Assembly: GCF_015711605.1 (NCBI RefSeq)
Contig: NZ_JABTEZ010000004.1
Location: 558,001 to 622,000, forward strand
Direction of reading: 5' to 3'
DNA length: 64,000 nt
Source: Planomonospora sp. ID67723
GTDB lineage: Bacteria > Actinomycetota > Actinomycetes > Streptosporangiales > Streptosporangiaceae
Made by a program: the position numbers and the translations under genes. Position 1 is the stretch's first letter. Every line of letters begins with the position of its first letter. Under the pieces are notes generated by a model. It searched no databases, was not told the DNA's origin, and worked only from the letters and a program-made list of their open reading frames with translations. Shown here piece after piece: positions 1 through 64,000 of this stretch.

Positions 1-58
1 CCCGATCCGGCGCCCGGCGAAGAGGGTGTGATCGGGGCAGTCGCGCCTCCGCGCTCTC

Positions 59-1171
59 TCAGCCGGTATGGAGGATCCGAAAGCGATCGGGTTCCGCCGG
101 ATCTCGATCAACGACTTGGATCGGCGTCCAAGCCCATTGCCAAACGCTGACGCCTGGCGTGCGGGAGAACCGGATCTGCCCGCGGGTGCCTTCGACTGCG
201 ACGCGTGGCCAGGATTCGGCGATGCGCGCCCGGTCCGCGCCGTGAGAACGCAGCACGTCGGTGAGGACGGTGACCGTGTCGTAGCCCTCGAAGGCGACGA
301 AGGAGGGCGCTTCGGCCAGCCGCTCACGAAGGGCCGTCTCGACTCGTGCACCGAGTGGGCTGAGGCGCTCGGGCAGGTAGCGCAAGAACGGGATCGCGGC
401 GCTGTCGTCGCCCAGCAACCTCGCCCATTCGGCGAACTCCGGTTGCCCGGCCGGAGCACCGATCATGATCTCGGCGAGGCGCTGGTCGCGGCGGACGGAC
501 CTGACGATCGACACCGCCGGCTCCGGGTGGCCGACCAGGAGAAGGAGGGCCGTCGCCCGATTGTCGGCGAGTTCGTCGCACACGGCGGTGGGGGCGAGCG
601 CGCGCATGTCGAGTTCGATGACGGTCCCGCCGCGTGGAGCGAGGTAGTCCCGCAGAATGCGGGCCCCCGATGACCAGTAGACACTCGATTCGGCCGCTAC
701 GGCGATTCTGCTGTGGCCCGCGCTGAGGAGGAAGTCTGCGTAGACCCGCCAGCTGTGGGACTGTGCCGGGGCGAGGCGCGCGACCCATTGCGTCGGCTGT
801 TCGGTGAGCGCGTCGAGAACCGCTGACGAGCACAGGAACGGCAGGCCGAGGACGTCGGCCCTGGCGGCAGCGGCGCGAGCGACGACGCTGTGATACTCCC
901 CCGCCAAGGCGGCCACGCCCAGGCGGGCCAATTCGTCGACGGCCGCAGCGGCCCTGTGCGGATCAGCCGCGGTGTCTCGGACCACCAGCTCGAGCGGTCT
1001 TCCGACGATCCCGCCGGCGTCGTTGACGTCGCGAACGGCCAGCTCGAGTCCGGCGAGCACGTGCCGGCCTGCCTGTACCCAGCCAGGCCGGGTTAGCGGA
1101 ACGAGAGCGCCGATCCGGACGGCTGATCCGTCAGTCTGCTCCACTCCAGGTGGCGATGGTGGCGTATTCAT
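59..1171 (-). CDS. type 1 periplasmic-binding-fold protein (ABC substrate-binding-like), no signal peptide
   Basis: This 370-residue protein has the Peripla_BP_6 / type 1 solute-binding fold. Near the N-terminus it reads IGALVPLTRPG, followed by a helix ending DVNDAGGIVGRPLELVVRD, the usual opening of branched-chain amino-acid/amide-binding proteins. Two Rossmann-like lobes and a late FEGYDTVTVL helix follow. The ATG at 1171 is chosen because homology begins about 18 residues later; a longer reading to 1378 adds unlikely sequence. There is no signal peptide or lipobox, so it is probably cytoplasmic and may be a ligand sensor rather than a transporter part. Its start overlaps the end of the upstream reading frame (1131-1541) by 41 nt, suggesting translational coupling. 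No permease or ATPase gene is nearby. The fold is confident; the ligand is unknown. Confidence 0.8.
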   Translation of the reverse strand: MNTPPSPPGVEQTDGSAVRIGALVPLTRPGWVQAGRHVLAGLELAVRDVNDAGGIVGRPLELVVRDTAADPHRAAAAVDELARLGVAALAGEYHSVVARAAAARADVLGLPFLCSSAVLDALTEQPTQWVARLAPAQSHSWRVYADFLLSAGHSRIAVAAESSVYWSSGARILRDYLAPRGGTVIELDMRALAPTAVCDELADNRATALLLLVGHPEPAVSIVRSVRRDQRLAEIMIGAPAGQPEFAEWARLLGDDSAAIPFLRYLPERLSPLGARVETALRERLAEAPSFVAFEGYDTVTVLTDVLRSHGADRARIAESWPRVAVEGTRGQIRFSRTPGVSVWQWAWTPIQVVDRDPAEPDRFRILHTG

Positions 1172-1541
1172 GCGTTGGCGTCTCCCGTCCGACGATGCGG
1201 TTGTAGTTGGCCCGGATCGAAGAATGAACGTCGGTGGCGCCGAGAGTAGCCGAGTCGGGAATGACCAGCTTCGGCGCCCGGCCCGTGACCGCTTCAGGGA
1301 AGACGGCGACAAACCAGCCACCGCCGCCTCCGCTCGACAAGGCCGAGAGGACGGCGTGAGGCGCCTGCTCCTGTTCAAACGACGATCGATCGAACGACTC
1401 GTCGTCCGGCGCGGCGCGGGTGACGATGTCCCCGTTGTCGGTGAAGGTCACCAGGCGCAGGAAAACACCAGTGCTGTGACCGGAAACGATCACCGGGTTG
1501 GCGTGTAGGACGTCCCGGCCGGTTGGATGGGCGCTGATCAC
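1131..1541 (-). CDS. hypothetical protein, probably 5'-truncated
   Basis: The 136-codon frame has good actinobacterial codon use and protein-like composition, for example VFLRLVTFTDNGDIVTRAAP in the middle and a Gly-rich stretch before GWFVAVFPEAV. I do not recognise the family. It overlaps the next gene by 41 nt, as coupled genes do. Its 5' side abuts an IS630-type transposase relic that begins near 1560, and the first codons (from GTG 1541) look unlike the rest. The natural start was therefore probably lost or moved. A GTG at 1493 is an alternative start. Confidence 0.45.
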   Translation of the reverse strand: MISAHPTGRDVLHANPVIVSGHSTGVFLRLVTFTDNGDIVTRAAPDDESFDRSSFEQEQAPHAVLSALSSGGGGGWFVAVFPEAVTGRAPKLVIPDSATLGATDVHSSIRANYNRIVGRETPTHEYATIATWSGAD

Positions 1542-1566
1542 GTTCGATCAGCACTCGGAAGGCCAG

Positions 1567-1980
1567 GTGACCCAACCGGTCAAGGTCCGCAGACCCACCG
1601 ACCAAGAAGGACAGAAGCTGCAGCGGATCGTGCGACGGGGCAGCACCAGCTCGGTGCGCTACCGGCGGGCGATGATGCTGCCGGCCTCGGCCGGCGGCAA
1701 CACCGTCCCGGTCATCGCCCGCCTGGTCGCCGCCGATAAGGACACCGTGCGCGATGTGATCCACCGTTTCAATGAGATCGGGCCCTTGGGCATCCGGCCC
1801 ACCGCCGGGACGGGCTGGGCACCGCAAGGCAGGCCGGACCGGCTACCGGCCACCTACCGCCGCACCCAGGGCGTGCGCTCCTTCCACGGCTGCTACTCGG
1901 TCGGCGATGACCTGCTGTGGGGCGTCAACCGGGCCCGCAAGGGCATCGACCACACCTGGACCGCCCTGAAGTCGAGAGGA
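1567..1980 (+). pseudogene. IS630-family transposase relic, internally deleted and 3'-truncated
   Basis: The N-terminal helix-turn-helix region of an IS630 transposase is readable (VRRPTDQEGQKLQRIVRRG, then AADKDTVRDVIHRFNEIG). It is joined directly to a downstream catalytic-domain segment (GVRSFHGCYSVGDDLLWGVN, then RKGIDHTWTALKS). Intact IS630 transposases are about 340-370 residues and have a long segment between these motifs, so an internal deletion is inferred. Reading is lost after 1980. This differs from the IS630 relic at 29.3 kb. Confidence 0.75.
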
Positions 1981-2002
1981 TCCGGAGCATCCTCGTCGGT
2001 GA

Positions 2003-2107
2003 GACCAAGCGATCCTCGCCGAACGCCGTCAGCAGCGGTTGTTCTTCGCCATAGGTGCCGCCGTTTCCATCCCGGTCGGTGTCGCCATCAACCTGCTTGT
2101 CCCCTGA
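2003..2107 (+). pseudogene. C-terminal fragment of an unidentified membrane protein
   Basis: A short open frame ends in a convincing transmembrane helix (RLFFAIGAAVSIPVGVAINL) and a stop at 2105-2107. No start or upstream domain is in frame, and it lies directly behind the IS630 relic. It is read as the surviving 3' end of a gene cut by rearrangement. Confidence 0.35.
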
Positions 2108-2272
2108 CCAAGGCACGCGAACACCAACCTAAGGGGTACTGGTAAGAAACGTGTCAAGCCCCAAACAGCGTTGATCTTGTGGCTCGTCGATCCAGGACCG
2201 CCGGGCGGTAGAGGTCATCGGACGCACCTCTGCCAAGACCCGGTGCAGGGTGTTGATCTCGGCGTCCCGGGG

Positions 2273-3226
2273 TCAATCAACCGTGATGACGAGCTTTCCG
2301 GGTGCGTTGCCCGCCGCCAGGTCACCCACTGCGGTGGAGGTCTCCGCCAGGGGGTACGTGCGCCCGACGGCCGGTCGCAGGGTCCCAGCCTCGATGAGAT
2401 CGCGCAGCGTGTCCAAATCGGCGGTGCGGGTCAGCGCGATCAGCGCGTCCAGGCGCTGGCGCGTGAACGGGGTGATCAGTCGGGCGGCCAGCAGCCGGCC
2501 GAGCCCGCCGAACCACCGGCCGCCGCCCTCGCCGCCGACGATGACGAGCCGGCCGCGCTCGGTGAGCAGCCCGCGCAGCAGGGCCAGCGGCCGGATGCCC
2601 GCAATGTCGATGATCAGATCGTACGCCCCGGTGAGCGGCTCGCGCGTGTAGTCGATGACGGCCTGGGCGCCCAGCGACCGGGCGAGGTCGGCCTTGGCGG
2701 TGCTGCACACGGCGGTGACGTGGGCGCCGCCGGCGAACGCGAGTTGCGTCGCGAAGCTGCCCACTCCGCCGCCGGCACCGATGACCAGTACCTTCTCGCC
2801 GGCGGTGACCTGGCCGACGGACCGCAACGCGGTCACCCCCGACGCGGGTACGGCCGCCGCTTCGGTGAAGCTCAGGTTGGCGGGCTTGCGGGCGAGCTTG
2901 CCCGGGCGGGCGAGCGCGAACTGCGCGTACGCGCCGGTCGCCGCGCCATACACCTCGTCGCCGGGGCGAAACGCGGTCACGTTGGCGCCGACGGACTCCA
3001 CGACGCCGGCCACGTCCATACCCGGCACGCGGTTGCGGGGCCGGCGCAGGCCGAAGCCGAGGCGGCCGATGAGCGGCAGGCCGGTCATGACGTGCCACAC
3101 GCCGTAGTCGACGCCGGCCGCGTGCACCCGGATCAGCACATCGTCGGCGCCGGGTGTCGGGGTCGGGACCTCGCCGAGGCTCAGCGCGTGCGGCGGGCCG
3201 TACTCGTCCTGGACTATCGCCTTCAT
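2273..3226 (-). CDS. NAD(P)-dependent alcohol dehydrogenase / quinone oxidoreductase (zinc-independent MDR)
   Basis: This is a 317-residue medium-chain dehydrogenase/reductase. The GroES-like N-terminal domain (about residues 1-120) contains the PGMDVAGVVESVG motif and then FRPGDEVYGA. The Rossmann domain shows the nucleotide-binding VIGAGGGVGSFATQLA segment near residues 145-165. The structural-zinc cysteines are absent, so it belongs with the quinone-oxidoreductase/zeta-crystallin side of the family. The ATG at 3226 overlaps by 4 nt the stop of the decayed XRE regulator upstream, so regulator and enzyme once formed an operon. It probably reduces quinones or enones; the substrate is unknown. 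Confidence 0.88.
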   Translation of the reverse strand: MKAIVQDEYGPPHALSLGEVPTPTPGADDVLIRVHAAGVDYGVWHVMTGLPLIGRLGFGLRRPRNRVPGMDVAGVVESVGANVTAFRPGDEVYGAATGAYAQFALARPGKLARKPANLSFTEAAAVPASGVTALRSVGQVTAGEKVLVIGAGGGVGSFATQLAFAGGAHVTAVCSTAKADLARSLGAQAVIDYTREPLTGAYDLIIDIAGIRPLALLRGLLTERGRLVIVGGEGGGRWFGGLGRLLAARLITPFTRQRLDALIALTRTADLDTLRDLIEAGTLRPAVGRTYPLAETSTAVGDLAAGNAPGKLVITVD

Positions 3227-3610
3227 GAGGGGTCTCCTTCGGTGTCGGGGTACTGGAAGACGTCGTCGAGTCCGTCCCGGAAAACCCGGGCGATGCGGAA
3301 TGCCATCCCCAGGGAGGGGGAGTGGCGACCCTTTTCGATCGCGATGACGGTCTGGAGGGGACGCCGACCCGGTCGGCCAGCTCGGCCTGGGTCATCTCGT
3401 CGCGCGCGAACCGCAGGGCCCGGATCGCGTTGGTGGGCCACGATCGCGGCGGCGACGGCGCCACCGATGGTCCACAGCAGAGTTCTCGCGTAGGCGACAT
3501 CGGCGGGAGGGGTCGTCGCCGACCCGGCCCAGGGCGGCCGCCATGGAGATCGTGTACGCGCCGCCGGAGACTGTGATCATCACCCAGGCGCGCTTTTCCT
3601 CGAAGGCCAT
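3223..3610 (-). pseudogene. fused relic of a DUF2178-like membrane protein and an XRE-family regulator
   Basis: Three frames must be stitched. The first is a membrane-protein start (MAFEEKRAWVMITVSGGAYT) from ATG 3610. After a shift near 3506-3515 comes ADVAYARTLLWTIGGAVAAA. Another shift or deletion then leads into a helix-turn-helix regulator (NAIRALRFARDEMTQAELAD). Near 3360 a further single-base loss moves to LQTVIAIEKGRHSPSLGMAF and RVFRDGLDDVFQYPD. Intact relatives are two neighbouring genes, a small membrane protein and a roughly 70-residue regulator. Two of the shifts sit in CCCCTCC runs. Either decay or sequence error is possible, but the fusion lacking a regulator start codon argues for real loss. 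Confidence 0.65.
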
Positions 3611-3771
3611 GCCCGCTCCTCATGTAAAGCAAGGCTGACATCAACTAATGTAAAGCGACTGAGACACCGTGTCAAACTTTATTTACACGCATGGTCGGCG
3701 ACGCCATGGCGTCCGGCGCGGCAACTGTCCTCGCCGGTGTCCACCAGTGGGAAGGAGCAGCAGGACCGATC

Positions 3772-4305
3772 TCAGCAGGTTCCCGGGCGGGGCTTCGGGC
3801 CACCGGAATCCTTCTCCGCGGAAGGTCGCCGCGCCTCGGTCAGCAGGCGCAGCTCTTCACGGACGATTGTGCGGATGCCCTGCGGGTGAAGTTGCGGGAG
3901 TAGGCCGCCGTCTGCAGCGTCAGACCGTCCATGAACACATGGAGCCGCGCTGCCTGCCGTTCCATGCCGGCATCGGCGAACTCCTTTCCGATCTCGGGCG
4001 ACGGCGTGTCGTGACAGGAGGCGACCGCGAGGCGGCAGATGTGGCGTTCGCCCGCCCATCCGGTGCCGCGCAGCTCCGCCAGGGACTCATCGACGCGCGA
4101 GCGCACCCGACACGCCAGCCACACGTCGACTTCGACGCGGCGGTCCTCGTCCAGCGGAAGGAGCTCTTCGAGCATGAGCTGGGCACGCTCCAGGCCCGGC
4201 AGGTCGGCGTGCAGATGTCCGGCGATGCGCGCGGCGGCGCTTCTGCCGATCGCGTGCGCGGCGAAGGCGAGCAGACCGCGCTGGTTGTCGAATCTGTCCC
4301 TGCAG
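3772..4305 (-). pseudogene. TetR-family regulator relic (ligand domain only, frameshifted)
   Basis: The C-terminal ligand-binding helices of a TetR/BetI-like regulator are readable: RGLLAFAAHAIGRSAAARI, then LMLEELLPLDEDRRVEVDVW and GLTLQTAAYS. Near 3880-3890 the frame changes and continues with QGIRTIVREELRLLTEARRP, the usual last helix of such regulators. The N-terminal DNA-binding domain (about 45 residues) is missing upstream, so the gene is dead as written. Confidence 0.65.
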
Positions 4306-4974
4306 GGGAGCGGGGAGTGTCCTGCGAAAGTTCAGCCCGAATACCGCGAAAGTTGCGAATCCCCCGGCGGGTTACCGCGAGAAGGAACCCATGATTACCG
4401 CCTCAGCTTGACGACCTTTACCGGCATCGCTCATAGCGTGAGGACGGTGTTCGGCAGCAAGGGGAAAGCCATCACCTACCGCACGAAATCCCGTGACAGG
4501 GCTCAGGGGGCGAGGAGAAGTGAACCTCATCGTTGGGGACAGGCCAAGGACGGACCGAAGCCGCACTGCGCAGCTCAGCGGCCATGTTGACGACGGGGTG
4601 CGGTGGCTGCATGGCTGTGCACGGCGGCCCGGCATGATCGGATAGCGGCACTCGAATCACACTGCCCGCGCGGCCGATGACCGGCTCGCCGGGTGGTTGC
4701 CCGGCTCAGGGTATCGGGTTTAGCGGACAGAACCTGGATGTGCGGTTATCGCCGCTGCGGGCTGCACCGTCGGCAGGTACGTGCCCTGTCCCCCATGAAC
4801 AGACGGTACGGCCCGATCCGGCCGCTCGCCTCGTTGTGCCGGCCTCTCCGGGCCGTGCCTCGAGGCAGAGGGCGGGAATCAGCCCTCACGGCCGGTGCGC
4901 GAGGGCTCCTCCACCGAACGCTGAACAGCGCTGGACTGTCCCACGTCCAGGACGACGAACTGAGAGGAAGCACG
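4306..4974. other. intergenic region without recognisable gene
   Basis: I see no frame with convincing protein composition on either strand, and no tRNA-like fold or repeat. It separates the TetR relic from the secreted-protein gene. An AG-rich ribosome-binding site (GAGAGGAAG) ends about 4 nt before the ATG at 4975. Confidence 0.5.
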
Positions 4975-5493
4975 ATGAGACACCTTCGCACCACTATGGT
5001 TGCCGGCGCGCTCGCCACGGGCCTTTTCATCCCGACGGCGGCCTATGCGGTCGGCTCCGAGCCCACGCCGACACCCACGTCGGCCGAGGCGGTCTCCGAC
5101 GCCCAAGATCCTTCTCCCCTGTCGGAGGTGGAAGGTCCCCTGGAGACTGACGCAGGCGAGGTATCGGCTCAGGCCCGCTGGTCCACCATCTGGTACGGCA
5201 ACAAGAACACCAAGAAGCTGGTCAGCGCCACCCGGTCGGACAGGACCAAGATCCTGCAGATCGTGGTTCAATGCTGGAACGGCGGTGACGGCACGCGGGC
5301 GAAAGCGTACTTCCAGTTCAAGCGCGCCGGCATCTGGCTGACCGCGGGTGGGAGCAGCAGCGGTTACTGCGTCGGCGGGAAGATGTACCACCGAATCAGG
5401 ATCAACAACGGCCGGCCGGGTCAGTTCCGTGCCGTCGTTTCCCTCAGCCCCAAGTCCCACACGATCAACATGTGGGTGCAGAAGTACGCCTGA
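4975..5493 (+). CDS. small secreted protein of unknown function
   Basis: The 172-residue product starts with a classical signal peptide (MRHLRTTMVAGALATG, hydrophobic core, cleavage expected after AYA). A Pro/Thr/Ser/Glu-rich spacer follows, then a compact domain from about residue 63 with two cysteines (VVQCWNGGDG and SGYCVGG) that could form one disulfide. The C-terminal MWVQKYA suggests a beta-rich fold. ATG 4975 is favoured by GAGAGGAAG just upstream and by the signal peptide; an earlier in-frame ATG at 4693 adds non-secretory sequence. I do not recognise the family. Confidence 0.75.
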   Translation: MRHLRTTMVAGALATGLFIPTAAYAVGSEPTPTPTSAEAVSDAQDPSPLSEVEGPLETDAGEVSAQARWSTIWYGNKNTKKLVSATRSDRTKILQIVVQCWNGGDGTRAKAYFQFKRAGIWLTAGGSSSGYCVGGKMYHRIRINNGRPGQFRAVVSLSPKSHTINMWVQKYA

Positions 5494-5549
5494 TCCAAGC
5501 CGCTGCGGGGGATGGAAAGCTGTCCTGCCAGCCAGGTGATCGGACAGCT

Positions 5550-5581
5550 GGGCGCGGACCGGCTACAGCCGGTCCGCGCCC
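5550..5581. terminator. 15-bp perfect inverted repeat, likely terminator
   Basis: The arms GGGCGCGGACCGGCT and AGCCGGTCCGCGCCC are separated by only two bases, 57 nt after the stop of the secreted-protein gene. No T-run follows, as is common for actinobacterial hairpin terminators. Confidence 0.6.
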
Positions 5582-5733
5582 AGGTCGACCAGGAGTGCCC
5601 GCCTCTCAGGGTGGAGCTCGCCCCCGCGCGGCGGTGGCCGCCCTGGGCGACTCCATACCGCCGGAGCCGCCGCTGGACGAGGCGTATTTCGCACGGATGC
5701 TTGAGGGGACCGCGCGCCGCGGCCGGATTCCCG

Positions 5734-6294
5734 CTAGTCCCCGGCCATCACGGTGAAGGTGAACCCGGCGCTCGTCGGACGGCGCAGCGGGATGTCGCAC
5801 TTGATCCGGCGCAGCACCTCGTTCCTGCTGAGGCCGAGCCCCTGCGCGATGAGCCGCTCCGGGCGCACCGGTACCGGATCCTCGAAGACGACATCCACGT
5901 GGACCGGCCACGCCTCGTCGGACCGTACCGACGGGGTGTCCAGCCGCCAGGCCCCCTCCCAGTCCAGGGTGAAGCGGTTGCGCCGGGCGAGGAGCGGATC
6001 CAACAGCTTGGACGCCACCAGCCCCGGATCGTCGGCGTGGTAGCCGTCGAGCTCGGCCGGATCGAAGGATCTGACCGGAGCCCGCTCGTGCACGGTGAGC
6101 TTGCTCGTCCGGTCGCAGGACACGCAGCGGACCAGCAGCCACACGTCCAGCAGCTTGCCGTTGGCATTGACGCGGAACCTGCCCTCGCCGGTGGTGGCCG
6201 ACTCCGACCGACAGTCCACGCACCGCAACGACAGCAGAGGCAGCCTGGTCCGACGAACGACCCAGGGCAGCACAGTATGAGGTTGTGAAGACAT
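5734..6294 (-). CDS. DUF1062 family protein
   Basis: This 186-residue protein matches the DUF1062 family. It has PWVVRRTRLPLLSLRC near the N-terminus and two CxxC-type pairs (RCVDC and RCVSC), suggesting zinc binding. A central FRVNANGKLLDVWLL strand and a C-terminal helix with LSRNEVLRRIK, resembling a small DNA- or RNA-binding helix, follow. Length fits the family. ATG 6294 is preceded by AGAGAGAT. It stands alone with no operon partner. The biochemical function of the family is not established. Confidence 0.8.
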   Translation of the reverse strand: MSSQPHTVLPWVVRRTRLPLLSLRCVDCRSESATTGEGRFRVNANGKLLDVWLLVRCVSCDRTSKLTVHERAPVRSFDPAELDGYHADDPGLVASKLLDPLLARRNRFTLDWEGAWRLDTPSVRSDEAWPVHVDVVFEDPVPVRPERLIAQGLGLSRNEVLRRIKCDIPLRRPTSAGFTFTVMAGD

Positions 6295-6889
6295 GATCTC
6301 TCTAGACCTGACACGAGGCCGATTGCGCGCGGCCTCGAACGCTGTATGACCGGGCGCACACGGGCAGCCCGGCGGAGCCGACGGGAGGGTCGGCTTGAAG
6401 GTGAGCGGAAGAAGGCGTCAGGTCTAAAGAGCAGGCGGGGTCACGCGGTTTTGTCCTCTGTCCTCACTGCAACGGGGCCGTGGGCAACCTATGGGAACGC
6501 GGAAGGGAGGCTCAAACGGTTTTCCGGCGGGCGATGGTCCCTGTCGCTTGAGTTCACGCCGAGCAGGTCGCCGTCGTCGACCGAGTCTTCGGGCAGCACC
6601 GCCAGCTGCCGCCCGCATCGGAGCGCTGGATGAGGCAACGCACCACGTGCCGACCCGCTATCGCCACCGGCCGATCGGTCGCTGCTGAAGGGCCGACGCC
6701 TGGAGGCCAGGCCTACGCGGCCCGATACTTCCGGAGCGCCGGGGAGAGGCGAGGCGGCCCCGAAGCTTCGGATACCGACCGAGCCGTATCCGTTTTCGCC
6801 CGATCTCCGGGAGTCCAGGTTGCGGAAACCCCGGTTCCTGCGGGTTCGGAAGGACACGGACGCGATCGGCCATCCACATTAGCTCGTGC
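6295..6889. other. intergenic region, no convincing gene
   Basis: Several overlapping frames exist because of high GC, but none has recognisable domains. A short minus-strand stretch around 6510-6620 has protein-like composition and may be a fragment. No RNA gene was seen. Confidence 0.4.
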
Positions 6890-7085
6890 TCCATGGGTGG
6901 ATTGACCCGCGCGGACAGGTCGCGGGCTTCTTGCAGCGATCGGAAGCCGACGCCGTGGCGCGGCGGCGCAGGCAGTCCAGCGCCTTGCGAGCTCGGCGCG
7001 GTCGGTGAAGATCCGGATGCAGCCGGCCTCGGTCAGCTGGGTGGTCGTCGAGCTCTTTTCGGGGAGCGCTGTTCCTGGTCACGAA
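6890..7085 (-). pseudogene. serine recombinase/resolvase N-domain relic
   Basis: Minus-strand fragments read TTQLTEAGCIRIFTD, then (one base shifted) RKALDCLRRRA, then GVGFRSLQEARD. These resemble, in order, the AGC-RIFTD, RP-L-ALDYLR and G-GFRSL-EA landmarks of Tn3-type resolvases. The catalytic serine segment and the HTH are absent. A second resolvase relic lies at 31.0-31.15 kb. Confidence 0.42.
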
Positions 7086-8149
7086 TCGAGAAGCGCCTGC
7101 ACGATGAGCTGCAGGATGAAGAGAAGCAGCGAAAAGGCAAGTCCGCCGGACAGGCCCGCCCAGAACAGTGCTCGATCCGCGTCGGCCTTGAGCGGGATCG
7201 ACACGAGCAGGGCCGTCATGGGCTTCTCGCAAGTCAGCCAGCGAAGCCCGGGCCCGTCGAGCGGCGGAGCCGCGGCTTCCAGCCGGTCGACGGGCCCCAG
7301 AGGCCCCAGGTCCACGGTGCACTCGGCGTCGGCGGAATACGTCGTCCCCAGCCCATGGGGCGAACCGCTGTCGAAGTCCCGGACCATGGCGGAAAAGTCC
7401 TCCCGGTCACCGGTCCGCACCGCGAGCGAGGGGATGGCGAGGGCCGTCCAACTGCCCTGCTGTATCACGGTCGGCCCGGCCAGAGGCCATCCGACGCTTC
7501 CGTACAGCCGACCGGGGTCCTGACCGTCCGCGGAGCGTCCAGGACAGGCCGATCCGCGAACCAGCAGTTCCTCTGCGGTGCGGCGCCAGGTGTTGCCCTC
7601 GATGACGACGCCCTGATCAATGAGCCGTGGCTCGGGAGACGCCAACCGCGCGGAGCCGTACAGGCTGACCACGTAGGGAACGCAGGCGGATCTCCACACG
7701 CGTGGGTGTATCTGCAGGAAGAGCCTCATGCTGTAGCGGTCAGGGGTCAGGTTCATCTGGGCGACGACCGCTTTGGGCTCGACGCCCTGGACGTCGGGAG
7801 GCACGTACACCGTTACGGAGCCTTCGGACGTCAGCCGGGGCGGTTGCACGGTCGCGATGGCGTACTGACCCCACGCGATGCATCCCATGCCGATGCTTAC
7901 CGCGAGCAACGGGACCCCGACGCCGATCAATAGCCCGGACCTGCGGATCCGAGACGCCACGGTCGTCGGCTGCGCCGGCGGAGAGTCGTCGACGACGGGT
8001 GGCGCGCATGGCTCGCTCGGCGGTGAAGCGAACCGGAACCGCCGGATCATGGCGAACACCGCTACGGCGACGGCGAGGAGCCACACTCCCAGCCGGCTGC
8101 GGCCGACGCGTTTCCGCACTTCCTCATCATAGATACGGCAAACAGTCAC
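7079..8149 (-). CDS. multi-pass membrane protein of unknown function
   Basis: The 356-residue frame has hydrophobic helices near residues 21-35 (VWLLAVAVAVFAMI), 72-94 (LLIGVGVPLLAVSIGMGC) and 328-352 (GGLAFSLLLFILQLIVQAL). A large, probably extracytoplasmic, domain of about 230 residues lies between the second and third. That domain holds several cysteines (SACVP, GSACPG, AECTV, LTCEK), enough for two disulfides. The family is unknown to me. The start is uncertain: ATG 8149 gives a charged N-terminus, and internal starts are possible. No operon partner is visible. Confidence 0.65.
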   Translation of the reverse strand: MTVCRIYDEEVRKRVGRSRLGVWLLAVAVAVFAMIRRFRFASPPSEPCAPPVVDDSPPAQPTTVASRIRRSGLLIGVGVPLLAVSIGMGCIAWGQYAIATVQPPRLTSEGSVTVYVPPDVQGVEPKAVVAQMNLTPDRYSMRLFLQIHPRVWRSACVPYVVSLYGSARLASPEPRLIDQGVVIEGNTWRRTAEELLVRGSACPGRSADGQDPGRLYGSVGWPLAGPTVIQQGSWTALAIPSLAVRTGDREDFSAMVRDFDSGSPHGLGTTYSADAECTVDLGPLGPVDRLEAAAPPLDGPGLRWLTCEKPMTALLVSIPLKADADRALFWAGLSGGLAFSLLLFILQLIVQALLDS

Positions 8150-8505
8150 CGGCCGGTCTCTTCACAGAAGACGGGGGCACCTCAGAATCCCGGCGGTCAC
8201 GGACCTGCGTGTGGAACCCCGGCAGCCGAGGCCCTGCACCTGCGCCTGTTCGCCCCGGCTCACCTGCCGGGGCCCTGAAATCGCCCGGGACGCACACCGT
8301 GCAGCCGGTGCCGCTCACTCGAAGTTCCACCTCAGGGTGAGGAGAAGGCCGCGCTGAAGCCTGCGTCGCAGACCCGAAACTTTTGATCTTGGAGGGGGCG
8401 GATCGCCCGGCGCTGCCGGGTGCGTAACGTGGCTGGTAGGCGAGGGTACGAACCCAGGTGTACAAAGGGCCGACAAGGGGCCGGATTCGCGGGGGAGATG
8501 AGACC

Positions 8506-11034
8506 ATGCCGGCGACAGATCGCATCCAGGACACGCGGCGGCTGCGGGTGCTGCACGCCACCGGCCTGATGGAGGCGAGCGAGGTGCCGCTGCTGGATCG
8601 GGTGACCCGGCTGGCGACCCAGTGGCTGCGGGCGCCGGTGGCGATGGTCTCGCTGATCGACGTCGACCGCCAGGTCGTGGTCAGCGCGGCCGGGCCCGCC
8701 GACCGGCGGCAGGCAGGGCACAGTCCTTTGTCGCAGTCGATGTGCCAGCGCATCGTGGTCGACGATGCGCCGCTGACCGTGGCGGACGCGCGGGCCGATG
8801 CGCGCTGGCGCGCGGTCGAGGCCGTCTCCGGCGGGCAGCCGGCGGCCTATGCCGGAGTGCCTCTGCGGTCCGGCGGCGGTCAGGTGCTGGGCGTGCTGTG
8901 CGTGATCGATGATCAGCCCCGGCAGTGGAGCACCGAGCAGCTGGGCACGCTGGGGGATCTGGCCGCGATGGTGGAGGCGGAGATCGAGGCGCGGCTGGCC
9001 CGAGCGCAGGCGGTGCTGGACCGGGTGCCGGAGGCGGTGATCTCCTTCGACGTCTCCGGGGCGGTGACGGCGTGGAACGCCGCGGCCGAGCATCTGTTCG
9101 GCTGGTCGGCCGCCGAGGCCGCCGGCTGTCAGGCCGGTGCGCTGATCAGCCCGCAGCGGCTGCGTTCGGACTGGGAGCAGATACAACGCCGGGTGCGGGA
9201 GGAGAGCGGGTCGTCTCCGCTCGGGCAGCGGCTGGAGCTGACCGCGGTCGATCGGTCCGGGCGGGAGTTCCCCGCCGAGATGATCGTGCAGGTCGACGCC
9301 GAGCAGGACGGGTCGCTGTGTCATGCGGTGCTGCACGACATCACCGCCCAGCGCCGCATGCAGGTTTTGCGTGAAGCGCATCACGCCGTGGTACGGGTGC
9401 TGGCCGAGGCCGGCTCCAGTCAGGAGGCCGCCGCCGGCGTGCTGGCCGCCATCACCGGCGCGCTGGGCTGGACCTGCGGCGAGTACTGGCAGGTCCAGCC
9501 CAGCCGAAGCGGCATCACCCGCACCGCCTCCTGGCATCGGCCCGGGCGGGACGTGTCGGCCTTCACCAGCTGCGAGCCGCTCACCTTCGCCCGCCGCCAG
9601 GGGCTGGCCGGGCTGGTGTGGGACAGCGGCCGCGTGATGTGGGTGGAGGACCTGGCCACCGATCCCCGCAATTTCACCCGCAAGCCCCAGGCGATGCGCG
9701 CGGGCCTGCACGCGGCCATCGGCCTGCCGATCCACAGCGGTGACCAGGTGCACGGCGTGCTGGCCTTCTTCACCGACACCGCCCAAGAGGCCGACGAGGA
9801 CCTGGTCGCCCTGCTGGACAGCATCTGCGCGCATGTGGGCCGCTACATGGAACGCCGCCGCGCCGAGGAACTCGCGCTGGAGCTGGCCGAAAGCCGCCGC
9901 CGGTTCGAGCGGATCATCGCCCAGCTCGACGATGATGTGTGGACCACCGAGATCGGGCCGGACGGCTCAAGCCGGACCCTGGTCAGCCCGAACCTGAGCA
10001 AGCTGCTCGGCGGCCCGATCCCCGCCGGCGTCGATCCGTCCGAGCTCGTCATGCGCCAGGTCCATCCTGACGACCGCTCGACCATGGCCGCCTTCCAGGC
10101 CGCCACCGCCTCGGGCGGGAAGGCTGAGGCCGAATACCGTCTCATCGGCCTGGACGGCGTCACCCGCTGGATCTGGATGCGCGGCATGTCGCGCCGCGAG
10201 GGCGACCGGCTGCTGGTCGACGGCATCTCCACCGACATCACCGAGCGCCGCCGGCTGGCCGAGCAGCGTGAGTACCTGCTGGCCCAAGAACAGCAGCAGG
10301 TGCGGCGGCTGCGCCAGCTGGACGCGATGAAGGACGAGCTGATGGCGATGGTCACCCACGAACTGCGCAACCCCATCGGCGCCATCCGCGGCTACGCCGA
10401 ACTGCTGCTGGACAATGAGGCCCTGAGCGGCGAGCAGCGCTCCTTCGCCGACGTCATCGACCGCAAGAGCACCCACCTGCAGCGCCTGGTCGACGACCTG
10501 CTGGACCTGGCCCGCCTGAAGGCCGGCGGCATCGGCATCGATCCGCGACTGGTCGCGCTGACCGGCCTGCTGCGTGAGGCCGTCGACGACCACCGGCCCG
10601 CGGCCGCGGCCAAACAGCTGACCATCAGCGCCGAGCTGACCCCGGCCTTGCGGGTGCACGCCGATCCGGTACGGATCCGTCAGCTGGCCGACAACCTGCT
10701 GTCGAATGCGATCAAATACACGCCCTCAGGAGGAACCGTCACCATCACCCTCGCCGCCGCCGGCGACGCCTGCGTGGGAGAGGCGGTCGTGCTCACGGTC
10801 GCCGACACCGGCATCGGCATCCCGCCCGAGCAGTACGACCGGTTGTTCTCGCGGTTCTTCCGCGCCTCCACCGCGAAAGACGCCGGCATCAAGGGCACCG
10901 GTCTCGGTTTGGCCATCACCAAGGCCATCGTGGAAGCACACGGCGGCACCATCACCGCCGCGCCCCGCGACGGCGGCGGCACCGTCTTCACCGTGTGCCT
11001 GCCGATCGATTCACCACCGCCCGAGGCGGCTTGA
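8506..11034 (+). CDS. multi-sensor histidine kinase (GAF-PAS-GAF-PAS-HisKA-HATPase)
   Basis: This 842-residue soluble kinase has a GAF domain at about 25-160, PAS at 165-285, a second GAF at 290-450 and a second PAS at 465-585 (ending DGISTDITERR). Next comes a dimerisation domain with the phospho-accepting His618 in MVTHELRNPIGAIRGYAE. The ATP-binding domain shows the N box (NLLSNAIKY, Asn734), G1 DTGIGIP, F box LFSRFFRA and G2 GTGLGLAI. No membrane helix is present, so it senses cytoplasmic cues such as redox, light or small ligands. ATG 8506 has GGGGGAGA 7 nt upstream. No response regulator is adjacent, so it is an orphan kinase. Confidence 0.93.
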   Translation: MPATDRIQDTRRLRVLHATGLMEASEVPLLDRVTRLATQWLRAPVAMVSLIDVDRQVVVSAAGPADRRQAGHSPLSQSMCQRIVVDDAPLTVADARADARWRAVEAVSGGQPAAYAGVPLRSGGGQVLGVLCVIDDQPRQWSTEQLGTLGDLAAMVEAEIEARLARAQAVLDRVPEAVISFDVSGAVTAWNAAAEHLFGWSAAEAAGCQAGALISPQRLRSDWEQIQRRVREESGSSPLGQRLELTAVDRSGREFPAEMIVQVDAEQDGSLCHAVLHDITAQRRMQVLREAHHAVVRVLAEAGSSQEAAAGVLAAITGALGWTCGEYWQVQPSRSGITRTASWHRPGRDVSAFTSCEPLTFARRQGLAGLVWDSGRVMWVEDLATDPRNFTRKPQAMRAGLHAAIGLPIHSGDQVHGVLAFFTDTAQEADEDLVALLDSICAHVGRYMERRRAEELALELAESRRRFERIIAQLDDDVWTTEIGPDGSSRTLVSPNLSKLLGGPIPAGVDPSELVMRQVHPDDRSTMAAFQAATASGGKAEAEYRLIGLDGVTRWIWMRGMSRREGDRLLVDGISTDITERRRLAEQREYLLAQEQQQVRRLRQLDAMKDELMAMVTHELRNPIGAIRGYAELLLDNEALSGEQRSFADVIDRKSTHLQRLVDDLLDLARLKAGGIGIDPRLVALTGLLREAVDDHRPAAAAKQLTISAELTPALRVHADPVRIRQLADNLLSNAIKYTPSGGTVTITLAAAGDACVGEAVVLTVADTGIGIPPEQYDRLFSRFFRASTAKDAGIKGTGLGLAITKAIVEAHGGTITAAPRDGGGTVFTVCLPIDSPPPEAA

Positions 11035-11055
11035 CCGACCTGAGCGGCGGCAGGT

Positions 11056-11196
11056 GAGCCGAACCGGGTCCAGGCCGCCGACGTCACCCATGTGCCGGCC
11101 CGGCAGGGCTTCGTCTACCTCGCCGTGGTCTTGGACGTGCGCTCCCGGCGCATCGTCGGCTGGGCGATGGCCGAGCACATGCGCATCGACCCGGTT
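11056..11196 (+). mobile_element. IS3-family OrfB (rve integrase) fragment
   Basis: The frame reads NRVQAADVTHVP, then GFVYLAVVLDVRSRRIVGWA and MAEHM. This is the first catalytic-aspartate region of IS3-family OrfB transposases (W-AD-TYVPT...LYLAVVLDAFSRRIVGW). Both flanks are missing. It sits between the kinase and the convergent secreted-protein gene, whose stop it touches. Confidence 0.75.
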
Positions 11197-11620
11197 ACGG
11201 AGTGGCCGCAGGCTGGCAGGTGTCGGCCAGCCGCTGGGTCAGCCGGGCGGAGAACGCGCCGTCGTCGGTCAGGCGCTGGCGCAGCTGCGCGGCCTGGTCC
11301 TCGGTCAGGCCCGCCGGGTAGTCGGGGGCGGCGGCATACGCCTCGGCCATCGCCGCCGGATCGGTGTAGACGGTCGACTGCACCGTGCACAGGTGCGCGG
11401 CGGTGACCGACAGGAAGAGCTCCTCGGGCGTCTGCGCGACGGCCGGACCGGCCGGAGCCGTGGCGGCGACCGGCTCGGCCGGCACGGTGCTGGGTGCGAC
11501 CGGTGCGGCGGCGGCCTGCCGGCCGACCGTGCCGAAGGAGGTGAGCAGGTGGAGGGTGATGGTGGTCGCGGCGACAATGATCGGCACAGCGATGATCAGG
11601 GCTACGGTACGGCTTTTCAC
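11195..11620 (-). CDS. small membrane-anchored or secreted protein
   Basis: This is a 141-residue product. It has a short basic start, one hydrophobic helix (VALIIAVPIIVAATTITL), an Ala/Pro/Thr-rich linker to about residue 62, and a helical C-terminal domain with two cysteines (AHLCTVQ and ADTCQPA). The linker-plus-small-domain layout suits a protein tethered outside the membrane. It lies 90 nt downstream of a larger secreted protein in the same direction, probably in one operon. The family is unrecognised. Confidence 0.65.
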   Translation of the reverse strand: MKSRTVALIIAVPIIVAATTITLHLLTSFGTVGRQAAAAPVAPSTVPAEPVAATAPAGPAVAQTPEELFLSVTAAHLCTVQSTVYTDPAAMAEAYAAAPDYPAGLTEDQAAQLRQRLTDDGAFSARLTQRLADTCQPAATP

Positions 11621-11710
11621 GTCGGCGGTCTCCTGCGGTGATCGATGCGGGGCGAAGGGATCCGGGCGGCCGGGCCCCGGGGCTACGGGGCCCGGCTCGG
11701 CGGATGGGCG

Positions 11711-12538
11711 TTACTGAACGGTGACGGTGAGTTCGCCGTCGTAGCTGCCGCCGGTGTAGGTGACGTGCACCGGCACGGCGTAGGTGCCGGCGGCCAGGCC
11801 GGAGGCGTCCAGGCGAACCGCGGCGAAGTCCTCCCGGGCCACCGCCAGCGCGTTGCCGGTGTGCAGGCCGGCCGAGGTCTTCTCGTCCGGGTAGATGACC
11901 TCCAGGCCCCGCGGCGCGGTCAGGGTGAGGCGGAAGTCGTCCACGCCCACCTCGCGGCCCTCAAAGGCGATCTTTACCCAGGCCGGGGCGTCCTTGGTGA
12001 CGGTGACGGCGCTGGTCTTCTGCACCACCGCCGCGCCGGAGGCCGAGCCGATGGGCAGCGTCGCGGTGAGGCTCTGGCTGCCCTTGGGGCCCTTGCAGTC
12101 GAACTTCTGCGTGATGCCGGCGTCGTCTTTCTTGGCCTGGCCGGGAGGCAGCTGGGTGTAGGAGATGTTCAGGGTGACCCTCACCGGCCCGGAGGCGCCG
12201 GCAGGGACGGCGAGGTTGAGCGCGGTGAAGTCCATGGCGTCGGTCAGCAGCGCGGAGCTGTCGTACAGCGAGGTGTAGGTGGCGGTGTTGGCCGGGTAGC
12301 CGACGGTCAGTCCCGGCGCGGTGGCGGTGACCTTCACATCACACACATCGGTGGTGGCCTTCCACATGGCGCTGACCCAGCCTTGCTGGCCGGGCAGCAT
12401 CGCCGCCAGGGTCGGCACGACCAATTGCAGGCCGTCATCCTTGACCGCGGCCTGGGCACTGAGAGCGGGGACGGCGACCAGGGCCGCGGTGGTGGCGCCG
12501 GCGGCCAGCGCGGCGGCCAGACGAGAGGGGGAACGCAT
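11711..12538 (-). CDS. secreted beta-rich protein of unknown function
   Basis: The 275-residue form starting at ATG 12538 has a clean signal peptide (MRSPSRLAAALAAG, then LSAQA before the cut). Two similar beta-sandwich-like halves follow: the first contains LTVGYPANTATYTSLYDSSA, the second LEVIYPDEKTSAGLHTGNA. Both carry a MDF/EDF-A-L phrase (DAMDFTALNLAV, AREDFAAVRLDA). An internal duplication is therefore likely, which I infer from these paired motifs. An in-frame ATG at 12580 would add 14 residues. It is probably an exported surface protein co-transcribed with the 141-residue protein downstream. Confidence 0.72.
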   Translation of the reverse strand: MRSPSRLAAALAAGATTAALVAVPALSAQAAVKDDGLQLVVPTLAAMLPGQQGWVSAMWKATTDVCDVKVTATAPGLTVGYPANTATYTSLYDSSALLTDAMDFTALNLAVPAGASGPVRVTLNISYTQLPPGQAKKDDAGITQKFDCKGPKGSQSLTATLPIGSASGAAVVQKTSAVTVTKDAPAWVKIAFEGREVGVDDFRLTLTAPRGLEVIYPDEKTSAGLHTGNALAVAREDFAAVRLDASGLAAGTYAVPVHVTYTGGSYDGELTVTVQ

Positions 12539-12868
12539 GAGGGTTGTCCGTTTCTTCCATGAACTCCGACCTCCCTTCATCGGCAGGCCCAGACGGCAGG
12601 TGAGACGAACCGTCGGAGTTGTGGCCGGACGGGATACCGGTCGGCGCTCTTCCCTCTGGCCGGTGCCCAGTCCACCGAATGGGCGTGGCAGGACCAGTGC
12701 CTCACCGGTGCCGGACGGTTGCCGTCGGCGGCTTCGGTCCGATCATGTTCTGGCTGTTTGCGGGTGCGCTCAACCGAGTGGAATGCGCGGGGATGCGGCC
12801 GTCCGGTCCAGCCGGACTATCGCTGGATCCTCATCCGCTGGGTCACGGCAGGTTGAGAGCCGGGCCGG
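12539..12868. other. intergenic region, no gene seen
   Basis: This is the upstream region of the secreted-protein operon. AAGGGAGGTCGGA (minus strand, about 12561-12578) resembles a ribosome-binding site for one of the alternative starts. Nothing else could be supported. Confidence 0.45.
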
Positions 12869-13555
12869 TCACGGCCGGGCAGCCGGCCCCCGGCCCTCGG
12901 CCGCCTTGAGCCGAAGGCCCGACCGCTCCTGGAAGGACGCGAGCGCATCGGGCGCCGTCGCTCCGACACGTACCGTCGAGGTGATGAAGGAGTAACTGGC
13001 CAGGGTCCGGGTCGGCCGGTCGAGGAAGCTCAGCCAGTCGCCGCCCCGGCAGGCTTCCCGCGAGCCGACGTAGCCGAGCAGTGACTCGACGGTCTCCAAC
13101 TGCCCTTTCCGCAGCCGGCAGGTGGCCTGGTACGGCAGCGACATCACGGCCTGCCGGCAGGCGACGTTGATCAGAAAAGCCGACAGCGAGCGGGACTCGC
13201 TGAACCACTTCTCCCCGGGTCCGGTCCGGCCGTGGACGCGCGGGTCGGGCCTGTCGTCGTCGTCCGGGTGCGTGCTCCACTGCGCGGGCCACTGGTTCTC
13301 CCCGCAGAAGATCAGCCACCCGCCCTCGACCACGAGGCGCTCGGGGGCGCTCATCCGAAGGGTGTGCTGGTGCCCGTCGGCCCCCATCATCTCCGCGTGC
13401 AGCCCGGCCACTGCGTAGTAGGCGCGCAAGGCGTCCGGCAGGCCGATCCCGAGGCGGTCCTCAGCCGCGGCGATCTCGGTGCCGGTACACCCGTTCTCCG
13501 GCGTCCACTCGCCGTACGCGGTCGCCATGACGTCTTGGAGCAACTCCTCGATCAT
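12869..13555 (-). CDS. SMI1/KNR4 (SUKH) family protein
   Basis: The 228-residue protein opens with the SUKH signature: an N-terminal helix, then GCTGTEIAAAEDRLGIGLPD and ALRAYYAVAGLH. A later GGWLIFCGENQWPAQW strand region is typical of the superfamily. SUKH proteins often neutralise polymorphic toxins, but no toxin gene is adjacent, so its role here is open; some members are not immunity proteins. ATG 13555 is taken because the homologous helix starts there; an ATG at 13567 adds four residues. Confidence 0.82.
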   Translation of the reverse strand: MIEELLQDVMATAYGEWTPENGCTGTEIAAAEDRLGIGLPDALRAYYAVAGLHAEMMGADGHQHTLRMSAPERLVVEGGWLIFCGENQWPAQWSTHPDDDDRPDPRVHGRTGPGEKWFSESRSLSAFLINVACRQAVMSLPYQATCRLRKGQLETVESLLGYVGSREACRGGDWLSFLDRPTRTLASYSFITSTVRVGATAPDALASFQERSGLRLKAAEGRGPAARP

Positions 13556-13775
13556 ACTGTGTCCCACCGTTCGATCCGCCGTCCGCGACGGGCTGCGTCC
13601 TGCCGACGGCGATCATAGAGCGCGGACCCGTGAGCGAGATCGTGATGGAGTCCGGGGACGCCCATACGATCGCCGAGGCACGGCACCGGTGACTGTTCGC
13701 CCGCTCCGGTGCGCTCGACCGGCAGCAGGAACACGCGTCCGGTGTCCGGATCGGCCGTTCTCCCGGTGCGGACCC

Positions 13776-14312
13776 TCACCGAGAAGGAGTCCGGGGCTCG
13801 TCTTCGTCGTCGATCAGCAGGAACCCGGGCCGGTTCTCGCGCCACTCGGGCACATCCATCGAATTGAGCACGGAGATCAGTTTCTTTTCCTCGTAGATGA
13901 AGTGCGTCTGCATGACCGCCGACAGCGCCTCCACCTCCTCGCGCACCTTGGAGGCCGTGGCCGGGTCCGGCTTCTCCGGGAGGGAGTCGAGCAGTTTCTG
14001 TAGATTCCCCAGCAGCCAGTCCAGCTGGTTGTGGTCCGTGCGCAGGTCGGAGAGCACCTTGCGCAGCTCAGGGAACTCCTCGGCGATCGCCGGGAACGCG
14101 TCTTTGTCCTCGCCGGTGTGGTGGCGCGTCAACGCCGTGCAGAAGGAGAGGCAGTGGGCACGCAGGTCCCGTGGCGGAAGCCCCCTGCCGTCGAAGTAGT
14201 CGTCGATGCTGTCCTGGAGGTCTTCCAGCATCTCGCGGAGCCAGATATGCACTTCGAGCAACTGCGTGCCCAGGGCGGTGAGGCGGCTGCCCGCCTCGGA
14301 ACGTGCATTCAT
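13776..14312 (-). CDS. hemerythrin HHE-domain protein
   Basis: The 178-residue protein is a four-helix HHE cation-binding domain. Likely iron ligands lie in LRAHCLSFCTALTRHHTGED (paired His plus Asp/Glu), in LRTDHNQLDWLL, and in the last helix MQTHFIYEEKKL. Such proteins bind a di-iron centre and respond to O2, NO or redox stress. ATG 14312 has AAGGAAGAG immediately upstream. It is a single gene; a second hemerythrin-like protein is at 43.4 kb. Confidence 0.85.
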   Translation of the reverse strand: MNARSEAGSRLTALGTQLLEVHIWLREMLEDLQDSIDDYFDGRGLPPRDLRAHCLSFCTALTRHHTGEDKDAFPAIAEEFPELRKVLSDLRTDHNQLDWLLGNLQKLLDSLPEKPDPATASKVREEVEALSAVMQTHFIYEEKKLISVLNSMDVPEWRENRPGFLLIDDEDEPRTPSR

Positions 14313-14623
14313 GCTCTTCCTTCGGGTGGGGTACTCGGCCCAGTGTCCCCCAAGCCCCGGTGGCGCAGCGAATTCCGGTCGATCCGCAGCGGTGCTCCAT
14401 CTGCGGATCAGCCGTCCGGGGTCTGGTGGATGGCTGCGGTAGGGCTGGAGACGCCCATGCATGATCTCGTGGACGAGCTGCGGAGATCAAGGAGGCGGTC
14501 CGGCACGGGCGCGGACCCGGCGGCCACGCGGCGTCGCTGCAGTGCCGCCTGCGCCGCCCCGCCAAGACCGCCGCCTACCGCACCCGCCGCCGGGGCTGAC
14601 CGGCGCAGGCCGGTCCGGCCCGG

Positions 14624-15256
14624 TCAGGTCTGGCAGAGCTGGCCGCGCAGGGTCTCGCCGACCCAGCCGTCCCAGCGCTCGCGCGACCAGCCGCGCTCAC
14701 GGACGAACAGGAGGTACAGCTCCGGGCTGAGCAGCCCGTACAGCAGATCGGCGACCTCCTCCACCGGCATATCCGCCCGTGCGCCCGGCTTGCCGACCAG
14801 TGCCTTGGCCGCCTCCTGCTGGACGACGTAACGCGGATCGACATCGTGCGGCCACAAGGCGGCGACTTCGGGATCGCTCGCGGCCGCCGCCTCCAAGACC
14901 TGTCCGATCGGCGCGACCCGCTGCAGGATCGCGCTCGTGCCCGTAACGTAGGCGCGCAACATGTCCTGGGCGGTGTCGGCGGCCAGGGCCGCTCGGTACC
15001 ACGGCCGGTCCATCGTGGACACCGGTTCGTCGTCACCGGCGATCGTCACGTCGACCAGTTCCTTCAGCAGGGCGCGCTTGTTTCCGAAGACGAAGTAGAT
15101 CGTCTGCACCGCGACTCCGGCCTTGTCGGCGACGTCCTGGAGATTCGTCGCGCCATAGCCGTCCCGCACGAACAGCTCGAGTGCCGCCTGCAGGATGCGC
15201 CGGCGCGTCTCCTTCGCCTTCTGCGTTCGTTTGCTCGGCTGCTTGACATCACTCAT
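14624..15256 (-). CDS. TetR/AcrR-family regulator
   Basis: The 210-residue repressor has the N-terminal HTH at about residues 18-62 (RRRILQAALELFVRDGYGAT, then LQDVADKAGVAVQTIYFVFG). An all-helical ligand domain follows. It is divergent from the monooxygenase-like gene at 15317 across 60 bp rich in CTAGAG/CTCTAG repeats, the probable operator. A TAGACT -10 hexamer (15263-15268 on the minus strand) ends 6 nt before the ATG, so the transcript may be leaderless. It most likely represses itself and the divergent gene. Confidence 0.9.
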   Translation of the reverse strand: MSDVKQPSKRTQKAKETRRRILQAALELFVRDGYGATNLQDVADKAGVAVQTIYFVFGNKRALLKELVDVTIAGDDEPVSTMDRPWYRAALAADTAQDMLRAYVTGTSAILQRVAPIGQVLEAAAASDPEVAALWPHDVDPRYVVQQEAAKALVGKPGARADMPVEEVADLLYGLLSPELYLLFVRERGWSRERWDGWVGETLRGQLCQT

Positions 15257-15258
15257 GG

Positions 15259-15301
15259 CTAGAGTCTATCTCTAGATTCATTCACTAGAAGTCAACTCTA
15301 G
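15259..15301. promoter_or_regulatory. probable TetR operator repeats between divergent genes
   Basis: CTAGAG-TCTAT-CTCTAG (15259-15275) is a perfect 6-bp-arm dyad. CTAGA-N7-TCTAG (15285-15301) is a second dyad. Both lie in the 60-bp gap between the TetR gene and the monooxygenase-like gene, covering the start-proximal promoter region of both. Confidence 0.65.
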
Positions 15302-15316
15302 AGAGAAGGTCTAGCA

Positions 15317-15607
15317 ATGACGGTCATCAGTGTCACCCGCTTCCAGGCCGATCCCGCCGACGCCGCCCAGGTTCGAGCCCGGCACGCGGCCCTGGTCTCG
15401 GCGACCAGAGCCGCTCTGCCGGGCCTCACCGAGGCGCGCCTCGGCCGGCTCGACGACGAGACATGGGTCGGCGTCTGGCGTTGGGATTCGGCCGCCAGCC
15501 TGGCCGCGGCCCGCCAGACGCTGCCCGGCACCACCGTGGCCGCCGCGGCGTTCGCGGTGGCCCGGGAGGTCACCGCTGACGACATCGAGGTTCTCGACGA
15601 GCTCTGA
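15317..15607 (+). CDS. antibiotic biosynthesis monooxygenase (ABM)-domain protein
   Basis: The 96-residue protein has the small ferredoxin-like ABM fold: an N-terminal strand VISVTRFQADP, a helix, ARLGRLDDETWVGVWRWDS, a second helix, and a C-terminal acidic tail. It has GAGAGAAGG about 8 nt before ATG 15317. ABM proteins include quinone-forming monooxygenases, haem-degrading enzymes and simple stress proteins; the specific activity is not evident. It is divergent from, and probably repressed by, the TetR gene. Confidence 0.78.
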   Translation: MTVISVTRFQADPADAAQVRARHAALVSATRAALPGLTEARLGRLDDETWVGVWRWDSAASLAAARQTLPGTTVAAAAFAVAREVTADDIEVLDEL

Positions 15608-15614
15608 TCACCGG

Positions 15615-15641
15615 CCCCGGCCCCGCAAGCCGGGGCCGGGG
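15615..15641. terminator. GC-rich hairpin terminator
   Basis: CCCCGGCCCCG-CAAGC-CGGGGCCGGGG forms an 11-bp perfect stem 7 nt after the ABM stop codon. Confidence 0.75.
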
Positions 15642-15696
15642 TTCCCCGAATCAAGGAGACGACGTGATCGAGATCGAAGCGTTGGCCGAGGTGTAC

Positions 15697-15760
15697 GGTT
15701 CTCAGAACCCCGTGCGGACGGCGTTCCGAGAACCCGGTTGCGCAAGAGGTTCTGAGAACG
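15697..15760. repeat. three regularly spaced GGTTCTnAGAACC palindromes
   Basis: GGTTCTCAGAACC (15697-15709), CGTTCCGAGAACC (15722-15734) and GGTTCTGAGAACG (15748-15760) repeat with 25-26 bp between starts. A partial fourth half-site, AGAACC, is at 15809-15814. They lie between convergent genes (ABM and MerR), where no promoter is obvious. The regular spacing on roughly the same DNA face suggests protein binding. Confidence 0.6.
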
Positions 15761-15838
15761 AAACTCAGAAACGAACCGGACGTCCGGCGGGCGGTGACCG
15801 GATCTCGCAGAACCGGTCATTCCCGCGAACCGCACGAG

Positions 15839-16597
15839 CTACATCCGGGTCCGCGCGTACGCCTGCAGTGCGTCCCGGACGAACGTCGCCCCCGCGGCGT
15901 CGTCGTACATGCCGGCGAAGCGGGGGTCGTCGACGTACATGTCTCCCAGGCATCTCACCATCTCGATCGAGCGCTCCCGGTCGCCCTCGGCCGTGGGGGT
16001 GCCCGGGATCTGGCCCAGCCACCGGACGTGCCGGGCAGCCAGTGACCGGGCGTGTTCCGATGTCGGGGAAACCCCGGCCTTCGCTGCGGCGACCCATGCG
16101 GCGACGAGGTCTTCGGCGGCCTGCTTCCAGGCCCGCTGCTGGTCGAGGGTCTTGCCGTGCCACCAGTCGTTGCTCACTTGGAACGCGCGCTCGCCCCAGC
16201 GTGAGATCACCTCGTCCTTGTAGCGGTCGTTGAACCCCGCCAACATGACGTCCATCCGCGGTTCCGCCCCCGCCTGCAGGGCCTCGAGCGTGTGACGCAC
16301 AGACCGGATCTGCCGTTCGATGCGGTCCCGTTCCTCTTCCAGCGCGGCGATGTGGGCGCGGAGCCCGTCGCACGGGTCCACTTCGTCGGCCAGGACCCCG
16401 GCGATGGCCGGCAAGCCCATGCCGAGCCGGCGCATGAGCAGGATCCGCTGGAGCCGGGCGACCGCTGTGGAGTCGTAGTAGCGGTACCCGTTCGCGCCGA
16501 CCCGGGACGGGGCCAGGAGCCCGACGCGGTCGTAGTGACGCAGCGCGCGGCTGGTGATGCCGGCCCTCGCCGCGAGCTCCTGGATCGTCCACTCCAT
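15839..16597 (-). CDS. MerR-family regulator with TipAS ligand domain
   Basis: The 252-residue protein has a winged HTH (residues 3-70: WTIQELAARAGITSRALRHY, then YRYYDSTAVARLQRILLMRR), a dimerising coiled coil (about 75-118, EEERDRIERQIRSVR) and a C-terminal TipAS domain with WWHGKTLDQQ. TipAS domains bind thiopeptides and other hydrophobic compounds. It is the second gene of an operon with the DUF2268 protein, 10 nt downstream. The operon promoter has the MerR-type 19-bp spacer dyad, so this protein most likely activates its own operon on ligand binding. Confidence 0.92.
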   Translation of the reverse strand: MEWTIQELAARAGITSRALRHYDRVGLLAPSRVGANGYRYYDSTAVARLQRILLMRRLGMGLPAIAGVLADEVDPCDGLRAHIAALEEERDRIERQIRSVRHTLEALQAGAEPRMDVMLAGFNDRYKDEVISRWGERAFQVSNDWWHGKTLDQQRAWKQAAEDLVAAWVAAAKAGVSPTSEHARSLAARHVRWLGQIPGTPTAEGDRERSIEMVRCLGDMYVDDPRFAGMYDDAAGATFVRDALQAYARTRM

Positions 16598-16607
16598 CGT
16601 CCCAGTG

Positions 16608-17492
16608 TCACCCGCGTCGGAGCGTGGTTGCGATGACCTCCGAGCTGTCGGCGTGCAGGGCCTGCGCCGCCGTCTGCCCGGTCGCCGCCAGGTAGGCGTC
16701 GGCCAGCCGGTTGCCCGCGGCGTACCCGGCGCCCATCGGCAGCCCCACCGGCGTGAGGCCGAAGCGCTCGGCGCTGGGGTCGCCGTGCACCCAGGCAGTG
16801 AAGTTCTGCATGCCTGTCACGTCGAGCCCGGTGAGCACCTTGGCGACGACCTCGTCGTCGTGCAGGTGCGGCACGCCGATGCGGGTGGGGCCGAGCCCGT
16901 CGCCGTAGAGCTGGCGGGCGAAGGCGTCGGCCAGGCCCTCGGAGACGATGTGATCGCCGACCGTGACGGTCATCGGGTCCCACACAACCCCGCCCGGGCC
17001 GAACCGCAGGTTGTGGTGCAGTTCGTGCACGGCGGTGGCCTCCAGCCGCTCCACGTTCTCGGGGAAGGGCCAGAACGTGATGGCGATGTGGCCCGAGATG
17101 CCGCCGAACCCGGTCACTCCCTGGCAGGGCCCCATGAAGTGCTCGTCACCGGGATCGCCGAGCACGAACAGCACGGTGATGTCCGGGGCCTCCAGCCCCG
17201 GCCTCGCCTCCAGCAGTACGGCGAGAGCGTCGTCGAGGGCGCGTTGCATCCGCTCCCAGGCTCCGGCCGCCGCCAGGGTTTCGAGCGCGTCGAGGCAACG
17301 CTCCTCGTCGCGGTCGACGGGGAACCCGGACGCTTGGAGGTGCATGGCCACCAGGTCGACCTCGCCGGGGTGGTGGCGGTACATGCCCCTGTTGGCCTCC
17401 AGCATCGAACGCAGCAGGTCAACGCGGCCCGCGACCGGGGCCAGCAGGATCCGCCTCATGGCGGAGTAGGTGTCAAGAACAGTGATCGACAT
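16608..17492 (-). CDS. DUF2268 family putative zinc metalloprotease
   Basis: The 294-residue protein carries an HExxH motif (His156-Glu157-Leu-His159-His160) in AVHELHHNLRFGPGG. A downstream glutamate in VSEGLADAFARQLYG probably completes the zinc site. This is the DUF2268 putative Zn-dependent protease arrangement. No signal peptide is present. ATG 17492 is supported by the promoter: a TAGCAT -10 hexamer ends 7 nt before it, implying a leaderless mRNA. It precedes the TipAS-type MerR gene. The substrate is unknown, but the pairing suggests a stress- or antibiotic-induced protease. Confidence 0.85.
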   Translation of the reverse strand: MSITVLDTYSAMRRILLAPVAGRVDLLRSMLEANRGMYRHHPGEVDLVAMHLQASGFPVDRDEERCLDALETLAAAGAWERMQRALDDALAVLLEARPGLEAPDITVLFVLGDPGDEHFMGPCQGVTGFGGISGHIAITFWPFPENVERLEATAVHELHHNLRFGPGGVVWDPMTVTVGDHIVSEGLADAFARQLYGDGLGPTRIGVPHLHDDEVVAKVLTGLDVTGMQNFTAWVHGDPSAERFGLTPVGLPMGAGYAAGNRLADAYLAATGQTAAQALHADSSEVIATTLRRG

Positions 17493-17499
17493 GGCTCCG

Positions 17500-17530
17500 A
17501 TGCTAGAAGTTGACGCAGCGTCAAGGTCAA
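17500..17530 (-). promoter_or_regulatory. MerR-type promoter with 19-bp spacer
   Basis: On the minus strand, -35 TTGACC (17525-17530) and -10 TAGCAT (17500-17505) are separated by exactly 19 bp. The spacer contains the dyad TTGACGCTGCGTCAA. Over-long 19-bp spacers with a central dyad are the hallmark of MerR-activated promoters. The start codon at 17492 lies at the predicted transcription start. Confidence 0.85.
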
Positions 17531-17715
17531 ACCGGCGGCGGCTCGCCTTGCGGGCCGGCCCCGGCGCACCCATGGTCTGCGGGCCGGCATCGCGCGGTGC
17601 GCCGACGTTGCGAGACGGCGCACCGGCCAGTGACCGCTCGGCGGATCGGGTGAGTCGCGACGGCTCTCAAGCACGGTCAGGACCGCGTTCACCCGTCCGC
17701 CTGGCTCGTCAGCGG

Positions 17716-18183
17716 TCAGGCTCCCTGGGAGAAGACCTTCCAGACCTGGGAGAGGTTCGGGCCGCCCCACATGCGGGTCAGGCCGAGGAGCTGGTCGTTG
17801 GCCTGCAAGTGGGAGGCGATGGACAGGGCGTAGCTGGGGTGGACGACCGAGGCGATGACGTAGCTGTCGGCGCTGGTGTCGACATGTTCGAAGCGCCAGT
17901 TCTGGTGCAGGCTGTCGTTGCCCTCACGCAGGGTCACCACCTCGGCGGGGGTGGCGCCGACGGTCAGAGCCCGGCCGTGGGCGGCCGAGCGGATGACGAC
18001 GGTGCCGTCAGGGTTGCGGCCCAGCGTCCAGCGGTGGCTGGTGGCGTCGGCGAAGGGGTCCTGAGCCCAGGTCTGGACGTGGTTGCCGACGTTGTCGTGG
18101 AAGTCGTTGCACATGAAGTAGGTGCCGGTGACGTGGTGGACCATCATCACCGATCCGGTGGGCAGGGCGCTGGCGAGCGGCAT
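17716..18183 (-). CDS. ricin-type beta-trefoil lectin-like protein
   Basis: The 155-residue protein looks like a single beta-trefoil. Three similar blocks include QTWAQDPFADATSHRW, EGNDSLHQNWRFEHV and RMWGGPNLSQVWKVF, each resembling the Q-x-W motif of RICIN domains. No signal peptide is seen, so it may be cytosolic. ATG 18183 follows AAAAGGAGCC. Upstream lies an unusually AT-rich stretch, probably the promoter. The carbohydrate target is unknown. Confidence 0.68.
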   Translation of the reverse strand: MPLASALPTGSVMMVHHVTGTYFMCNDFHDNVGNHVQTWAQDPFADATSHRWTLGRNPDGTVVIRSAAHGRALTVGATPAEVVTLREGNDSLHQNWRFEHVDTSADSYVIASVVHPSYALSIASHLQANDQLLGLTRMWGGPNLSQVWKVFSQGA

Positions 18184-18318
18184 GGCTGGCTCCTTTTCCG
18201 CGGGGGAAGCGGGGGTGGGGGGTGGCGCCGCAGGCTGCGTCCGTGCGTGCCGGGGCGGCTGGCAGCCGTGAACGGACCGGGCCCGTGTCGTTCGCGGCAG
18301 GGCAGATAGGCTTGGAAA

Positions 18319-18362
18319 AGATAACCGTTTCCTATCTCCATTACTGAAAGTAAATATCCGAA
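18319..18362. promoter_or_regulatory. AT-rich promoter region with palindrome
   Basis: TTACT-GAA-AGTAA (18341-18353) and a GATA...TATC pair (18320-18336) lie in the only AT-rich stretch of this neighbourhood, upstream of the lectin-like gene. It is probably a promoter/operator; the regulator is unknown. Confidence 0.45.
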
Positions 18363-18533
18363 CACGGTTTGTCAACACGTGGTCAGGATGAAAGCAGCCA
18401 CACCCGCGGGGCGCCGCCGCCCCCGTGCGCCCGACACGAACCAGCGGGTCTGTGGGCTGGCGGCTACTTCGTCCTCGGCCCGATGGCGCCGGTGGCCGTC
18501 GTCTTCGGCGCGGGGCCGTGACCTGCGGTGCTC

Positions 18534-19184
18534 CTACTCCGATCCGGGAGGCCCGCTCCCGAGCAGTGCGGCGGCGGTCGTGAGGAGCTCGGCGTCGGTC
18601 CCGGCCGAGACGCTCGACGCGATGCCCGACCGGAAGAGGGCGGCGCCCTCGATCAGCATGACGAACGTCTCGGCGCGGGCCTGGCAGACCTGCGGCGTGA
18701 GGACGGGATCCCGCTGCTGCACGAAGGCGGCCACATGTCCCACGTAGTCGCGGTAGAAGGCGCGTACGGCGCCGGCCGCGGAGGCGTCGTGCGCGGCCAG
18801 GGCCCAGACCTCGGTGAACAGGCGGACGAGCCGGTCGTCCTGTTGCTGGGTGAGCAAGACCTGGATCAGCTGCACGGGCTCGTGGGACCGGACGCCGATC
18901 GCGTCCTGCGGGCCCATGAGGTCGGCCACCTGCCGCAGTGAGCGTTCCAGGACGCGGTTCAGCACCGCGTGGATCAGCTCGCCGCGGGTGGGGAAGTAGT
19001 GCTGCAGGTGCCCCAGGCGCACACCCGCCGCGGTGGCGACCGCGCGCAGGGACAGTTCGGCGTTTCCCCTGGTCACCAGGATGTGCTCGGTGACGTCGAG
19101 CAGGTTCTGCCGTCGGTTGTCTCCCTTGGCGGTCGACGCGGGGGAGGAGCGGTTCGCCAGCGGGCCCGGTCCGGCCGTCGTCAT
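18534..19184 (-). CDS. TetR-family regulator
   Basis: The 216-residue protein has the HTH at residues 24-70 (RRQNLLDVTEHILVTRGNAE, then LRAVATAAGVRLGHLQHYFP) followed by a helical ligand domain of BetI-like length. The ATG at 19184 overlaps the stop of the upstream saccharopine-dehydrogenase-like gene by 4 nt, so the two are co-translated. It probably represses the operon through the GGTCAC-N12-GTGACC dyad at the operon promoter. Confidence 0.9.
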   Translation of the reverse strand: MTTAGPGPLANRSSPASTAKGDNRRQNLLDVTEHILVTRGNAELSLRAVATAAGVRLGHLQHYFPTRGELIHAVLNRVLERSLRQVADLMGPQDAIGVRSHEPVQLIQVLLTQQQDDRLVRLFTEVWALAAHDASAAGAVRAFYRDYVGHVAAFVQQRDPVLTPQVCQARAETFVMLIEGAALFRSGIASSVSAGTDAELLTTAAALLGSGPPGSE

Positions 19185-20263
19185 GCGGCTCGCTCCGCCG
19201 GCACGGGGGTGCCCTCGGTGACCGACACCCCCACGGACTCCAGGAAGGCGGGGACGTCCTGCGGGCGCGGGGTCATCTCCGGGAACACGAGCCCCCGCGG
19301 CGGGACGGCGCCGTCGGCGCCCAGGATCCTGCGCAGCGCCATCAGCGCCCCGACCGCCGTCAGGTGCGCCTGCCCGAAGGGGTCGGTGACGGTCGCCGCA
19401 CGGGTTCCGGCCGGGCCGGTGACGTCGATCCGGAGCTGCGCGATCCCGCCCTCGCCGGCGGAGTGCAGCAGGGAACGGCGGAGCGACGTCCAGCGCTCGC
19501 CGCGTCCCCATCGGAAGAACCCCGACCGCTTGACGGCCAGGAGCGCCGAGGTCATGGCGGGGGAGCTGAAACCGATCCGGGTGGCCGCCGTGCTCACGCC
19601 GAGGGCGATCGGCAGGGTGAACTGTTCCGGTGTGTCGATCCGTGCCACCCGGGTGCGCGAGGAACCGATCGTGACGGTGCGGGTGTCGGTGAGCGGCGTG
19701 ATCAGGCGCCGCCGCCCGGCTTCCACGATCTCGTACTCCAGGCCGAGCCGGTCCATGAACTCCACGGAGTCGGCTCCCGCCCGGTCCTTCAGATCCCAGC
19801 GCACCGCGATCTCGACCGTGTCGGCTCCGCCGGTCCGGGTGGCCAGTGCCGAGGCCATCAGGGGACTGACGCCGCCCATCCAGCTCGACGAGAGCAGTAC
19901 GGGCGCGTCCGGGCGCAGCGTCGCGGCCACGGTCGCCGCCCGTTGCAGGCGGGCGGTCCACCGGGTGACGTCGGCGTAGGGGACCCCGGCCCGTACGGCG
20001 GCGCGCAGCACCCGGTCGTCGGGGTCGTTCACGACGCCGACGACGGCACGGATCCTCGCCGAGAACGGGGCGGGGTCGGACAGGTCCCAGCGGCGGACCG
20101 TCGCGCCGACCTCCCGCGCCAGGGCTTCGCCGCGCTCCGTCGTGCGGCCGGTCAGCAGCAGCGGCCAGGAGGGGGCCGCCAGCCTGGCCAGCTCGGCGCC
20201 GACCGTGCCGTACCCGCCCACCAGGAGCACGGGGCCCGCGGGATCGAACTGTAGATCGTCCAT
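19181..20263 (-). CDS. saccharopine dehydrogenase-like NAD(P)-binding oxidoreductase
   Basis: The 360-residue protein starts with a Rossmann fold (VLLVGGYGTVGAELARLA). Continuing landmarks are TGRTTERGEALAREVGATV and VRAGVPYADVTRW, typical of the saccharopine dehydrogenase NADP-binding family and related trans-acting enoyl reductases. ATG 20263 is selected because a TATAGT -10 box ends exactly 6 nt upstream, which fits a leaderless message; an ATG at 20290 would place the promoter inside the gene. It is the first gene of an operon with the TetR gene. The substrate is unknown. Confidence 0.85.
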   Translation of the reverse strand: MDDLQFDPAGPVLLVGGYGTVGAELARLAAPSWPLLLTGRTTERGEALAREVGATVRRWDLSDPAPFSARIRAVVGVVNDPDDRVLRAAVRAGVPYADVTRWTARLQRAATVAATLRPDAPVLLSSSWMGGVSPLMASALATRTGGADTVEIAVRWDLKDRAGADSVEFMDRLGLEYEIVEAGRRRLITPLTDTRTVTIGSSRTRVARIDTPEQFTLPIALGVSTAATRIGFSSPAMTSALLAVKRSGFFRWGRGERWTSLRRSLLHSAGEGGIAQLRIDVTGPAGTRAATVTDPFGQAHLTAVGALMALRRILGADGAVPPRGLVFPEMTPRPQDVPAFLESVGVSVTEGTPVPAERAA

Positions 20264-20269
20264 GGCCCC

Positions 20270-20299
20270 ACTATAGGTCACTTGACCCATAATGTGACC
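20270..20299 (-). promoter_or_regulatory. leaderless promoter with TetR-type operator dyad
   Basis: The -10 TATAGT occupies 20270-20275 on the minus strand. Directly upstream is GGTCAC-N12-GTGACC (20276-20299), a perfect 6-bp-arm dyad covering the -35 region. The operon encodes a TetR repressor, making autoregulation likely. Confidence 0.7.
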
Positions 20300-20421
20300 G
20301 GTCCGACCCCGCCCCCGGGATGCACGCGCCTCGGTCTGATACGAGAGGGGCCCGCCGTTCGCGCGCAAGACCGTCTGTTGCGATACTCGGCGGCGACATC
20401 GCAGAGGGGAACAGGGCGCAC

Positions 20422-20709
20422 ATGTCTTTCCAGGCGTACTTGGACAACATCGAGGACAAGACCGGCCTGACTCCCCGTGAGTTCATCGCCCTGGCGGAGG
20501 AACGCGGCTTCGACGACCCGTCTACCAAGGCGGGACCGATCGTGGAGTGGCTGAAGCAGGACTATGACCTGGGACGCGGGCACGCGATGGCCCTGGTCCA
20601 CGTGATCAAGAAGGGTCCGGAGATCGACGCCAAACACGTCGGCAGCTCCGGCTCCCACCGCGATGAATCCGACACACTCTGGCTGGACGGGAAGAACAAC
20701 CGGCCCTGA
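20422..20709 (+). CDS. DUF4287 family protein
   Basis: The 95-residue protein has the DUF4287 core: MSFQAYLDNIEDKTGLTPRE, FIALAEERGF, then VEWLKQDYDLGRGHAMALVH. Family members are small helical proteins of unknown function. ATG 20422 matches the conserved family N-terminus. It precedes a second small gene in the same direction. Confidence 0.88.
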   Translation: MSFQAYLDNIEDKTGLTPREFIALAEERGFDDPSTKAGPIVEWLKQDYDLGRGHAMALVHVIKKGPEIDAKHVGSSGSHRDESDTLWLDGKNNRP

Positions 20710-20834
20710 TGCGGAGAGACTGCCGGCCGGCCGCTACCCGGCTGCCGAAACGGCGTGCGCGCCGTGTTGCGGGACCGGCCGGAAGCTCGCGGCCCGGGAT
20801 GGAGAGGGCTCACCACGGACCCGGAAAGGACGGT

Positions 20835-21164
20835 ATGGACGCTCCCGTGTACTACCGGCAGCAGCTGGTCGGGTTCATCGAGGACTCGAAGGTGGACAAC
20901 TTCCGGACCTACGGTCGTTGGCGGCCCGTCGCCTCCGCCTGGACGGCGGTGTTCCTCGAGGCCGTCCGGGCGGAGACGGAACCGGTGGTCGAGTTGTTCG
21001 AAACGGGAAAGGCGGCCGGCTACGTGACGGTCCTCGACGACGGAGAGATCGAGGTCGTGACGGTGCCGGCGATTCCGGAGGGCGCGCCGTTGTCGCCCGG
21101 CCGGCACTCCGATGGCCGCGATCACCTGCTTGACCCGGGTGAAGATCCGGTTCGGGTCATGTGA
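20835..21164 (+). CDS. small conserved hypothetical protein
   Basis: The 109-residue product has a clear ribosome-binding site (GGAAAGGACGG) before ATG 20835 and protein-like composition (YYRQQLVGFIEDSKVDNFRT, then YGRWRPVASAWTAVFLEAV and a Gly-Asp-rich strand GYVTVLDDGEIEVVTVPAI). The C-terminal 20 residues look unstructured, and the true end may have been altered. No family is recognised. It lies 125 nt behind the DUF4287 gene. Confidence 0.6.
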   Translation: MDAPVYYRQQLVGFIEDSKVDNFRTYGRWRPVASAWTAVFLEAVRAETEPVVELFETGKAAGYVTVLDDGEIEVVTVPAIPEGAPLSPGRHSDGRDHLLDPGEDPVRVM

Positions 21165-21257
21165 GCGAGCCAGGCGCCGCCGGAAGCAGGTGAGCAGTGA
21201 CGCATCGAAGGCGGTGTCGTGCGGGCCCAGCCCGCAGGCGGCCTCCGGCGGGGCCGC

Positions 21258-22304
21258 TCAAGGGCGCAGTTCCAGGGAAATGTGCGGGGACAGCGCGCGG
21301 AGGAAGTCGAGGGCGTCGAAGATTTCACCGGCGGAGGCGACGCCGACGGTCTTGGTCCGTCCGGTGAGGATGCGGTCGACCGCTTCCACGACGAGGGGGG
21401 CGGTGACGGCGTAGATGTCCTGGCCGCCCGCCACGGCGCGCCGTTCGCCGCCGCCGGAGCGCACGACGACGTCGACGAGGAAGGTCTGCGCGGACCGCCC
21501 GAGCCGGTCGACCGCGGCCGGCTCGGGCGTGTCCGGGTCCGCCATGTCCCTGGCCGCCTCGATCGCCATGTAGGTGCACACCTCGGGGATGGACAGGTGG
21601 CTGGGAACGGTGACGACGTCGGCCATCGTGAACTCCCCGATGACGGCCCGGGTGCCCATCGGGTCAGGGAAGGTCCACTCCAGGGTGGGCGGGGCGTCAG
21701 CGCGGTACTCGAGCTGTCCGTTCGCGTAGCGGACGCGCCGGCCGCCCCGCCGTTCGCGGGAGACCGTACCCGCGGTGCGCGTCCCGGCGGTGGGGTGCCA
21801 GCCGCTCAGCCCGTACGCGATGTGCGCCTCGTCGGCCGCGCTCCAGTCGCCCATCGCCGCGGTGACCAGCAGGTCGCCGAGGCCGCCGTAGAAGGCCATC
21901 GCGGGGACGATCACCGCTCCTGCGGCGCGGGCGCGGTCCGTGAAGTGCGCGAACGTGTCGACGTTGGCCTCGATTTCGGCCGCCACGTCCACGTACGGGA
22001 TCCCGGCGCGCAGCGCCGCCTCGATCACGGGGGCTGCCGTCGCGGCGAAGGGCCCGGCACAGTTGATCACGGCCGCCGTCCCGGCCAGTGCGCGATCGAG
22101 CGAGACCGGATCGTCGACCGACGCCGGCCGGGCCTCGAGTCCGGGATGGGACGCCGCCAACGCCTGCAGCTTGCCGGCGTCGCGGCCGGAGAGAACCGGG
22201 ACGAACCCGCGCTCCCGCAGTTCTGCCACCACGAACCGCCCGGTGTGCCCGTACGCGCCGAACACCGCCACCGTCTGCCCCGATCCCATCTGCCCCGGTC
22301 CCAT
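21258..22304 (-). CDS. saccharopine dehydrogenase NADP-binding domain protein
   Basis: The 348-residue enzyme has an N-terminal Rossmann motif (VAVFGAYGHTGRFVVAELRE), then SGRDAGKLQALA, NCAGPFA and AALRAGIPYVDVAAE. These are hallmarks of the saccharopine dehydrogenase/trans-enoyl reductase family. ATG 22304 is chosen for AGGAGGG five bases upstream. It is divergent from a GlxA-type AraC regulator across a 101-bp gap, suggesting control by it. It is related in family, not closely in sequence, to the enzyme at 19.2-20.3 kb. Confidence 0.86.
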   Translation of the reverse strand: MGPGQMGSGQTVAVFGAYGHTGRFVVAELRERGFVPVLSGRDAGKLQALAASHPGLEARPASVDDPVSLDRALAGTAAVINCAGPFAATAAPVIEAALRAGIPYVDVAAEIEANVDTFAHFTDRARAAGAVIVPAMAFYGGLGDLLVTAAMGDWSAADEAHIAYGLSGWHPTAGTRTAGTVSRERRGGRRVRYANGQLEYRADAPPTLEWTFPDPMGTRAVIGEFTMADVVTVPSHLSIPEVCTYMAIEAARDMADPDTPEPAAVDRLGRSAQTFLVDVVVRSGGGERRAVAGGQDIYAVTAPLVVEAVDRILTGRTKTVGVASAGEIFDALDFLRALSPHISLELRP

Positions 22305-22405
22305 GGATTCCCTCCTGTGCTCGAATGATCCGCTGCGGACATCCTGGCGGGAACGGGCCGCCGACCGTGAGTGTCCGGAACGCCATGACTCGTACAATTC
22401 CGGAC

Positions 22406-23353
22406 ATGCGTTCTGTCGCACTGGCCGTCACCGACGGCATGCTGCACTTCGAACTGTCCCTGGCATACGAGGTCTTCGCCGCCGCCCCGGCCGGCGTAAC
22501 GGTCCCCTGGTACGACGTCACCGTCTGCGGGCCGGCCGCCGTACGGGTCGGCCGGTTCCGGTTGGAGCCCGACCACGGCCTCGGCGAACTCTCGCGCGCC
22601 GACACCGTGATCGTCCCCGGATGGGCCGACGTCGACGAGGATCCACCCGCCGACCTGGTCGAGGCGGTGCGCGCGGCTCACGAGGCAGGCGCACGCGTGG
22701 CCTCCCTGTGCACGGGCGCGTTCGTGCTGGCCGCCGCCGGCCTGCTGGACGGGCGGCGCGCAACCACACACTGGGCGCACACCGAGGTCCTGGCCGCCCG
22801 CTACCCCCGGGTGCAGGTGGACCCGGACGTCCTGTACGTGGACAACGGCAGCCTGCTCACCTCCGCCGGAAAAGCCGCCGCCATGGACCTGTGCCTGCAC
22901 CTCGTACGCCGCGACCACGGCTCCTCGATCGCCAACACGGTTGCCCGCCGCCTGGTCGTGCCGCCGCACCGGGACGGCGGCCAGGCCCAGTTCGTCACCA
23001 CCCCGGTGCCGGCCCCGGACAACCACCCGCTCGCCGGCCTGTTCCCCTGGGTGATCGAACGGCTCGACCAGCCGCTGACCGTGACGGATCTGGCCCGCCA
23101 GGCGCGGATGAGCTCACGCAACCTGGGCCGCCACTTCAAGTCGGTGACCGGTACCACCCCGCTGCAATGGCTGCTGACTCAGCGGATCCGCCACGCCCAG
23201 GAGTTGCTGGAGACCACGAACGACAGCATCGACACCATCGCGGCGACCACCGGCATGGGCACCGCGACGACAATGCGCCGGCACTTCAACCGCACGGTCG
23301 GCGTACCCCCGGACGCCTACCGCCGCACCTTCCGCTCAACCATGAGCCCGTAG
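22406..23353 (+). CDS. GlxA-family AraC-type regulator (DJ-1/PfpI + AraC HTH)
   Basis: The 315-residue protein couples a DJ-1/PfpI-like domain (residues 1-180; VIVPGWADVDED, then ASLCTGAFVLAAAGLLDGRR and ATTHWAH) to an AraC DNA-binding domain (about 215-312; LARQARMSSRNLGRHFKSVT and the second helix pair ATTGMGTATTMRRHFNRTVG). The nucleophile-elbow cysteine is present in SLCTG. It probably senses a small molecule and activates the divergent dehydrogenase-like gene. ATG 22406 is used; an ATG at 22385 is possible. Confidence 0.9.
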   Translation: MRSVALAVTDGMLHFELSLAYEVFAAAPAGVTVPWYDVTVCGPAAVRVGRFRLEPDHGLGELSRADTVIVPGWADVDEDPPADLVEAVRAAHEAGARVASLCTGAFVLAAAGLLDGRRATTHWAHTEVLAARYPRVQVDPDVLYVDNGSLLTSAGKAAAMDLCLHLVRRDHGSSIANTVARRLVVPPHRDGGQAQFVTTPVPAPDNHPLAGLFPWVIERLDQPLTVTDLARQARMSSRNLGRHFKSVTGTTPLQWLLTQRIRHAQELLETTNDSIDTIAATTGMGTATTMRRHFNRTVGVPPDAYRRTFRSTMSP

Positions 23354-23680
23354 GCTACGGCCGACGGTCGCGGGATCCGAGCATGCCGGCAGGCACGGCT
23401 ACCACAACACGCCGAATGGTGAATCGGGCGGAAGCTTTTCTCTCGGGGCCTATCGCAGGGATCGTCCGGCCTCACTGCTCGCCGCAGGGCTGTTCAGGTA
23501 CGGGGCGCGTCCATGATGACGGCGACGCCGAGGAGGCAAGGACGCCGTCGCGGGCCCCGCCTTGCGTGAGCCGGTCGGCGGCAACGCCGTACGGTTCCCC
23601 GGCTGCTGAGAACGTGAAGCCGCCGTCGGCGCCGGCGGTCACCGCCATCACCTCCCCGAGGCCGGCGGGCGGCACCGGTG
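23354..23680. other. intergenic region with possible minus-strand coding scrap
   Basis: Minus-strand 23500-23675 has moderately protein-like composition (GEVMAVTAGADGGFTFSAAG) but no start, domain or partner. It may be a gene remnant. No terminator hairpin could be supported. Confidence 0.3.
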
Positions 23681-24601
23681 TCAGACGGGCAGACCGGTGG
23701 GGGCGGCTTCCAGCCAGCCGCGCTCACGCGCCGTCGCCTCCACGACACGGGTGAAGGCGGCACCGGCCGGAGGCAGGGCGTCGCGCCGCCAGACCAGTTC
23801 CAGGTCGGGGGCGGGCAGGTGGTCGGCGAGCGGGAGCACCACACCATCGGCCGTGGGCAGGGCACCGAGCGAACTCGGTACCAGCGCGAAACCCTTGCCG
23901 TCGGCGAGGCCGAGGTGGCGCCAGCCGAGCACCTCGCAGTCGTCCACCTCGAACTCCAGACCGGTACGTGCCAGGGCGGCCAGGAGCGCGCTGCGGTAGT
24001 CCGGCGCCACGTCACCGGGGACCAGGCGGAGCCGGCTGCCGTACAGGTCGGACAGGGCCGCCACCGGGCGGCCGGCGAGCGGGTGGGCGGTGCCGACGAC
24101 CGCGACCAGCGGCTCCCGCCGGACGGTCTGCCGGGCGAGGCCGGGCCGCCGCGGGATCATCCGCCCCAGCACCAGATCGAACCGGCCCGCCCGCAGGCCG
24201 GCGTCGAGCTCGCCCGACCACGCCTCGCGCGCCTGAACGGTGACGCCCGGGTACGCCGCCCGCAACGCGGCGAGCAGTTCCGGCACCGTCTCGTGGGCGG
24301 CGCTCATGACCATCCCCAGGCGCACCGTGCCGGACTGGCCCTGCCCCGCCGCCCGCACCAGCTCGATCATCGAGTCGGCGTCGGCCAGCAGCCTCCGCGC
24401 GGACGCCACGAAGGCCTCGCCCGCCTCGGTGAGCCGGGTCGGGCGGCGGTGGAACAGCGGTACCCCGAGCCGGCGTTCCAGGTCGCGGATCTGCCTGCTC
24501 AGCGGAGGCTGGGCCATGCGCAGGCGTTCGGCGGCCCGCTGGAAACCGCCTTCTTCGGCGATCGTGACGACGTACCGCATGAGTCGCAGGTCGATCGACA
24601 T
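23681..24601 (-). CDS. LysR-family regulator
   Basis: The 306-residue regulator has the LysR winged HTH (residues 1-62; LMRYVVTIAEEGGFQRAAER, then LRMAQPPLSRQIRDLERRLG) and a substrate-binding domain (about 92-300) with GTVRLGMVMSAAHETVPELL. ATG 24601 is the family-standard start. It is divergent from a secreted SMP-30-like protein across 92 bp holding GGGTAT-N6-ATACCC, a T-N11-A-type LysR site. It most likely controls that gene. Confidence 0.92.
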   Translation of the reverse strand: MSIDLRLMRYVVTIAEEGGFQRAAERLRMAQPPLSRQIRDLERRLGVPLFHRRPTRLTEAGEAFVASARRLLADADSMIELVRAAGQGQSGTVRLGMVMSAAHETVPELLAALRAAYPGVTVQAREAWSGELDAGLRAGRFDLVLGRMIPRRPGLARQTVRREPLVAVVGTAHPLAGRPVAALSDLYGSRLRLVPGDVAPDYRSALLAALARTGLEFEVDDCEVLGWRHLGLADGKGFALVPSSLGALPTADGVVLPLADHLPAPDLELVWRRDALPPAGAAFTRVVEATARERGWLEAAPTGLPV

Positions 24602-24608
24602 ACCGCCA

Positions 24609-24626
24609 GGGTATACCGGGATACCC
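24609..24626. promoter_or_regulatory. probable LysR operator
   Basis: GGGTAT-ACCGGG-ATACCC is a perfect 6-bp-arm dyad located 7 nt upstream of the LysR start in the divergent promoter region. Confidence 0.6.
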
Positions 24627-24693
24627 AAAACGATCTTGTTGAGGTGTCGGTCCGGGCGCGAGGCTGGCTGCGATCGACTATCGAAGGGAAACC

Positions 24694-25695
24694 GTGCGTA
24701 TCCACCGACTTCTCTCCCTGGCCGTGGCGGCCGTGGTGCTCGCCTCCTCCGCCGGGACCGCATCGGCGACGGCGACGGAGGCGGCGGGGGTGGCGGCCCA
24801 GGCCGACCGGCCCGGCGTCTACGTCCTGGCCGGCGACGACGCCTACCCCGAGGGCATCGCCCGCGATCCGAGGACGCCGTACTTCTACGTCGGCAGCGTG
24901 ACCGACGGACGCATCTACCGCGGCGACGTCCGCTCGCCGCAGACCTCGGTGTGGCTACCCGGCAACGCCGCCGACGGCCGGACCACCGCCGGTGGGATGA
25001 AGGTCGACGCCGCCGGCCGCCTCATCGTCGCGGGCGGGGCGACCGGCTTCGTGTGGGTGTACGACACGCGGACCGGCGCCCTGCTGCACCGCTTCGCCAC
25101 CGCCACGCCGAACTCGATGCTCAACGACGTCGCCGTGGCCGGGAACGGCGACGTCTACGTCACCGACTCGTTCCAGCCGACGATCTACCGCATCGGCGCC
25201 GCGGAGCTGCGGGGCGGCAGCGGGGCGACCGCACCGCTGCGGCCCTTCCTCGACCTGCGGGGAACGGACATCGTGTACACCGAGGGCTTCAACCTCAACG
25301 GCATCACCGTCACCCCGGACCAGCGATACCTCGTCGTCGCCGACTACAACGACGGAGTGCTGCACCGTGTCGATCTGCGGCGGCGCACCGTCAGGCCGAT
25401 CGACCTGGGCGGCGCCCTGGTGCGCGGTGACGGCCTGCTCCTCCGCGGCCACACGCTCTACGCGGTCAGCAACGCCGACGGCGACGGCAACACCGTCAAC
25501 GTGATACGGCTCGATGTCCGCTCCGGCCGGGGCAGACTGCTGGCGCGGGTCACCGATCCGAGGCTGCACGGCCCCTCCACGGCAGCGTTCGACGGCCGCG
25601 ACCTGCTGGTGGTCAACTTCCAGTACGGAGCCACCAGCCCGGTGCTGCCGTACACAGTGGTGCGGCTGACCCCGGACCGCGGCCGGCTGGGCTGA
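24694..25695 (+). CDS. secreted SMP-30/gluconolactonase-like beta-propeller protein
   Basis: The 333-residue product starts with GTG 24694 (GAAGGG upstream) and a signal peptide (MRIHRLLSLAVAAVVLASS, cut near ASA). A six-bladed propeller follows, with blade phrases such as YPEGIARDPRTPYFYVGSV, GGMKVDAAGRLIVAGGATG, MLNDVAVAGNGDVYVTDSF and LNGITVTPDQRYLVVADYND. The repeated Asp/Asn positions resemble the metal site of SMP-30 lactonases, but catalytic activity is unproven. A strong hairpin terminator follows the stop. Control by the divergent LysR protein is likely. Confidence 0.82.
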   Translation: MRIHRLLSLAVAAVVLASSAGTASATATEAAGVAAQADRPGVYVLAGDDAYPEGIARDPRTPYFYVGSVTDGRIYRGDVRSPQTSVWLPGNAADGRTTAGGMKVDAAGRLIVAGGATGFVWVYDTRTGALLHRFATATPNSMLNDVAVAGNGDVYVTDSFQPTIYRIGAAELRGGSGATAPLRPFLDLRGTDIVYTEGFNLNGITVTPDQRYLVVADYNDGVLHRVDLRRRTVRPIDLGGALVRGDGLLLRGHTLYAVSNADGDGNTVNVIRLDVRSGRGRLLARVTDPRLHGPSTAAFDGRDLLVVNFQYGATSPVLPYTVVRLTPDRGRLG

Positions 25696-25707
25696 CCGGC
25701 GGGGGCG

Positions 25708-25738
25708 TCACCGGGTTCCGTTCCCCGGAACCCGGTGA
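25708..25738. terminator. 13-bp perfect hairpin terminator
   Basis: TCACCGGGTTCCG-TTCCC-CGGAACCCGGTGA begins 12 nt after the SMP-30-like stop codon. Confidence 0.8.
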
Positions 25739-25775
25739 TGCTTCCCCGGCCACCGATGTCCGATGACGGACGAGC

Positions 25776-25911
25776 CGAGCATCCGGTAGCAGTGCAGGTG
25801 CAGTGCCCGGTGATGGGGTGAGAGCAGGGCGCCGAAGGCAGCCTGGTCGCTGACTCGCGCGCCCGCGAGCAGGACCTGCGGCTCGGCGCCGGTTGTTTCG
25901 GCTCCGCCCAT
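25776..25911 (-). pseudogene. ECF sigma factor N-terminal relic
   Basis: From ATG 25911 the frame reads VLLAGARVSDQAAFGALLSP and HHRALHLHCYRMLGSS. This is region 2.1 of actinobacterial SigG-like ECF sigma factors (A-RGD-AAF-LV-PHRREL-HCYRMLGS). It then departs from the family, and regions 2.2-4 are absent. Confidence 0.7.
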
Positions 25912-26163
25912 GGCCGACAGCCTGAACACGGGCTCCGACAGAACCGGTGGATGAGAAACGGTGCCACGACACGCCGTCGTGCACCGTTCCGTCCGCCGCA
26001 GGACACCGCAGCCTGCCCGACCGCGAACTGGATCGTCCAGACGATGAGGGGCAACGTCCCCTGCGGGATGCCCGGCGTGAATGTGAACGGTTCTCCGGCC
26101 GGCACCGTATCCATCAGGTCCTGACCCGAACAGGTCCGCTGCGCACCGGGCGGGAGGGCCGTG
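25912..26163. other. region with an unidentified minus-strand coding remnant
   Basis: Minus-strand 25965-26125 reads LMDTVPAGEPFTFTPGIPQG and TLPLIVWTIQFAVGQAAVSC, which looks like genuine protein but has no start or recognised family. It is probably a gene fragment. Confidence 0.3.
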
Positions 26164-26757
26164 TCAGGGGCGGCGGCCGGTGAAGTACAGGAACGCCGTC
26201 TGCGGATCGGCTCCCGCAGGGGGAGCGGTCTGCGGATGGAACGCCTCGGTCGCCTGGAGGGCGGCGTAGTGGGGGCGCAGCCTCTCGTGGGTTCTGGCGA
26301 CGGCCTCGCGATCCAGGGTTTCGTCCCCGCCGACGGCGCGGGCGAGGTCCCAGGTGTGGACGAGCAGTTCCAGGGCCCCCACGACGTCGGCGGCCTGCTC
26401 GACCGGGACGGGCCCGATCGGGGTGAAGGGCAGGGGTGTGGCGGCCAGGCGCGGATCGGTGAGGATGTCCCGCAGCCCCGTCCGGACTTCGGCGTAGGCG
26501 GCGGCCAGGTCGGCGCCGGGCTCGACCGCCGGGGCGCCGGCCATGCCGGACACGCCCACGCCGTGCGAGGGCCGGGGCGCGGTGCCGCGTACGGCCGCGA
26601 TGATGCCGCGGTGCCCGTTGATGACATGCGTCACGACGTCACGGGCGGTCCATCCCGCGCACGGGCTCGGGCGGTCCCAGCGATCGGCCGGTACGGCCCG
26701 CACGCGGGCCAGGAAGTCATCCGCGAGGCGGTCGAACCGGTCGGCGATTCCATACAT
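26164..26757 (-). CDS. TIGR03086-family metal-binding protein (mycothiol-dependent DinB-like)
   Basis: The 197-residue protein is a DinB/MDMPI-type four-helix bundle. It shows RWDRPSPCAGWTARDVVTHV, then HxxG-like phrases and LLVHTWDLARAVG, whose His residues (VTHVINGH, VHTWD) make the metal site. Family members are thought to be mycothiol-dependent metalloenzymes. It is the last gene of a VOC-ArsR-SRPBCC-TIGR03086 gene set, 75 nt behind the SRPBCC gene. Confidence 0.87.
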   Translation of the reverse strand: MYGIADRFDRLADDFLARVRAVPADRWDRPSPCAGWTARDVVTHVINGHRGIIAAVRGTAPRPSHGVGVSGMAGAPAVEPGADLAAAYAEVRTGLRDILTDPRLAATPLPFTPIGPVPVEQAADVVGALELLVHTWDLARAVGGDETLDREAVARTHERLRPHYAALQATEAFHPQTAPPAGADPQTAFLYFTGRRP

Positions 26758-26832
26758 GTGATGATCCGATCTTTGATGGGGAAAGGGGAAGGGGAAGGGG
26801 ACGGCCGCCGCCTCCCGACGTGCGGTCCGGCT

Positions 26833-27279
26833 CTAGAGAGGGGCGAGGATCGCTTCCAGGTCGCGCAACACGGCCGAGCGCCAGCCGCCGCCCATGATCG
26901 TGCGGGCCCGCTGCTGCAGCGGGTTGTCCGGGTCGAATCCCTCGTGCAGGAGGAACAAGCGGGTGCCGGTGCCCTCCGGCTGCAGAGTCCAGGTGATCGT
27001 CCAACTGGCGTCGCCGCCGGGCTCGGCGTCACGCCAACCGATCTTGAGCATCGTGCCGGTCTCGTAGGCGAGCACCTCGGCCAGGACGGTGCCGGAAAAG
27101 CCGGTGGCGGGCATGGGGACGGCCCGCATGGTGTATCGGTGCCCGACCTGGAGCCGGAAGTCGCCGGGCATCAGCCACTGGGCGAGCAGGTCCGGCTCGG
27201 TCAGCGCCCGCCACACCGTGGCGGGCGGGTGCGCGAGGAACTGGTCGAGGTGCAGGATGGTCAGGTCGTCGTCGCTCAT
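26833..27279 (-). CDS. SRPBCC (AHSA1-type) domain protein
   Basis: The 148-residue protein has the START/AHSA1 helix-grip fold: FLAHPPATVWRALTEPDLLA, QWLMPGDFRLQVGHRYTMRA, then TWTLQPEGTGTRLFLLHEGF and a C-terminal helix. It is translationally coupled to the ArsR gene (ATGA overlap at 27276-27279). ArsR-SRPBCC pairs are common; the fold suggests binding or turnover of a hydrophobic ligand. Confidence 0.9.
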   Translation of the reverse strand: MSDDDLTILHLDQFLAHPPATVWRALTEPDLLAQWLMPGDFRLQVGHRYTMRAVPMPATGFSGTVLAEVLAYETGTMLKIGWRDAEPGGDASWTITWTLQPEGTGTRLFLLHEGFDPDNPLQQRARTIMGGGWRSAVLRDLEAILAPL

Positions 27280-27620
27280 GACTCGTCGTCGTCCATCCGG
27301 TCGAGCAGGTCGCGCAGTCCGGTGAGCTTGTCGCGCCAGAATCGCTCGAAGGGGCTCAGCCACTGCTGCACCTCGTTCAGCGGCACCGCCTGCAGCTGAT
27401 ACAGCCGTTGCCGTCCCACTTTGCGTTCGGTGACCAGCCCGGCCTCCCGCAACACCCGCAGGTGCTCGGAAAAGCTCGGGCGGGCCATCGCGAAGTGTCC
27501 GGCCAGTTGCTGCACGGGCTGCGGCCCCTCCTGCCGGAGCAGCCGCAGCACCTCCCGGCGCACCGGACTGGCCAGCGCCGCGAAGACCCGGTCCTCGGAG
27601 ATCCGTGGGGCGTTGTTCAT
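27276..27620 (-). CDS. ArsR-family (winged-helix) regulator
   Basis: The 114-residue repressor has the ArsR fold: VFAALASPVRREVLRLLRQE, QLAGHFAMARPSFSEHLRVL, REAGLVTERKVGRQRLYQL. No Cys-containing metal site (ELCVCDL type) is present, so it is not a classical metal sensor. It lies between the VOC and SRPBCC genes. Its likely operator is the perfect 16-bp palindrome at the operon promoter. Confidence 0.92.
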   Translation of the reverse strand: MNNAPRISEDRVFAALASPVRREVLRLLRQEGPQPVQQLAGHFAMARPSFSEHLRVLREAGLVTERKVGRQRLYQLQAVPLNEVQQWLSPFERFWRDKLTGLRDLLDRMDDDES

Positions 27621-27628
27621 GCCGGTTC

Positions 27629-28003
27629 TTAGAAGCCCGCGGGAACCGGCGCGGCCAGGATGAAGCCGTTGCCGTCGGGGTCGCGCAGGGTCGCCTGCCG
27701 TCCCCAGGGCAGGTCCACCGGGCCCTCCACCTGGGCCCCGGCCGCGGTCAGCCGGGCGCAGTCGGCCTGCAGGTCGGCGCTTTCCAGCATGATGCCCTGG
27801 GCGCTGCCCGGTGCGAACCCCTGGGCGGGGGCGGCCAGGGTGAAGCTGGTCTGCGCCCCGGCGGGCGCCACCTGCAGCCACCGCACCGGTCCCATCTGCC
27901 GGTCGGCGACGACTTCGAATCCGAGGGCGGTGACGTAGAAGTCCTTGGCCCGCTCCTGGTCGGAGACGGGCAGGGTGACGAATCGCGCGTGTGTGATGGT
28001 CAT
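27629..28003 (-). CDS. VOC-family (glyoxalase/bleomycin-resistance fold) protein
   Basis: The 124-residue protein shows the beta-alpha-beta-beta-beta VOC pattern: HARFVTLPVSDQERAKDFYV, TALGFEVVADRQ, and a second module ending TLRDPDGNGFILA. It is first in the operon and its stop is 8 nt before the ArsR start. ATG 28003 is supported by TATAGT ending 6 nt upstream (leaderless). The substrate is unknown. Confidence 0.9.
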   Translation of the reverse strand: MTITHARFVTLPVSDQERAKDFYVTALGFEVVADRQMGPVRWLQVAPAGAQTSFTLAAPAQGFAPGSAQGIMLESADLQADCARLTAAGAQVEGPVDLPWGRQATLRDPDGNGFILAAPVPAGF

Positions 28004-28009
28004 GCACCC

Positions 28010-28032
28010 ACTATATGTAGGAAATTTCCTAC
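28010..28032 (-). promoter_or_regulatory. leaderless promoter and ArsR operator
   Basis: The -10 TATAGT occupies 28010-28015 on the minus strand. It abuts the perfect 16-bp palindrome GTAGGAAATTTCCTAC (28017-28032), which fills the -35/-10 spacer. Position and symmetry suit repression by the operon's ArsR protein. Confidence 0.75.
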
Positions 28033-28251
28033 CTGTCATGTCGATCTCGTTCCTGATGCGACCCCATGGTGCGGCGCCGTGCACTGAGCCTCGATCTGTT
28101 CAGCTGGTCCCAGTGGTCTCATCGGGGATGAGCTTGGGTGCAGATGCCCGCCGTACACCGGAAGCGGCGTAAGCCATTCCGCCGGTCCTCGCCCGGTCGC
28201 GTCCGCGGAGCGGTGTAAATGGCTCGACGAGGCAGGTACCGCGAGGGGATC

Positions 28252-29022
28252 TTAGGCAGCCTCGATGCCGGGTGCCAAGGCAGGGTCGTCGGTCGAGCGG
28301 AGCTGGGCGGGTGGATGCAGCAGGGCCCGGCGGAGGTCTTGCAGGATGCGCAGACCCGTGCTGGTCATGGTGAAGCCGCGCCAGCCCCGAGGGGCGCGAT
28401 CGAGCACGGCCCATACGATTGAGACGCAGCTGCTCTCGCCGGGGAAGTGGCCGATGGCCTTGACGCGGCGGCGGGTCTCGCCGAAGGTCCGCTCGATGAA
28501 GGTGGAGTGCCGCACGCGCTTGTGGTGCTCGATCGGGAAGCGCAGGTAGGTGGTCAGGCTGTGGCGGTCGGTGAGCAGGTACGTGACCGCCGCCGGACAG
28601 CGGCCGCCCCAGACCTCGGCGAAGGCGTCGATGCGGGCCTGCGCCCAGTCCACGAGGTGCTGGCCGGGCTTGACGTTCTGGCCCGGTTCAGTGAGGTCGA
28701 AGATCTGCCGGTAGGCGGCCTTGACCTCGGCCTGATCGGTGGCGCTGACCTCGGCCGGTACGTGGCGGGCGCGATGAACCAGACACCTTTGGTGCAGTGA
28801 GTGCGAGACGCCCTGCTCGGCGGCGCTGATCAGGCCGGGCGCGCCGTCGGAGACGATGAGCAGCGGCGGCTTCAGGCCGCGGGCGGTCAGGTCGGGCAGG
28901 AAGTCGTGCCAGGCATCAGTGGATTCGGATCCGGCGGCGGCCAGGCCGACGAAGACCGGTTTACCGGCGGTGGTGATGCCCCAGGTGGCCAAGATCGGCT
29001 CGGCCCGGCTGCCGTTGTGCAT
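28252..29022 (-). pseudogene. IS256-family (mutator-type) transposase, 5'-truncated
   Basis: The 256-residue frame covers the catalytic part of an IS256 transposase. It has PPLLIVSDGAPGLISAAEQ (second Asp), HQRCLVHRARHVPAEV and IERTFGETRRRVKAIGHFPG (catalytic Glu region), ending near the family C-terminus. Intact members are about 400 residues; the N-terminal HTH and first Asp (DG-Y) are missing upstream of 29022. No terminal repeats were identified. Confidence 0.88.
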
Positions 29023-29224
29023 CCTTTGGCCGGTTCACCACGGCAACCTACGCTCGTTCACTTTTACACCGCATCTCGGACGCGACCGGCCAGCAGACGT
29101 AAGGTGTTAGTCATGGTGGCGTCCTACCGAGCGATTCCGGTCTTCGTACTCCACCGGATCCTCCCGGGCATCGCGTTGACCGCATGACGGATATCGCTGA
29201 AGGCCGTCTTGCACAGGGAAGAGC

Positions 29225-29251
29225 ATCCCGCCTCGCTTTGCGAGGCGGGAT
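29225..29251. terminator. 12-bp perfect hairpin, triloop
   Basis: ATCCCGCCTCGC-TTT-GCGAGGCGGGAT is a perfect stem between the IS256 relic and the IS630 relic. It could be a terminator or an element end. Confidence 0.6.
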
Positions 29252-29258
29252 CGGGCAT

Positions 29259-29547
29259 CTAGTGTCCTGAGTCGTTAATTCGATTCAAATATCCGGAGAG
29301 TCGTTCGAAGATCTCGTCTGCGGTCTTGGTCCAGACGAAGGGCTTGGGATCGTCATTCCAGGTCGCGATCCAGGCGCGGAAGCGCCAACGCCTGCGAGGA
29401 GGTGCGGCGCCGGGCCCGGCGGGTCGGCGTCATACGCTCGTCCTCGGTCAGTACCAGCTCGGCCTTCGGCCGTCCCGTCCTCGCTACCCCGCCGTCATGT
29501 CGAATATCAACCAATTTACGCAGCGAATCAGCGACTCAAGACACTAG
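29259..29547 (-). mobile_element. internally deleted IS630 element with both terminal repeats (MITE-like)
   Basis: The left end CTAGTGTCCTGAGTCGTTAA (continuing ATTCG) and the right end, read on the other strand, CTAGTGTCTTGAGTCGCTGA (continuing TTCG) match at 21 of 24 positions. Between them, on the minus strand, PKAELVLTEDERMTPTRRAR (transposase N-terminus) is joined to SRAWIATWNDDPKPFVWTKT and DEIFERLSGYLNRINDSGH (C-terminus). About 1 kb of transposase is missing, leaving a 289-bp non-autonomous derivative. Confidence 0.82.
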
Positions 29548-29756
29548 GCGTGGGCTTCGGCGATCCTGATCCCGCGTACGATTTGGACCTGATCGAGTCG
29601 GTTTCCGCCCGGGTCAACTCGGCGGATTGGCGCCACAATGTGCTTGATTTCTGTACCTTCCAGCGGAGGCCTCAGCCCTTGGAAGCCGTCCCCGGGAGTC
29701 CCCTTGCTCCCTCTGCTGACGGATCTTGAATACCCTCGCTCCATGCCCTCCGCCAA
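29544..29756 (-). other. possible ORF interrupted by the IS630 derivative
   Basis: A 70-codon frame with fair composition (EGTEIKHIVAPIRRVDPGGN) ends at a TAG created by the right end of the IS630 derivative. It may be the surviving part of a gene the element entered. No family is recognised. Confidence 0.25.
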
Positions 29757-29779
29757 ACACCACCCTTGGGATCAATCAT

Positions 29780-30562
29780 CTATTCCGTCTCGAACTCGGA
29801 GACGACGAAGTCCACGACTTCCTTGCCGCAGACTGTCTCCAGGGGCCCGAGCCTGCCGCCGTAGGCGGCCTTGACCGGGGCGAGGTCCTCGAAGGATTCG
29901 GTGATGTCGTTGCGGGTGGTCATGATCGCCGCGTACTCGTAGCTGTCCGGGTCGATCTCAGGCTTGGCGCCCACGTCGGTCATCCTGCCCGCGACCTGCT
30001 CGGCGGCCAGGGCGAAGGCGGACAGGGCCTGGTTGGCGCGCAGGACGGTCGAGGCGTGCTGGGTGGAGGCTCGGTAGGTCCCCGCGTTCACGTCTCCGAC
30101 GAGATCCCTGAGCGTGTCGGCCGCCTGGGTGGAGTTGTGCAGGTCGGCGTGGTAGGCGAGCGTGCTGAGCCGGTTGAAGAACTCGTAGAAGGCCAGGACG
30201 TGCAGCTCGAACTCGTGTAGGGCGATGGCCGCGAGTACTCCGGCCGAGGTGGCCTTGGCCGAGTTGATCCAGACGTTGACCTGGGCGCTGTGCAGCTTGG
30301 CTGCCCATTCGACAAGCCTGGCCGGATCAGGACCCTGGGAGATCATCGTGGCGTACGGCTGGTTCGTGCCCTCTTCGTACAGGGCACAGTAGGTCCAGCC
30401 GGACACGTCATCGAGGCCCTGCTGGGGCGGATTGCCCGAGCACTCGAAGTGGACCGAGAACCCGGTCGCCTCCTTGACGGAGGCGACCTTGTCCGCCTCG
30501 ATGCTGTAGGTCCTCACCACCGTGATGGCCGCCTGGGCGGCGCCGTTGGCCGTGAACGTCAT
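29780..30562 (-). CDS. conserved hypothetical protein
   Basis: The 260-residue frame has an excellent ribosome-binding site (AGAGGAGCC) before ATG 30562. The first half is beta-like (ITVVRTYSIEADKVASVKEA, then SVHFECSGNPPQQGLDDVSG). The second half is long and helical (LHEFELHVLAFYEFFNRLST, LRANQALSAFALAAEQVAGR). Composition is typical of a real protein. I do not recognise the family. It sits between the IS630 derivative and a recombinase relic, so it may be element cargo. Confidence 0.65.
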   Translation of the reverse strand: MTFTANGAAQAAITVVRTYSIEADKVASVKEATGFSVHFECSGNPPQQGLDDVSGWTYCALYEEGTNQPYATMISQGPDPARLVEWAAKLHSAQVNVWINSAKATSAGVLAAIALHEFELHVLAFYEFFNRLSTLAYHADLHNSTQAADTLRDLVGDVNAGTYRASTQHASTVLRANQALSAFALAAEQVAGRMTDVGAKPEIDPDSYEYAAIMTTRNDITESFEDLAPVKAAYGGRLGPLETVCGKEVVDFVVSEFETE

Positions 30563-30699
30563 CGTGGCTCCTCTGCGACGGGCACTGATCCTCCGTCCGC
30601 GCCCTCGCCCCGGCAACCTGCCGGTGAGCCACAAGAACGTGGCCCCACCACCCACGTCCCAGGGCCGAGGCACTGCCACCAGACGCAGCTTGCGGAGGT

Positions 30700-31160
30700 C
30701 CTGAAGTCGTACGGCTCGGCCACCGACCCGAGCAGATCGACCTGCCGGACGGTCCAGTCCACCTCCGCTTCCGGCAGCGCCCGCTGGACCCGTACGGTCC
30801 GCATCAGCTTGTAGGCGTGCTGGCGGACCATTCCCCACCGCTCGGCCACGTAGTCGCTGTATGAGCTGTGGCCGTACAGCTCATACAGCCGCCCGTCGCG
30901 GATCTCCGCCAGCGCCCGCCCGGCCGTGGCCACCCAATACCGGTCGAGTTTGCGGGCCGCGGTCTCGACGGCCTCCTTCGCGCCGCCGATTAGGCCCGCG
31001 GCCAGGCCCTCGCGTGTGCCGGCGACGATGCGCTCGCGGATGAACTCGGCCAGCGCGGCGAAGACGTGGAAGACCAGCCGCCCGCACGGGGTGGTGGTGT
31101 CGAGGTTCTCGTGCAGCGAGGTGAAGCCGATGCGGATCTCACTGGGGCGGGCCGGGCGCT
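30700..31160 (-). pseudogene. serine recombinase relic fused to a plasmid-type helical protein fragment
   Basis: The frame reads IGFTSLHENLDTTTPCGRLV, FHVFAALAEF and RERIVAGTREGLAA. This is the end of a resolvase catalytic domain, with a short deletion between AEF and RER relative to the family. It continues without a stop into ARKLDRYWVATAGRALAEIR, GRLYELYGHSSYSDYVAERW and GMVRQHAYKLM, a motif found in many plasmid/ICE-borne proteins that precede ParB- or methylase-like domains. Neither half is complete, so this is a rearrangement junction. Confidence 0.65.
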
Positions 31161-31993
31161 GAGGCGCGGGGGAAAGCCGGTGTGATCGACTCACCGGCCG
31201 GGGAGTTGGAGCGGTGCTGTTCCGGCCGGGGGCGGCGCGGCCGCCATGTGGCCAACAGCGCCAAAGCGAGCAGCAGTTCGGCGATGTCGCCTCCGTAGTA
31301 CATCAGCTCGGCGCCGCCGCGTCGCTGCTCGGCCGGGACCGGCAGGTCGATGAACAGCCCGGCGTACATCAGCTGTGACAGCACGGCGTGGGTGGTGATG
31401 GCCGCCCCGAGCACGACCAGCCGGAACGGCACCGAGGGAGGATGCGGGGCCGGGTCCACTCCGGCGATCACCCAGGCGAACAGGTAGCCCGCAGCCAGGA
31501 AGTGGACGTGCACCAGGTGGTGCGCCCAGGGCGTGGTGGCGGTCAGCGCGTACAGCGGGGTGGCATACAGCGCGATCAGGCCGCCTGCGGTGAGCAGCAG
31601 CGCGGTGACCGGATGGGCGAGCAGACGGGCCGGGCGGCTGCGCAGGGCGCGGCCGAGGCGCCGGCCCCAGGAGGTGGGCAGCGTGCCCAGTAGCAAGGTG
31701 ATCGGGGCGGCCAGCGCCAGGGCCAGCGGGGCGAGCATGCCGATCAGCAGGTGCTGCAGCATGTGGCCGCGAAAGTCACTTTCGGCGAAGGGCAGCAGAT
31801 CCGGGCCGGTGGCCCAGGCCAGCAGGGCGCAGCCGGTCAAAAAGGATCTGCTGCGCCGCCGACTCCAGGCCCGCCCGGCGCGGCGGCGCCGGGCGGCCAG
31901 CAGCAGGTAGCCGCCGGCCACCGCGGCCAGGGCGGCCACCGGCAGCCACGCGCCCGGCCCGGCGTGCGCGTGGGCGGAGGGCAGGGCGGTCAT
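31139..31993 (-). CDS. cytochrome c oxidase assembly (CtaG/Caa3-type) membrane protein
   Basis: The 284-residue protein has about seven transmembrane helices and the CtaG_Bac family landmarks: FRGHMLQHLLIGMLAPLAL, TPWAHHLVHVHFLAAGYLFA, then ELMYYGGDIAELLLALALLA. The conserved histidines (HMLQH, HHLVHVH) suggest copper or haem handling. ATG 31993 overlaps the DUF2243 stop by 4 nt. The C-terminal tail abuts recombinase-derived DNA and may be altered. Confidence 0.88.
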   Translation of the reverse strand: MTALPSAHAHAGPGAWLPVAALAAVAGGYLLLAARRRRAGRAWSRRRSRSFLTGCALLAWATGPDLLPFAESDFRGHMLQHLLIGMLAPLALALAAPITLLLGTLPTSWGRRLGRALRSRPARLLAHPVTALLLTAGGLIALYATPLYALTATTPWAHHLVHVHFLAAGYLFAWVIAGVDPAPHPPSVPFRLVVLGAAITTHAVLSQLMYAGLFIDLPVPAEQRRGGAELMYYGGDIAELLLALALLATWRPRRPRPEQHRSNSPAGESITPAFPRASAPGPPQ

Positions 31994-32535
31994 CGCGCTG
32001 GACCGGTCGCGGTGGCCGCCGGCGCCGCGCTGCGCTGCAGCAGGTAGCCGCCGGCCACCAGCAGCGCGCCCAGCGCCAAAAAGCCCAGGTCCCAGGCCAG
32101 CTGACCGGGGCCGGTGCGCACATGGTGGATGCCCAGCAGGTGGTGGTCGATGACGCCTTCGACCAGATTGAACAGCCCCCAGCCGACCAGCACCCAGCCC
32201 CACAGCACCCGGGAGGCCCAGACGCGGCCGCGGGCATGGGTGACACGGGAGTACAGCAGCGCCAAGCCGGTCAGTACCGCCAGCCAGGTGAAGGTGTGAA
32301 ACAGCCCGTCCCACAGGGTGTTGATCTGCAGGCCGTGCACGGTGGTGGCCGGATAGGGGGCCAGCCCGATGTTGTCGGTGCCGGTGCTGGTGAGCATGTG
32401 GTGCCACTGCAGGATCTGGTGCAGCAGAATGCCGTCGACGAACCCGCCGAGCCCGATGCCCAAGACGATGCCGGGCAGGGCGATGCCGGGCGGGTGCCGG
32501 CGTTGCGCGGGCGATGAGTCTGCGTGCTGGGCCAT
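31990..32535 (-). CDS. DUF2243 membrane protein
   Basis: The 181-residue protein has four helices and the DUF2243 hallmarks: GGFVDGILLHQILQWHHMLT near residue 30, LWDGLFHTFTWLAVL, then FNLVEGVIDHHLLGIHHVR. The many histidines in membrane loops suggest metal binding, though no function is established. It is translationally coupled to the CtaG-like gene, a recurring pair in actinobacteria. Confidence 0.9.
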   Translation of the reverse strand: MAQHADSSPAQRRHPPGIALPGIVLGIGLGGFVDGILLHQILQWHHMLTSTGTDNIGLAPYPATTVHGLQINTLWDGLFHTFTWLAVLTGLALLYSRVTHARGRVWASRVLWGWVLVGWGLFNLVEGVIDHHLLGIHHVRTGPGQLAWDLGFLALGALLVAGGYLLQRSAAPAATATGPAR

Positions 32536-32660
32536 CAGGGGTTCCCCTCTCCAGCTCTCCTGTGAACCGTGATGAGCGGTGGTGATGTGCTTGCAGCGGC
32601 CATGCCCGCCGGGAGGGGAGTCAATCCCGGCACCCCGCGGTGACGGTAGGGGCGGGCCGT

Positions 32661-33107
32661 TCAGGCGGGGCGGCTGCGCCGGGCGGGGTCAGGCCTGCGG
32701 CATGGTGAGGGCCCGCAGGGCCCGCGCAGCCGCGCGTCGGCGTCGGCGTCGGAGGCGACTTCGGCCACCTGCGGGGCGCCGGTCAGGGTGCCCATGATCC
32801 GGGCGTCGACGGCCTGCACCGTGGTGGCGTCGGCGCCGGGGGCCCGGCGGACGACGACGTTGCACGGCAGCAGCAGGCCCAGCTCGGCCTCACCGCCCAG
32901 GGCCTGGTGGGCCAGCTGCGGGTTGCAGGCGCCCAGGATGAGGTAGTCACCGGTCGCGGCGGCCTCGGGCCCGAGTCTGCCGGCGAAGGCGGCGCGGATG
33001 TCGATCTCGCTGACGATGCCGAACCCGTGCTCGGCCAGGTCCTGGCGGGTGGCTGCCACCGCTTCGTCGAAGGGCGCCGTCACGGTGATGGTATGGGCGT
33101 AGCCCAT
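32661..33107 (-). CDS. DUF302 family protein, C-terminus probably frameshifted
   Basis: The 148-residue frame has the DUF302 core (APFDEAVAATRQDLAEHGFG, then YLILGACNPQLAHQAL, GLLLPCNVVVRR). The ATG at 33107 follows CAGGAGCAG. The natural last helix appears in the +1 frame as ALRALTMPQA followed by a stop at 32689. The annotated frame instead ends with an Arg/Pro-rich tail, which suggests a one-base loss near 32718. DUF302 proteins often accompany sulfur and metal stress genes. Confidence 0.82.
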   Translation of the reverse strand: MGYAHTITVTAPFDEAVAATRQDLAEHGFGIVSEIDIRAAFAGRLGPEAAATGDYLILGACNPQLAHQALGGEAELGLLLPCNVVVRRAPGADATTVQAVDARIMGTLTGAPQVAEVASDADADARLRGPCGPSPCRRPDPARRSRPA

Positions 33108-33226
33108 CGGCTGCTCCTGGCCGTAAAAGTCTTCTCACCAGGGAGGATGCCCGGCGCGCGTGCGCCAACCCCCCGCCCGCCGCGGGTTCGGCCGGTCGCG
33201 GAGCGCACGGCCCGGCCGGGGCCGGA

Positions 33227-34009
33227 TCAGCCGCTCAGGGCGGCCGGGTTGACCGGCTCCTGGACGGCGACGAAGGCCGCTACGGCGAAGACGAGGTAGG
33301 CGAACCAGCGGCGCAGCCGTACCGCCTCCAGGCGGCGGCCCAGCCGGGCAGCGGCCAGCGACCCGGCCATCGCCGCGGTGGTGAAGGAGGCGATGACGCC
33401 GTAGTCCAGCACCGCGTCCCCGGCGTGGGCCGCGAACCCGGCGGCCGCGTTGACGACCACGATCAGCAGCGAGGTGCCGACCGCGGCCGTCATCGGCAGC
33501 CCCAGGCCGAGCACCAGGGCCGGGATGATCAAAAAGCCGCCGCCGACGCCGAACAGGCCGGTCAAAGCGCCCACGACCGCGCCCGCGACGATGCTCTTGG
33601 GCAGGCAACTGCGCTAGTTGACCCCGCCGCCGGGCAGCGCGCACGCCCCGCCCACGGCGGTCTGCTCGGCCAGCATCCGCCAGCCGGCCACCACCATGAG
33701 GGCGGCGAACCCGATCAGGACCGCCTGCGGCGGCAGCAGCCGGCCCAGGGCGGCGCCGGCGAAGGCGGCCGCCGCGCCGGCGCCGCCGAAGACGGCGGCG
33801 ATGCGCCAACGCACCTGGCGGGCGCGGATGCGGGGCAGGACGGCGGTGGCCGAGGAGATGCCCACCACCAGCAGGGAGGCCGGAATCGCCGAGGCCAGCG
33901 GCAGGCCGGCGCCGTAGACGAGGGCGGGAACCGCCAGGATGGAGCCGCCGCCGCCCAGCAGTCCGAGCAGGATGCCGATCACGGCGCCGAGGCCGAGTGC
34001 ACTCAGCAT
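33227..34009 (-). pseudogene. TauE/SafE (TSUP) exporter with in-frame amber codon
   Basis: From ATG 34009 the frame encodes the first TSUP half (MLSALGLGAVIGILLGLLGG with GGGGSILAVPALVYGAGLP). TAG follows at 33614-33616, then the second half continues in the same frame (SIVAGAVVGALTGLFGVGGG and FLIIPALVLGLGLP). Together they give the standard length of about 260 residues. The family usually has NWR at this point, so a single TGG-to-TAG change explains the stop. TSUP proteins export sulfite or organosulfonates, which fits its neighbours. Confidence 0.85.
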
Positions 34010-34101
34010 CGCCGTCTCCGTTCAGTCGCTTCGGTCGGTTCGGTCGGCCGGGGCCGGGCGGCGCGTCCGGTCGGTCAGGGGCCGGGGCGCGCCGTCCCGG
34101 C

Positions 34102-34695
34102 TCATTTGCGCTCGTCGGCCAGGGCGCCCAGCACGGTGGTGATGTCGGTGTGCGGGCCGCGGTTGTAGGGGAGCTTGGCCAGGGCCATGCCCATGGCGCA
34201 GGTGCCCGACAGGGCGGCGAAGGTCAGCCCGCCGCCGATGGCCGCGGCGACCCACTTGGCTCGGGGGATCACCGTGCTGGTCAGCAGCGAGCCCAGCACG
34301 ATGGAGCCGGCGACCAGGCGAACCTGGCGCTCCAGCTCCCAGCGGGGCCTGCCGGTGGCAACCGGGGCTCCGGCGGCCTGCCAGGCGGTGATCCCGCCGG
34401 ACAGGACGCGCAGGTTGGGCAGGCCCGCACTCGCCAGGGCCTGCTCGGCCGCTTGGGCGCGCTGGCCGGAGCGGCAGATGAGCACGACCTGCTCGTCCAG
34501 GTGGGGGCGCAGTTCGTCGCGGTGCTCGCGCAGCACATCCAGCGGCACGTTGCAGGAGCCGGGGATGTGGGCGGTCTCGAACTCGCCGGGGGTGCGCACG
34601 TCGATCAGCCGGGGCGGCTCGCCGGATTCCAGGAGCCGCCGCAGGACGGCGGTGTCCAGGGCGGCGGGGGCTTTCGGGGTGTCGGCGGCGGTCAT
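34102..34695 (-). CDS. rhodanese with DUF2892 membrane tail
   Basis: The 197-residue protein has a rhodanese domain (residues 12-112; LIDVRTPGEFETAHIPGSCN and the active-site loop ICRSGQRA) and two C-terminal transmembrane helices of DUF2892 type (VRLVAGSIVLGSLL and WVAAAIGGGLTFAALSGTC). It is a membrane-tethered sulfurtransferase carrying sulfane sulfur on the loop cysteine. It lies within the CstR-controlled persulfide locus. Confidence 0.9.
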   Translation of the reverse strand: MTAADTPKAPAALDTAVLRRLLESGEPPRLIDVRTPGEFETAHIPGSCNVPLDVLREHRDELRPHLDEQVVLICRSGQRAQAAEQALASAGLPNLRVLSGGITAWQAAGAPVATGRPRWELERQVRLVAGSIVLGSLLTSTVIPRAKWVAAAIGGGLTFAALSGTCAMGMALAKLPYNRGPHTDITTVLGALADERK

Positions 34696-34740
34696 GCGGT
34701 CTCCTTGTCGAGAGGTCAGGGCGGTCGGCCGGTTGCGGGC

Positions 34741-34764
34741 GGCGGCCGCCGGACGGCGGCCGCC
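34741..34764. repeat. inverted repeat between sulfur genes
   Basis: GGCGGCCGCC-GGAC-GGCGGCCGCC is a 10-bp-arm hairpin between the persulfide dioxygenase and rhodanese genes. It could be an mRNA processing or attenuation hairpin. Confidence 0.5.
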
Positions 34765-34791
34765 TTCCCCGGGGGCGGTTTTTGCGGAGGG

Positions 34792-36190
34792 TCACCTCGC
34801 GGGGGCGGTGAGGGTCAGGCCGGCGTCACTGGCGCCTGCATAGGCGTCGTCGATGTGCACCACCGTCCGTCCGGCCCGGGCCAGCAGGCTGCCGGCGGCG
34901 GCGGCCCGGTAGCCGGAGCCGCAGTGCACCCACACCGTCCCGTCCGGCACCTCGGCCAGCCGTGCGGGCAGCTCGGGCAGCGGGATGTGGGTGGCACCCT
35001 CGAGGTGCCCGGAGCGCCACTCGCCTGTCATGCGCACGTCCAGTACGACGTCCGGGGCGGGCAGGTCACGGACGGTACGGCCGGCGCGGGCGGCGGCCAG
35101 GTCGGTGAACGTGGCCACCGTCAGCTCGCCCAGCCGGGCCGCGTCTTCGCCGGTCCACTGCTCGGGGGTGCCGGTCGCGGCGGCGGCGGGGCGGTCGATG
35201 CCGATGCGCGCCAGTTCGCGCTGGGCGGCGGCGACCTGCTCAGGGCTGTCGCCCAGCAGCGTGATGGGCGCGCCCCAGGGGGCCGTCCAGGCCAGCCAGG
35301 TCGCCATGGGCCCGTCCAGGCCGAAGCTCAGAGTGCCGGTCAGGTGGCGGTGGGCGAAGGCTTTGCGTGAGCGCAGGTCCACCACCCATTCGCCGGCCTC
35401 GATCCGCTCCCGTAGCTGTCCGGCGTCGGCCGCCTGCACGGGGGGTGAGGTCGATCAGATCGGCGCCGGCGCTGTTGCGTGCGCCCATGTGGGCGTAGTA
35501 GGCGGGGTAGGCGTCCAGCCCGGCCAGCGTCTGGGTGACGAAGGCGTCGGCCTCCAGCCGCAGTGCCGGGTTGGCGTCCTTCTCTCTGCCGATGGTGGAG
35601 GCCGGGGCGTCGGACTGGGTGGCCGAGCAGAAACTGCCGAAGCCGTGGGTGGGCCAGATGTGCGCGCCGTCGGGCAGCAGGTCGGCCAGGCGGCGCGCCG
35701 AAGCGTGCTGGTGACGGGCCAGGGTGTGGGTGTGCTGGTGGCCGAGCAGGTCGGTGCGGCCGGTGGTGCCGAACAGCAGCGAGCCGCCGGTGAACACGCC
35801 CTCGGGTCCTGCGGGGCCGGTCAGGACGTAGGACAGGTGGTGGAAGGTGTGTCCCGGGGTGGCCACGACGGAGAGGCGCATCGTCTCGGAGACGGTGAGC
35901 TCGTCGCCGTCGATCGCGGGCGTGTGCTCGAAGCCGACGGCATCGGCGCCGGCGACCAGGTAGGCCGCACCGGCGACCTTGGCCAGGGCCAGGCCGCCGG
36001 AGACGTAGTCGTTGTGCAGGTGGGTCTCGGCCACGTGCGTGATGCGCACGCCGAGCCGTCCGGCCAGGGCCAGGATCCGGTCGATGTCGCGCTGCGGGTC
36101 GACCACCAGCGCAACGCGGCCGTCGTGGGCCAGGTAGCTGCGGTCGCCCAGGGAGGAGGTCTCCACCACCTCGACGTGGATCGTGCTCAT
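34792..36190 (-). pseudogene. persulfide dioxygenase-rhodanese (CstB-like), frameshifted
   Basis: The N-terminal metallo-beta-lactamase domain (from ATG 36190) has ETHLHNDYVSGG, VVATPGHTFHHLSYV and IWPTHGFGSFCSA, the non-haem iron site of ETHE1/PDO-type enzymes. At a run of six G (35440-35445) the frame shifts. Removing one base restores LTP-VQAADAGQLRERIEAGE and two rhodanese domains, the second with the catalytic loop VHCGSGYR. The three-domain layout matches CstB, which oxidises persulfide to sulfite/thiosulfate. A GTG at 35439 could start a separate rhodanese product. It may be mutated or a sequencing error. Confidence 0.85.
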
Positions 36191-36262
36191 CGTCGTTGCC
36201 GCCTTCACGTCGTCGGAATCAGGAACAGGTCGTCGGTGTCGGTTGCGGGATGTGCGGGGGCG

Positions 36263-36421
36263 TCAGCGGCCGTGCTGCAGCGGCAGGCCGGCCCGCTGCC
36301 AGGCATCGGTGCCGCCGGCCAGGGAGCGCACCCGCGCCCCGGCGCTGTGCAGGGCCTGCGCGGCGGTGCCGGTCCGGTCGTCGCGCCGCAGCTCGGCAAC
36401 GGTCATCTCACGGATCGTCAT
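36263..36421 (-). pseudogene. rhodanese with central deletion
   Basis: ATG 36421 follows GAGGAG. The product begins like a rhodanese (MTIREMTVAELRR) but jumps to the C-terminal helices (TAAQALHSAGARVRSLAGGT, then DAWQRAGLPL). The roughly 45 residues holding the aspartate pocket and catalytic cysteine are missing, so it cannot act as a sulfurtransferase. It is the first gene after a CsoR/CstR-type operator. Confidence 0.75.
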
Positions 36422-36441
36422 CAGGTCACTCCTCAGCGAAT

Positions 36442-36457
36442 ATACCCGGGGGGGTAT
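36442..36457 (-). promoter_or_regulatory. CsoR/CstR-type operator upstream of the rhodanese-PDO genes
   Basis: ATACCC-N4-GGGTAT with a G/C-run core has the form of known CsoR-family operators. On the minus strand it is followed by TATATT, a -10-like hexamer, and then the ribosome-binding site of the rhodanese relic. Confidence 0.75.
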
Positions 36458-36537
36458 GCGATGGGCAGAGAAAAGCCCTGATCGCGGCATGGTTCCCGCT
36501 CACCGGCCCGGCAAGCGGGGATACCGTGCGCGTCGGG

Positions 36538-36897
<360 letters not shown>

Positions 36898-36904
36898 TCA
36901 ACAG

Positions 36905-36920
36905 ATACCCCCCCAGGTAT
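36905..36920 (-). promoter_or_regulatory. CsoR/CstR-type operator upstream of the sensor gene
   Basis: ATACCC-N4-AGGTAT has the same spacing as the site at 36442-36457, with one mismatch, and lies about 100 nt upstream of the sensor gene. It implies autoregulation. Confidence 0.7.
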
Positions 36921-36925
36921 ATTCC

Positions 36926-37890
36926 AGGCGGTGGGCGCGCCGCCCGGTGTCAAAGCCCGCGGGCATGGGAGATCGCGGCGCAGCCCAGACGCGGTGAGCT
37001 GGCCAGGCCGCTGATCCACAGGGCCGAGCCTCGGTAAGACCTTCTGTCCTTCGAGACGGGCGGCGCGGGGCGATGAAGCGGGAAGCCGTCAAGCCTTCGG
37101 GTGCGGGGAGCGATCTCCGGCGCCGGTCGCCACCCGGCCGGTGGCGCTGTCCGACCCTCGGCCGGGGGGTTCTTCCGCATCAGGGTGGCCAGATGCGCGT
37201 GACAGGGCAGATGCCCGCAGGTGCCATCGCCGGGGCTCGGCCAGCGGGGTGGAGGTGATCAGGCGCTTTGCCGGGTGCGCCAGCGCGCGAGGATTTCTTG
37301 ATCGGCCGCGGGTTCGGACGCCGGCGGTGCGCTCCCAGGACCCGGCCTGGATCGGCAGCGCCACCCCGCGCAGCCCCTCAAAACCGGGCAGGTCCGGCAC
37401 TGCCCCGGGGCCGATGATGATGCCGCCGGTCAGGTGGGCGGCCAGGCGGGTGGCCAGCGCCTGGGGCAGCGCCGCCACTGTCATGATCGCAAGCAAGGAC
37501 TCGGCCGGCGGGAAGGCGTCGGCATCCCAGTGGCGCTGCAGCCGCGACTCCAGCGGGCCCACGTGCAGCCATCCGGGCCGTCCCCTGCTGCGCTCGGTCA
37601 CCGCTGCCCGGGTCTCCCTATGCTCTTGCCCGCCCAGCCGGGCGCGGCTGCTGTGCGGACTCCTGGTGATCAGCTGGACTATAGCCGCCGCGCAGTCGGC
37701 CATGTGCGCAGATCGAGCGAGCCGCCGTATCGGCTCCGTCACGGGGATCCGCCCCTGGTGAAGGGGAGCGGCGGACCCGCAGGACCGCACGGACCAGAGG
37801 ATGCAGTTGGATGATCTGCTCTGTCAGGACGAGCAGCAGGCTGTGGGAGCGCAACGTGCGGGAGTCAGTCGGCGGTGGTGAAGGCACAAC
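36926..37890. other. about 1 kb without a convincing gene
   Basis: Minus-strand 37370-37600 has protein-like composition (AESLLAIMTVAALPQALATR, then LTGGIIIGPGAVPDLPGFEG). The frame lacks a good start, its ends are Arg-rich and unlike protein, and I know no family, so it may be a decayed gene. Nothing else was supported. Confidence 0.35.
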
Positions 37891-39354
37891 TCAGCGCCCG
37901 CACGTGAGACGGCCCTCGGTGGGGACGCGCAGGCGCAACAGGTAGTCGTCGACCGCCCGCCGGGTGCAGGCCGTACGCTGGTAGGCGCTGTGGCCCGCGC
38001 CCTCGTAGGTCACCAGCGCCGCACCCCGACCGAGCTGCCGGCGGACGCCGACCGCCCACGCGTGCCCGGTCGCCGGGTCGTGACGCGCGTTGACCAGCAG
38101 GATCGGGGGAGTGCCCGCCGGCACCTTCAGCCGGTGCTGGGGGTTGCGCGGCTCGACCGGCCACAGGGCGCAGGTCAGTGCGAACGCCTGGGTGTCGGGC
38201 TGGGTACGCATGTGGGGCGCGACCCGGCGCATCTTCGCGGCATGGGCGGCGAACCGCCGGTGGTCGGAGATCGTCAGCCGCCAGTCCTGGCAGGCGGCAG
38301 GGGCCGGATGTTCGATCTCCCGAACCTCCGGACCCGGCTGGCCGCGTACGACGCCGCGCGGTCCCGGCCTCCCCGACTGCAACGAGGCGATCCGCTCGGC
38401 CAGCCAGGAGTAGTCCGGCCCCATGAGGCCGCCCAGATGCGCCTCCGTGGCCAGGTCGTACGCGCTCAGCACGCGGCCAGCCAGGGCGGGATCGCGCAGC
38501 GTGCCCAGGTCCGCCCGGGCCATCAGCCCGTCCCAGATCCGCAGGACGTCCCTGCCGTGCAGCGCACACGCCCGCTCGCGGGCGCACCAGCGGGCGAACG
38601 CCAAAAACGCCTCCTCGGCGTTGGCCGCCTGGCTCACCAGGAAGCGGCCGGTGGGCAGGCTGTGGTCGAGGACGCCATCCAGCGACATCGCCCGGAGGTT
38701 ACGCCCGAACAGCTCCGCGTAATGTTGCCCGGGCAGTGTTCCCGCGGACACGCCGTGGTAGCTGATCGTGCGCTCGCTGAGCGCGACCCGTACGGCCTCG
38801 AGGTCCCGAGCGACGCTGACCGCGTCGAGGTGATCGGCCACCGGTCCGGTGCGGCGTCGGCAGTCGGCGGCCAGCTCGGCGGCGTACGTCCGGAGCCGGT
38901 CGAAGTCGGCCTGGTCACGCGGTGTGGGCAGGGGCTCGCGCCGGACGATGTCGGCCGAGCACCGCACCGGGGAGCTGCGTCCCACGCCGCGCGGGTCGAA
39001 CCCCACGATGTCGAATCTCGCCAGGATCTCCTTGCTGAAGTACGTGCTCGCCTCGCCCTGGACGAAATCGGTGCCCGGCCCGCCGCCGATGTTCACCGCC
39101 AGGACGCCGACGCGCCGCCCGGGCTCTGCTGCCTTGAGCCGGGCCACCGCCAGGCCGAACCTCGCCCCGCCCGAGCGGCCCCAGTCGATCGGGATCTGCA
39201 GCTCACCGCATTCGACGGCCCGGTTGGCCGCACACGGCGCCCACGCGATCTTCGGCTCCGCTGCCGCGCCGCGGCCCGGAAGCACGCTACCGCCCGGGAA
39301 TGCGAGCACAGCGCCCGTGAGCACCGCACCCGCCTTGTGCGCAAATCCCATCAT
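37891..39354 (-). CDS. secreted alpha/beta-hydrolase, tripeptidyl-aminopeptidase (TAP) type
   Basis: The 487-residue protein has a signal peptide (residues 1-32), then the S33/TAP layout: NIGGGPG oxyanion region (88-94), FDPRGVGRSSPV, nucleophile elbow GVSAG (Ser203), a helical cap, and the C-terminal TAP domain with LLVNARHDPATG (Asp) and YEGAGHSAY (His). It closely resembles Streptomyces-type secreted tripeptidyl aminopeptidases, normally about 500 residues. The elbow has GVSAG where most relatives have GVSYG. It is divergent from a two-component system, which may regulate it. Confidence 0.88.
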   Translation of the reverse strand: MMGFAHKAGAVLTGAVLAFPGGSVLPGRGAAAEPKIAWAPCAANRAVECGELQIPIDWGRSGGARFGLAVARLKAAEPGRRVGVLAVNIGGGPGTDFVQGEASTYFSKEILARFDIVGFDPRGVGRSSPVRCSADIVRREPLPTPRDQADFDRLRTYAAELAADCRRRTGPVADHLDAVSVARDLEAVRVALSERTISYHGVSAGTLPGQHYAELFGRNLRAMSLDGVLDHSLPTGRFLVSQAANAEEAFLAFARWCARERACALHGRDVLRIWDGLMARADLGTLRDPALAGRVLSAYDLATEAHLGGLMGPDYSWLAERIASLQSGRPGPRGVVRGQPGPEVREIEHPAPAACQDWRLTISDHRRFAAHAAKMRRVAPHMRTQPDTQAFALTCALWPVEPRNPQHRLKVPAGTPPILLVNARHDPATGHAWAVGVRRQLGRGAALVTYEGAGHSAYQRTACTRRAVDDYLLRLRVPTEGRLTCGR

Positions 39355-39471
39355 GTAGCTCCTCCTTCGTGAGGTGTCGAAAGCCCATCCAAGGCGGTGC
39401 GGCGGGCGGGCACAGGAGTCTCCGCACCCAGTTCCGGGGGTGGGCAGGCTCTACCTCGTACAGTGGCGGCC

Positions 39472-40722
39472 ATGGAAATGGCAGAGGCGCTGCGCGGGGC
39501 TCCCCTGCGCTTCGTCGCGTCCCCCTGGCCGCTGCGCACCGCCGCCTACGTACTCACCGGCGTGGTCAGCGGCCTGCTGGCCCTGGCGTGGGTTCCGGTG
39601 GCCCTGGTGGCGGGCGCGTACGTGCTCACGCCGCTGCTGACGTCCCCACTCGCGGCGGCCGAGCGGCGGCGCGTCGCACTCCTCGGCCTGCCCGCGCTGC
39701 CCGACCCGCACCGCATCCCGGACCATGCCGGGCTCGCCGCCTGGCTGAGGGCTCAGCACACCGACGCGGCCACCTGGCGGGAGCTGGCCTACCTGGTGCT
39801 GCACGGCAGCGTGCTCCTGGCAGTGAACGTCGTGGCGCTGCTGCTCGGCTCAGCCCCTGCGCTGGTCTACCTGAGCGGCGTCGCCAACCTCGCGACCTCG
39901 CAGCCCGACGGACCGGCGTCCGCCACGCCCGCGATGCGGGCCGACACCGCCGACGGCCAGGTGTTTGCGCTGGTCGGCGGTGCTGCGCTAGCCGTGCTTG
40001 GCACCGCCGTCCTCCTCGCCTACGCGACGGCCCTCGCCGCGCTGGCCCACGGCGCGCTCGCCCGCCTCCTGCTCTCCCCAGGCGATGAGGCTCGCGTCCG
40101 CTCGCTGACCAGCTCCCGCGTCCGCCTCATCGACGCCTTCGAGTCGGAACGCCGCCGCATCGAGCGCGACCTGCACGACGGCGCCCAGCAGCGGCTCCTG
40201 CGGCTCGGCATGACGCTCGTCACGGCCCAGCTCGAACTCGACCACGACCCCGAGGCTGCCCGCCCCCTGCTCGCCCAGGCGGCCGACGAGGCCAAAGCCG
40301 CGCTCTTTGAGCTGCGCGAGCTGGTCCACGGCATCCATCCCCGGGTGCTCACCGACCTGGGCTTGCGCGCCGCCGTCACCGACCTCGCGGCGGGCCTGAC
40401 CGTGCCGGTGACCGTGGCGATGGACGTACCGGAACGATTACCGGCGCCGGTGGAGTCTACGGCGTACTTCGTCGTCGCCGAGGCTCTGACCAACGCGGCC
40501 CGGCACGCCGCCGCCACCAAGATCACGGTGACCGGCTCGGCCACCGCCGACACCCTGACCATCGTCGTAGGCGACAACGGCAAGGGCGGCGCGGACCCGG
40601 CGCGCGGCACCGGCCTGGCCGGACTGGCCGACCGGGTCGACGCCCTGGCCGGCACCATCACGTTGACCAGCCCGCCCGGCGGGCCCACGACCCTGCGCCT
40701 GGAGCTGCCATGCTCCGCATAG
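39472..40722 (+). CDS. NarL-type sensor histidine kinase (TTA codon)
   Basis: The 416-residue membrane kinase has hydrophobic helices near 25-60, 110-135 and 165-190. A HisKA_3 domain follows, with His235 in ERRRIERDLHDGAQQRLLRL, and then an HATPase domain (EALTNAARHAAATKI, DNGKGG, GTGLAGLADRVDALAG). It overlaps the response regulator by 13 nt. Leu323 is encoded by TTA (40438-40440), a very rare codon here. In streptomycetes TTA makes translation depend on the bldA tRNA, so developmental control is plausible. Confidence 0.92.
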   Translation: MEMAEALRGAPLRFVASPWPLRTAAYVLTGVVSGLLALAWVPVALVAGAYVLTPLLTSPLAAAERRRVALLGLPALPDPHRIPDHAGLAAWLRAQHTDAATWRELAYLVLHGSVLLAVNVVALLLGSAPALVYLSGVANLATSQPDGPASATPAMRADTADGQVFALVGGAALAVLGTAVLLAYATALAALAHGALARLLLSPGDEARVRSLTSSRVRLIDAFESERRRIERDLHDGAQQRLLRLGMTLVTAQLELDHDPEAARPLLAQAADEAKAALFELRELVHGIHPRVLTDLGLRAAVTDLAAGLTVPVTVAMDVPERLPAPVESTAYFVVAEALTNAARHAAATKITVTGSATADTLTIVVGDNGKGGADPARGTGLAGLADRVDALAGTITLTSPPGGPTTLRLELPCSA

Positions 40723-41351
40723 TGCTCGCTGAGGACGCGTTACTGCTGCGCGAGGGGCTGGCCGCGCTGCTGGCCCGCTTCGGCCACGAGGTGGTAGCCG
40801 CCGCCGGCGATCCGGATGCGATGTCCGCCGCCGTCGCCGAGCAGTCCCCCGACATCGTGGTCACCGACGTACGCATGCCGCCTACCTTCACCGACGAGGG
40901 CCTGCGCGCCGCTGTCGCCCTCCGCCACGCCCACCCCGGCCTCCCCGTCCTGATCCTCAGCCAGTACGTGGCCACCGCCTACGCCGCCAAGCTCCTGGAG
41001 TCCACGAACGACGGCGGCATCGGTTACCTGCTGAAGGACCGCATCCTTGAGGTGCGCGAGTTCGTCGACGGCGTCGAACGGGTCGCCGCCGGCGGCTGCG
41101 TCATCGACCCCGAGGTCGTCCGCCGCCTCCTCACCCACCACCCGCTGACCCGCCTCACGCCCCGCGAACGCGAGATCCTCGCCCTCATGGCGCAGGGCCG
41201 CTCCAACATGGCGATCGCCAACGAGCTGAGGGTGAGCGAGAAGGTGGTCAGCAAACACATCAACGCCATCTTCACCAAACTGGACCTCCCGCCCACGGTC
41301 ACCGACGACCACCGCCGTGTCCGCGCCGTCCTGATGTACCTCCGCGCCTGA
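40710..41351 (+). CDS. NarL/LuxR-family response regulator (TTA codon)
   Basis: The 213-residue regulator has a receiver domain (acidic pair AED at residues 7-9, phospho-acceptor Asp53 in VVTDVRMP, GIGYLLKDR near the conserved Lys) and a LuxR-type HTH (LTPREREILALMAQGRSNMA, then LRVSEKVVSKHINAIFTKL). It is the cognate partner of the overlapping kinase. Residue 11 is encoded by TTA (40740-40742), placing a bldA-type checkpoint at the very start of translation. Targets are unknown; the divergent secreted peptidase is a candidate. Confidence 0.94.
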   Translation: MLRIVLAEDALLLREGLAALLARFGHEVVAAAGDPDAMSAAVAEQSPDIVVTDVRMPPTFTDEGLRAAVALRHAHPGLPVLILSQYVATAYAAKLLESTNDGGIGYLLKDRILEVREFVDGVERVAAGGCVIDPEVVRRLLTHHPLTRLTPREREILALMAQGRSNMAIANELRVSEKVVSKHINAIFTKLDLPPTVTDDHRRVRAVLMYLRA

Positions 41352-41387
41352 TCCCGCCCCGAACCTCGCCTCACCGGCGCCCGCACC

Positions 41388-41640
41388 CAGGCCGACCGCG
41401 ACGCCGCCGAGGCGCACGAGCGCGCCGAGACCGCAATCGCCTCCGAGCTCAAAGCTCTACGGGATCTGGGCACCGAGCAGGCCGCGCGAACCGGCGCCGA
41501 GACGGCCCGGGACGCGGCCCTGGCCGTGCAAGATGAGCTGGCCGAACAGGTCACCACCGCCACTCGGCTGAGCGAGAAGCTGGCGGCGGCCACCGACCGC
41601 GCCGCCCACGCCGCGGCCCAGGACACCACCGACCAGGCCT
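41388..41640 (+). pseudogene. KfrA-like coiled-coil fragment
   Basis: The frame gives a long heptad-type helix (AEAHERAETAIASELKALRD, then TGAETARDAALAVQDELAEQ). This is typical of the coiled coil in KfrA-like plasmid DNA-binding proteins that accompany actinobacterial Tn3/plasmid modules. No start codon or N-terminal HTH is present. It runs in frame into the Tn3 transposase remnant. Confidence 0.5.
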
Positions 41641-42190
41641 CCGATCCGGACATGGTGTCCGGGATCTTCGCGATGCTCGGGTACCGGTTCGCGCCCCGCT
41701 TCGCCGACCTGGGCGACCAGCGGTTTCCGGCGGGCCGACCTGCCCACCGCAGACGACGGCCGCCCGCCGGTGTCCGGCTACGGCCTGCTGGGGCAGGCGT
41801 TCGCCGAGTACGGCCGGATCGACAAGACTCTGCACCTGCTGAACATCTTGGACCCGATCGACAACACCTGCCGGCGTACCCTGGGCCGCCAGCTGTCGAT
41901 CCAGGAGTCGCGGCACCGGCTCGCGCGGAGATCTGCCATGGCGGAGGCGGGAAGATCCGCCAGGCCTACTGGGAGGGCCAGGAAGATCAACTAGCCGCGC
42001 TCGAGCTGGTCGTCAACGCCGTGGTGCTGTGGAATTCCACGTACGTGTCGGCGATCGCCGATCACCTGCGGGCGGTCGGCTGGACCTCCACCGAAGGCAT
42101 CGGCGTCACCGATGAGCACGTGGCCCGGCTGTCCCCGCTGGGTCATGCCCACCTCGATTGCCTAGGTCGTTACGCTATCGCGCCCTCGGG
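41641..42190 (+). pseudogene. Tn3-family transposase C-terminal relic, multiply frameshifted
   Basis: Readable pieces are SDPDMVSGIFAMLGYRFAPR, then in another frame EYGRIDKTLHLLNILDPIDN. Back in the first frame come GKIRQAYWEGQEDQLAALEL, VVNAVVLWNSTYVSAIADHL and VARLSPLGHAHLDCLGRYAI. These are the ordered landmarks of Tn3 TnpA, including the catalytic Glu region (EGQEDQL). The large N-terminal part is absent. Confidence 0.85.
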
Positions 42191-42399
42191 ACCGGGACCG
42201 GGACCGGGACAGAGGCTGCGGCCCCTGCGGACGGCAGCGGGCGGGCCGGGCGGGCAGGAGGACGACTGATCGCCGCGTTCGTGACGCACTCATTCGTCTG
42301 GGACTTCCCGGTTTCGGGTCGATGTCACGGCGAGTAGTTCCCTGCCGGTGCCGATCCGCTCTCGTGGTCGTGAGCTGTCCGAAGGCCGGTGGAGGCGTG

Positions 42400-43317
42400 T
42401 CAGAAGGCGGTGGGGCCGAGGTCGCGGACGGTCTGGGCCAGGGAGCGGATGAGGTCGTTCTCGGTCTCGGTACGCCACACCAGGGCGTACGACAGGGCGT
42501 CGATGTCAGTGACGGGCAGGTAGGCGATGTCGGGCCGGCCCCAGTAACGCATCACGTGGGCGGGGAAGAGGTTGACGATCTCCCCGGTGCTGGCCAGGGT
42601 GAGAATCTCCTCGGAATTGTGCACCAAGGGGCCGCGCTCGATCCGGTGTCCTGAGCGGGTGTGAGACGGGACGAAGCCTTCGGCCCAGTAGTCCGGCCTC
42701 GACGGGGCGTCGCTGTGCTGGAAGTCGGCGAGCATGTCCAGCGAGACGGAGGTGCGCCGGGTGAGCTCGTGCTCGGCGGCCACGGCCATCACCCGCGGAT
42801 CGGTGAACAGGACCGGGCCTACCGTCAGGTCGGGTTCTTCGACCGGCAGCCAGCAGACCAGCATGTCGAGGTCGCCACGGCGCAACCCGGCGAACGGATC
42901 GACGAAGGAGGCGTGCTGGATCTGCAGCCGACACTGAGGATGGCGGGCGCGGAAGGTGTCCCAGAAGGGGCGCAGATCGTGGGCGTTGAGGGGGATCATG
43001 CCGACGCGCAGGACGTGGGTGATGCCGCGGGCGGCGAGGTGGGCGCGTTCGAGGCTGTCGCGCAGGCCCGCGTACACCGGCCGCAGGTCATCACGCAACT
43101 GTTCCCCGATGGGGGTCAGGCGGATCTGGCGGCGGTTGGAGCGATCGAACAACGGGCTCCCGAGCCGGCGTTCCTGCTGGCTGATCGCCTGGCTGACCCG
43201 GGCCTGGGAGATGTGCAGGCGGGCGGCCGTCCGACCGAAGTGGAGCTCCTCGGCCAGGGCCAGGAAGATCTCGATGTCCCGAAGCTCCACGTCATTCCGA
43301 TCTGGTTGATAACTCAC
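42400..43317 (-). CDS. LysR-family regulator
   Basis: The 305-residue protein shows a LysR HTH (LALAEELHFGRTAARLHISQ, then VSQAISQQERRLGSPLFDRS) and an effector domain (LRVGMIPLNAHDLRPFWDTF onward). The start may be GTG 43317 or GTG 43290; the latter begins at the family-typical ELRDIEIFLALAEE. It is divergent from a hemerythrin-like gene. The 105-bp gap carries ATCA...TGAT and two ATACGG direct repeats, possible LysR sites. Confidence 0.9.
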   Translation of the reverse strand: MSYQPDRNDVELRDIEIFLALAEELHFGRTAARLHISQARVSQAISQQERRLGSPLFDRSNRRQIRLTPIGEQLRDDLRPVYAGLRDSLERAHLAARGITHVLRVGMIPLNAHDLRPFWDTFRARHPQCRLQIQHASFVDPFAGLRRGDLDMLVCWLPVEEPDLTVGPVLFTDPRVMAVAAEHELTRRTSVSLDMLADFQHSDAPSRPDYWAEGFVPSHTRSGHRIERGPLVHNSEEILTLASTGEIVNLFPAHVMRYWGRPDIAYLPVTDIDALSYALVWRTETENDLIRSLAQTVRDLGPTAF

Positions 43318-43422
43318 AGGTTATAGGGATCATACGGAATCACGTGTTGATACGGTCTGTGTCCTATTCCAGAGTTGGGGACGTCTGAAACCGCGCCAGG
43401 CTGACCACTCGAGGGAGGGCCC

Positions 43423-44058
43423 GTGAGCAGCACGCTCGACCTGTCGGCGATGTACGTCATGCACGACGCGCTGCGCCGGGAAGCGGGGCATCTGGCCAGG
43501 GTCACTGCCCGAGTTGGCCGCGATCCCCGCTCTGTGCTGCGCACCGCCACCGGCTGGGAACTGTTCAAGACGGCCCTGCGCGTCCACCACACCGCCGAAG
43601 ACGAGGCGTTGTGGCCCGGCCTGCGCGAGGGCCTGGCCGACCGGCCGACCGACCTGGTGCCGCTGGAGGCGCTGGAAGCCGAGCACGGCGCCATCAACGA
43701 GGTCATCGAGGCGATCGACGCGGCCCTGGCCAACCCCGAGGCCGGGCTGGACCAGCTCAGCGACCTCATCGACTCCCTGGCCACGGGCGTGGTCGGACAT
43801 CTCAGACACGAGGAGGACCAAGCGGTGCCGCTGGTCCTCCGCCTCACCACCCGCCGGCAGTGGGAGCACTTCCGGCGGATCCACTTCCGGTGGATCCGCT
43901 CTGACACCTCCCGGATCCTGCCCTGGCTCCTGGACGGTGCCAGTGACCAGACCGTCGCCACCCTGCTGGCCGCACTCCCCGAACCGGTACGCCACGCCTA
44001 TCGGCACCGCTGGCGACCCGCCTACACCGCTGTGGACCGCTGGAGCGCCACCGCCTGA
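43423..44058 (+). CDS. hemerythrin HHE-domain protein
   Basis: The 211-residue protein has HHE ligands spread over four helices: MYVMHDALRREAGHLARV, LRVHHTAEDEALWPGL, EAEHGAINEVIEAI and VVGHLRHEEDQAVPLVL. A C-terminal extension follows (LLDGASDQTVATLLAALPEP, RHRWRPAY) as in the actinobacterial hemerythrin subgroup. It begins with GTG 43423. It is divergent from a LysR regulator and may respond to oxidative or NO stress. Confidence 0.85.
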   Translation: MSSTLDLSAMYVMHDALRREAGHLARVTARVGRDPRSVLRTATGWELFKTALRVHHTAEDEALWPGLREGLADRPTDLVPLEALEAEHGAINEVIEAIDAALANPEAGLDQLSDLIDSLATGVVGHLRHEEDQAVPLVLRLTTRRQWEHFRRIHFRWIRSDTSRILPWLLDGASDQTVATLLAALPEPVRHAYRHRWRPAYTAVDRWSATA

Positions 44059-44167
44059 GTGGCCGTACGACACCATGCCGATGCGTCAGGAGTCGTAGGC
44101 GTGTGGCCGTTCCAGCACACCGACCCCATGGGGTAGTCGATTTGCCCGTTCTCACGATTGGACTGCC

Positions 44168-44542
44168 GTGACACTGATCCGCTCTGCCGATGCCCGCCGT
44201 ACCGAAACGCCCGCCGCCGTCATGACCACCCTGGCTTCCCCCTCCCAAGGGGAGGCCACGCTGGCGCTCTGGCGCGTGGAGATGCAGCCTGCTGCTCAGG
44301 GCCCCGTCCACCTCATCGACGCCGAGCAGGTCTGGGCGCTCATGGTCGGCGAGGCGACGATCACCTTGGACGGCCGGGACCTGCATCTCGGCCAGGGCGA
44401 CACTGCCATCCTGGCCGCCGACGCCACCCGCCAGGTGACCGCAGGCCCGCAGGGTTTCACCGCCATCGTCACCGCCCCCGCCGGCGCCCGGGCCGGTGTC
44501 CCGGGAAGCACCGACAAGGTCATCCCGCCGTGGATCGCCTGA
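44168..44542 (+). CDS. cupin-domain protein
   Basis: The 124-residue protein is a small single cupin: LIDAEQVWALMVGEATITLD (motif 1 region) and LGQGDTAILAADATRQVTA (motif 2 region). The classical metal-binding His/Glu set is only partly kept, so metal binding is uncertain. It starts with GTG 44168 in a run of same-strand genes ahead of a glycosyltransferase. Confidence 0.8.
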   Translation: MTLIRSADARRTETPAAVMTTLASPSQGEATLALWRVEMQPAAQGPVHLIDAEQVWALMVGEATITLDGRDLHLGQGDTAILAADATRQVTAGPQGFTAIVTAPAGARAGVPGSTDKVIPPWIA

Positions 44543-44616
44543 CGCCCCATACCAGACCGGCTACGCCGGTGATGATCGTCGGCCGAGGCCGGAACCTAGA
44601 AGACTGGAGTCGTGAT

Positions 44617-45858
44617 ATGCGGGTGTTGTTGTCGACCTACGATTCGCGTGGGGGCGTCGAACCCATAGTGGGACTCGCGGTACGGCTGCGGGAACTCGGC
44701 GCGGAGGTGCGGGTGTGCGCGCCGCCGGATGAGGAGTTCGGCAAGCGGCTGGCTGGTGTGGGCGTGCAGATGGTGCCAGTCGGCCCGGCGGTGCGCTCGC
44801 TGGCGACCGAGGCGCGACCGCCGGGGGCTGCGGGTTTCCAGCAGATCGTGGCCGAGCTGGTCGCCGCGCATTTCGGCACGCTTACCGAGGCGGCCGAGGG
44901 ATGTGACGTGATGTTGGCGACCGGTGTGCTGGCGGCCGTGGCCTCCGCACGGTCGGTGGCTGACAAGCTCGGCATCCCTTACGTGTATGCCTGCTACCAG
45001 GCGGTCACCTTGCCGTCGCCGCACCATCCGCCGGCCCCGCGGCCGTTCCGGCCGCTGCCGCCTGAGGTGACCGATCACCAGGTGCTGTGGGACCTGGACG
45101 CGGAGAGCTCGAACGTGCTGTTCGCCGAGGTAGTCAACGCTCACCGAGCGTCGATCGGCCTATCACCGGTGGGCAACGTCCGTGACTACGCCTTCACCGA
45201 CAGGCCGTGGCTTGCGGCGGATCCCGTCTTGGGCCCGTGGCAGGAGCCGGCGGACCTGGACGTTGTGCAGACCGGCGCATGGTTCCTGCCGGACGAACGC
45301 CCGCTCCCGCCCGAGGTGGAGGCGTTCTTGGACGCCGGCACACCACCGGTCTACGTGGGCTTCGGCAGTATGCCCACGACAGGCTCACACGACATGGCCA
45401 GGGCGGCCATCGAGGCGATCCGCGCGCAGGGCCACCGCGCGCTCCTGTCCCATGGCTGGGCCGACCTGGCCCTGATCGATGACCAGAACGACTGCTTCAC
45501 CGTCGGCGAGGCCAACCACCAGGCCCTGTTCCGCCGCGTGACTGCCGTCGTCCACCATGGCGGGGCAGGCACCACCACAACGGCCACCTGGGCGGGCGTG
45601 CCGCAGGTGGTGGTTCCCCAGCAGACAGTGGACCAGACCTACTTTGCGAGCCGGGTGGCAGACCTGGGCATCGGCATAGCCCACAACGGTCCGACCCCGA
45701 CCACACAGTCGCTCTCAGCCGCACTCACAACGGCCCTGACCCCCCAGATCCGTGCGCGAGCGACCGCCGTGGCCGACACGATCCGCACCGACGGTGCGAC
45801 GGTCGCCGCGAAGCTCCTGTTCGACGCGGTCGGCCACGCACGACCCCTTCACGCTTAA
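44617..45858 (+). CDS. GT1-family (UDP/NDP-sugar) glycosyltransferase
   Basis: The 413-residue enzyme has the MGT/vancomycin-type GT-B fold. The N-terminal acceptor lobe starts MRVLLSTYDSRGGVEPIVGL. The C-terminal donor lobe starts near PPVYVGFGSMPTTGSHDMAR and contains HHGGAGTTTTATWAGVPQVV (His313-His314). Members glycosylate macrolides, glycopeptides, sterols or drugs. ATG 44617 is set by the N-terminal GT motif. It is followed 16 nt later by a DHFR-like reductase. The acceptor is unknown. Confidence 0.92.
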   Translation: MRVLLSTYDSRGGVEPIVGLAVRLRELGAEVRVCAPPDEEFGKRLAGVGVQMVPVGPAVRSLATEARPPGAAGFQQIVAELVAAHFGTLTEAAEGCDVMLATGVLAAVASARSVADKLGIPYVYACYQAVTLPSPHHPPAPRPFRPLPPEVTDHQVLWDLDAESSNVLFAEVVNAHRASIGLSPVGNVRDYAFTDRPWLAADPVLGPWQEPADLDVVQTGAWFLPDERPLPPEVEAFLDAGTPPVYVGFGSMPTTGSHDMARAAIEAIRAQGHRALLSHGWADLALIDDQNDCFTVGEANHQALFRRVTAVVHHGGAGTTTTATWAGVPQVVVPQQTVDQTYFASRVADLGIGIAHNGPTPTTQSLSAALTTALTPQIRARATAVADTIRTDGATVAAKLLFDAVGHARPLHA

Positions 45859-45874
45859 CGAAGAGAGCACAACC

Positions 45875-46474
45875 ATGCGAAAGCTCACCTACTACGTCGC
45901 CACCACCCTCGACGGCTTCATCGCCGACCCCACCGGCGCCGATCCGTCCGGGCCGGGCGGGATCCTCACCCCCACCCCCGACTACGTCGAGCAGATCATC
46001 GCGCACTACCCCGAGACCCTGCCGGTCATGGCGCGCCAGGCACTCGGTATCACCGCGCCCGGCACCCGCTTCGACACCGTCGTCGAAGGCCGCCGCTCCT
46101 ACCAGCTTGGCCTGGACATGGGTGTCACCAACGCCTACCCGCACCTGCGGCACTACGTCTTCTCCCGCACCCTCGGCCCGAGCCCGGACCCATCGGTGGA
46201 CATCGTCGCCACCGACCCCGTGGCGAAGATCAGGGAACTCAAGGCCCAGGACGGCCTCGGGATCTGGCTAGTTGGCGGCGGTGAACTGGCCGGGGCGCTC
46301 CACCCAGAGATCGACGAGCTGATCCTCAAGGTCAACCCCGTCACCGTCGGCGCGGGCATCCCACTCTTCGGCGACAAAACGCCCTTCAGCCCACACCACC
46401 ACACCCTGACCGACAGCACCGCCCTGCCCGGCGGCGTCCTCTTCCTCACCTACGCCCGGACGGCCACGCCGTGA
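45875..46474 (+). CDS. dihydrofolate reductase-family (RibD C-domain-like) protein
   Basis: The 199-residue protein reads RKLTYYVATTLDGFIADPTG at its start and later VEGRRSYQLGLDMG, HYVFSRTLG and GIWLVGGGELAGALHPEIDE. This is the RibD_C/DHFR-like reductase family, which reduces small substrates with NADPH. ATG 45875 has GAAGAGAG upstream. It overlaps the next gene (GTGA). Confidence 0.9.
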   Translation: MRKLTYYVATTLDGFIADPTGADPSGPGGILTPTPDYVEQIIAHYPETLPVMARQALGITAPGTRFDTVVEGRRSYQLGLDMGVTNAYPHLRHYVFSRTLGPSPDPSVDIVATDPVAKIRELKAQDGLGIWLVGGGELAGALHPEIDELILKVNPVTVGAGIPLFGDKTPFSPHHHTLTDSTALPGGVLFLTYARTATP

Positions 46475-47217
46475 ACGAGGAACCGATGGACCGCTCCCTG
46501 ATCAGTAGCATCGCCCATTGCGACCACCCGATCGCCGCCCCGGTGAGCGCCGCCAGCCTGGACACGCTGCTACGGCGGACCAAGCTCCGCCAGGGGGCCC
46601 GCATCCTCGACCTCGGCTGCGGCGAGGCGATGTGGACGTTGCGGGCGCTGGAGCTGTTTCCCGGCTCGACCGCTGACGGCGTGGACATCTCCGCCAGTGC
46701 CCTGGCCGCCGCGGCCAAGCACGCCGAGGCGCGCGGGCTGGGCGAGCGCATCCGGCTGCACGAGATGGGGGCGGCGGACTTCAGCGCTGCCGAGCCGTAC
46801 GATCTGGTGCTGTGCGTCGGCTCCACCCACGCCTTCGACGGTCTCACGCCGAGCTTGCAGGCGATCAGGCAGCTGACCCGGTCAGAGGGGCTGGTGCTGG
46901 TGGGGGAGGGCTTCTGGGAGACGCCCCCCTCGCCGGAGCTGGAGGCCGAGATCGGCCAATACCCTGACTTGGCCGGACTTGTCGCCCAGGCCGAGGAGCC
47001 CGGGTATCGCACCGTCTACGCGCACACCAGCTCGCTGGGCGAGTGGGACGAGTACGAGTGGTCGTGGACCGGCTCGCTGGCCCGCTGGGCGATGGACAAC
47101 CCAGGGCCCGGCGGCGACACCGCGCTCGCCGCCGCGCTGGAGCACCGTGACATGTGGCTCAAGGGCTACCGCGGCAAGCTCGGCTTCGTCACCTTGCTAC
47201 TGCGTCACGCGTATTAG
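46471..47217 (+). CDS. SAM-dependent class I methyltransferase
   Basis: The 248-residue enzyme has motif I ARILDLGCGEAMWTLRALEL, motif II DGVDISASALAAAAKHAE, then YDLVLCVGSTHAF and LVLVGEGFWETPP. The class I methyltransferase fold is certain; the substrate is not. The start is GTG 46471, overlapping the reductase stop by 4 nt; ATG 46486 is an alternative. It ends the cupin-glycosyltransferase-reductase-methyltransferase run, which resembles a small tailoring or resistance cassette. Confidence 0.9.
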   Translation: MNEEPMDRSLISSIAHCDHPIAAPVSAASLDTLLRRTKLRQGARILDLGCGEAMWTLRALELFPGSTADGVDISASALAAAAKHAEARGLGERIRLHEMGAADFSAAEPYDLVLCVGSTHAFDGLTPSLQAIRQLTRSEGLVLVGEGFWETPPSPELEAEIGQYPDLAGLVAQAEEPGYRTVYAHTSSLGEWDEYEWSWTGSLARWAMDNPGPGGDTALAAALEHRDMWLKGYRGKLGFVTLLLRHAY

Positions 47218-47236
47218 CCGGACCCTTCCGAGCAGT

Positions 47237-47295
47237 GCCTCGAACCTCTTGTCCCGCAAACAGCCCAAACGCTTCCGGGACAAGAGGTTCGAGGC
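47237..47295. repeat. 20-bp perfect inverted repeat
   Basis: GCCTCGAACCTCTTGTCCCG (47237-47256) and its exact complement (47276-47295) flank a 19-nt loop, starting 19 nt after the methyltransferase stop. It is unusually long for a terminator and has no T-run. A tyrosine-recombinase relic follows, so it could also be a recombination site. Confidence 0.75.
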
Positions 47296-47439
47296 GTCGA
47301 TGCCGAAGCGGAGCAGTTCGGCGGATAACTCCGGTCCTCACATGAACCGGGCGCACTTGAGGATGATCTTGAAGGGTGGTTGGCGGGAGTTCACACTGGG
47401 CGCCGTCGGCACTGCCATGGATAACGGTCCTTATCGGCG

Positions 47440-47813
47440 ACCGCAACTGCGGGCCGCTGTTCATCGGCCACCGCCGCCCCGGCCCCGGCAAGAAGATCGA
47501 CGTCCGTGACCTATGCCCGGACACCGGACGAGCCCGCCTGTCCTACGGACAAGCCCGCTCCCTATTCGACACGGCCACCTGCATCGGCGGCGAAGCGGGC
47601 ACCGGATGCGACCTGCGCGAACTCCGCCACTCCGCCCTCACCCACCTGGGCGAGTCGGGGCTATCGCTACTGCTGTTCATGGCCAAGTCCCGGCACAAGA
47701 AGGAACAGCACGCCCGCCGCTACTTCAAACCCTCACACGCCACCATGGCCGAGGTCACCGCCGTCCTCGGCCCCGCCGCCTGGCCCTCCGTCTCCCACGC
47801 AACCCCGGCCTGA
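47440..47813 (+). pseudogene. tyrosine recombinase C-terminal relic
   Basis: The frame has RARLSYGQARSLFDTATC, LRELRHSALTHLGESGLSLL, MAKSRHKKEQHARRYFKPSH, corresponding to the end of the catalytic domain. The second Arg (LRH) and a candidate nucleophile Tyr (RRYF) are present, but the first position of the HxxR motif is Arg. The whole N-terminal half, with the first catalytic Arg, is missing. Confidence 0.7.
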
Positions 47814-47957
47814 CCGTCACACAAGATCGTTCTCAGCGATAACCGCCGTTCCTGGATTCCTCAACCCCGGGTACCTTCAACGCGCTGTCGAGGAACTGGC
47901 CGTACATGCAGCGGTGGCCGAGTCTGAGCTGGCTGCCTCCGGACTTGTTCCGGTTCG

Positions 47958-48053
47958 GTGACGGTCGTCTACGGTGAGGTCCTCGACGAGCTGCCGACCC
48001 GGGCCGCCCGGTACGGCACCGTGCATGCGATCGAGCGCGCCGGCGACTACTGA
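47958..48053 (+). other. 31-codon coding scrap
   Basis: GTG 47958 opens a short frame (VTVVYGEVLDELPTRAARYG) ending at TGA 48051. Its composition is protein-like, but it is too short to identify and is probably a gene end. Confidence 0.25.
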
Positions 48054-48069
48054 GCAAGAAAGCCGGAGG

Positions 48070-48381
48070 TTACGTCGGATCAGCGATCGTCAGTCCGGTC
48101 TCGGCGATGAACCCGTTGAGCAGGTCGGGCCGGCGCAGCTCGCGTACCTCGCGCTCGAGTTCGGCGAGGCGCTGGGCATCGGCGGTGGAGGTACCGGGCC
48201 GCTGCCGGTTGTCGATCTCGGCTTGGCGGACCCAGCCGCGTAGTGCTTCGCGGTGCACACCGAGCTGTTCGGCGACGCGGGCGATCGCGCCCTTCGGCTC
48301 ACCGGTGCGCTCTCGGATCTCAAAGACCATCCATACCGCGCGCTCGCGGAGCTCGTCGGGGTACTTCCTGGGGGCTGGCAT
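48070..48381 (-). mobile_element. IS3-family OrfA fragment
   Basis: The 103-codon frame starts MPAPRKYPDELRERAVWMVF and continues IARVAEQLGVHREALRGWVR and AQRLAELEREVRELRR. This is a typical IS3 OrfA with HTH and leucine zipper. After REL-RR it departs from the family (the usual ANEILK... is missing), so the element is cut there. OrfB is absent here; an OrfB scrap lies at 11.1 kb. Confidence 0.85.
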
Positions 48382-48449
48382 CGCGTGTGATTCTCCCTTC
48401 CGCCAGCAAGATCATGCTGGCTTCAGGGCCTCCAGGGAACCCGGCGCGG

Positions 48450-48626
48450 TTCACGGTGATGCCGGACCTTATTGAAGGTTCCCCGCGACCCGCCGGTGGA
48501 GATTCTCGCGCTGGCGGGTTCATTCCGGCGGTGGAGCCGGGCCTCGTCGAAGGGCCCACGTCGGCTCGTAGATCGCCCAGCCCCCAGGCGGTTCATTTCG
48601 GCGGTGACGCCGGACCTCGTTGAAGG
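48450..48626 (-). repeat. degenerate CRISPR-like repeats, block 1 (three units)
   Basis: Three related units start at 48450, 48519 and 48592 (periods 69 and 73 nt). On the minus strand the consensus reads CTTCAACGAGGTCCGGC, TCCACC, then GCCGGAATGAAC. It is about 36 nt with a CCGGC/GCCGG hairpin and a 3' handle like ATTGAAAC. Unit 1 lacks 6 nt. The intervening 37-40 nt are unrelated to each other. No cas genes are in the window. Confidence 0.5.
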
Positions 48627-48861
48627 CTCGAGCGCGACATCCGGCTCGCACGCCAGGTCGCGTTCATTGGGTCACCGACACCCGCGGCCACCGGGTCACG
48701 GCCCGGCGCGTCCGTCTGGCCCCCGCCGTCATCCAGCGCACCACCACGAAGATGTAGTGACACGAGCACGAGCACGAGACCTGGCCAGGCCCGGCGGCGC
48801 CGTGGCGGCCGTCCCCCTCCTGCCGTGGACGCCCGGCCGCCGCCGTACCTCGACGGGGGTG

Positions 48862-49683
48862 TCAGTCCTTGAAGTAGACCAGTTGGTGGCTGGACGCCAG
48901 CAGGGTGCCGCCGCGGCCCCACAGGTGGGCCGTCTGGTCGAAGTAGCCGCGTGAGAAGCGGCGGGTGCGCGCGGTGCCCAGGACGTGGTCGGCGCCCTGG
49001 GCCGCGATCTCCTCCGCGTCGGCGTGGAAGTACATGGTGAGGGAGACGGTGCCGGCCGGCACGTACCGGCCGCGCCGCAGGAACACCCGCGGGTAGAACA
49101 CGTCGCACAGCGATGCCAGCGCCGGGAAGTCGAGGGGGCGGGCCGGGTCGTCGCGCACCCACAGCGTCGAGGTCGAGTCCGGGTGCTCGCCGGCGTCCTG
49201 GTCCGGCACCGCGCCCTCGACGAACCGCATCTCGTAGTTCTGGGCCCAGGCGATGAAGTCCGGGAAGCTCTGCACGGGCACGGCCTCGGGAGGCGGCGCC
49301 GACGGCATGTCGATCTCGGTGTCCGACCACGTGTCGCGGTGGACGCCGAACACCGCGGTGGCGGTGGTCGTCACGGCGCCGTCCTGCGTCAGTTCGAGCG
49401 TCCAGTGCTGGTTGGTGCGGTTGGTGCGCACGGCCCGCGCGGTGATGTCGAAGTCGCCGTCGGCGACGGGGGCGGCGTAGTTGACGGTGAGGGAGAGCGG
49501 ATCGCCGAGCCGGTCGGGGTGCTGCTGGACGGCCCGCAGGAGGGTGGCGGCGGTGATGCCGCCGAAGGGGCCGACCATGTTCGCGTACTCCGGCCGGGTC
49601 CGGCTCGTGATGCGGCCGTCGGTCGCGGGGGGCAGGGCGATGGCCGCGTCGAACGGATGCGGCGGAGCGTCGATCTCGGTCAC
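48862..49683 (-). CDS. acyl-CoA thioesterase-like double-hotdog protein
   Basis: The 273-residue protein is a TesB-like fusion of two hotdog domains. The first contains YANMVGPFGGITAATLLRAV and PLSLTVNYAAPVADGDFDIT. The second contains FLRRGRYVPAGTVSLTMYFH and GYFDQTAHLWGRGGTLLASS. It probably hydrolyses acyl-CoA. GTG 49683 has AGGAGA upstream; a longer reading would run into the divergent TetR promoter. It is divergent from a TetR regulator with a palindromic operator between them. Confidence 0.87.
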   Translation of the reverse strand: MTEIDAPPHPFDAAIALPPATDGRITSRTRPEYANMVGPFGGITAATLLRAVQQHPDRLGDPLSLTVNYAAPVADGDFDITARAVRTNRTNQHWTLELTQDGAVTTTATAVFGVHRDTWSDTEIDMPSAPPPEAVPVQSFPDFIAWAQNYEMRFVEGAVPDQDAGEHPDSTSTLWVRDDPARPLDFPALASLCDVFYPRVFLRRGRYVPAGTVSLTMYFHADAEEIAAQGADHVLGTARTRRFSRGYFDQTAHLWGRGGTLLASSHQLVYFKD

Positions 49684-49727
49684 GCTGTCTCCTCGGAGCG
49701 GAACGGGGGTTCCTTCGCATACGGGTG

Positions 49728-49747
49728 TATGTATGACAACATACATA
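49728..49747. promoter_or_regulatory. probable TetR operator
   Basis: TATGTATG-ACAA-CATACATA is a perfect 8-bp-arm dyad in the gap between the divergent thioesterase and TetR genes, the only AT-rich stretch there. Confidence 0.75.
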
Positions 49748-49774
49748 GAGCCGGTGACGACGGGAGCAGAGGGT

Positions 49775-50365
49775 ATGGCGAGAGAGCAGGACCCGGCCGG
49801 TCCCCGCGCGGCGATGATCCGTAGCGCGATCAGGCTGATCCGCCGACGCGGCATCGCCGCGGTCTCGTTCGCCGACGTCCTGGCCGACAGCGGCGCGCCG
49901 CGCGGTTCGATCTATCATCACTTCCCCGGCGGCAAGTCCCAGCTCGTCGAGGAGGCCACCCGCAGCGCCGCCGAGCAGCTGAACACCCGGGTGGCCCGGG
50001 TGCTCGGCGCCTCGGACGCGCCGGGCGCGCTGCGCGCGATGGCCGACCTGTGGCGCCGCGGCCTCGAGGCCGGCGACCACACCGTCGGCTGCCCGATCGT
50101 CGCGGCGGCCCTGGGCACCGAACGGACCGCCCGGGACATCGCCGGGGAGACGTTCGAGACCTGGTGCGGCCTGATCGCCGACAAGCTCGTCGCGGACGGA
50201 GCCGACCCGCGGCGGGCGCGGTCCGTGGCGGTGCTCGTCGTCGGAGCGCTCGAGGGCGCGCTCGTGTTCGCCCAGGCGCAGCGCTCCTCGGCGCCCCTCG
50301 ACACGGTGGTCGACGAGCTGAGCGCGCTGTGCCGGTCGGTGATCGGCGCCACGCGCCGGGCGTAG
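49775..50365 (+). CDS. TetR-family regulator
   Basis: The 196-residue protein has an HTH (MIRSAIRLIRRRGIAAVSFA, then VLADSGAPRGSIYHHFPGGK) and a LmrA/YxaF-type C-terminal domain (HTVGCPIVAAALGTE). ATG 49775 follows GGGAGCAGAGGG; starting at ATG 49733 would place the operator dyad inside the coding region. It most likely represses itself and the divergent thioesterase. Confidence 0.9.
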   Translation: MAREQDPAGPRAAMIRSAIRLIRRRGIAAVSFADVLADSGAPRGSIYHHFPGGKSQLVEEATRSAAEQLNTRVARVLGASDAPGALRAMADLWRRGLEAGDHTVGCPIVAAALGTERTARDIAGETFETWCGLIADKLVADGADPRRARSVAVLVVGALEGALVFAQAQRSSAPLDTVVDELSALCRSVIGATRRA

Positions 50366-50407
50366 CGCCCCGGCGGTGATCGACGCCGCGGCACCGGTCA
50401 GCGCAGG

Positions 50408-50675
50408 ATGAGCACGTCCTCCCGGCGGGGACGAGCTCCCCGATCACCGGCGCGCCCGGGATCTCTCCGGCGAGCAGCAGCCGCCGGAGGTCTGGGCGTT
50501 GGCCAGCAGCAACCGGGTCTCCTCGTCCGCCCGGCCGAAGTCGGCGTGCGGCGCGACCCAGTCGAGGTTGCGCCGCGTTCCCCCGTCGCGTACGGCCTCG
50601 CGGGCCCCGGACAGGTACGGCACCGCCGCCGTGTCGATCACTGCCGACACCCCGGACGCCCTCGCCACCTTGTAC
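50408..50675 (-). pseudogene. selD: selenide, water dikinase (SelD) C-terminal relic
   Basis: The minus-strand frame reads ARASGVSAVIDTAAVPYLSG, RRNLDWVAPHADFGRADEET, RLLLANAQTSGG. One base is then missing near 50480 and the frame continues LLLAGEIPGAPVIGELVPAG. The ADPQTSGGLL-type motif and the closing VIGE-V strand are the SelD C-terminus. About 250 upstream residues, with the catalytic Cys/Sec, are gone. Confidence 0.75.
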
Positions 50676-50683
50676 AGGTGACC

Positions 50684-50792
50684 GTCATTCCGGCGGTGGA
50701 GCCGGACCTCGTTGAAGGGACTGCAGGTACGAGCGGGGCCTGCTCGTCTCCTACGGGTTCATCCCGGTGATGGCACCGGGCCTCGTCGAAGA
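50684..50792 (-). repeat. degenerate CRISPR-like repeats, block 2 (two units plus a partial)
   Basis: Units start at 50684 and 50758 (period 74 nt). A partial unit, TTCATCGG, sits one further period on at 50832. They match block 1 at 48.5 kb. The unit at 50758 has CCGGTG...CACCGG where others have CCGGC...GCCGG, a compensatory change that keeps the hairpin. Confidence 0.5.
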
Positions 50793-51009
50793 GACATCCA
50801 GACCGGCGGCTCCTCCACCAGCACCCGAGGTTCATCGGATAGAAGGCCAGGTTGAGTGAGATGAGGCCCCGGTCAGACAGAGCCGACCAAGATCTGATGC
50901 GCCAACGAGAGCCTCATTGTTGTCTTATCCCGCCGCGATGCTCGTGCGGACCTCGGCGGCAAGACGGGCACAGCGCTGACGGGTCTCAGCGATCTGCGCC
51001 GGATGGCGC

Positions 51010-51390
51010 GAGGAGGAGGCGCCCGGCATCGTGCACCCCGGCGGGACGCTGATCACCCGGACCGGTGACGACGTGCGGTGGTGGACCTGGGCCGGCTACC
51101 GCGCGAACGCCACGCTCGCCGCCACACTGCCATCGATCGCCGACCCGGTCCAGCGGCCGACGGATTTTCCGTACGGCTGCGCGAGGACCTACCCCCCGCC
51201 GCCTGGCAGGAGGCCCGCGACAGAGCGGGCGACGGGGAGATCCTGGTGCTGCCGGACGTCGACCGCCGTGCCGTCAGCGGGCTGAAGTTCTCCGCCGTCC
51301 TACCGGAACGGCTGGCGGCGGCGACGGACACGGTCGCGGCCCGGCTGGCCGACTTCAATGGCGACCTCGGCGGCGGCGGTGGGGTGCCTG
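51010..51390 (+). pseudogene. ATP-dependent helicase C-terminal relic
   Basis: The frame reads IVHPGGTLITRTGDDVRWWT and WAGYRANATLAATL. Then, after a shift near 51160, it gives FSVRLREDLPPAAWQEARDR, VLPDVDRRAVSGLKFSAVLP and ERLAAATDTVAARLADF. I recognise the end of a large actinobacterial DEAD/DEAH-type helicase. The helicase core and start are absent. Confidence 0.6.
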
Positions 51391-51400
51391 CAGCCGGTGA

Positions 51401-51725
51401 CGGACACTCGAGAGGCGGTGGTGGGTCATCCGGGTGGCTTCGCCTCGGCGTCTCCGCAGTTCAAGGCCTCCGATGGAGTCAGGTCGCAGGGCTGGGGCCT
51501 GATCGAGGTGACATCGACGGTGTCTCGGTAGATGCGGGCGTGACCCTCACCACTGACGGGAGTTCCGTACTGAGCACGGATGTGCGCCGTACAGGCTCGG
51601 AGTCAAATGGTGGCGACCGGTTCGAAGGAAAACCGGAGCAGCTCTTCGCTCTTCGGACCGCTTTCCCCATCAATCGTCATGAGGCGCCGTCGTCCGACGA
51701 CGGTGCCCACAGTAAGGAGACCAGC
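51401..51725. other. intergenic region, no gene seen
   Basis: No frame looks coding. GTAAGGAGACC near its end is the ribosome-binding site of the secreted-protein gene at 51726. Confidence 0.5.
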
Positions 51726-52247
51726 ATGGCCAAGCCCGGCCTCAGAGTCCTCGCACTAGCCGTCACCACCACGCTGATCGGTCTGACCACTCTCCCGGGA
51801 TCGTCATATGCATCAACCGCATCGACGGCTGCGTCGGCGCCGAACCCCCGCAACCTGATGCTCCCGTTCGAACATGTCGAGGACCTCTTCTCGCGTCCCG
51901 GCCACGCTATTTTCGGGAGCAGGCTGTGGAGCGCCTTCCCTGTCGGCGACTGTGTCATGGCACCGGCCTTCGATAGAGACCCCGTCACCGTGGGGATCGA
52001 TTACACCACCAACGAGCTGATCTGGCACGCACGGGCCTGGACCACCCACACCAACAGCGCCGACATCTGGCACAGCACCTTCTCCTTCCTCAACAGCGCC
52101 GGCCAAATCCTGGCCACCGTGAAGGCACCGGATGGGCCGCGGATGCCGCGGATCAACACGACGTACGAGTGGGAGCGCGTCGTCTCCTTCCCGAACCGCC
52201 CCAACTTCACGGAAGTGGCCTCGATCCGCTGGCATGCCGCGTGCTAG
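51726..52247 (+). CDS. small secreted protein of unknown function
   Basis: The 173-residue product has a signal peptide (MAKPGLRVLALAVTTTLIGL, cut near SYA). A roughly 140-residue beta-rich domain follows, with two cysteines (VGDCVMAP and the final Cys residue) that could bond. Aromatic-rich strands include VGIDYTTNELIWHARAWTTH and HSTFSFLNSAGQILATV. ATG 51726 is supported by AAGGAGA. It is not recognised; the size is like the secreted protein at 5 kb, but the sequences do not obviously match. Confidence 0.72.
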   Translation: MAKPGLRVLALAVTTTLIGLTTLPGSSYASTASTAASAPNPRNLMLPFEHVEDLFSRPGHAIFGSRLWSAFPVGDCVMAPAFDRDPVTVGIDYTTNELIWHARAWTTHTNSADIWHSTFSFLNSAGQILATVKAPDGPRMPRINTTYEWERVVSFPNRPNFTEVASIRWHAAC

Positions 52248-52251
52248 AAGA

Positions 52252-52545
52252 TCACCGAAAGTCTTTTGTTCTCGTCTCACCCGGGGTGAGAGGAGGCCAG
52301 GCAGGAACCGGGTGATCTTCACCAGGCATCGACCCTCTGAGCACGGCGAACAGGGCCAAGGCCGGCAGCGAGCCGAGCTGGCAGCGGCGGCTGCGCGGGC
52401 GGGTTGCGGCAGCCAGAACCTCAGCCAGTGCGGGCAGGCCAAACAGTGGATCGGCTGTGGAGACGTGTTCCATGTGGCGGACGAGCACGTCGGTCGGGGA
52501 TGACGGTGCATGAACGCGGTCCCTGTTCTTGATCGTCTGGCGCAG
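52252..52545 (-). mobile_element. ISAs1-family transposase N-terminal relic
   Basis: The frame reads GLPALAEVLAAATRPRSRRC and QLGSLPALALFAVLRG, the conserved opening of ISAs1/IS1380-like transposases (L-DVLA-V-DPR-RRG-R-L-LLALAVLAVLAG). After that it is unrelated and soon ends. Confidence 0.65.
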
Positions 52546-52831
52546 ACACCCGACGATCATGAGGGGTCGCGTTTGTCATCTCAGCACCAGGATGCCCTTA
52601 TCCACCCGTCCGCCCCAGGGGCGTGACCGTCTCACCAACCGAGAACGCTTCGACCCTGGGGCGCGGGTAGCGATCGAATGGAGATGACGATCCGCTTTCC
52701 GCGGATCACGAAGATGTTTTCTCGGGAACCTGGAAACTACTGACAAAGCTGCGCTGCTGCCCCCGCCGAGCCGCCGCGATCGTGCAGGCCATCCTCGTCC
52801 TGCACGACGTCGAAGCCAACCGCTACGCAGG

Positions 52832-53086
52832 ATGAAAAAGGCTCACTTCTACTGGATCGAGGACGGAAAGGTCCAGCTCAGGTTCCCGCCGCAGGAAGGC
52901 TCGGAGGAGATGCCGGACGAACTCGCGGAGACCATGGAGCGGATCGACTTCGTCTACCCGTCGTGCCCCGACCCCTACGAAGGGCCGGCGTTTCTTTTGG
53001 CCGAGCGCCTCACCGGGATCACGATGACGCCGCAACTGCTGGAGGAGTCCATCTACCTGTGCGGGGGCTTTCCCAGGCCGAGGTGA
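52832..53086 (+). CDS. small protein resembling the C-terminal domain of DUF6461 proteins
   Basis: The 84-residue frame reads AHFYWIEDGKVQLRFPPQEG, then ELAETMERIDFVYPSCPDPY and FLLAERLTGITMTPQLLEES with YLCGG near the end. This resembles the C-terminal half of DUF6461 proteins (HF-W-EDGE--L-FEP...LAE-LTG--LTPELLE---Y-CG). The N-terminal half is missing, so it is probably a 5'-truncated gene. ATG 52832 lacks a good ribosome-binding site. Confidence 0.5.
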   Translation: MKKAHFYWIEDGKVQLRFPPQEGSEEMPDELAETMERIDFVYPSCPDPYEGPAFLLAERLTGITMTPQLLEESIYLCGGFPRPR

Positions 53087-53353
53087 GCAGAACCCGCCGC
53101 CCGTGGTCCCCGCGGATAGGCCGCGATCGGTGGATCGCTTCGCTGCAAGCTCTTGCGGGCTCCATGGAGGCACGGTTCTCCGTCGACCTGTCGTGTCAGG
53201 CTATCAGGATGAAAAAGCCTCACTCATGAGTGATACGACAAGGAAGAATTCCTCTCTGGCCATCGTGACGACGACCTCTGCTCCGCGGTCCTCTACCTGC
53301 ATGAAGGGTCCCCATTCCGGCACCAGCCTGCTCGGCCGGCGTCTGAGGCAGCG

Positions 53354-53776
53354 CTACGGGATCGGATCGGTCTCCAGCTCGATCCCTAGACGGCTGGCCA
53401 GCTCGGTGAGCGGATAGGGGTTCGAGGTCGTGACGGGGATATTCCGGCGCCGGGCGGCCTGGACGATACTGGCCGCGGTCAGCAGGTGCTCAGCGGCGTA
53501 TGGGCCGACAACCTGGAGGACCTCGGCCACGCCGGGCGCGCTGCTCGGCGTCAGGTCATCGACGAGGCAGATCTCCATGCCGATGAGCGCGTCCAGGATG
53601 GGGACGGCCGAGGCGGGCAGCTGGGCAAGTGCCACGGTGACGGCGGGCGCGGTGGTGACGACGGGCACGATGTAACCCGGGTGCTTGGCCCGGGAGAAGA
53701 CGATCGCGTTGACGTAGGGGGAGGACTGGCGTGCCCAGTGGATCAAGGCGCTGCTGTCCAGAACGCGACCGATCAC
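53354..53776 (-). CDS. PIN-domain-like toxin
   Basis: The 140-residue protein opens RVLDSSALIHWARQSSPYVN, the first acidic residue of the PIN nuclease fold (Asp7), and ends with a helix-strand carrying RRRNIPVTTSNPYPLTELAS. The middle acidic residues (VDDLTPSS) are less canonical, so it is a divergent PIN protein. ATG 53776 overlaps the upstream small gene by 4 nt, the classic antitoxin-toxin layout. Confidence 0.72.
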   Translation of the reverse strand: MIGRVLDSSALIHWARQSSPYVNAIVFSRAKHPGYIVPVVTTAPAVTVALAQLPASAVPILDALIGMEICLVDDLTPSSAPGVAEVLQVVGPYAAEHLLTAASIVQAARRRNIPVTTSNPYPLTELASRLGIELETDPIP

Positions 53777-53955
53777 GCGGCGTGGGAACGACGCCGAGCG
53801 AATTCCTCATCGCGCTGCTCGGCAAGACGAAGCATCTCCTCGGAGGGTTCGCCGCCCATAATCTCCAGGAGCTGGGCGAGAACCTTCGCGCGCTGCGCAT
53901 CGGAGTAGGGCGTGCGCTCCTGCTCCGGCTCGGTGATCTCGTACTCGGCGTCCAT
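53773..53955 (-). CDS. putative antitoxin
   Basis: The 60-residue acidic helical protein (YSDAQRAKVLAQLLEIMGGE, then LRLAEQRDEEFARRRSHA) starts at ATG 53955; ATG 53982 is also open. It directly precedes and overlaps the PIN-like gene, so a neutralising partner is inferred from context. No DNA-binding motif is obvious. Confidence 0.6.
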   Translation of the reverse strand: MDAEYEITEPEQERTPYSDAQRAKVLAQLLEIMGGEPSEEMLRLAEQRDEEFARRRSHAA

Positions 53956-53982
53956 GGGGTTCAGGGTACCCGCCGGACGCAA

Positions 53983-54348
53983 TCAGTCACCAGGGTTCAC
54001 AGCCCGGGTCGGCGTGACAGGCTTGGAGCCGCCAGTTGGGTGAATGCCTCTACGGCTCTCCCGGCGGACCGTACGGCTGGACGCCTGATAGGTCGCCGGG
54101 TTGGGCGCGGGCGGCGGGTGAGCTTCGCCGGTCGGATCGACGGTTCGCGTGTCCTCGCCGGTCTCCTTGGTCTGCGGGTGGTCGACGGTGATGACGAGCG
54201 CGGCCAGATCGACCAGTGTGGTGGCGCCCAGCAGCACTACCACCGCGATGGACAGGCCGCCGCCCGGCCGGACCGGCCGGGCGGGAACGGCACCCGGGGC
54301 AGATGGGGTGAAAGGGGAGGTCAGGGAGGGGTGCGTGGTGTCTTTCAT
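53983..54348 (-). CDS. single-pass membrane protein of the sortase locus
   Basis: The 121-residue product has a Pro-rich N-terminus, one transmembrane helix (LSIAVVVLLGATTLVDLAAL) and a disordered Pro/Thr/Arg-rich outer tail. It lies 20 nt downstream of the class F sortase gene on the same strand, so it is probably co-transcribed. The family is unknown. Confidence 0.5.
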   Translation of the reverse strand: MKDTTHPSLTSPFTPSAPGAVPARPVRPGGGLSIAVVVLLGATTLVDLAALVITVDHPQTKETGEDTRTVDPTGEAHPPPAPNPATYQASSRTVRRESRRGIHPTGGSKPVTPTRAVNPGD

Positions 54349-54368
54349 CGGGTGGGAGCGGGGGGCGT

Positions 54369-55085
54369 TCAGCGGGCCGCGGCGTAGACGATCATGTTGT
54401 CGGTGTAGCTGCGGGTGCGGGTGTCGAAGTCGCCGTCGCAGGTGATCAACCGCAGGCCCGGGTAGTCGAGCGGGCCGTACACCCGGCGGGTCGGGAAGTT
54501 CTTCTTGGCGACCTTGGAGATGGACGTCACGGTGAAGGTGGCCGTGCTGCCGTCTTTGCGGGTGACGGTGATGGCGTCGCCCTTGGCGAGCTCGCCCAGC
54601 CGGGCGAAGACCGCGGGTCCGGTGGTGGTGTCGACGTGGCCGAGGATGACGGCGGGCCCGAGTTCGCCCGGGGTGGGGCCGTGCTTGTACCAGCCGGCCT
54701 GCTGGGGCCGGTTCAGCGGCGGTACCTGCACCACACCGTCGCCGTCGACGCCGACCGTGGTGATCGGGGCCGACAGTTTGATTGCCGGGATGCTCAACCG
54801 GACCGGCGCCGAGCGCGGCAGGCCGGCCGGGGCATCTGCGGTCGTGGCCGCTGCGGCGCTGGGGGCGTTGGCGCTGGAGGCGTTTTCCTGCGGGGGCGCG
54901 GCGGTGGGCGGCTGTGCCACCAGCGAGGTGTCGGGCGCGCCGGAGAGCAGGGGCGGGGCGGTGCTGTCGCTGAGCACGCGCAGCGCCATGGCCGCCGGGG
55001 TGGCGATCACCGCGCTGATGCCGGCGATCAGCAGCGTCCAGGTCAGTGGGCGCGTGCGGCGGGCGGGGGAGGGGTCAGTAGCCAT
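54369..55085 (-). CDS. class F sortase
   Basis: The 238-residue enzyme has an N-terminal membrane helix (LTWTLLIAGISAVIATPA), an Ala/Pro linker, and a sortase barrel. Catalytic residues visible are His150 (VILGHVDTTTG), Cys216 (LRLITCDGDFD) and a following Arg (RTRSYTDN). Actinobacterial class F sortases join surface proteins to the wall or to each other. ATG 55085 overlaps the upstream surface-protein gene by 11 nt, so enzyme and substrate are coupled. A short membrane protein follows. Confidence 0.9.
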   Translation of the reverse strand: MATDPSPARRTRPLTWTLLIAGISAVIATPAAMALRVLSDSTAPPLLSGAPDTSLVAQPPTAAPPQENASSANAPSAAAATTADAPAGLPRSAPVRLSIPAIKLSAPITTVGVDGDGVVQVPPLNRPQQAGWYKHGPTPGELGPAVILGHVDTTTGPAVFARLGELAKGDAITVTRKDGSTATFTVTSISKVAKKNFPTRRVYGPLDYPGLRLITCDGDFDTRTRSYTDNMIVYAAAR

Positions 55086-55965
55086 GGATGCGCTTGCGGC
55101 GGAGCTCCCAGCCGAGCCCGGCGGCAAACAGCACACCGACGCCCAGGCCGGCATACGGCCACGGGTTGGCGCCGGCCAAGCCGCCGCCGCCGGTCGGTGC
55201 GCCGCCCTTGGGGGTGATCGCGGTCTGCGGACGCGCGGCCTTACTCTTCTTGTCCGGTGTCGGGGTGGCGGTCACGGTCACGGTGACGGTCACGGTCGGC
55301 GCCGGGGCCGCGGCCGGGGCGCCGCCGGTGACGCCGTTGGCGCTGACGCTCACGCTCGCCAACGGCGCGGCGGCGGGATCGGCGCTGCAGCGGGTCTCTT
55401 GGGCGATGCCGCCTCGGGTGAGCAGCACGCTGACGTCGCCGGCCATGAGGGTCAGGGTTCCGGCCTGGGTGGGGGTGTAGCTGGCCTGCATGGCCGGCAG
55501 CGCCAGCGGCTGGCCGGTGCCGATGGCGGCCGGGTTGCCGGCCGAGCTGGTGATGATCTCGGCCGGGGCGCCGCCGATCACCTTCAGGACGCCTTTGTGC
55601 AGGGCGGTGTTGGCGGCGATGGCCTCGGGGGCGCGCAGGCCGGTGGTCAGGTTCCACTGCACCGCCAAAGGCTGGCCGACGGCGGCGGTGGCCGGGATGG
55701 TGGCCATCACCTGCATAGGGGTGGCGGTCCCGGTGCCGAGCGGGGCGGCGCAGGTGTAGGCGATGGTGGCCTGCCGGGCCGAGGCCGTCGCCGCGCTCAT
55801 CGGGACACCAGCGCTCATCGGAGCACCGGCAGTCGTCATCGGGGTGCCGGAGGTGGGGCTCGGCGTGGGCGTGGGCATCGGGATGGCGTGGGCGGGAAGC
55901 GCGGCGATCGCCGCGGCGGCCAAGGGCACGGCGGTGACCGACAGCAGGCGGGCAAGAGTGTTCAC
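55075..55965 (-). CDS. sortase-locus surface protein with C-terminal membrane anchor
   Basis: The 296-residue protein has a signal peptide (MNTLARLLSVTAVPLAAAAI), a Met/Pro/Thr-rich spacer, a beta-sandwich-like domain (about 65-200, two Cys), and a Thr-Val repeat stalk. It ends in APTGGGG-linker, a hydrophobic helix (YAGLGVGVLFAAGLGW) and basic ELRRKR. This is the order of a sorting signal, though no canonical LPxTG is present. It overlaps the sortase gene and is its likely substrate. Confidence 0.75.
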   Translation of the reverse strand: MNTLARLLSVTAVPLAAAAIAALPAHAIPMPTPTPSPTSGTPMTTAGAPMSAGVPMSAATASARQATIAYTCAAPLGTGTATPMQVMATIPATAAVGQPLAVQWNLTTGLRAPEAIAANTALHKGVLKVIGGAPAEIITSSAGNPAAIGTGQPLALPAMQASYTPTQAGTLTLMAGDVSVLLTRGGIAQETRCSADPAAAPLASVSVSANGVTGGAPAAAPAPTVTVTVTVTATPTPDKKSKAARPQTAITPKGGAPTGGGGLAGANPWPYAGLGVGVLFAAGLGWELRRKRIHGY

Positions 55966-56015
55966 GAGGCAGGGGTCTTCTTTCCGGCAGGGCGAGGCTG
56001 GCGAGGGTGGTGGGG

Positions 56016-56756
56016 TCAGGCGAAGGCGGGGTGGGCGTCGTCGGCAGGCGCAGCGGCCGGCGGGGCGGGGCGGCGGCGGGTGCGGCCGTCGACGAAGACC
56101 AATCCGGTGATCACGGCCAGGATCAGCAGCAGCGCCGGGCCGGCCAATGCCAGGCTGACGGTCTGCTGCTGGTCGGATTCAGCAAGCGGGGCGTGCTCAG
56201 CGACCGGCACGATGGCGACCGGCTCGGCGGTGGCCGGCTCATGGGCGGGAACGGGAGCAGAAGCTGCCGCGGCCGCAGCCGGTTCGGCTCCGGCGGCAGG
56301 AAGGACGAGCGGCGGTTCGGGTGACGCCGGCGGAGCGGCAAGCGGCGGGGTGGCCGCAGGCGCAGACACCTGCTGGGGCAGCGCGCCGGCCGGCGGCACC
56401 GGGGGCGGTGAGTGCACCACCACTGCGGGTGCCGCGGTGATGGTGATCGTCGGGGTCGGCGTCACGGTGATGGTGACCGCCGGCGCCGGGGCCGCCGTCA
56501 TGGTCACCGTCGGCGTCGCGACCACCGCCGCCACCGTCGGGGCCGGGGTGGGCATGCGGGTGGCGGTCGGTGCTGGTTTGGGCTTGAACGTGGCGTTCTT
56601 GATGACCTCATCGCGGGCGATGTCACGAGAATCGGCGACCGTGCCGGAGTTCAGCGGCAGCCGGGCTGCGGCCTCAGCAGCAGGCGCTGCCACAGCGCTG
56701 AGCAGCACGGCGGCAAGAAGGCCGGTGACCGGGCGGGTGCGGGGGAGGAGTCTCAT
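56016..56756 (-). CDS. Pro/Thr-rich surface protein with C-terminal membrane anchor
   Basis: The 246-residue protein has a signal peptide (LLPRTRPVTGLLAAVLLSAV, cut near AEA) and a long low-complexity stalk of Thr-Val-Thr and Ala/Pro repeats (about 50-200). A C-terminal helix (LALAGPALLLILAVITGLVF) and basic DGRTRRRP tail follow. It lies 50 nt upstream of the second surface-protein gene, as the first of the sortase operon. It is probably a stalk-like wall protein. ATG 56756 fits the signal peptide, though the ribosome-binding site is weak. Confidence 0.7.
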   Translation of the reverse strand: MRLLPRTRPVTGLLAAVLLSAVAAPAAEAAARLPLNSGTVADSRDIARDEVIKNATFKPKPAPTATRMPTPAPTVAAVVATPTVTMTAAPAPAVTITVTPTPTITITAAPAVVVHSPPPVPPAGALPQQVSAPAATPPLAAPPASPEPPLVLPAAGAEPAAAAAASAPVPAHEPATAEPVAIVPVAEHAPLAESDQQQTVSLALAGPALLLILAVITGLVFVDGRTRRRPAPPAAAPADDAHPAFA

Positions 56757-58160
56757 GAAAAGCGCAATCGATAGGGGTCGGGGTGTCCCCGCTGACGGTG
56801 CGGCAGGGGGCAGGCGGCCTCGCCGCATCACCGGCATCCGGCACGCAACACATGCACCGGGACACGAGGAGGCGACCGGGCGGGCCGCCGGGGTGACGAA
56901 CCTCAGCGCGGCCGGGGCCGCCAGGCAGCCGTGACTGAGGCAGGGCGGCGACAGCCGAAGCGGTCAGGGCCGGGCGGCGATGCCGGCCGCATCCACCGGC
57001 GAGGGTGGAAGGGCAGGGATAGCCGGCCTGTTCGCTGGCATACGCCCAAAAGATCTCATCGCGGAGTCCAAAAGCCAAAGGAGAAGCAAAACGGAAATAC
57101 TTTACCGGGGCGCATTTTGTGTCCCATAAGCGTGGAAGCCGATATGGGAAATCTTTAAACATCTATGGGATTGTCATGGCCATGCGGCAAAGATCCCGGT
57201 CGGCAGCGTGGCGCCGGTGACAGGGCCGGAGCAGGGCGCGCTTTTGGAGGCGCCGGGACCGCATCGCCGGAACCACGCGAAGCCGCCTACGGCGCCTTCT
57301 CGTATCGGTTTCCTATCTCCGGCGGCCTCCCCGCTTTCTATGGGCGTGTCCCGGACCTTGCCCCATCGCAACGCTCCACCTGAACGCCCCGCCCGCGGGA
57401 GCCGCCACCCCGCGGCTGACGCCGCAGCCGCACTCCATCACCGGTCGGCTGGAGTGGCCCGGCCTTCGCCGGAGCGGTCGGCCCCGCAGGAGCATCTTTT
57501 ATGCCGCCGTCAGCTCACCGGGTTTGCTCAGGCGGTGCACCACACTCCCCGCCCCGGCGCGCTCCGGGTGCCGGCCTTCTGCGGCGGGTCACCCCCCTTG
57601 GGGCGCAGCGGCACCGGGGTGAACCCCATACAAGAGCGACCGGCGAGTCTTCTGGCCTGCCGTCGTCCGGCGCGGTGCACGGTTGGCTTGGGGAGGCCGC
57701 ACGACATCGGCTTTCCTCACCCGGCCCTGCCGAGGCGACGGCTGCGCGCGACAGGAACCTGATCACGCCACCGATCTGGCGGCATGGTGACATGCCCCTC
57801 CTGCACCCCTGCGATACGTGCAGTGACAGAGCGAATACGTAAGGCAGCGGAGGGTGTAAAGGGAAACGGCAAACCGGGCAAAGCGCGGCAAAGCTTCGTT
57901 GATCTTCATCTGGCGAATGACCAGGGCCTCGCTGTGACGCTCCTCACTCCAGGCGAGGAGAAAGATCCATTCGCCGTCACGGCGAGCAGCCCGCCGCCGA
58001 GAATCCGCGGCGTCCTTCATCCAGGTCACTTCCAAGGAGGTGACCTGCGTCACCGGGTCAAGCCGAAGTAGATCACCGCCGGTGGATGTAAACACGGCAT
58101 AAGGCACCAAAAGGGCGCACGTACGGTTACCTCCGTTTCACCCCTTCTAGCTGCTTGTGA
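56757..58160. other. 1.4-kb intergenic region upstream of the sortase operon and RHS gene
   Basis: No convincing gene is present. 57040-57180 is AT-rich and carries three TATGGGA/TCCCATA copies (near 57121, 57143 and 57165), likely promoter or operator DNA for the sortase operon. A GC-rich stretch at 57530-57640 could form stable RNA hairpins (GGGGTGAACCCC near 57618), but I could not match it to a known riboswitch. Confidence 0.45.
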
Positions 58161-61100
58161 GTGTGTGACGTGGGACAAACTGTGCCCGCCTTCTCTGGCG
58201 CTGCTCGTAGAAGTTCTCGCCGGATTCGGACGATCGCGGTCAGTTTGGTGGCAACCGTTGTCGCCACGTCCGGCTCGTTTGCGGAGACTTCTGCCGCGTT
58301 CGGCTTTTCCCGCACGGCCGCAGTCGCAGTCGCCGCTCCGGCCACAGCCGAGCCGGTCGCCGAGCGCCTGGGCCGCACAGCCGCCGCTTTCCCCGCGCGC
58401 CCTCAGAGCAGCCAAAGGGTGATCACTAGCAAGACCACCACGGCCTCTACGGATCCCAGTTCCCGCCGGGACAAGGCCGCCGATGAGGGGCGCACCAGCG
58501 GGCGTTACTCGTACCGCACCGGCATCCGCGGCACTGGTGTCGGCTTCTCCACCGCCTTGTCCTTCTCCTTTAGCTCCGCGCCGATGACGATGAGCAATTC
58601 GGCGATGCAGGCCAGCGCCGAAACCGAGAGCGGTCCGGTGTTGGAGGCTGGTGCGGTCAACGCGGTGACCGAGACCGGGGCGCTGTCGGCGGCCAACGGC
58701 GTGACCGTGCTCGGTGAGGATGCCTTCGTCGCTGACGGCTACCGCATCGTGCGGATCAACAAGAGCACCGGAGTCGTTACCTTGCTGGCCGGTTCGGCCA
58801 CGCAGAGCGGCTGTACCGATGCTGCCAGCGGTTCAGCGGCCCGCTTCACTTCTAAGCCCCTTGATTGGGGCAGCCCTCTTCCCCCCAAGGTAGTGGGTAC
58901 TGACGGCACGCTGATCTACGTCACCGACGGGTGCGGGCTGCGCAGCATCCATGCGTCCACCGGTGCCACCTCCACCCTGACCAGCACCTACTACAACCAG
59001 GTCGCGGTGATCGGCAACACCCTGTATGGCTACATCGACGCACGATGGCCCTCCATCGACCGATACGACCTGGTCACCGGTACCGTCCACACCCTGACCA
59101 GTCAGGTCACCTATGGCGGTGTGATGGCCGGCGACGAAAACTACCTGTGGCTCGTCTCAAACAGCACCCTTTACCGCATCGACCGCATCACCGGCAACGT
59201 CACCACGGTCACCAACAGTCTGAATGCCAGCCCTACCGCATTGCTGTCAGTCGGTGGCTACCTGTACCTTACCGCGCGGCCGTATAACGCCCCGTATGAC
59301 GGTGCTCTTGCTTTGATGCGGGTCAGCAAGACCGACGGAGCCCGGCGATTGATCGCCGGTGGCGGCGCGGGCAGCGGTGACCTCTTCTATTTTCCTACCG
59401 GCATCGCCACCGATGGCACCAAGCTCTATCTGGCCGACTCCGGCTCACGCGGTACCTGGCTGAAAAGCGTGAGCGCCACCAGCGCCCGCTCGTTTTCCCC
59501 TGCGGCCGCCGCGCCGGTGTTGGAGGCTGGTGCGGTCAACGCGGTGACCGAGACCGGGGCGCTGTCGGCGGCCAACGGCGTGACCGTGCTCGGTGAGGAT
59601 GCCTTCGTCGCTGACGGCTACCGCATCGTGCGAATCAACAAGAGCACCGGAGTCGTTACCTTGCTGGCCGGTTCGGCCACGCAGAGCGGCTGTACCGATG
59701 CTGCCAGCGGTTCAGCGGCCCGCTTCACTTCTAAGCCCCTTGATTGGGGCAGCCCTCTTCCCCCCAAGGTAGTGGGTACTGACGGCACGCTGATCTACGT
59801 CACCGACGGGTGCGGGCTGCGCAGCATCCATGCGTCCACCGGTGTCACCTCCACCCTGACCAGCACCTACTATAACCAGGTCGCGGTGATCGGCAACACC
59901 CTGTATGGCTACATCGACGCACGATGGCCCTCCATCGACCGATACGACCTGGTCACCGGTACCTTCCGCACACTGACCTACAGTGCCCCCTCCGGCCGAG
60001 TGATGGCCGGCGACGAAAACTACCTGTGGCTCGTCTCAAACAGCACCCTTTACCGCATCGACCGCGCCACTGGCGGCTCTACTACGATCACTACCAGCCT
60101 GCCCTCCCTCCCCTTTACGGGCGCGCTATTGGCCGGTGATTACCTCTACGGAGCCGCTCAGTACTGGGAGAGTGGGATCTCCTACTACCAGGTATATCGG
60201 ATCAGCAAGACCGGTGCCGTCACGCTGGTACACACCGGCCGGTTGCTCGGTTTGATCAACGGTCTGGCCACTGACGGCAGCCGCCTCTACCTGACCGACT
60301 CCACCAAACGGCTGCTGTCGATCCGCAAGACGAAGCTGCCGACCTATGAGGGCGGGCCGAGCCTGCCGGGAGAGACCACCGGCGGCAACAACCCGACCAT
60401 CGGCGCCCCCGATTCACCCGAGGCGGCGGCGTGTAACGCCTGCCACGGCGACCCGATCCAGACCGACACCGGCGCGCTGCTGGAACCGGTCACCGACCTG
60501 CGCGTCTCCGACCAGGCGCGCGCGCTGGAGATGTCGCGCACCTACAGCTCCGCGGCCGCCAGCACGCGCTCGGTGCTGGGCTACGGCTGGGCCTGGCCGT
60601 ACGGCATGACCGTCACCGAGCCTGTCACCGGCCAGGTGCTGGTGCGGCAGGAAAACGGCAGCGTCGTCGCTTTTGCCCGCCAGGCCGACGGCAGCTTCAA
60701 AGCCGCCCCCCGGGTGCAGGCCTCCCTGGTCAAAAACAGCGACGGCACCTGGACCTTCACCCGCCAGCGCTGGCAGGTCATGGTCTTCAACACCGCCGGA
60801 AAGATCATCAAGCAGACCGATCGCAGCGGCCAGGCCCTCACCTACGCCTACAACACTGCCGGGCAGTTGAGCGCGGTCACCGGCGCCTCCGGGCGGGCGT
60901 TGCGCTTCACCTACGACAACGCCGGCTACCTGGCCACCGCCGCCGCTCCCTCCGGCGCCAAGGTGGTCTATGAGCACAACGCGGCCGGTGACCTGACCGC
61001 GGTCACCGACCCGACCGGCGCCACCACCCGCTACGCCTACAACGACCAGCATCTGCTGACCACAATGACCAGCGCCCGCGGCGCCGTGACCGCCAACACC

Positions 61101-64000
61101 TACGACGCCGCCGGCCGGGTGATCAAGCAGGTCGACCCGGAGGGCCGCATCTGGCGCTTCGCCTACGTCGACGGTGATGCGCTCGGTACCTCCACCGTCA
61201 CCATTACCGCACCCGATGGGGTCAAGACCGTCGAGTCCTATGTCGACGGCCAGCTGCGCGCCCAGACCAAGGCCGCCGGCACCAGCGAGGCGGCCACTAC
61301 CAGCTACACCTACGACCCGCTCACCTCCCAGATCAGCTCGATCACCAATGCGCTGGGGCACACCACCCGTTTCACCTACCTGCCGAGTGGTGAGCGCGCC
61401 ACGATGACCGACCCGGTCGGCGCCACCAGCACCTGGCGCTACAACGAGGTCGGAGATCTGGTCGAGTTCGTCGATGCGGCCGGTAACGCCACCCGCTACG
61501 GCTACGACGCGCGCGGCAACCGCACGCACGTCACCAGCCCCGAGGGGCGCAGCCAGACCTTCACCTACAACGCCAACGGCACCCTGGCCAGCGCCACCAC
61601 CGCGGCCGGCTACCGCACCACCTTCACCTACAACACCGACGGTGACCTGATCTCGGTCACCGGGCCCGGCGGGCAGACCACCACGAGTGCCCATGACGCC
61701 GACGGCCGCGTCACCGCGACCACCGACACCAACCGCCAGACCACCACCTACACCCTGGACGGGCTGGGCCGCATCACCGCCACCACCGACCCCGAGGACA
61801 ACACCACCGCCTTCGTCTACAACGCCGACGGCCACCGCACCAAGCTCACCGACGCCGCAGCGCACACCACCACGACCACCTTCAACCTGGCCGGGGAACT
61901 GGTGTCCGTCACCGATGCGGCCGGCAACCGCACCACCTCCACCTACACCGACGCCGCTCTGCCGGCCACCATCACCGACGCAGCCGGCAATGTCACCACC
62001 TACACCTACGACAAGCGCGGCAACCGCACCGGCGTCACCGACGCCCTGCAGCGCACCACCACCTACACCTACGACGCGGCCAACCGGCTGACCGCCATCA
62101 CCCTGCCCTCGGGCGCCCGCACCAGCACCGCCTACGACGCGGCCGGACGCCCCACCTCAAGCACCGACGCGCGCGGCAAGACCACCACCTACACCTACGA
62201 CGCGGCCGGACGGCTGGCCGCCAGCACCGACCCCAACAAGCGCACCACCACCCGCGCCTACGACCGCGACGGCCTGCTGACCGCCGTCACCGGACCGGAC
62301 GGCAAGACCACCCGTTCCGACTACAACGCCGACGGCCAGCTGCTGGCCGTCACCGACGCCGACGGCGCCACCACCCGCTACAGCTACGATCCGGTCAGCG
62401 GCAAGAAGACCAGCCGCACCCTGCCCGGCGGCGCCATCACCCGCTACAGCTACGACGCCGCCGGACGCGACCAGATCACCACCCAGTCCGACGGCAGCAC
62501 CATCACCCGCACCTACACCCCCCGCGGGCAGCTGAAGCACATCGACTACAGCGACCCGGCCACCGCCGATGTCACCTTCACCTACGACGCGCTCGGCCGC
62601 ATGACGACCATGACCGACGGCACCGGCACCACCCGCCACACCTACGACGCACTCGGCCGGCGCATCACCTCGGTCAACGGCGCCGGCGCCGAAGTCGGCT
62701 ACCACTACAACGCCCTGGGCCAGCTGGAGGCGCTGACCTACCCCGGCGGCAAAACCGTCATCTACACCTACGACGCCGCCGGGCAGATGAGCGCCGCCAC
62801 CGACTGGCAGCAGCGCACCACCCGTTTTGCCTGGACCGCCGACGGCCAGCAGCGCACCCGCACCACCCCCAACGACGTGGCCACCACCACCGACTACAAC
62901 CAGGTCGGCCAACCGGTCGACATCACCATCACCCACGACCAAGCCGTACTGGGCCGCTACACCTACCGCTACGACGACGCCGCACAATTGAGCGGCGACG
63001 CCACCGGCGGGGACGCGCGCAGCTACACCTACAGCCCCACCGGCCAGCTGGAATCCGTCGCCACCACCACCGGCACCAGCAGCTTCGCCGACGGCTCCTA
63101 TGCCACCACCTCCGCCGGCCTGCTCACCGGCCTGCCGAACGGCGCCACGCTCAGCTACAACGACGCCCGCCAGCTGGCCCGCCTCACCGAGGCGGCCGGG
63201 GCGGTCACCGACTACACCTACGACCAGCGCGGCAACCGCGCCCGCGCCACCACCACCTCCAGCAGCGACCCGGCCGTCAGCAGCAGCGTCAGCTACCGCT
63301 ACACCAGCGCCAACCACCTGGCCGGCGCCACCACCGCCGAGGGCACCAGCGTCGACTACACCGCCGATGCCACCGGCCTGCGCCAAAGCCGCACCACCGC
63401 CACCGGCACCGAGACGTTCCTGTGGGCCACCACCGGCGCCATGCCGCTGCTGCTCGATGACGGCACCCACACCTACCTGTACGGCCCCGACCTGGCCCCC
63501 TACGCCCAAATCAACCGCGACGGCGGCATCGAGTACCTGCACGCCGACAACCTCGGCTCCACCCGCCTGATCACCACCACCGACGGCGCCGCCGCCGCCA
63601 CCATCACCTACGACCCCTACGGCAAGCGCACCGCCCACACCGGCACCGCCGACAGCCGCATCGGCTACACCGGCAACTGGACCGACCCGGCCACCGGCCT
63701 GGTCTACCTACGCGCCCGCGACTACGACCCGGCCACCGGCCAGTTCCTCACCATCGACCCCCTCATCGACGCCACCGGCCAACTGTATGCCTACGTCGGC
63801 AACAACCCCCTGCAGCTGACCGACCCCACCGGTCTGTGCGAAGACTGCAACTTGTTCGAAAAGCTCGTCCTGATGGGCCCGTCCACACAAGACCTCACCA
63901 CGGGCTTTACCGGAGATGCCCTGGGCTTCTTCAACGGCGCTATCGACGACGTCACCTTCGGGTTCACCGCCTACGCCCGCAAAAAGATCAACCCCGGCTA
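58161..64000 (+). CDS. giant secreted RHS/YD-repeat protein, 3' end beyond the window
   Basis: One frame is open from GTG 58161 (alternatives GTG 58170 and 58182) to the end of the window, over 1,940 codons. The N-terminus has a twin-Arg-rich signal-like segment (RIRTIAVSLVATVVATSGSF). Two 293-residue propeller-type modules follow, starting near residues 159 and 452 (GNTLYGYIDARWPSIDRYDL in both). From about residue 750 there is a DUF6531-type opening (DPIQTDTGALLEPVTDLRVS). Dozens of YD repeats (TYTYDAAGRL and variants) lead to the RHS core (LGSTRLITTTDG, then QLYAYVGNNPLQLTDPTGL). The last 50 residues begin a variable C-terminal domain, usually the toxin or effector part in this family. No stop codon lies in the window. 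Confidence 0.9.
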   Translation, partial: MCDVGQTVPAFSGAARRSSRRIRTIAVSLVATVVATSGSFAETSAAFGFSRTAAVAVAAPATAEPVAERLGRTAAAFPARPQSSQRVITSKTTTASTDPSSRRDKAADEGRTSGRYSYRTGIRGTGVGFSTALSFSFSSAPMTMSNSAMQASAETESGPVLEAGAVNAVTETGALSAANGVTVLGEDAFVADGYRIVRINKSTGVVTLLAGSATQSGCTDAASGSAARFTSKPLDWGSPLPPKVVGTDGTLIYVTDGCGLRSIHASTGATSTLTSTYYNQVAVIGNTLYGYIDARWPSIDRYDLVTGTVHTLTSQVTYGGVMAGDENYLWLVSNSTLYRIDRITGNVTTVTNSLNASPTALLSVGGYLYLTARPYNAPYDGALALMRVSKTDGARRLIAGGGAGSGDLFYFPTGIATDGTKLYLADSGSRGTWLKSVSATSARSFSPAAAAPVLEAGAVNAVTETGALSAANGVTVLGEDAFVADGYRIVRINKSTGVVTLLAGSATQSGCTDAASGSAARFTSKPLDWGSPLPPKVVGTDGTLIYVTDGCGLRSIHASTGVTSTLTSTYYNQVAVIGNTLYGYIDARWPSIDRYDLVTGTFRTLTYSAPSGRVMAGDENYLWLVSNSTLYRIDRATGGSTTITTSLPSLPFTGALLAGDYLYGAAQYWESGISYYQVYRISKTGAVTLVHTGRLLGLINGLATDGSRLYLTDSTKRLLSIRKTKLPTYEGGPSLPGETTGGNNPTIGAPDSPEAAACNACHGDPIQTDTGALLEPVTDLRVSDQARALEMSRTYSSAAASTRSVLGYGWAWPYGMTVTEPVTGQVLVRQENGSVVAFARQADGSFKAAPRVQASLVKNSDGTWTFTRQRWQVMVFNTAGKIIKQTDRSGQALTYAYNTAGQLSAVTGASGRALRFTYDNAGYLATAAAPSGAKVVYEHNAAGDLTAVTDPTGATTRYAYNDQHLLTTMTSARGAVTANTYDAAGRVIKQVDPEGRIWRFAYVDGDALGTSTVTITAPDGVKTVESYVDGQLRAQTKAAGTSEAATTSYTYDPLTSQISSITNALGHTTRFTYLPSGERATMTDPVGATSTWRYNEVGDLVEFVDAAGNATRYGYDARGNRTHVTSPEGRSQTFTYNANGTLASATTAAGYRTTFTYNTDGDLISVTGPGGQTTTSAHDADGRVTATTDTNRQTTTYTLDGLGRITATTDPEDNTTAFVYNADGHRTKLTDAAAHTTTTTFNLAGELVSVTDAAGNRTTSTYTDAALPATITDAAGNVTTYTYDKRGNRTGVTDALQRTTTYTYDAANRLTAITLPSGARTSTAYDAAGRPTSSTDARGKTTTYTYDAAGRLAASTDPNKRTTTRAYDRDGLLTAVTGPDGKTTRSDYNADGQLLAVTDADGATTRYSYDPVSGKKTSRTLPGGAITRYSYDAAGRDQITTQSDGSTITRTYTPRGQLKHIDYSDPATADVTFTYDALGRMTTMTDGTGTTRHTYDALGRRITSVNGAGAEVGYHYNALGQLEALTYPGGKTVIYTYDAAGQMSAATDWQQRTTRFAWTADGQQRTRTTPNDVATTTDYNQVGQPVDITITHDQAVLGRYTYRYDDAAQLSGDATGGDARSYTYSPTGQLESVATTTGTSSFADGSYATTSAGLLTGLPNGATLSYNDARQLARLTEAAGAVTDYTYDQRGNRARATTTSSSDPAVSSSVSYRYTSANHLAGATTAEGTSVDYTADATGLRQSRTTATGTETFLWATTGAMPLLLDDGTHTYLYGPDLAPYAQINRDGGIEYLHADNLGSTRLITTTDGAAAATITYDPYGKRTAHTGTADSRIGYTGNWTDPATGLVYLRARDYDPATGQFLTIDPLIDATGQLYAYVGNNPLQLTDPTGLCEDCNLFEKLVLMGPSTQDLTTGFTGDALGFFNGAIDDVTFGFTAYARKKINPG
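58635..60392 (+). repeat. tandem duplication of 879 bp inside the RHS gene
   Basis: The segment starting at 58635 recurs at 59514 with an exact 879-nt offset. The first roughly 450 bp are almost identical (differences seen include GTGCGG/GTGCGA and GGTGCC/GGTGTC). The 3' half is diverged except for patches such as 59121-59185 versus 60000-60064. Each copy encodes one 293-residue propeller-type module. Confidence 0.9.

Follow-up and report, generated by a model that had tools for sequence, protein, structure and literature searches.

Among described type I-G CRISPR systems, that of Thioalkalivibrio sulfidiphilus is complete and active: its Csb2 was measured to cut a 36-nt repeat 4 nt past the hairpin, leaving an 8-nt handle, and its PAM is TTN (PMC9638904, in the part of the article available to us). 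The type I-G system of Bifidobacterium lactis has a 36-bp repeat, spacers of ~36 bp, a cas4-cas1 fusion, a TAT PAM and a consensus repeat that is identical in all genomes, as far as the accessible portion of PMC12915315 goes. For a mycobacterial type I-G array, a repeat conservation of 93% is given in the available text of PMC10333696.

The window, by which we mean the whole analysed stretch of 64,000 nucleotides from Planomonospora sp. ID67723, holds the remains of an array resembling these systems in part. In a comparison of sizes, cut geometry and PAM, it shares with T. sulfidiphilus the 36-nt repeat, the 8-nt handle and the cut 4 nt past the hairpin (both predicted here) and perhaps the TTN PAM, and with B. 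lactis the sizes of repeat and spacers. Unlike the former system, it is a relic, and it differs from the latter in the cas4-cas1 fusion, the invariant consensus and, it may be, the PAM. Further likeness is found in the type I-G array of Sphaerisporangium fuscum (L220, on the same contig as G202:C27), which has a hairpin-forming repeat class of 36-37 nt with the 3' end CCTC(A/G)TTG..GG, a period of about 73 bp and one target site in common with the window array. Sphaerisporangium fuscum possesses csb1, csb2, cas3 and cas8g, whereas model searches of the Planomonospora genome did not find csb1, csb2 or Cas3g; also unlike its counterpart, the window array has lost its leader and is split by an insert. 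The type I-E arrays of the Planomonospora genome itself (L065) differ from the window array in their 29-nt repeat, 61-bp period and nearly uniform repeats. We conclude that the units in the window are very probably what is left of a type I-G (formerly I-U) CRISPR array that has been orphaned and is bracketed by transposon relics.

Anatomy of the array remnant

A repeat search of the window recovered a 35-nt family at 48520, 48593, 50685 and 50759 (83-94% identity to the reference copy; spacings of 73, 2092 and 74), as well as one shorter unit, which starts at 48454. All five units of a preliminary description, made from the sequence alone, were thus found in their places, and exact matches to their end motif, CCTYRTYGAAGR, occur in the window only in these five. 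With up to one mismatch the motif occurs 10 times against 2.42 expected, a number reached in 0 of 100 shuffles. The composition of the list has nevertheless been revised. Since the GTTCA of the first unit is the end of an IS3-like relic, this unit is not a full copy, as had been proposed, and has to be read as a 25-nt 3' remnant; a single repeat can be assembled from GTTCATT at 48662 and the unit at 50685, which are separated by 2016 bp; and a truncated repeat at 50830 has been added. What is left of the array therefore amounts to three full 36-nt repeats, one split repeat and two truncated ones (Table 1). The spacers are mutually unrelated, as described earlier, while their length is 35-39 nt rather than 37-38 nt, and unit starts within a block lie 71-75 nt apart rather than 73-74. 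The mean identity of the four near-complete copies is 0.82 and rises to 0.84 when two insert bases are disregarded.

Table 1. Array remnant, insert and flanking features (positions in the window).
Feature	Position	Strand	Basis or remark
IS3-like relic; orfA 48070-48381 on minus strand (HTH_Tnp_1), no orfB seen	48048..48453		Pfam PF01527, 3.5e-12
Repeat R0, 3' 25 nt only	48454..48478	+	Repeat search, IS border
Spacer S1	48479..48517	+	Best phage match E 0.04
Repeat R1	48518..48553	+	Repeat search
Spacer S2	48554..48590	+	Protospacer is a small mobile-element gene; site also in a spacer of the G202 array
Repeat R2	48591..48626	+	Repeat search
Spacer S3	48627..48661	+	No significant phage match
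Split repeat R3, 5' piece GTTCATT	48662..48668	+	TCATT (48664-48668) is the duplicated stretch
Mosaic insert inside R3	48669..50684		blastn borders at exactly 48669 and 50684
Insert, left part: presumed expansin-like 3' end	48669-48762		94 bp, 96% to gene end at C1:554228
Insert: acyl-CoA thioesterase	48862-49740	-	Pfam 4HBT_3C
Insert: TetR gene	ends 50365	+	Pfam TetR_N, TetR_C_13_2
Insert, right part: presumed selD-like 3' end	50397-50684		288 bp, 88% to gene end at C2:1547839
Split repeat R3, 3' piece, 34 nt	50685..50718	+	Repeat search, insert border
Spacer S4	50719..50756	+	Lies R3 to R5
Repeat R5, both stem arms altered jointly	50757..50792	+	Repeat search, folding
Spacer S5	50793..50829	+	Lies R5 to R6
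Truncated last repeat R6, GTTCAT then unlike	50830..50840	+	
IS debris	50841..50939	+	81% to 3 other own-genome copies
Broken BREX-type helicase C-terminal piece, BrxHI-like, over two frames	51012..51363	+	PADLOC PDLC02503, 7.7e-10 and 7.1e-6

Strand and predicted processing

The preliminary description had placed the crRNA on the minus strand, with GGAATGAAC as its handle. Most likely this was wrong, and the crRNA strand is the plus strand with the handle GTTGAAGG. Read on the plus strand, the 36-nt repeat has the last base of its hairpin at nt 24, so an 8-nt handle puts the cut 4 nt 3' of the hairpin; such an arrangement fits the plus strand and the geometry of Csb2, with which the predicted cut site in the window repeat agrees. 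Folding, done on the minus strand, predicts a hairpin in all four near-complete repeats and bears out the joint change of both stem arms noted before in the unit near 50758: in the repeat at 50757 it is real and keeps the stem. When 36 arrays of relatives were oriented by their common 3' motif, identity to the consensus dropped from 5' to 3' in 27 of them, which is the expectation for a leader at the 5' side.

While still whole, the array would have been transcribed on the plus strand, with Csb2 (a Cas5-Cas6 fusion) cutting every repeat 4 nt past its hairpin and so giving each spacer the 8-nt handle GTTGAAGG. The type I-G effector with Cas3 would then have destroyed DNA carrying a target behind a TTN PAM, and at least one of the targets would have been a gene of conjugative-type mobile elements. 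In this genome IS relics cut both ends of the array, a 2.0-kb mosaic, probably captured, lies within one repeat, and neither the leader nor the interference genes that were sought are left, so that the array should now be inactive.

Repeat class in the Planomonospora genome and its relatives

The Planomonospora assembly comprises 8.34 Mb in 9 contigs and is 99.83% complete. When 111 nt of the right block were used as a query, this whole genome yielded close copies at the window locus only, which speaks against the dispersed family of palindromic intergenic elements considered in the preliminary description. The next-best matches, of 34/40 nt in coding-looking DNA, were considered as a possible self-target of the S4 region at two places of the genome; they fall in a coding stretch, by eye presumably EAL-domain-like, and were judged to be due to chance. 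Neither did the idea of a structured RNA family find support in Rfam: between 47000 and 52500 there were 2 matches at E<=5, both below the gathering score and outside the repeats.

The search for cas genes suggested earlier did turn up a locus in this genome; it is type I-E, however, with 61-bp units and a repeat unlike that of the window. Models for Csb2 and Cas3g run on 29 csb1-bearing relatives found csb2 in 21 and Cas3g in 29/29. As the searches of the Planomonospora genome for csb1, csb2 and Cas3g yielded nothing, we class the window array as an orphan remnant, not a system.

Arrays with this repeat class exist in relatives. When 297 genomes from the family, themselves a sample of a larger group, were scanned with a repeat model (CM), it matched 37 of them; 30 had a single match each, which may be chance, while more than one copy was present in the Planomonospora genome and in six others (G202, G071, G207, G068, G212 and G227). 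In the Sphaerisporangium genome G202 a 15-unit array of the window repeat class precedes, at a distance of 0.4 kb, genes that Pfam and PADLOC identify as csb1, csb2, cas3 and cas8g. Present in 36/297 family genomes, csb1 lies no more than 6.1 kb from the repeat-class array in 4 of these 6 (at most 0.4 kb away in G202 and G068, some 6 kb away in G071 and G207); in G212 it is distant on the same contig, and in G227 it is absent. Array periods point the same way. With an array finder that looked at periods of 56-84 only, the median period was 72-75 in 53/53 type I-G arrays (at least 6 repeats each, from 32 csb1 stretches in 29/36 csb1 genomes) and 61 in 35/35 type I-E control arrays (from 19/21 stretches); the unit starts in the window thus belong with the type I-G periods.

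Spacers and a common target

Comparison of the five spacers with 50,697 phage records (blastn for each) gave no significant match, the best having E 0.04. A protospacer was identified for one of the five, S2, and its source is a gene of mobile elements. S2 agrees with one spacer of the G202 array in 27/34 anchored positions, counted from a common first base, against a maximum of 21 in 1000 shuffles; among the 70 pairs of window and G202 spacers, no other exceeded 18. In their first 29 nt the two spacers differ three times, each time at a third codon position of GWAIY(E/D)PTW. Such a pattern would be explained if related elements had been sampled twice at a single site; a single inherited spacer decaying randomly would not have its differences confined to third codon positions. 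The motif of the protospacer gene of S2 reads GWAIYEPTWA.

With at most one mismatch, the codon pattern of this motif matches in 12/297 genomes, and a reversed-pattern control in 0/297. In two of these genomes the match is the array itself; the ten others hold 11 copies of a small gene, and these copies agree with S2 in 26-31 of 37 positions. TTN, cited as the type I-G PAM, stands at the 5' side of the target in 7/11 copies, which are not independent, since these bases sit in a mostly conserved codon. Among six copies inspected, three adjoin FtsK/SpoIIIE genes, and one of these three also a DUF2637 gene; such neighbours occur in integrative conjugative elements of actinomycetes. In viral_contigs no copy of the gene was confirmed, although 4 stretches fit the peptide pattern, and two single-gene copies had no match in Pfam or PHROGs. 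Against eight mobile-element stretches the other spacers did not score above 12 shuffles each (score versus shuffle maximum: S1, 26 versus 27; S3, 25 versus 25; S4, 25 versus 25; S5, taken one base longer, 24 versus 25).

These data bear on what the units are. Clustered palindromic intergenic elements of the REP/MITE kind would account for a hairpin and unequal copies, yet they would not be expected to lack close copies outside the window locus, to enclose unrelated spacers of near-constant size, one of them gene-derived and common to another genus, or to share their class with repeats lying by type I-G cas genes in relatives; we give this reading next to no credence. It might also be supposed that the units form a mini-array still in use, or a CreTA-like guide, serving another Cascade in trans. 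The predicted hairpins in all four near-complete repeats would suit such a role, and degenerate repeats mark CreTA (PMC8501985, in its available part). However, the cas locus found in the genome is of type I-E and its repeat is unlike, the leader is absent, and csb1, csb2 and Cas3g were not found, so that a guide working in trans seems to us very unlikely. An orphaned type I-G fragment is the reading we retain.

Repeat heterogeneity in type I-G arrays of the family

The preliminary description took the differences among the repeats as a sign of either an eroded array or a family of palindromic intergenic elements. The truncated ends, the lost leader and the missing csb1, csb2 and Cas3g agree with erosion; unequal repeats alone do not show it, because many csb1/cas3g-adjacent arrays of relatives are equally or more heterogeneous. 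For this comparison 7/36 csb1 genomes (G001, G024, G116, G176, G187, G279 and G281) were excluded before counting, arrays of fewer than 6 repeats were discarded, identities were calculated without the end repeats, and repeats were extracted without gaps by anchoring on an exact 8-mer, a procedure that favours a conserved stretch. Median values of the mean repeat identity were 0.877 in the 53 type I-G arrays versus 0.989 in the 35 type I-E arrays, and identities below 0.9 were seen in 32/53 versus 2/35. The type I-G range, 0.67-1.0, includes the window value. Despite their unequal repeats, all 29 type I-G relatives have retained csb1 and cas3g, the latter adjoining csb1 in 29/29, with an internal stop in one (G070).

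In G071 a type I-G array of 54 units lies 6 kb from csb1, with Cas3g between the two. Its repeats come in 44 versions, which form interleaved classes marked by joint changes of both stem arms. In a test using 41/54 of its repeats, 26 stem cells were changed on both sides versus 12.1 in shuffles (0/500), and 95% of stem cells were paired versus at most 47% when slid; covarying pairs (3 versus 2.5) and pair types (8 versus 7.6) were not in excess of shuffles. Across 35 heterogeneous arrays the loop had a median mutation share of 0.27, the stem one of 0.11 and the 3' flank one of 0.05, the loop exceeding the stem in 32/35 and the stem exceeding the flank in 29/35. Double changes in stems surpassed all 200 shuffles in just 3/35 arrays (sum 92 versus 49 expected), so strict compensation is not general. 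Adjacent repeats were more alike than random pairs in 32/36 arrays (13 at P<0.05).

Repeat uniformity went along with Cas1. Among 45 genomes tested, Cas1 was near csb1 in 12, all of them uniform (>0.96, a cut chosen after data inspection), while 9/33 of those without it were uniform. The P value of 1e-5 is uncorrected for phylogeny, and clade and Cas1 are nearly confounded, given that 28/29 family genomes have no adjacent Cas1. Counting any genomic Cas1 of at least 200 bits, uniform repeats were found in 19/24 genomes versus 2/21 without it. Of 46 named loci, for which Cas1 beside csb1 was judged by coordinates, 33 gave arrays and 16 entered this test; L230 and L259, both heterogeneous, were left out. 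Since uniform repeats track Cas1 beside csb1, loss of adaptation is probably what lets repeats drift. In the simplest view, repeats are renewed from the leader end for as long as adaptation works, and after its loss arrays drift while interference genes are kept. Loss of Cas1 would stop the copying of fresh repeats, and crRNA processing would still select for the 3' handle and, more loosely, for the stem. The differences among the window repeats would accordingly reflect a drift to which type I-G arrays of this family are subject, most likely once Cas1 has been lost.

Other explanations of the heterogeneity have to be weighed. Repeats that were uniform until orphaning and diverged only afterwards would go well with the missing leader and interference genes and with the truncated R0 and R6; equal diversity in many arrays adjacent to csb1/cas3g, together with hairpins kept in all four near-complete window repeats, makes plain erosion rather unlikely. 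That diversity is itself selected, for instance against recombination between repeats, is a thought suggested by the interleaved, stem-keeping classes and the doubled stem changes of G071. We hold it to be unlikely: covarying pairs and pair types show no excess even there, most other arrays show little excess, and uniformity follows Cas1. Tentatively, and with prospects a little short of even, we propose a broader picture of drift after Cas1 loss: type I-G immunity in this family may largely be an inherited, non-adapting set of guides whose repeats drift under selection on stem and 3' handle, with heterogeneity acting as a clock and the window relic as a late stage. A pattern of mostly unequal type I-G repeats linked to Cas1 absence, with csb1/cas3g kept, did not turn up in our searches of open-licence PubMed Central. 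Should it survive correction for phylogeny, repeat diversity would date the end of adaptation. If it holds, it may also explain arrays missed or split by strict CRISPR finders, and would offer natural libraries of repeat variants, which Csb2 presumably must still process. The window relic is ordinary genome debris; it is the drift pattern of its relatives that merits further attention.

Flanks and insert

On the left, the GGTTCA end of the relic at 48453 abuts and truncates R0, so to speak in place of the leader, which is absent. We presume this relic to be of the IS3 kind, Pfam giving just Transposase. A stretch of 282 bp from it is 85% identical to the sister genome G058, stopping exactly at 48453, and 86 bp recur at 99% elsewhere in the Planomonospora genome.

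That the array had been opened by an insertion, as proposed earlier, fits the split repeat, whose TCATT is present as a 5-nt duplication on both sides of the 2.0-kb insert. For the middle of the insert (48857-50352), G058 has at a different place a thioesterase/TetR pair with 88.5% identity; the names of its two ends, which we take to be expansin-like and selD, come from reading their translations. A transposon with inverted GGTCACC at both ends was considered and rejected, since each end is part of a gene and has longer relatives elsewhere. The structure would fit a staggered break at which pieces of DNA were captured. On the right, the BREX-type helicase piece is 69% identical to the sister genome, and overall the surroundings of the array look like a decayed defence island. 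By eye, a transposase-like frame lies by two of the other copies of the IS debris at 50841..50939.

CRISPR Arrays in the Host Genome and in Relatives

The genome of Planomonospora sp. ID67723 also carries a type I-E CRISPR locus (L065; G000:C1:2260000-2279000), the two arrays of which comprise 15 and 35 nearly uniform units of 61 bp.

Features of the type I-E locus in the genome of Planomonospora sp. ID67723
Feature	Position	Locus
cas7e	C1:2267487	L065
Cas1 match	C1:2270088	L065

In the type I-G array of the relative G071 (L097), an identical spacer is found in two adjacent units, at 11259 and 11332, probably as a result of unit duplication. Many type I-G stretches of the family (L170-L185, as well as named loci, for example L222) contain at least two arrays, and in such multi-array stretches the interference gene csb1 is often flanked by one array on each side.

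Genes in or Adjoining the Window Array and the Protospacer Gene Copies

The array in the window is adjoined by a C-terminal piece of a BrxHI-like (BREX) helicase (window 51012-51363), broken over two frames, a relative of which (69%) is present in the sister genome (G058:C6). The thioesterase/TetR pair (window 48857-50352) is 88.5% identical to a pair in the sister genome (L155), where the neighbours differ.

The product of the small GWAIYEPTW gene, the protospacer of window spacer S2, lies within a long open frame in both L139 and L142. In L139, the same frame encodes a YAcAr (SLOG family) domain; the L142 frame was judged similar by eye. Another gene copy, in L145, is adjoined by a Pycsar-effector-like transmembrane domain (PycTM).
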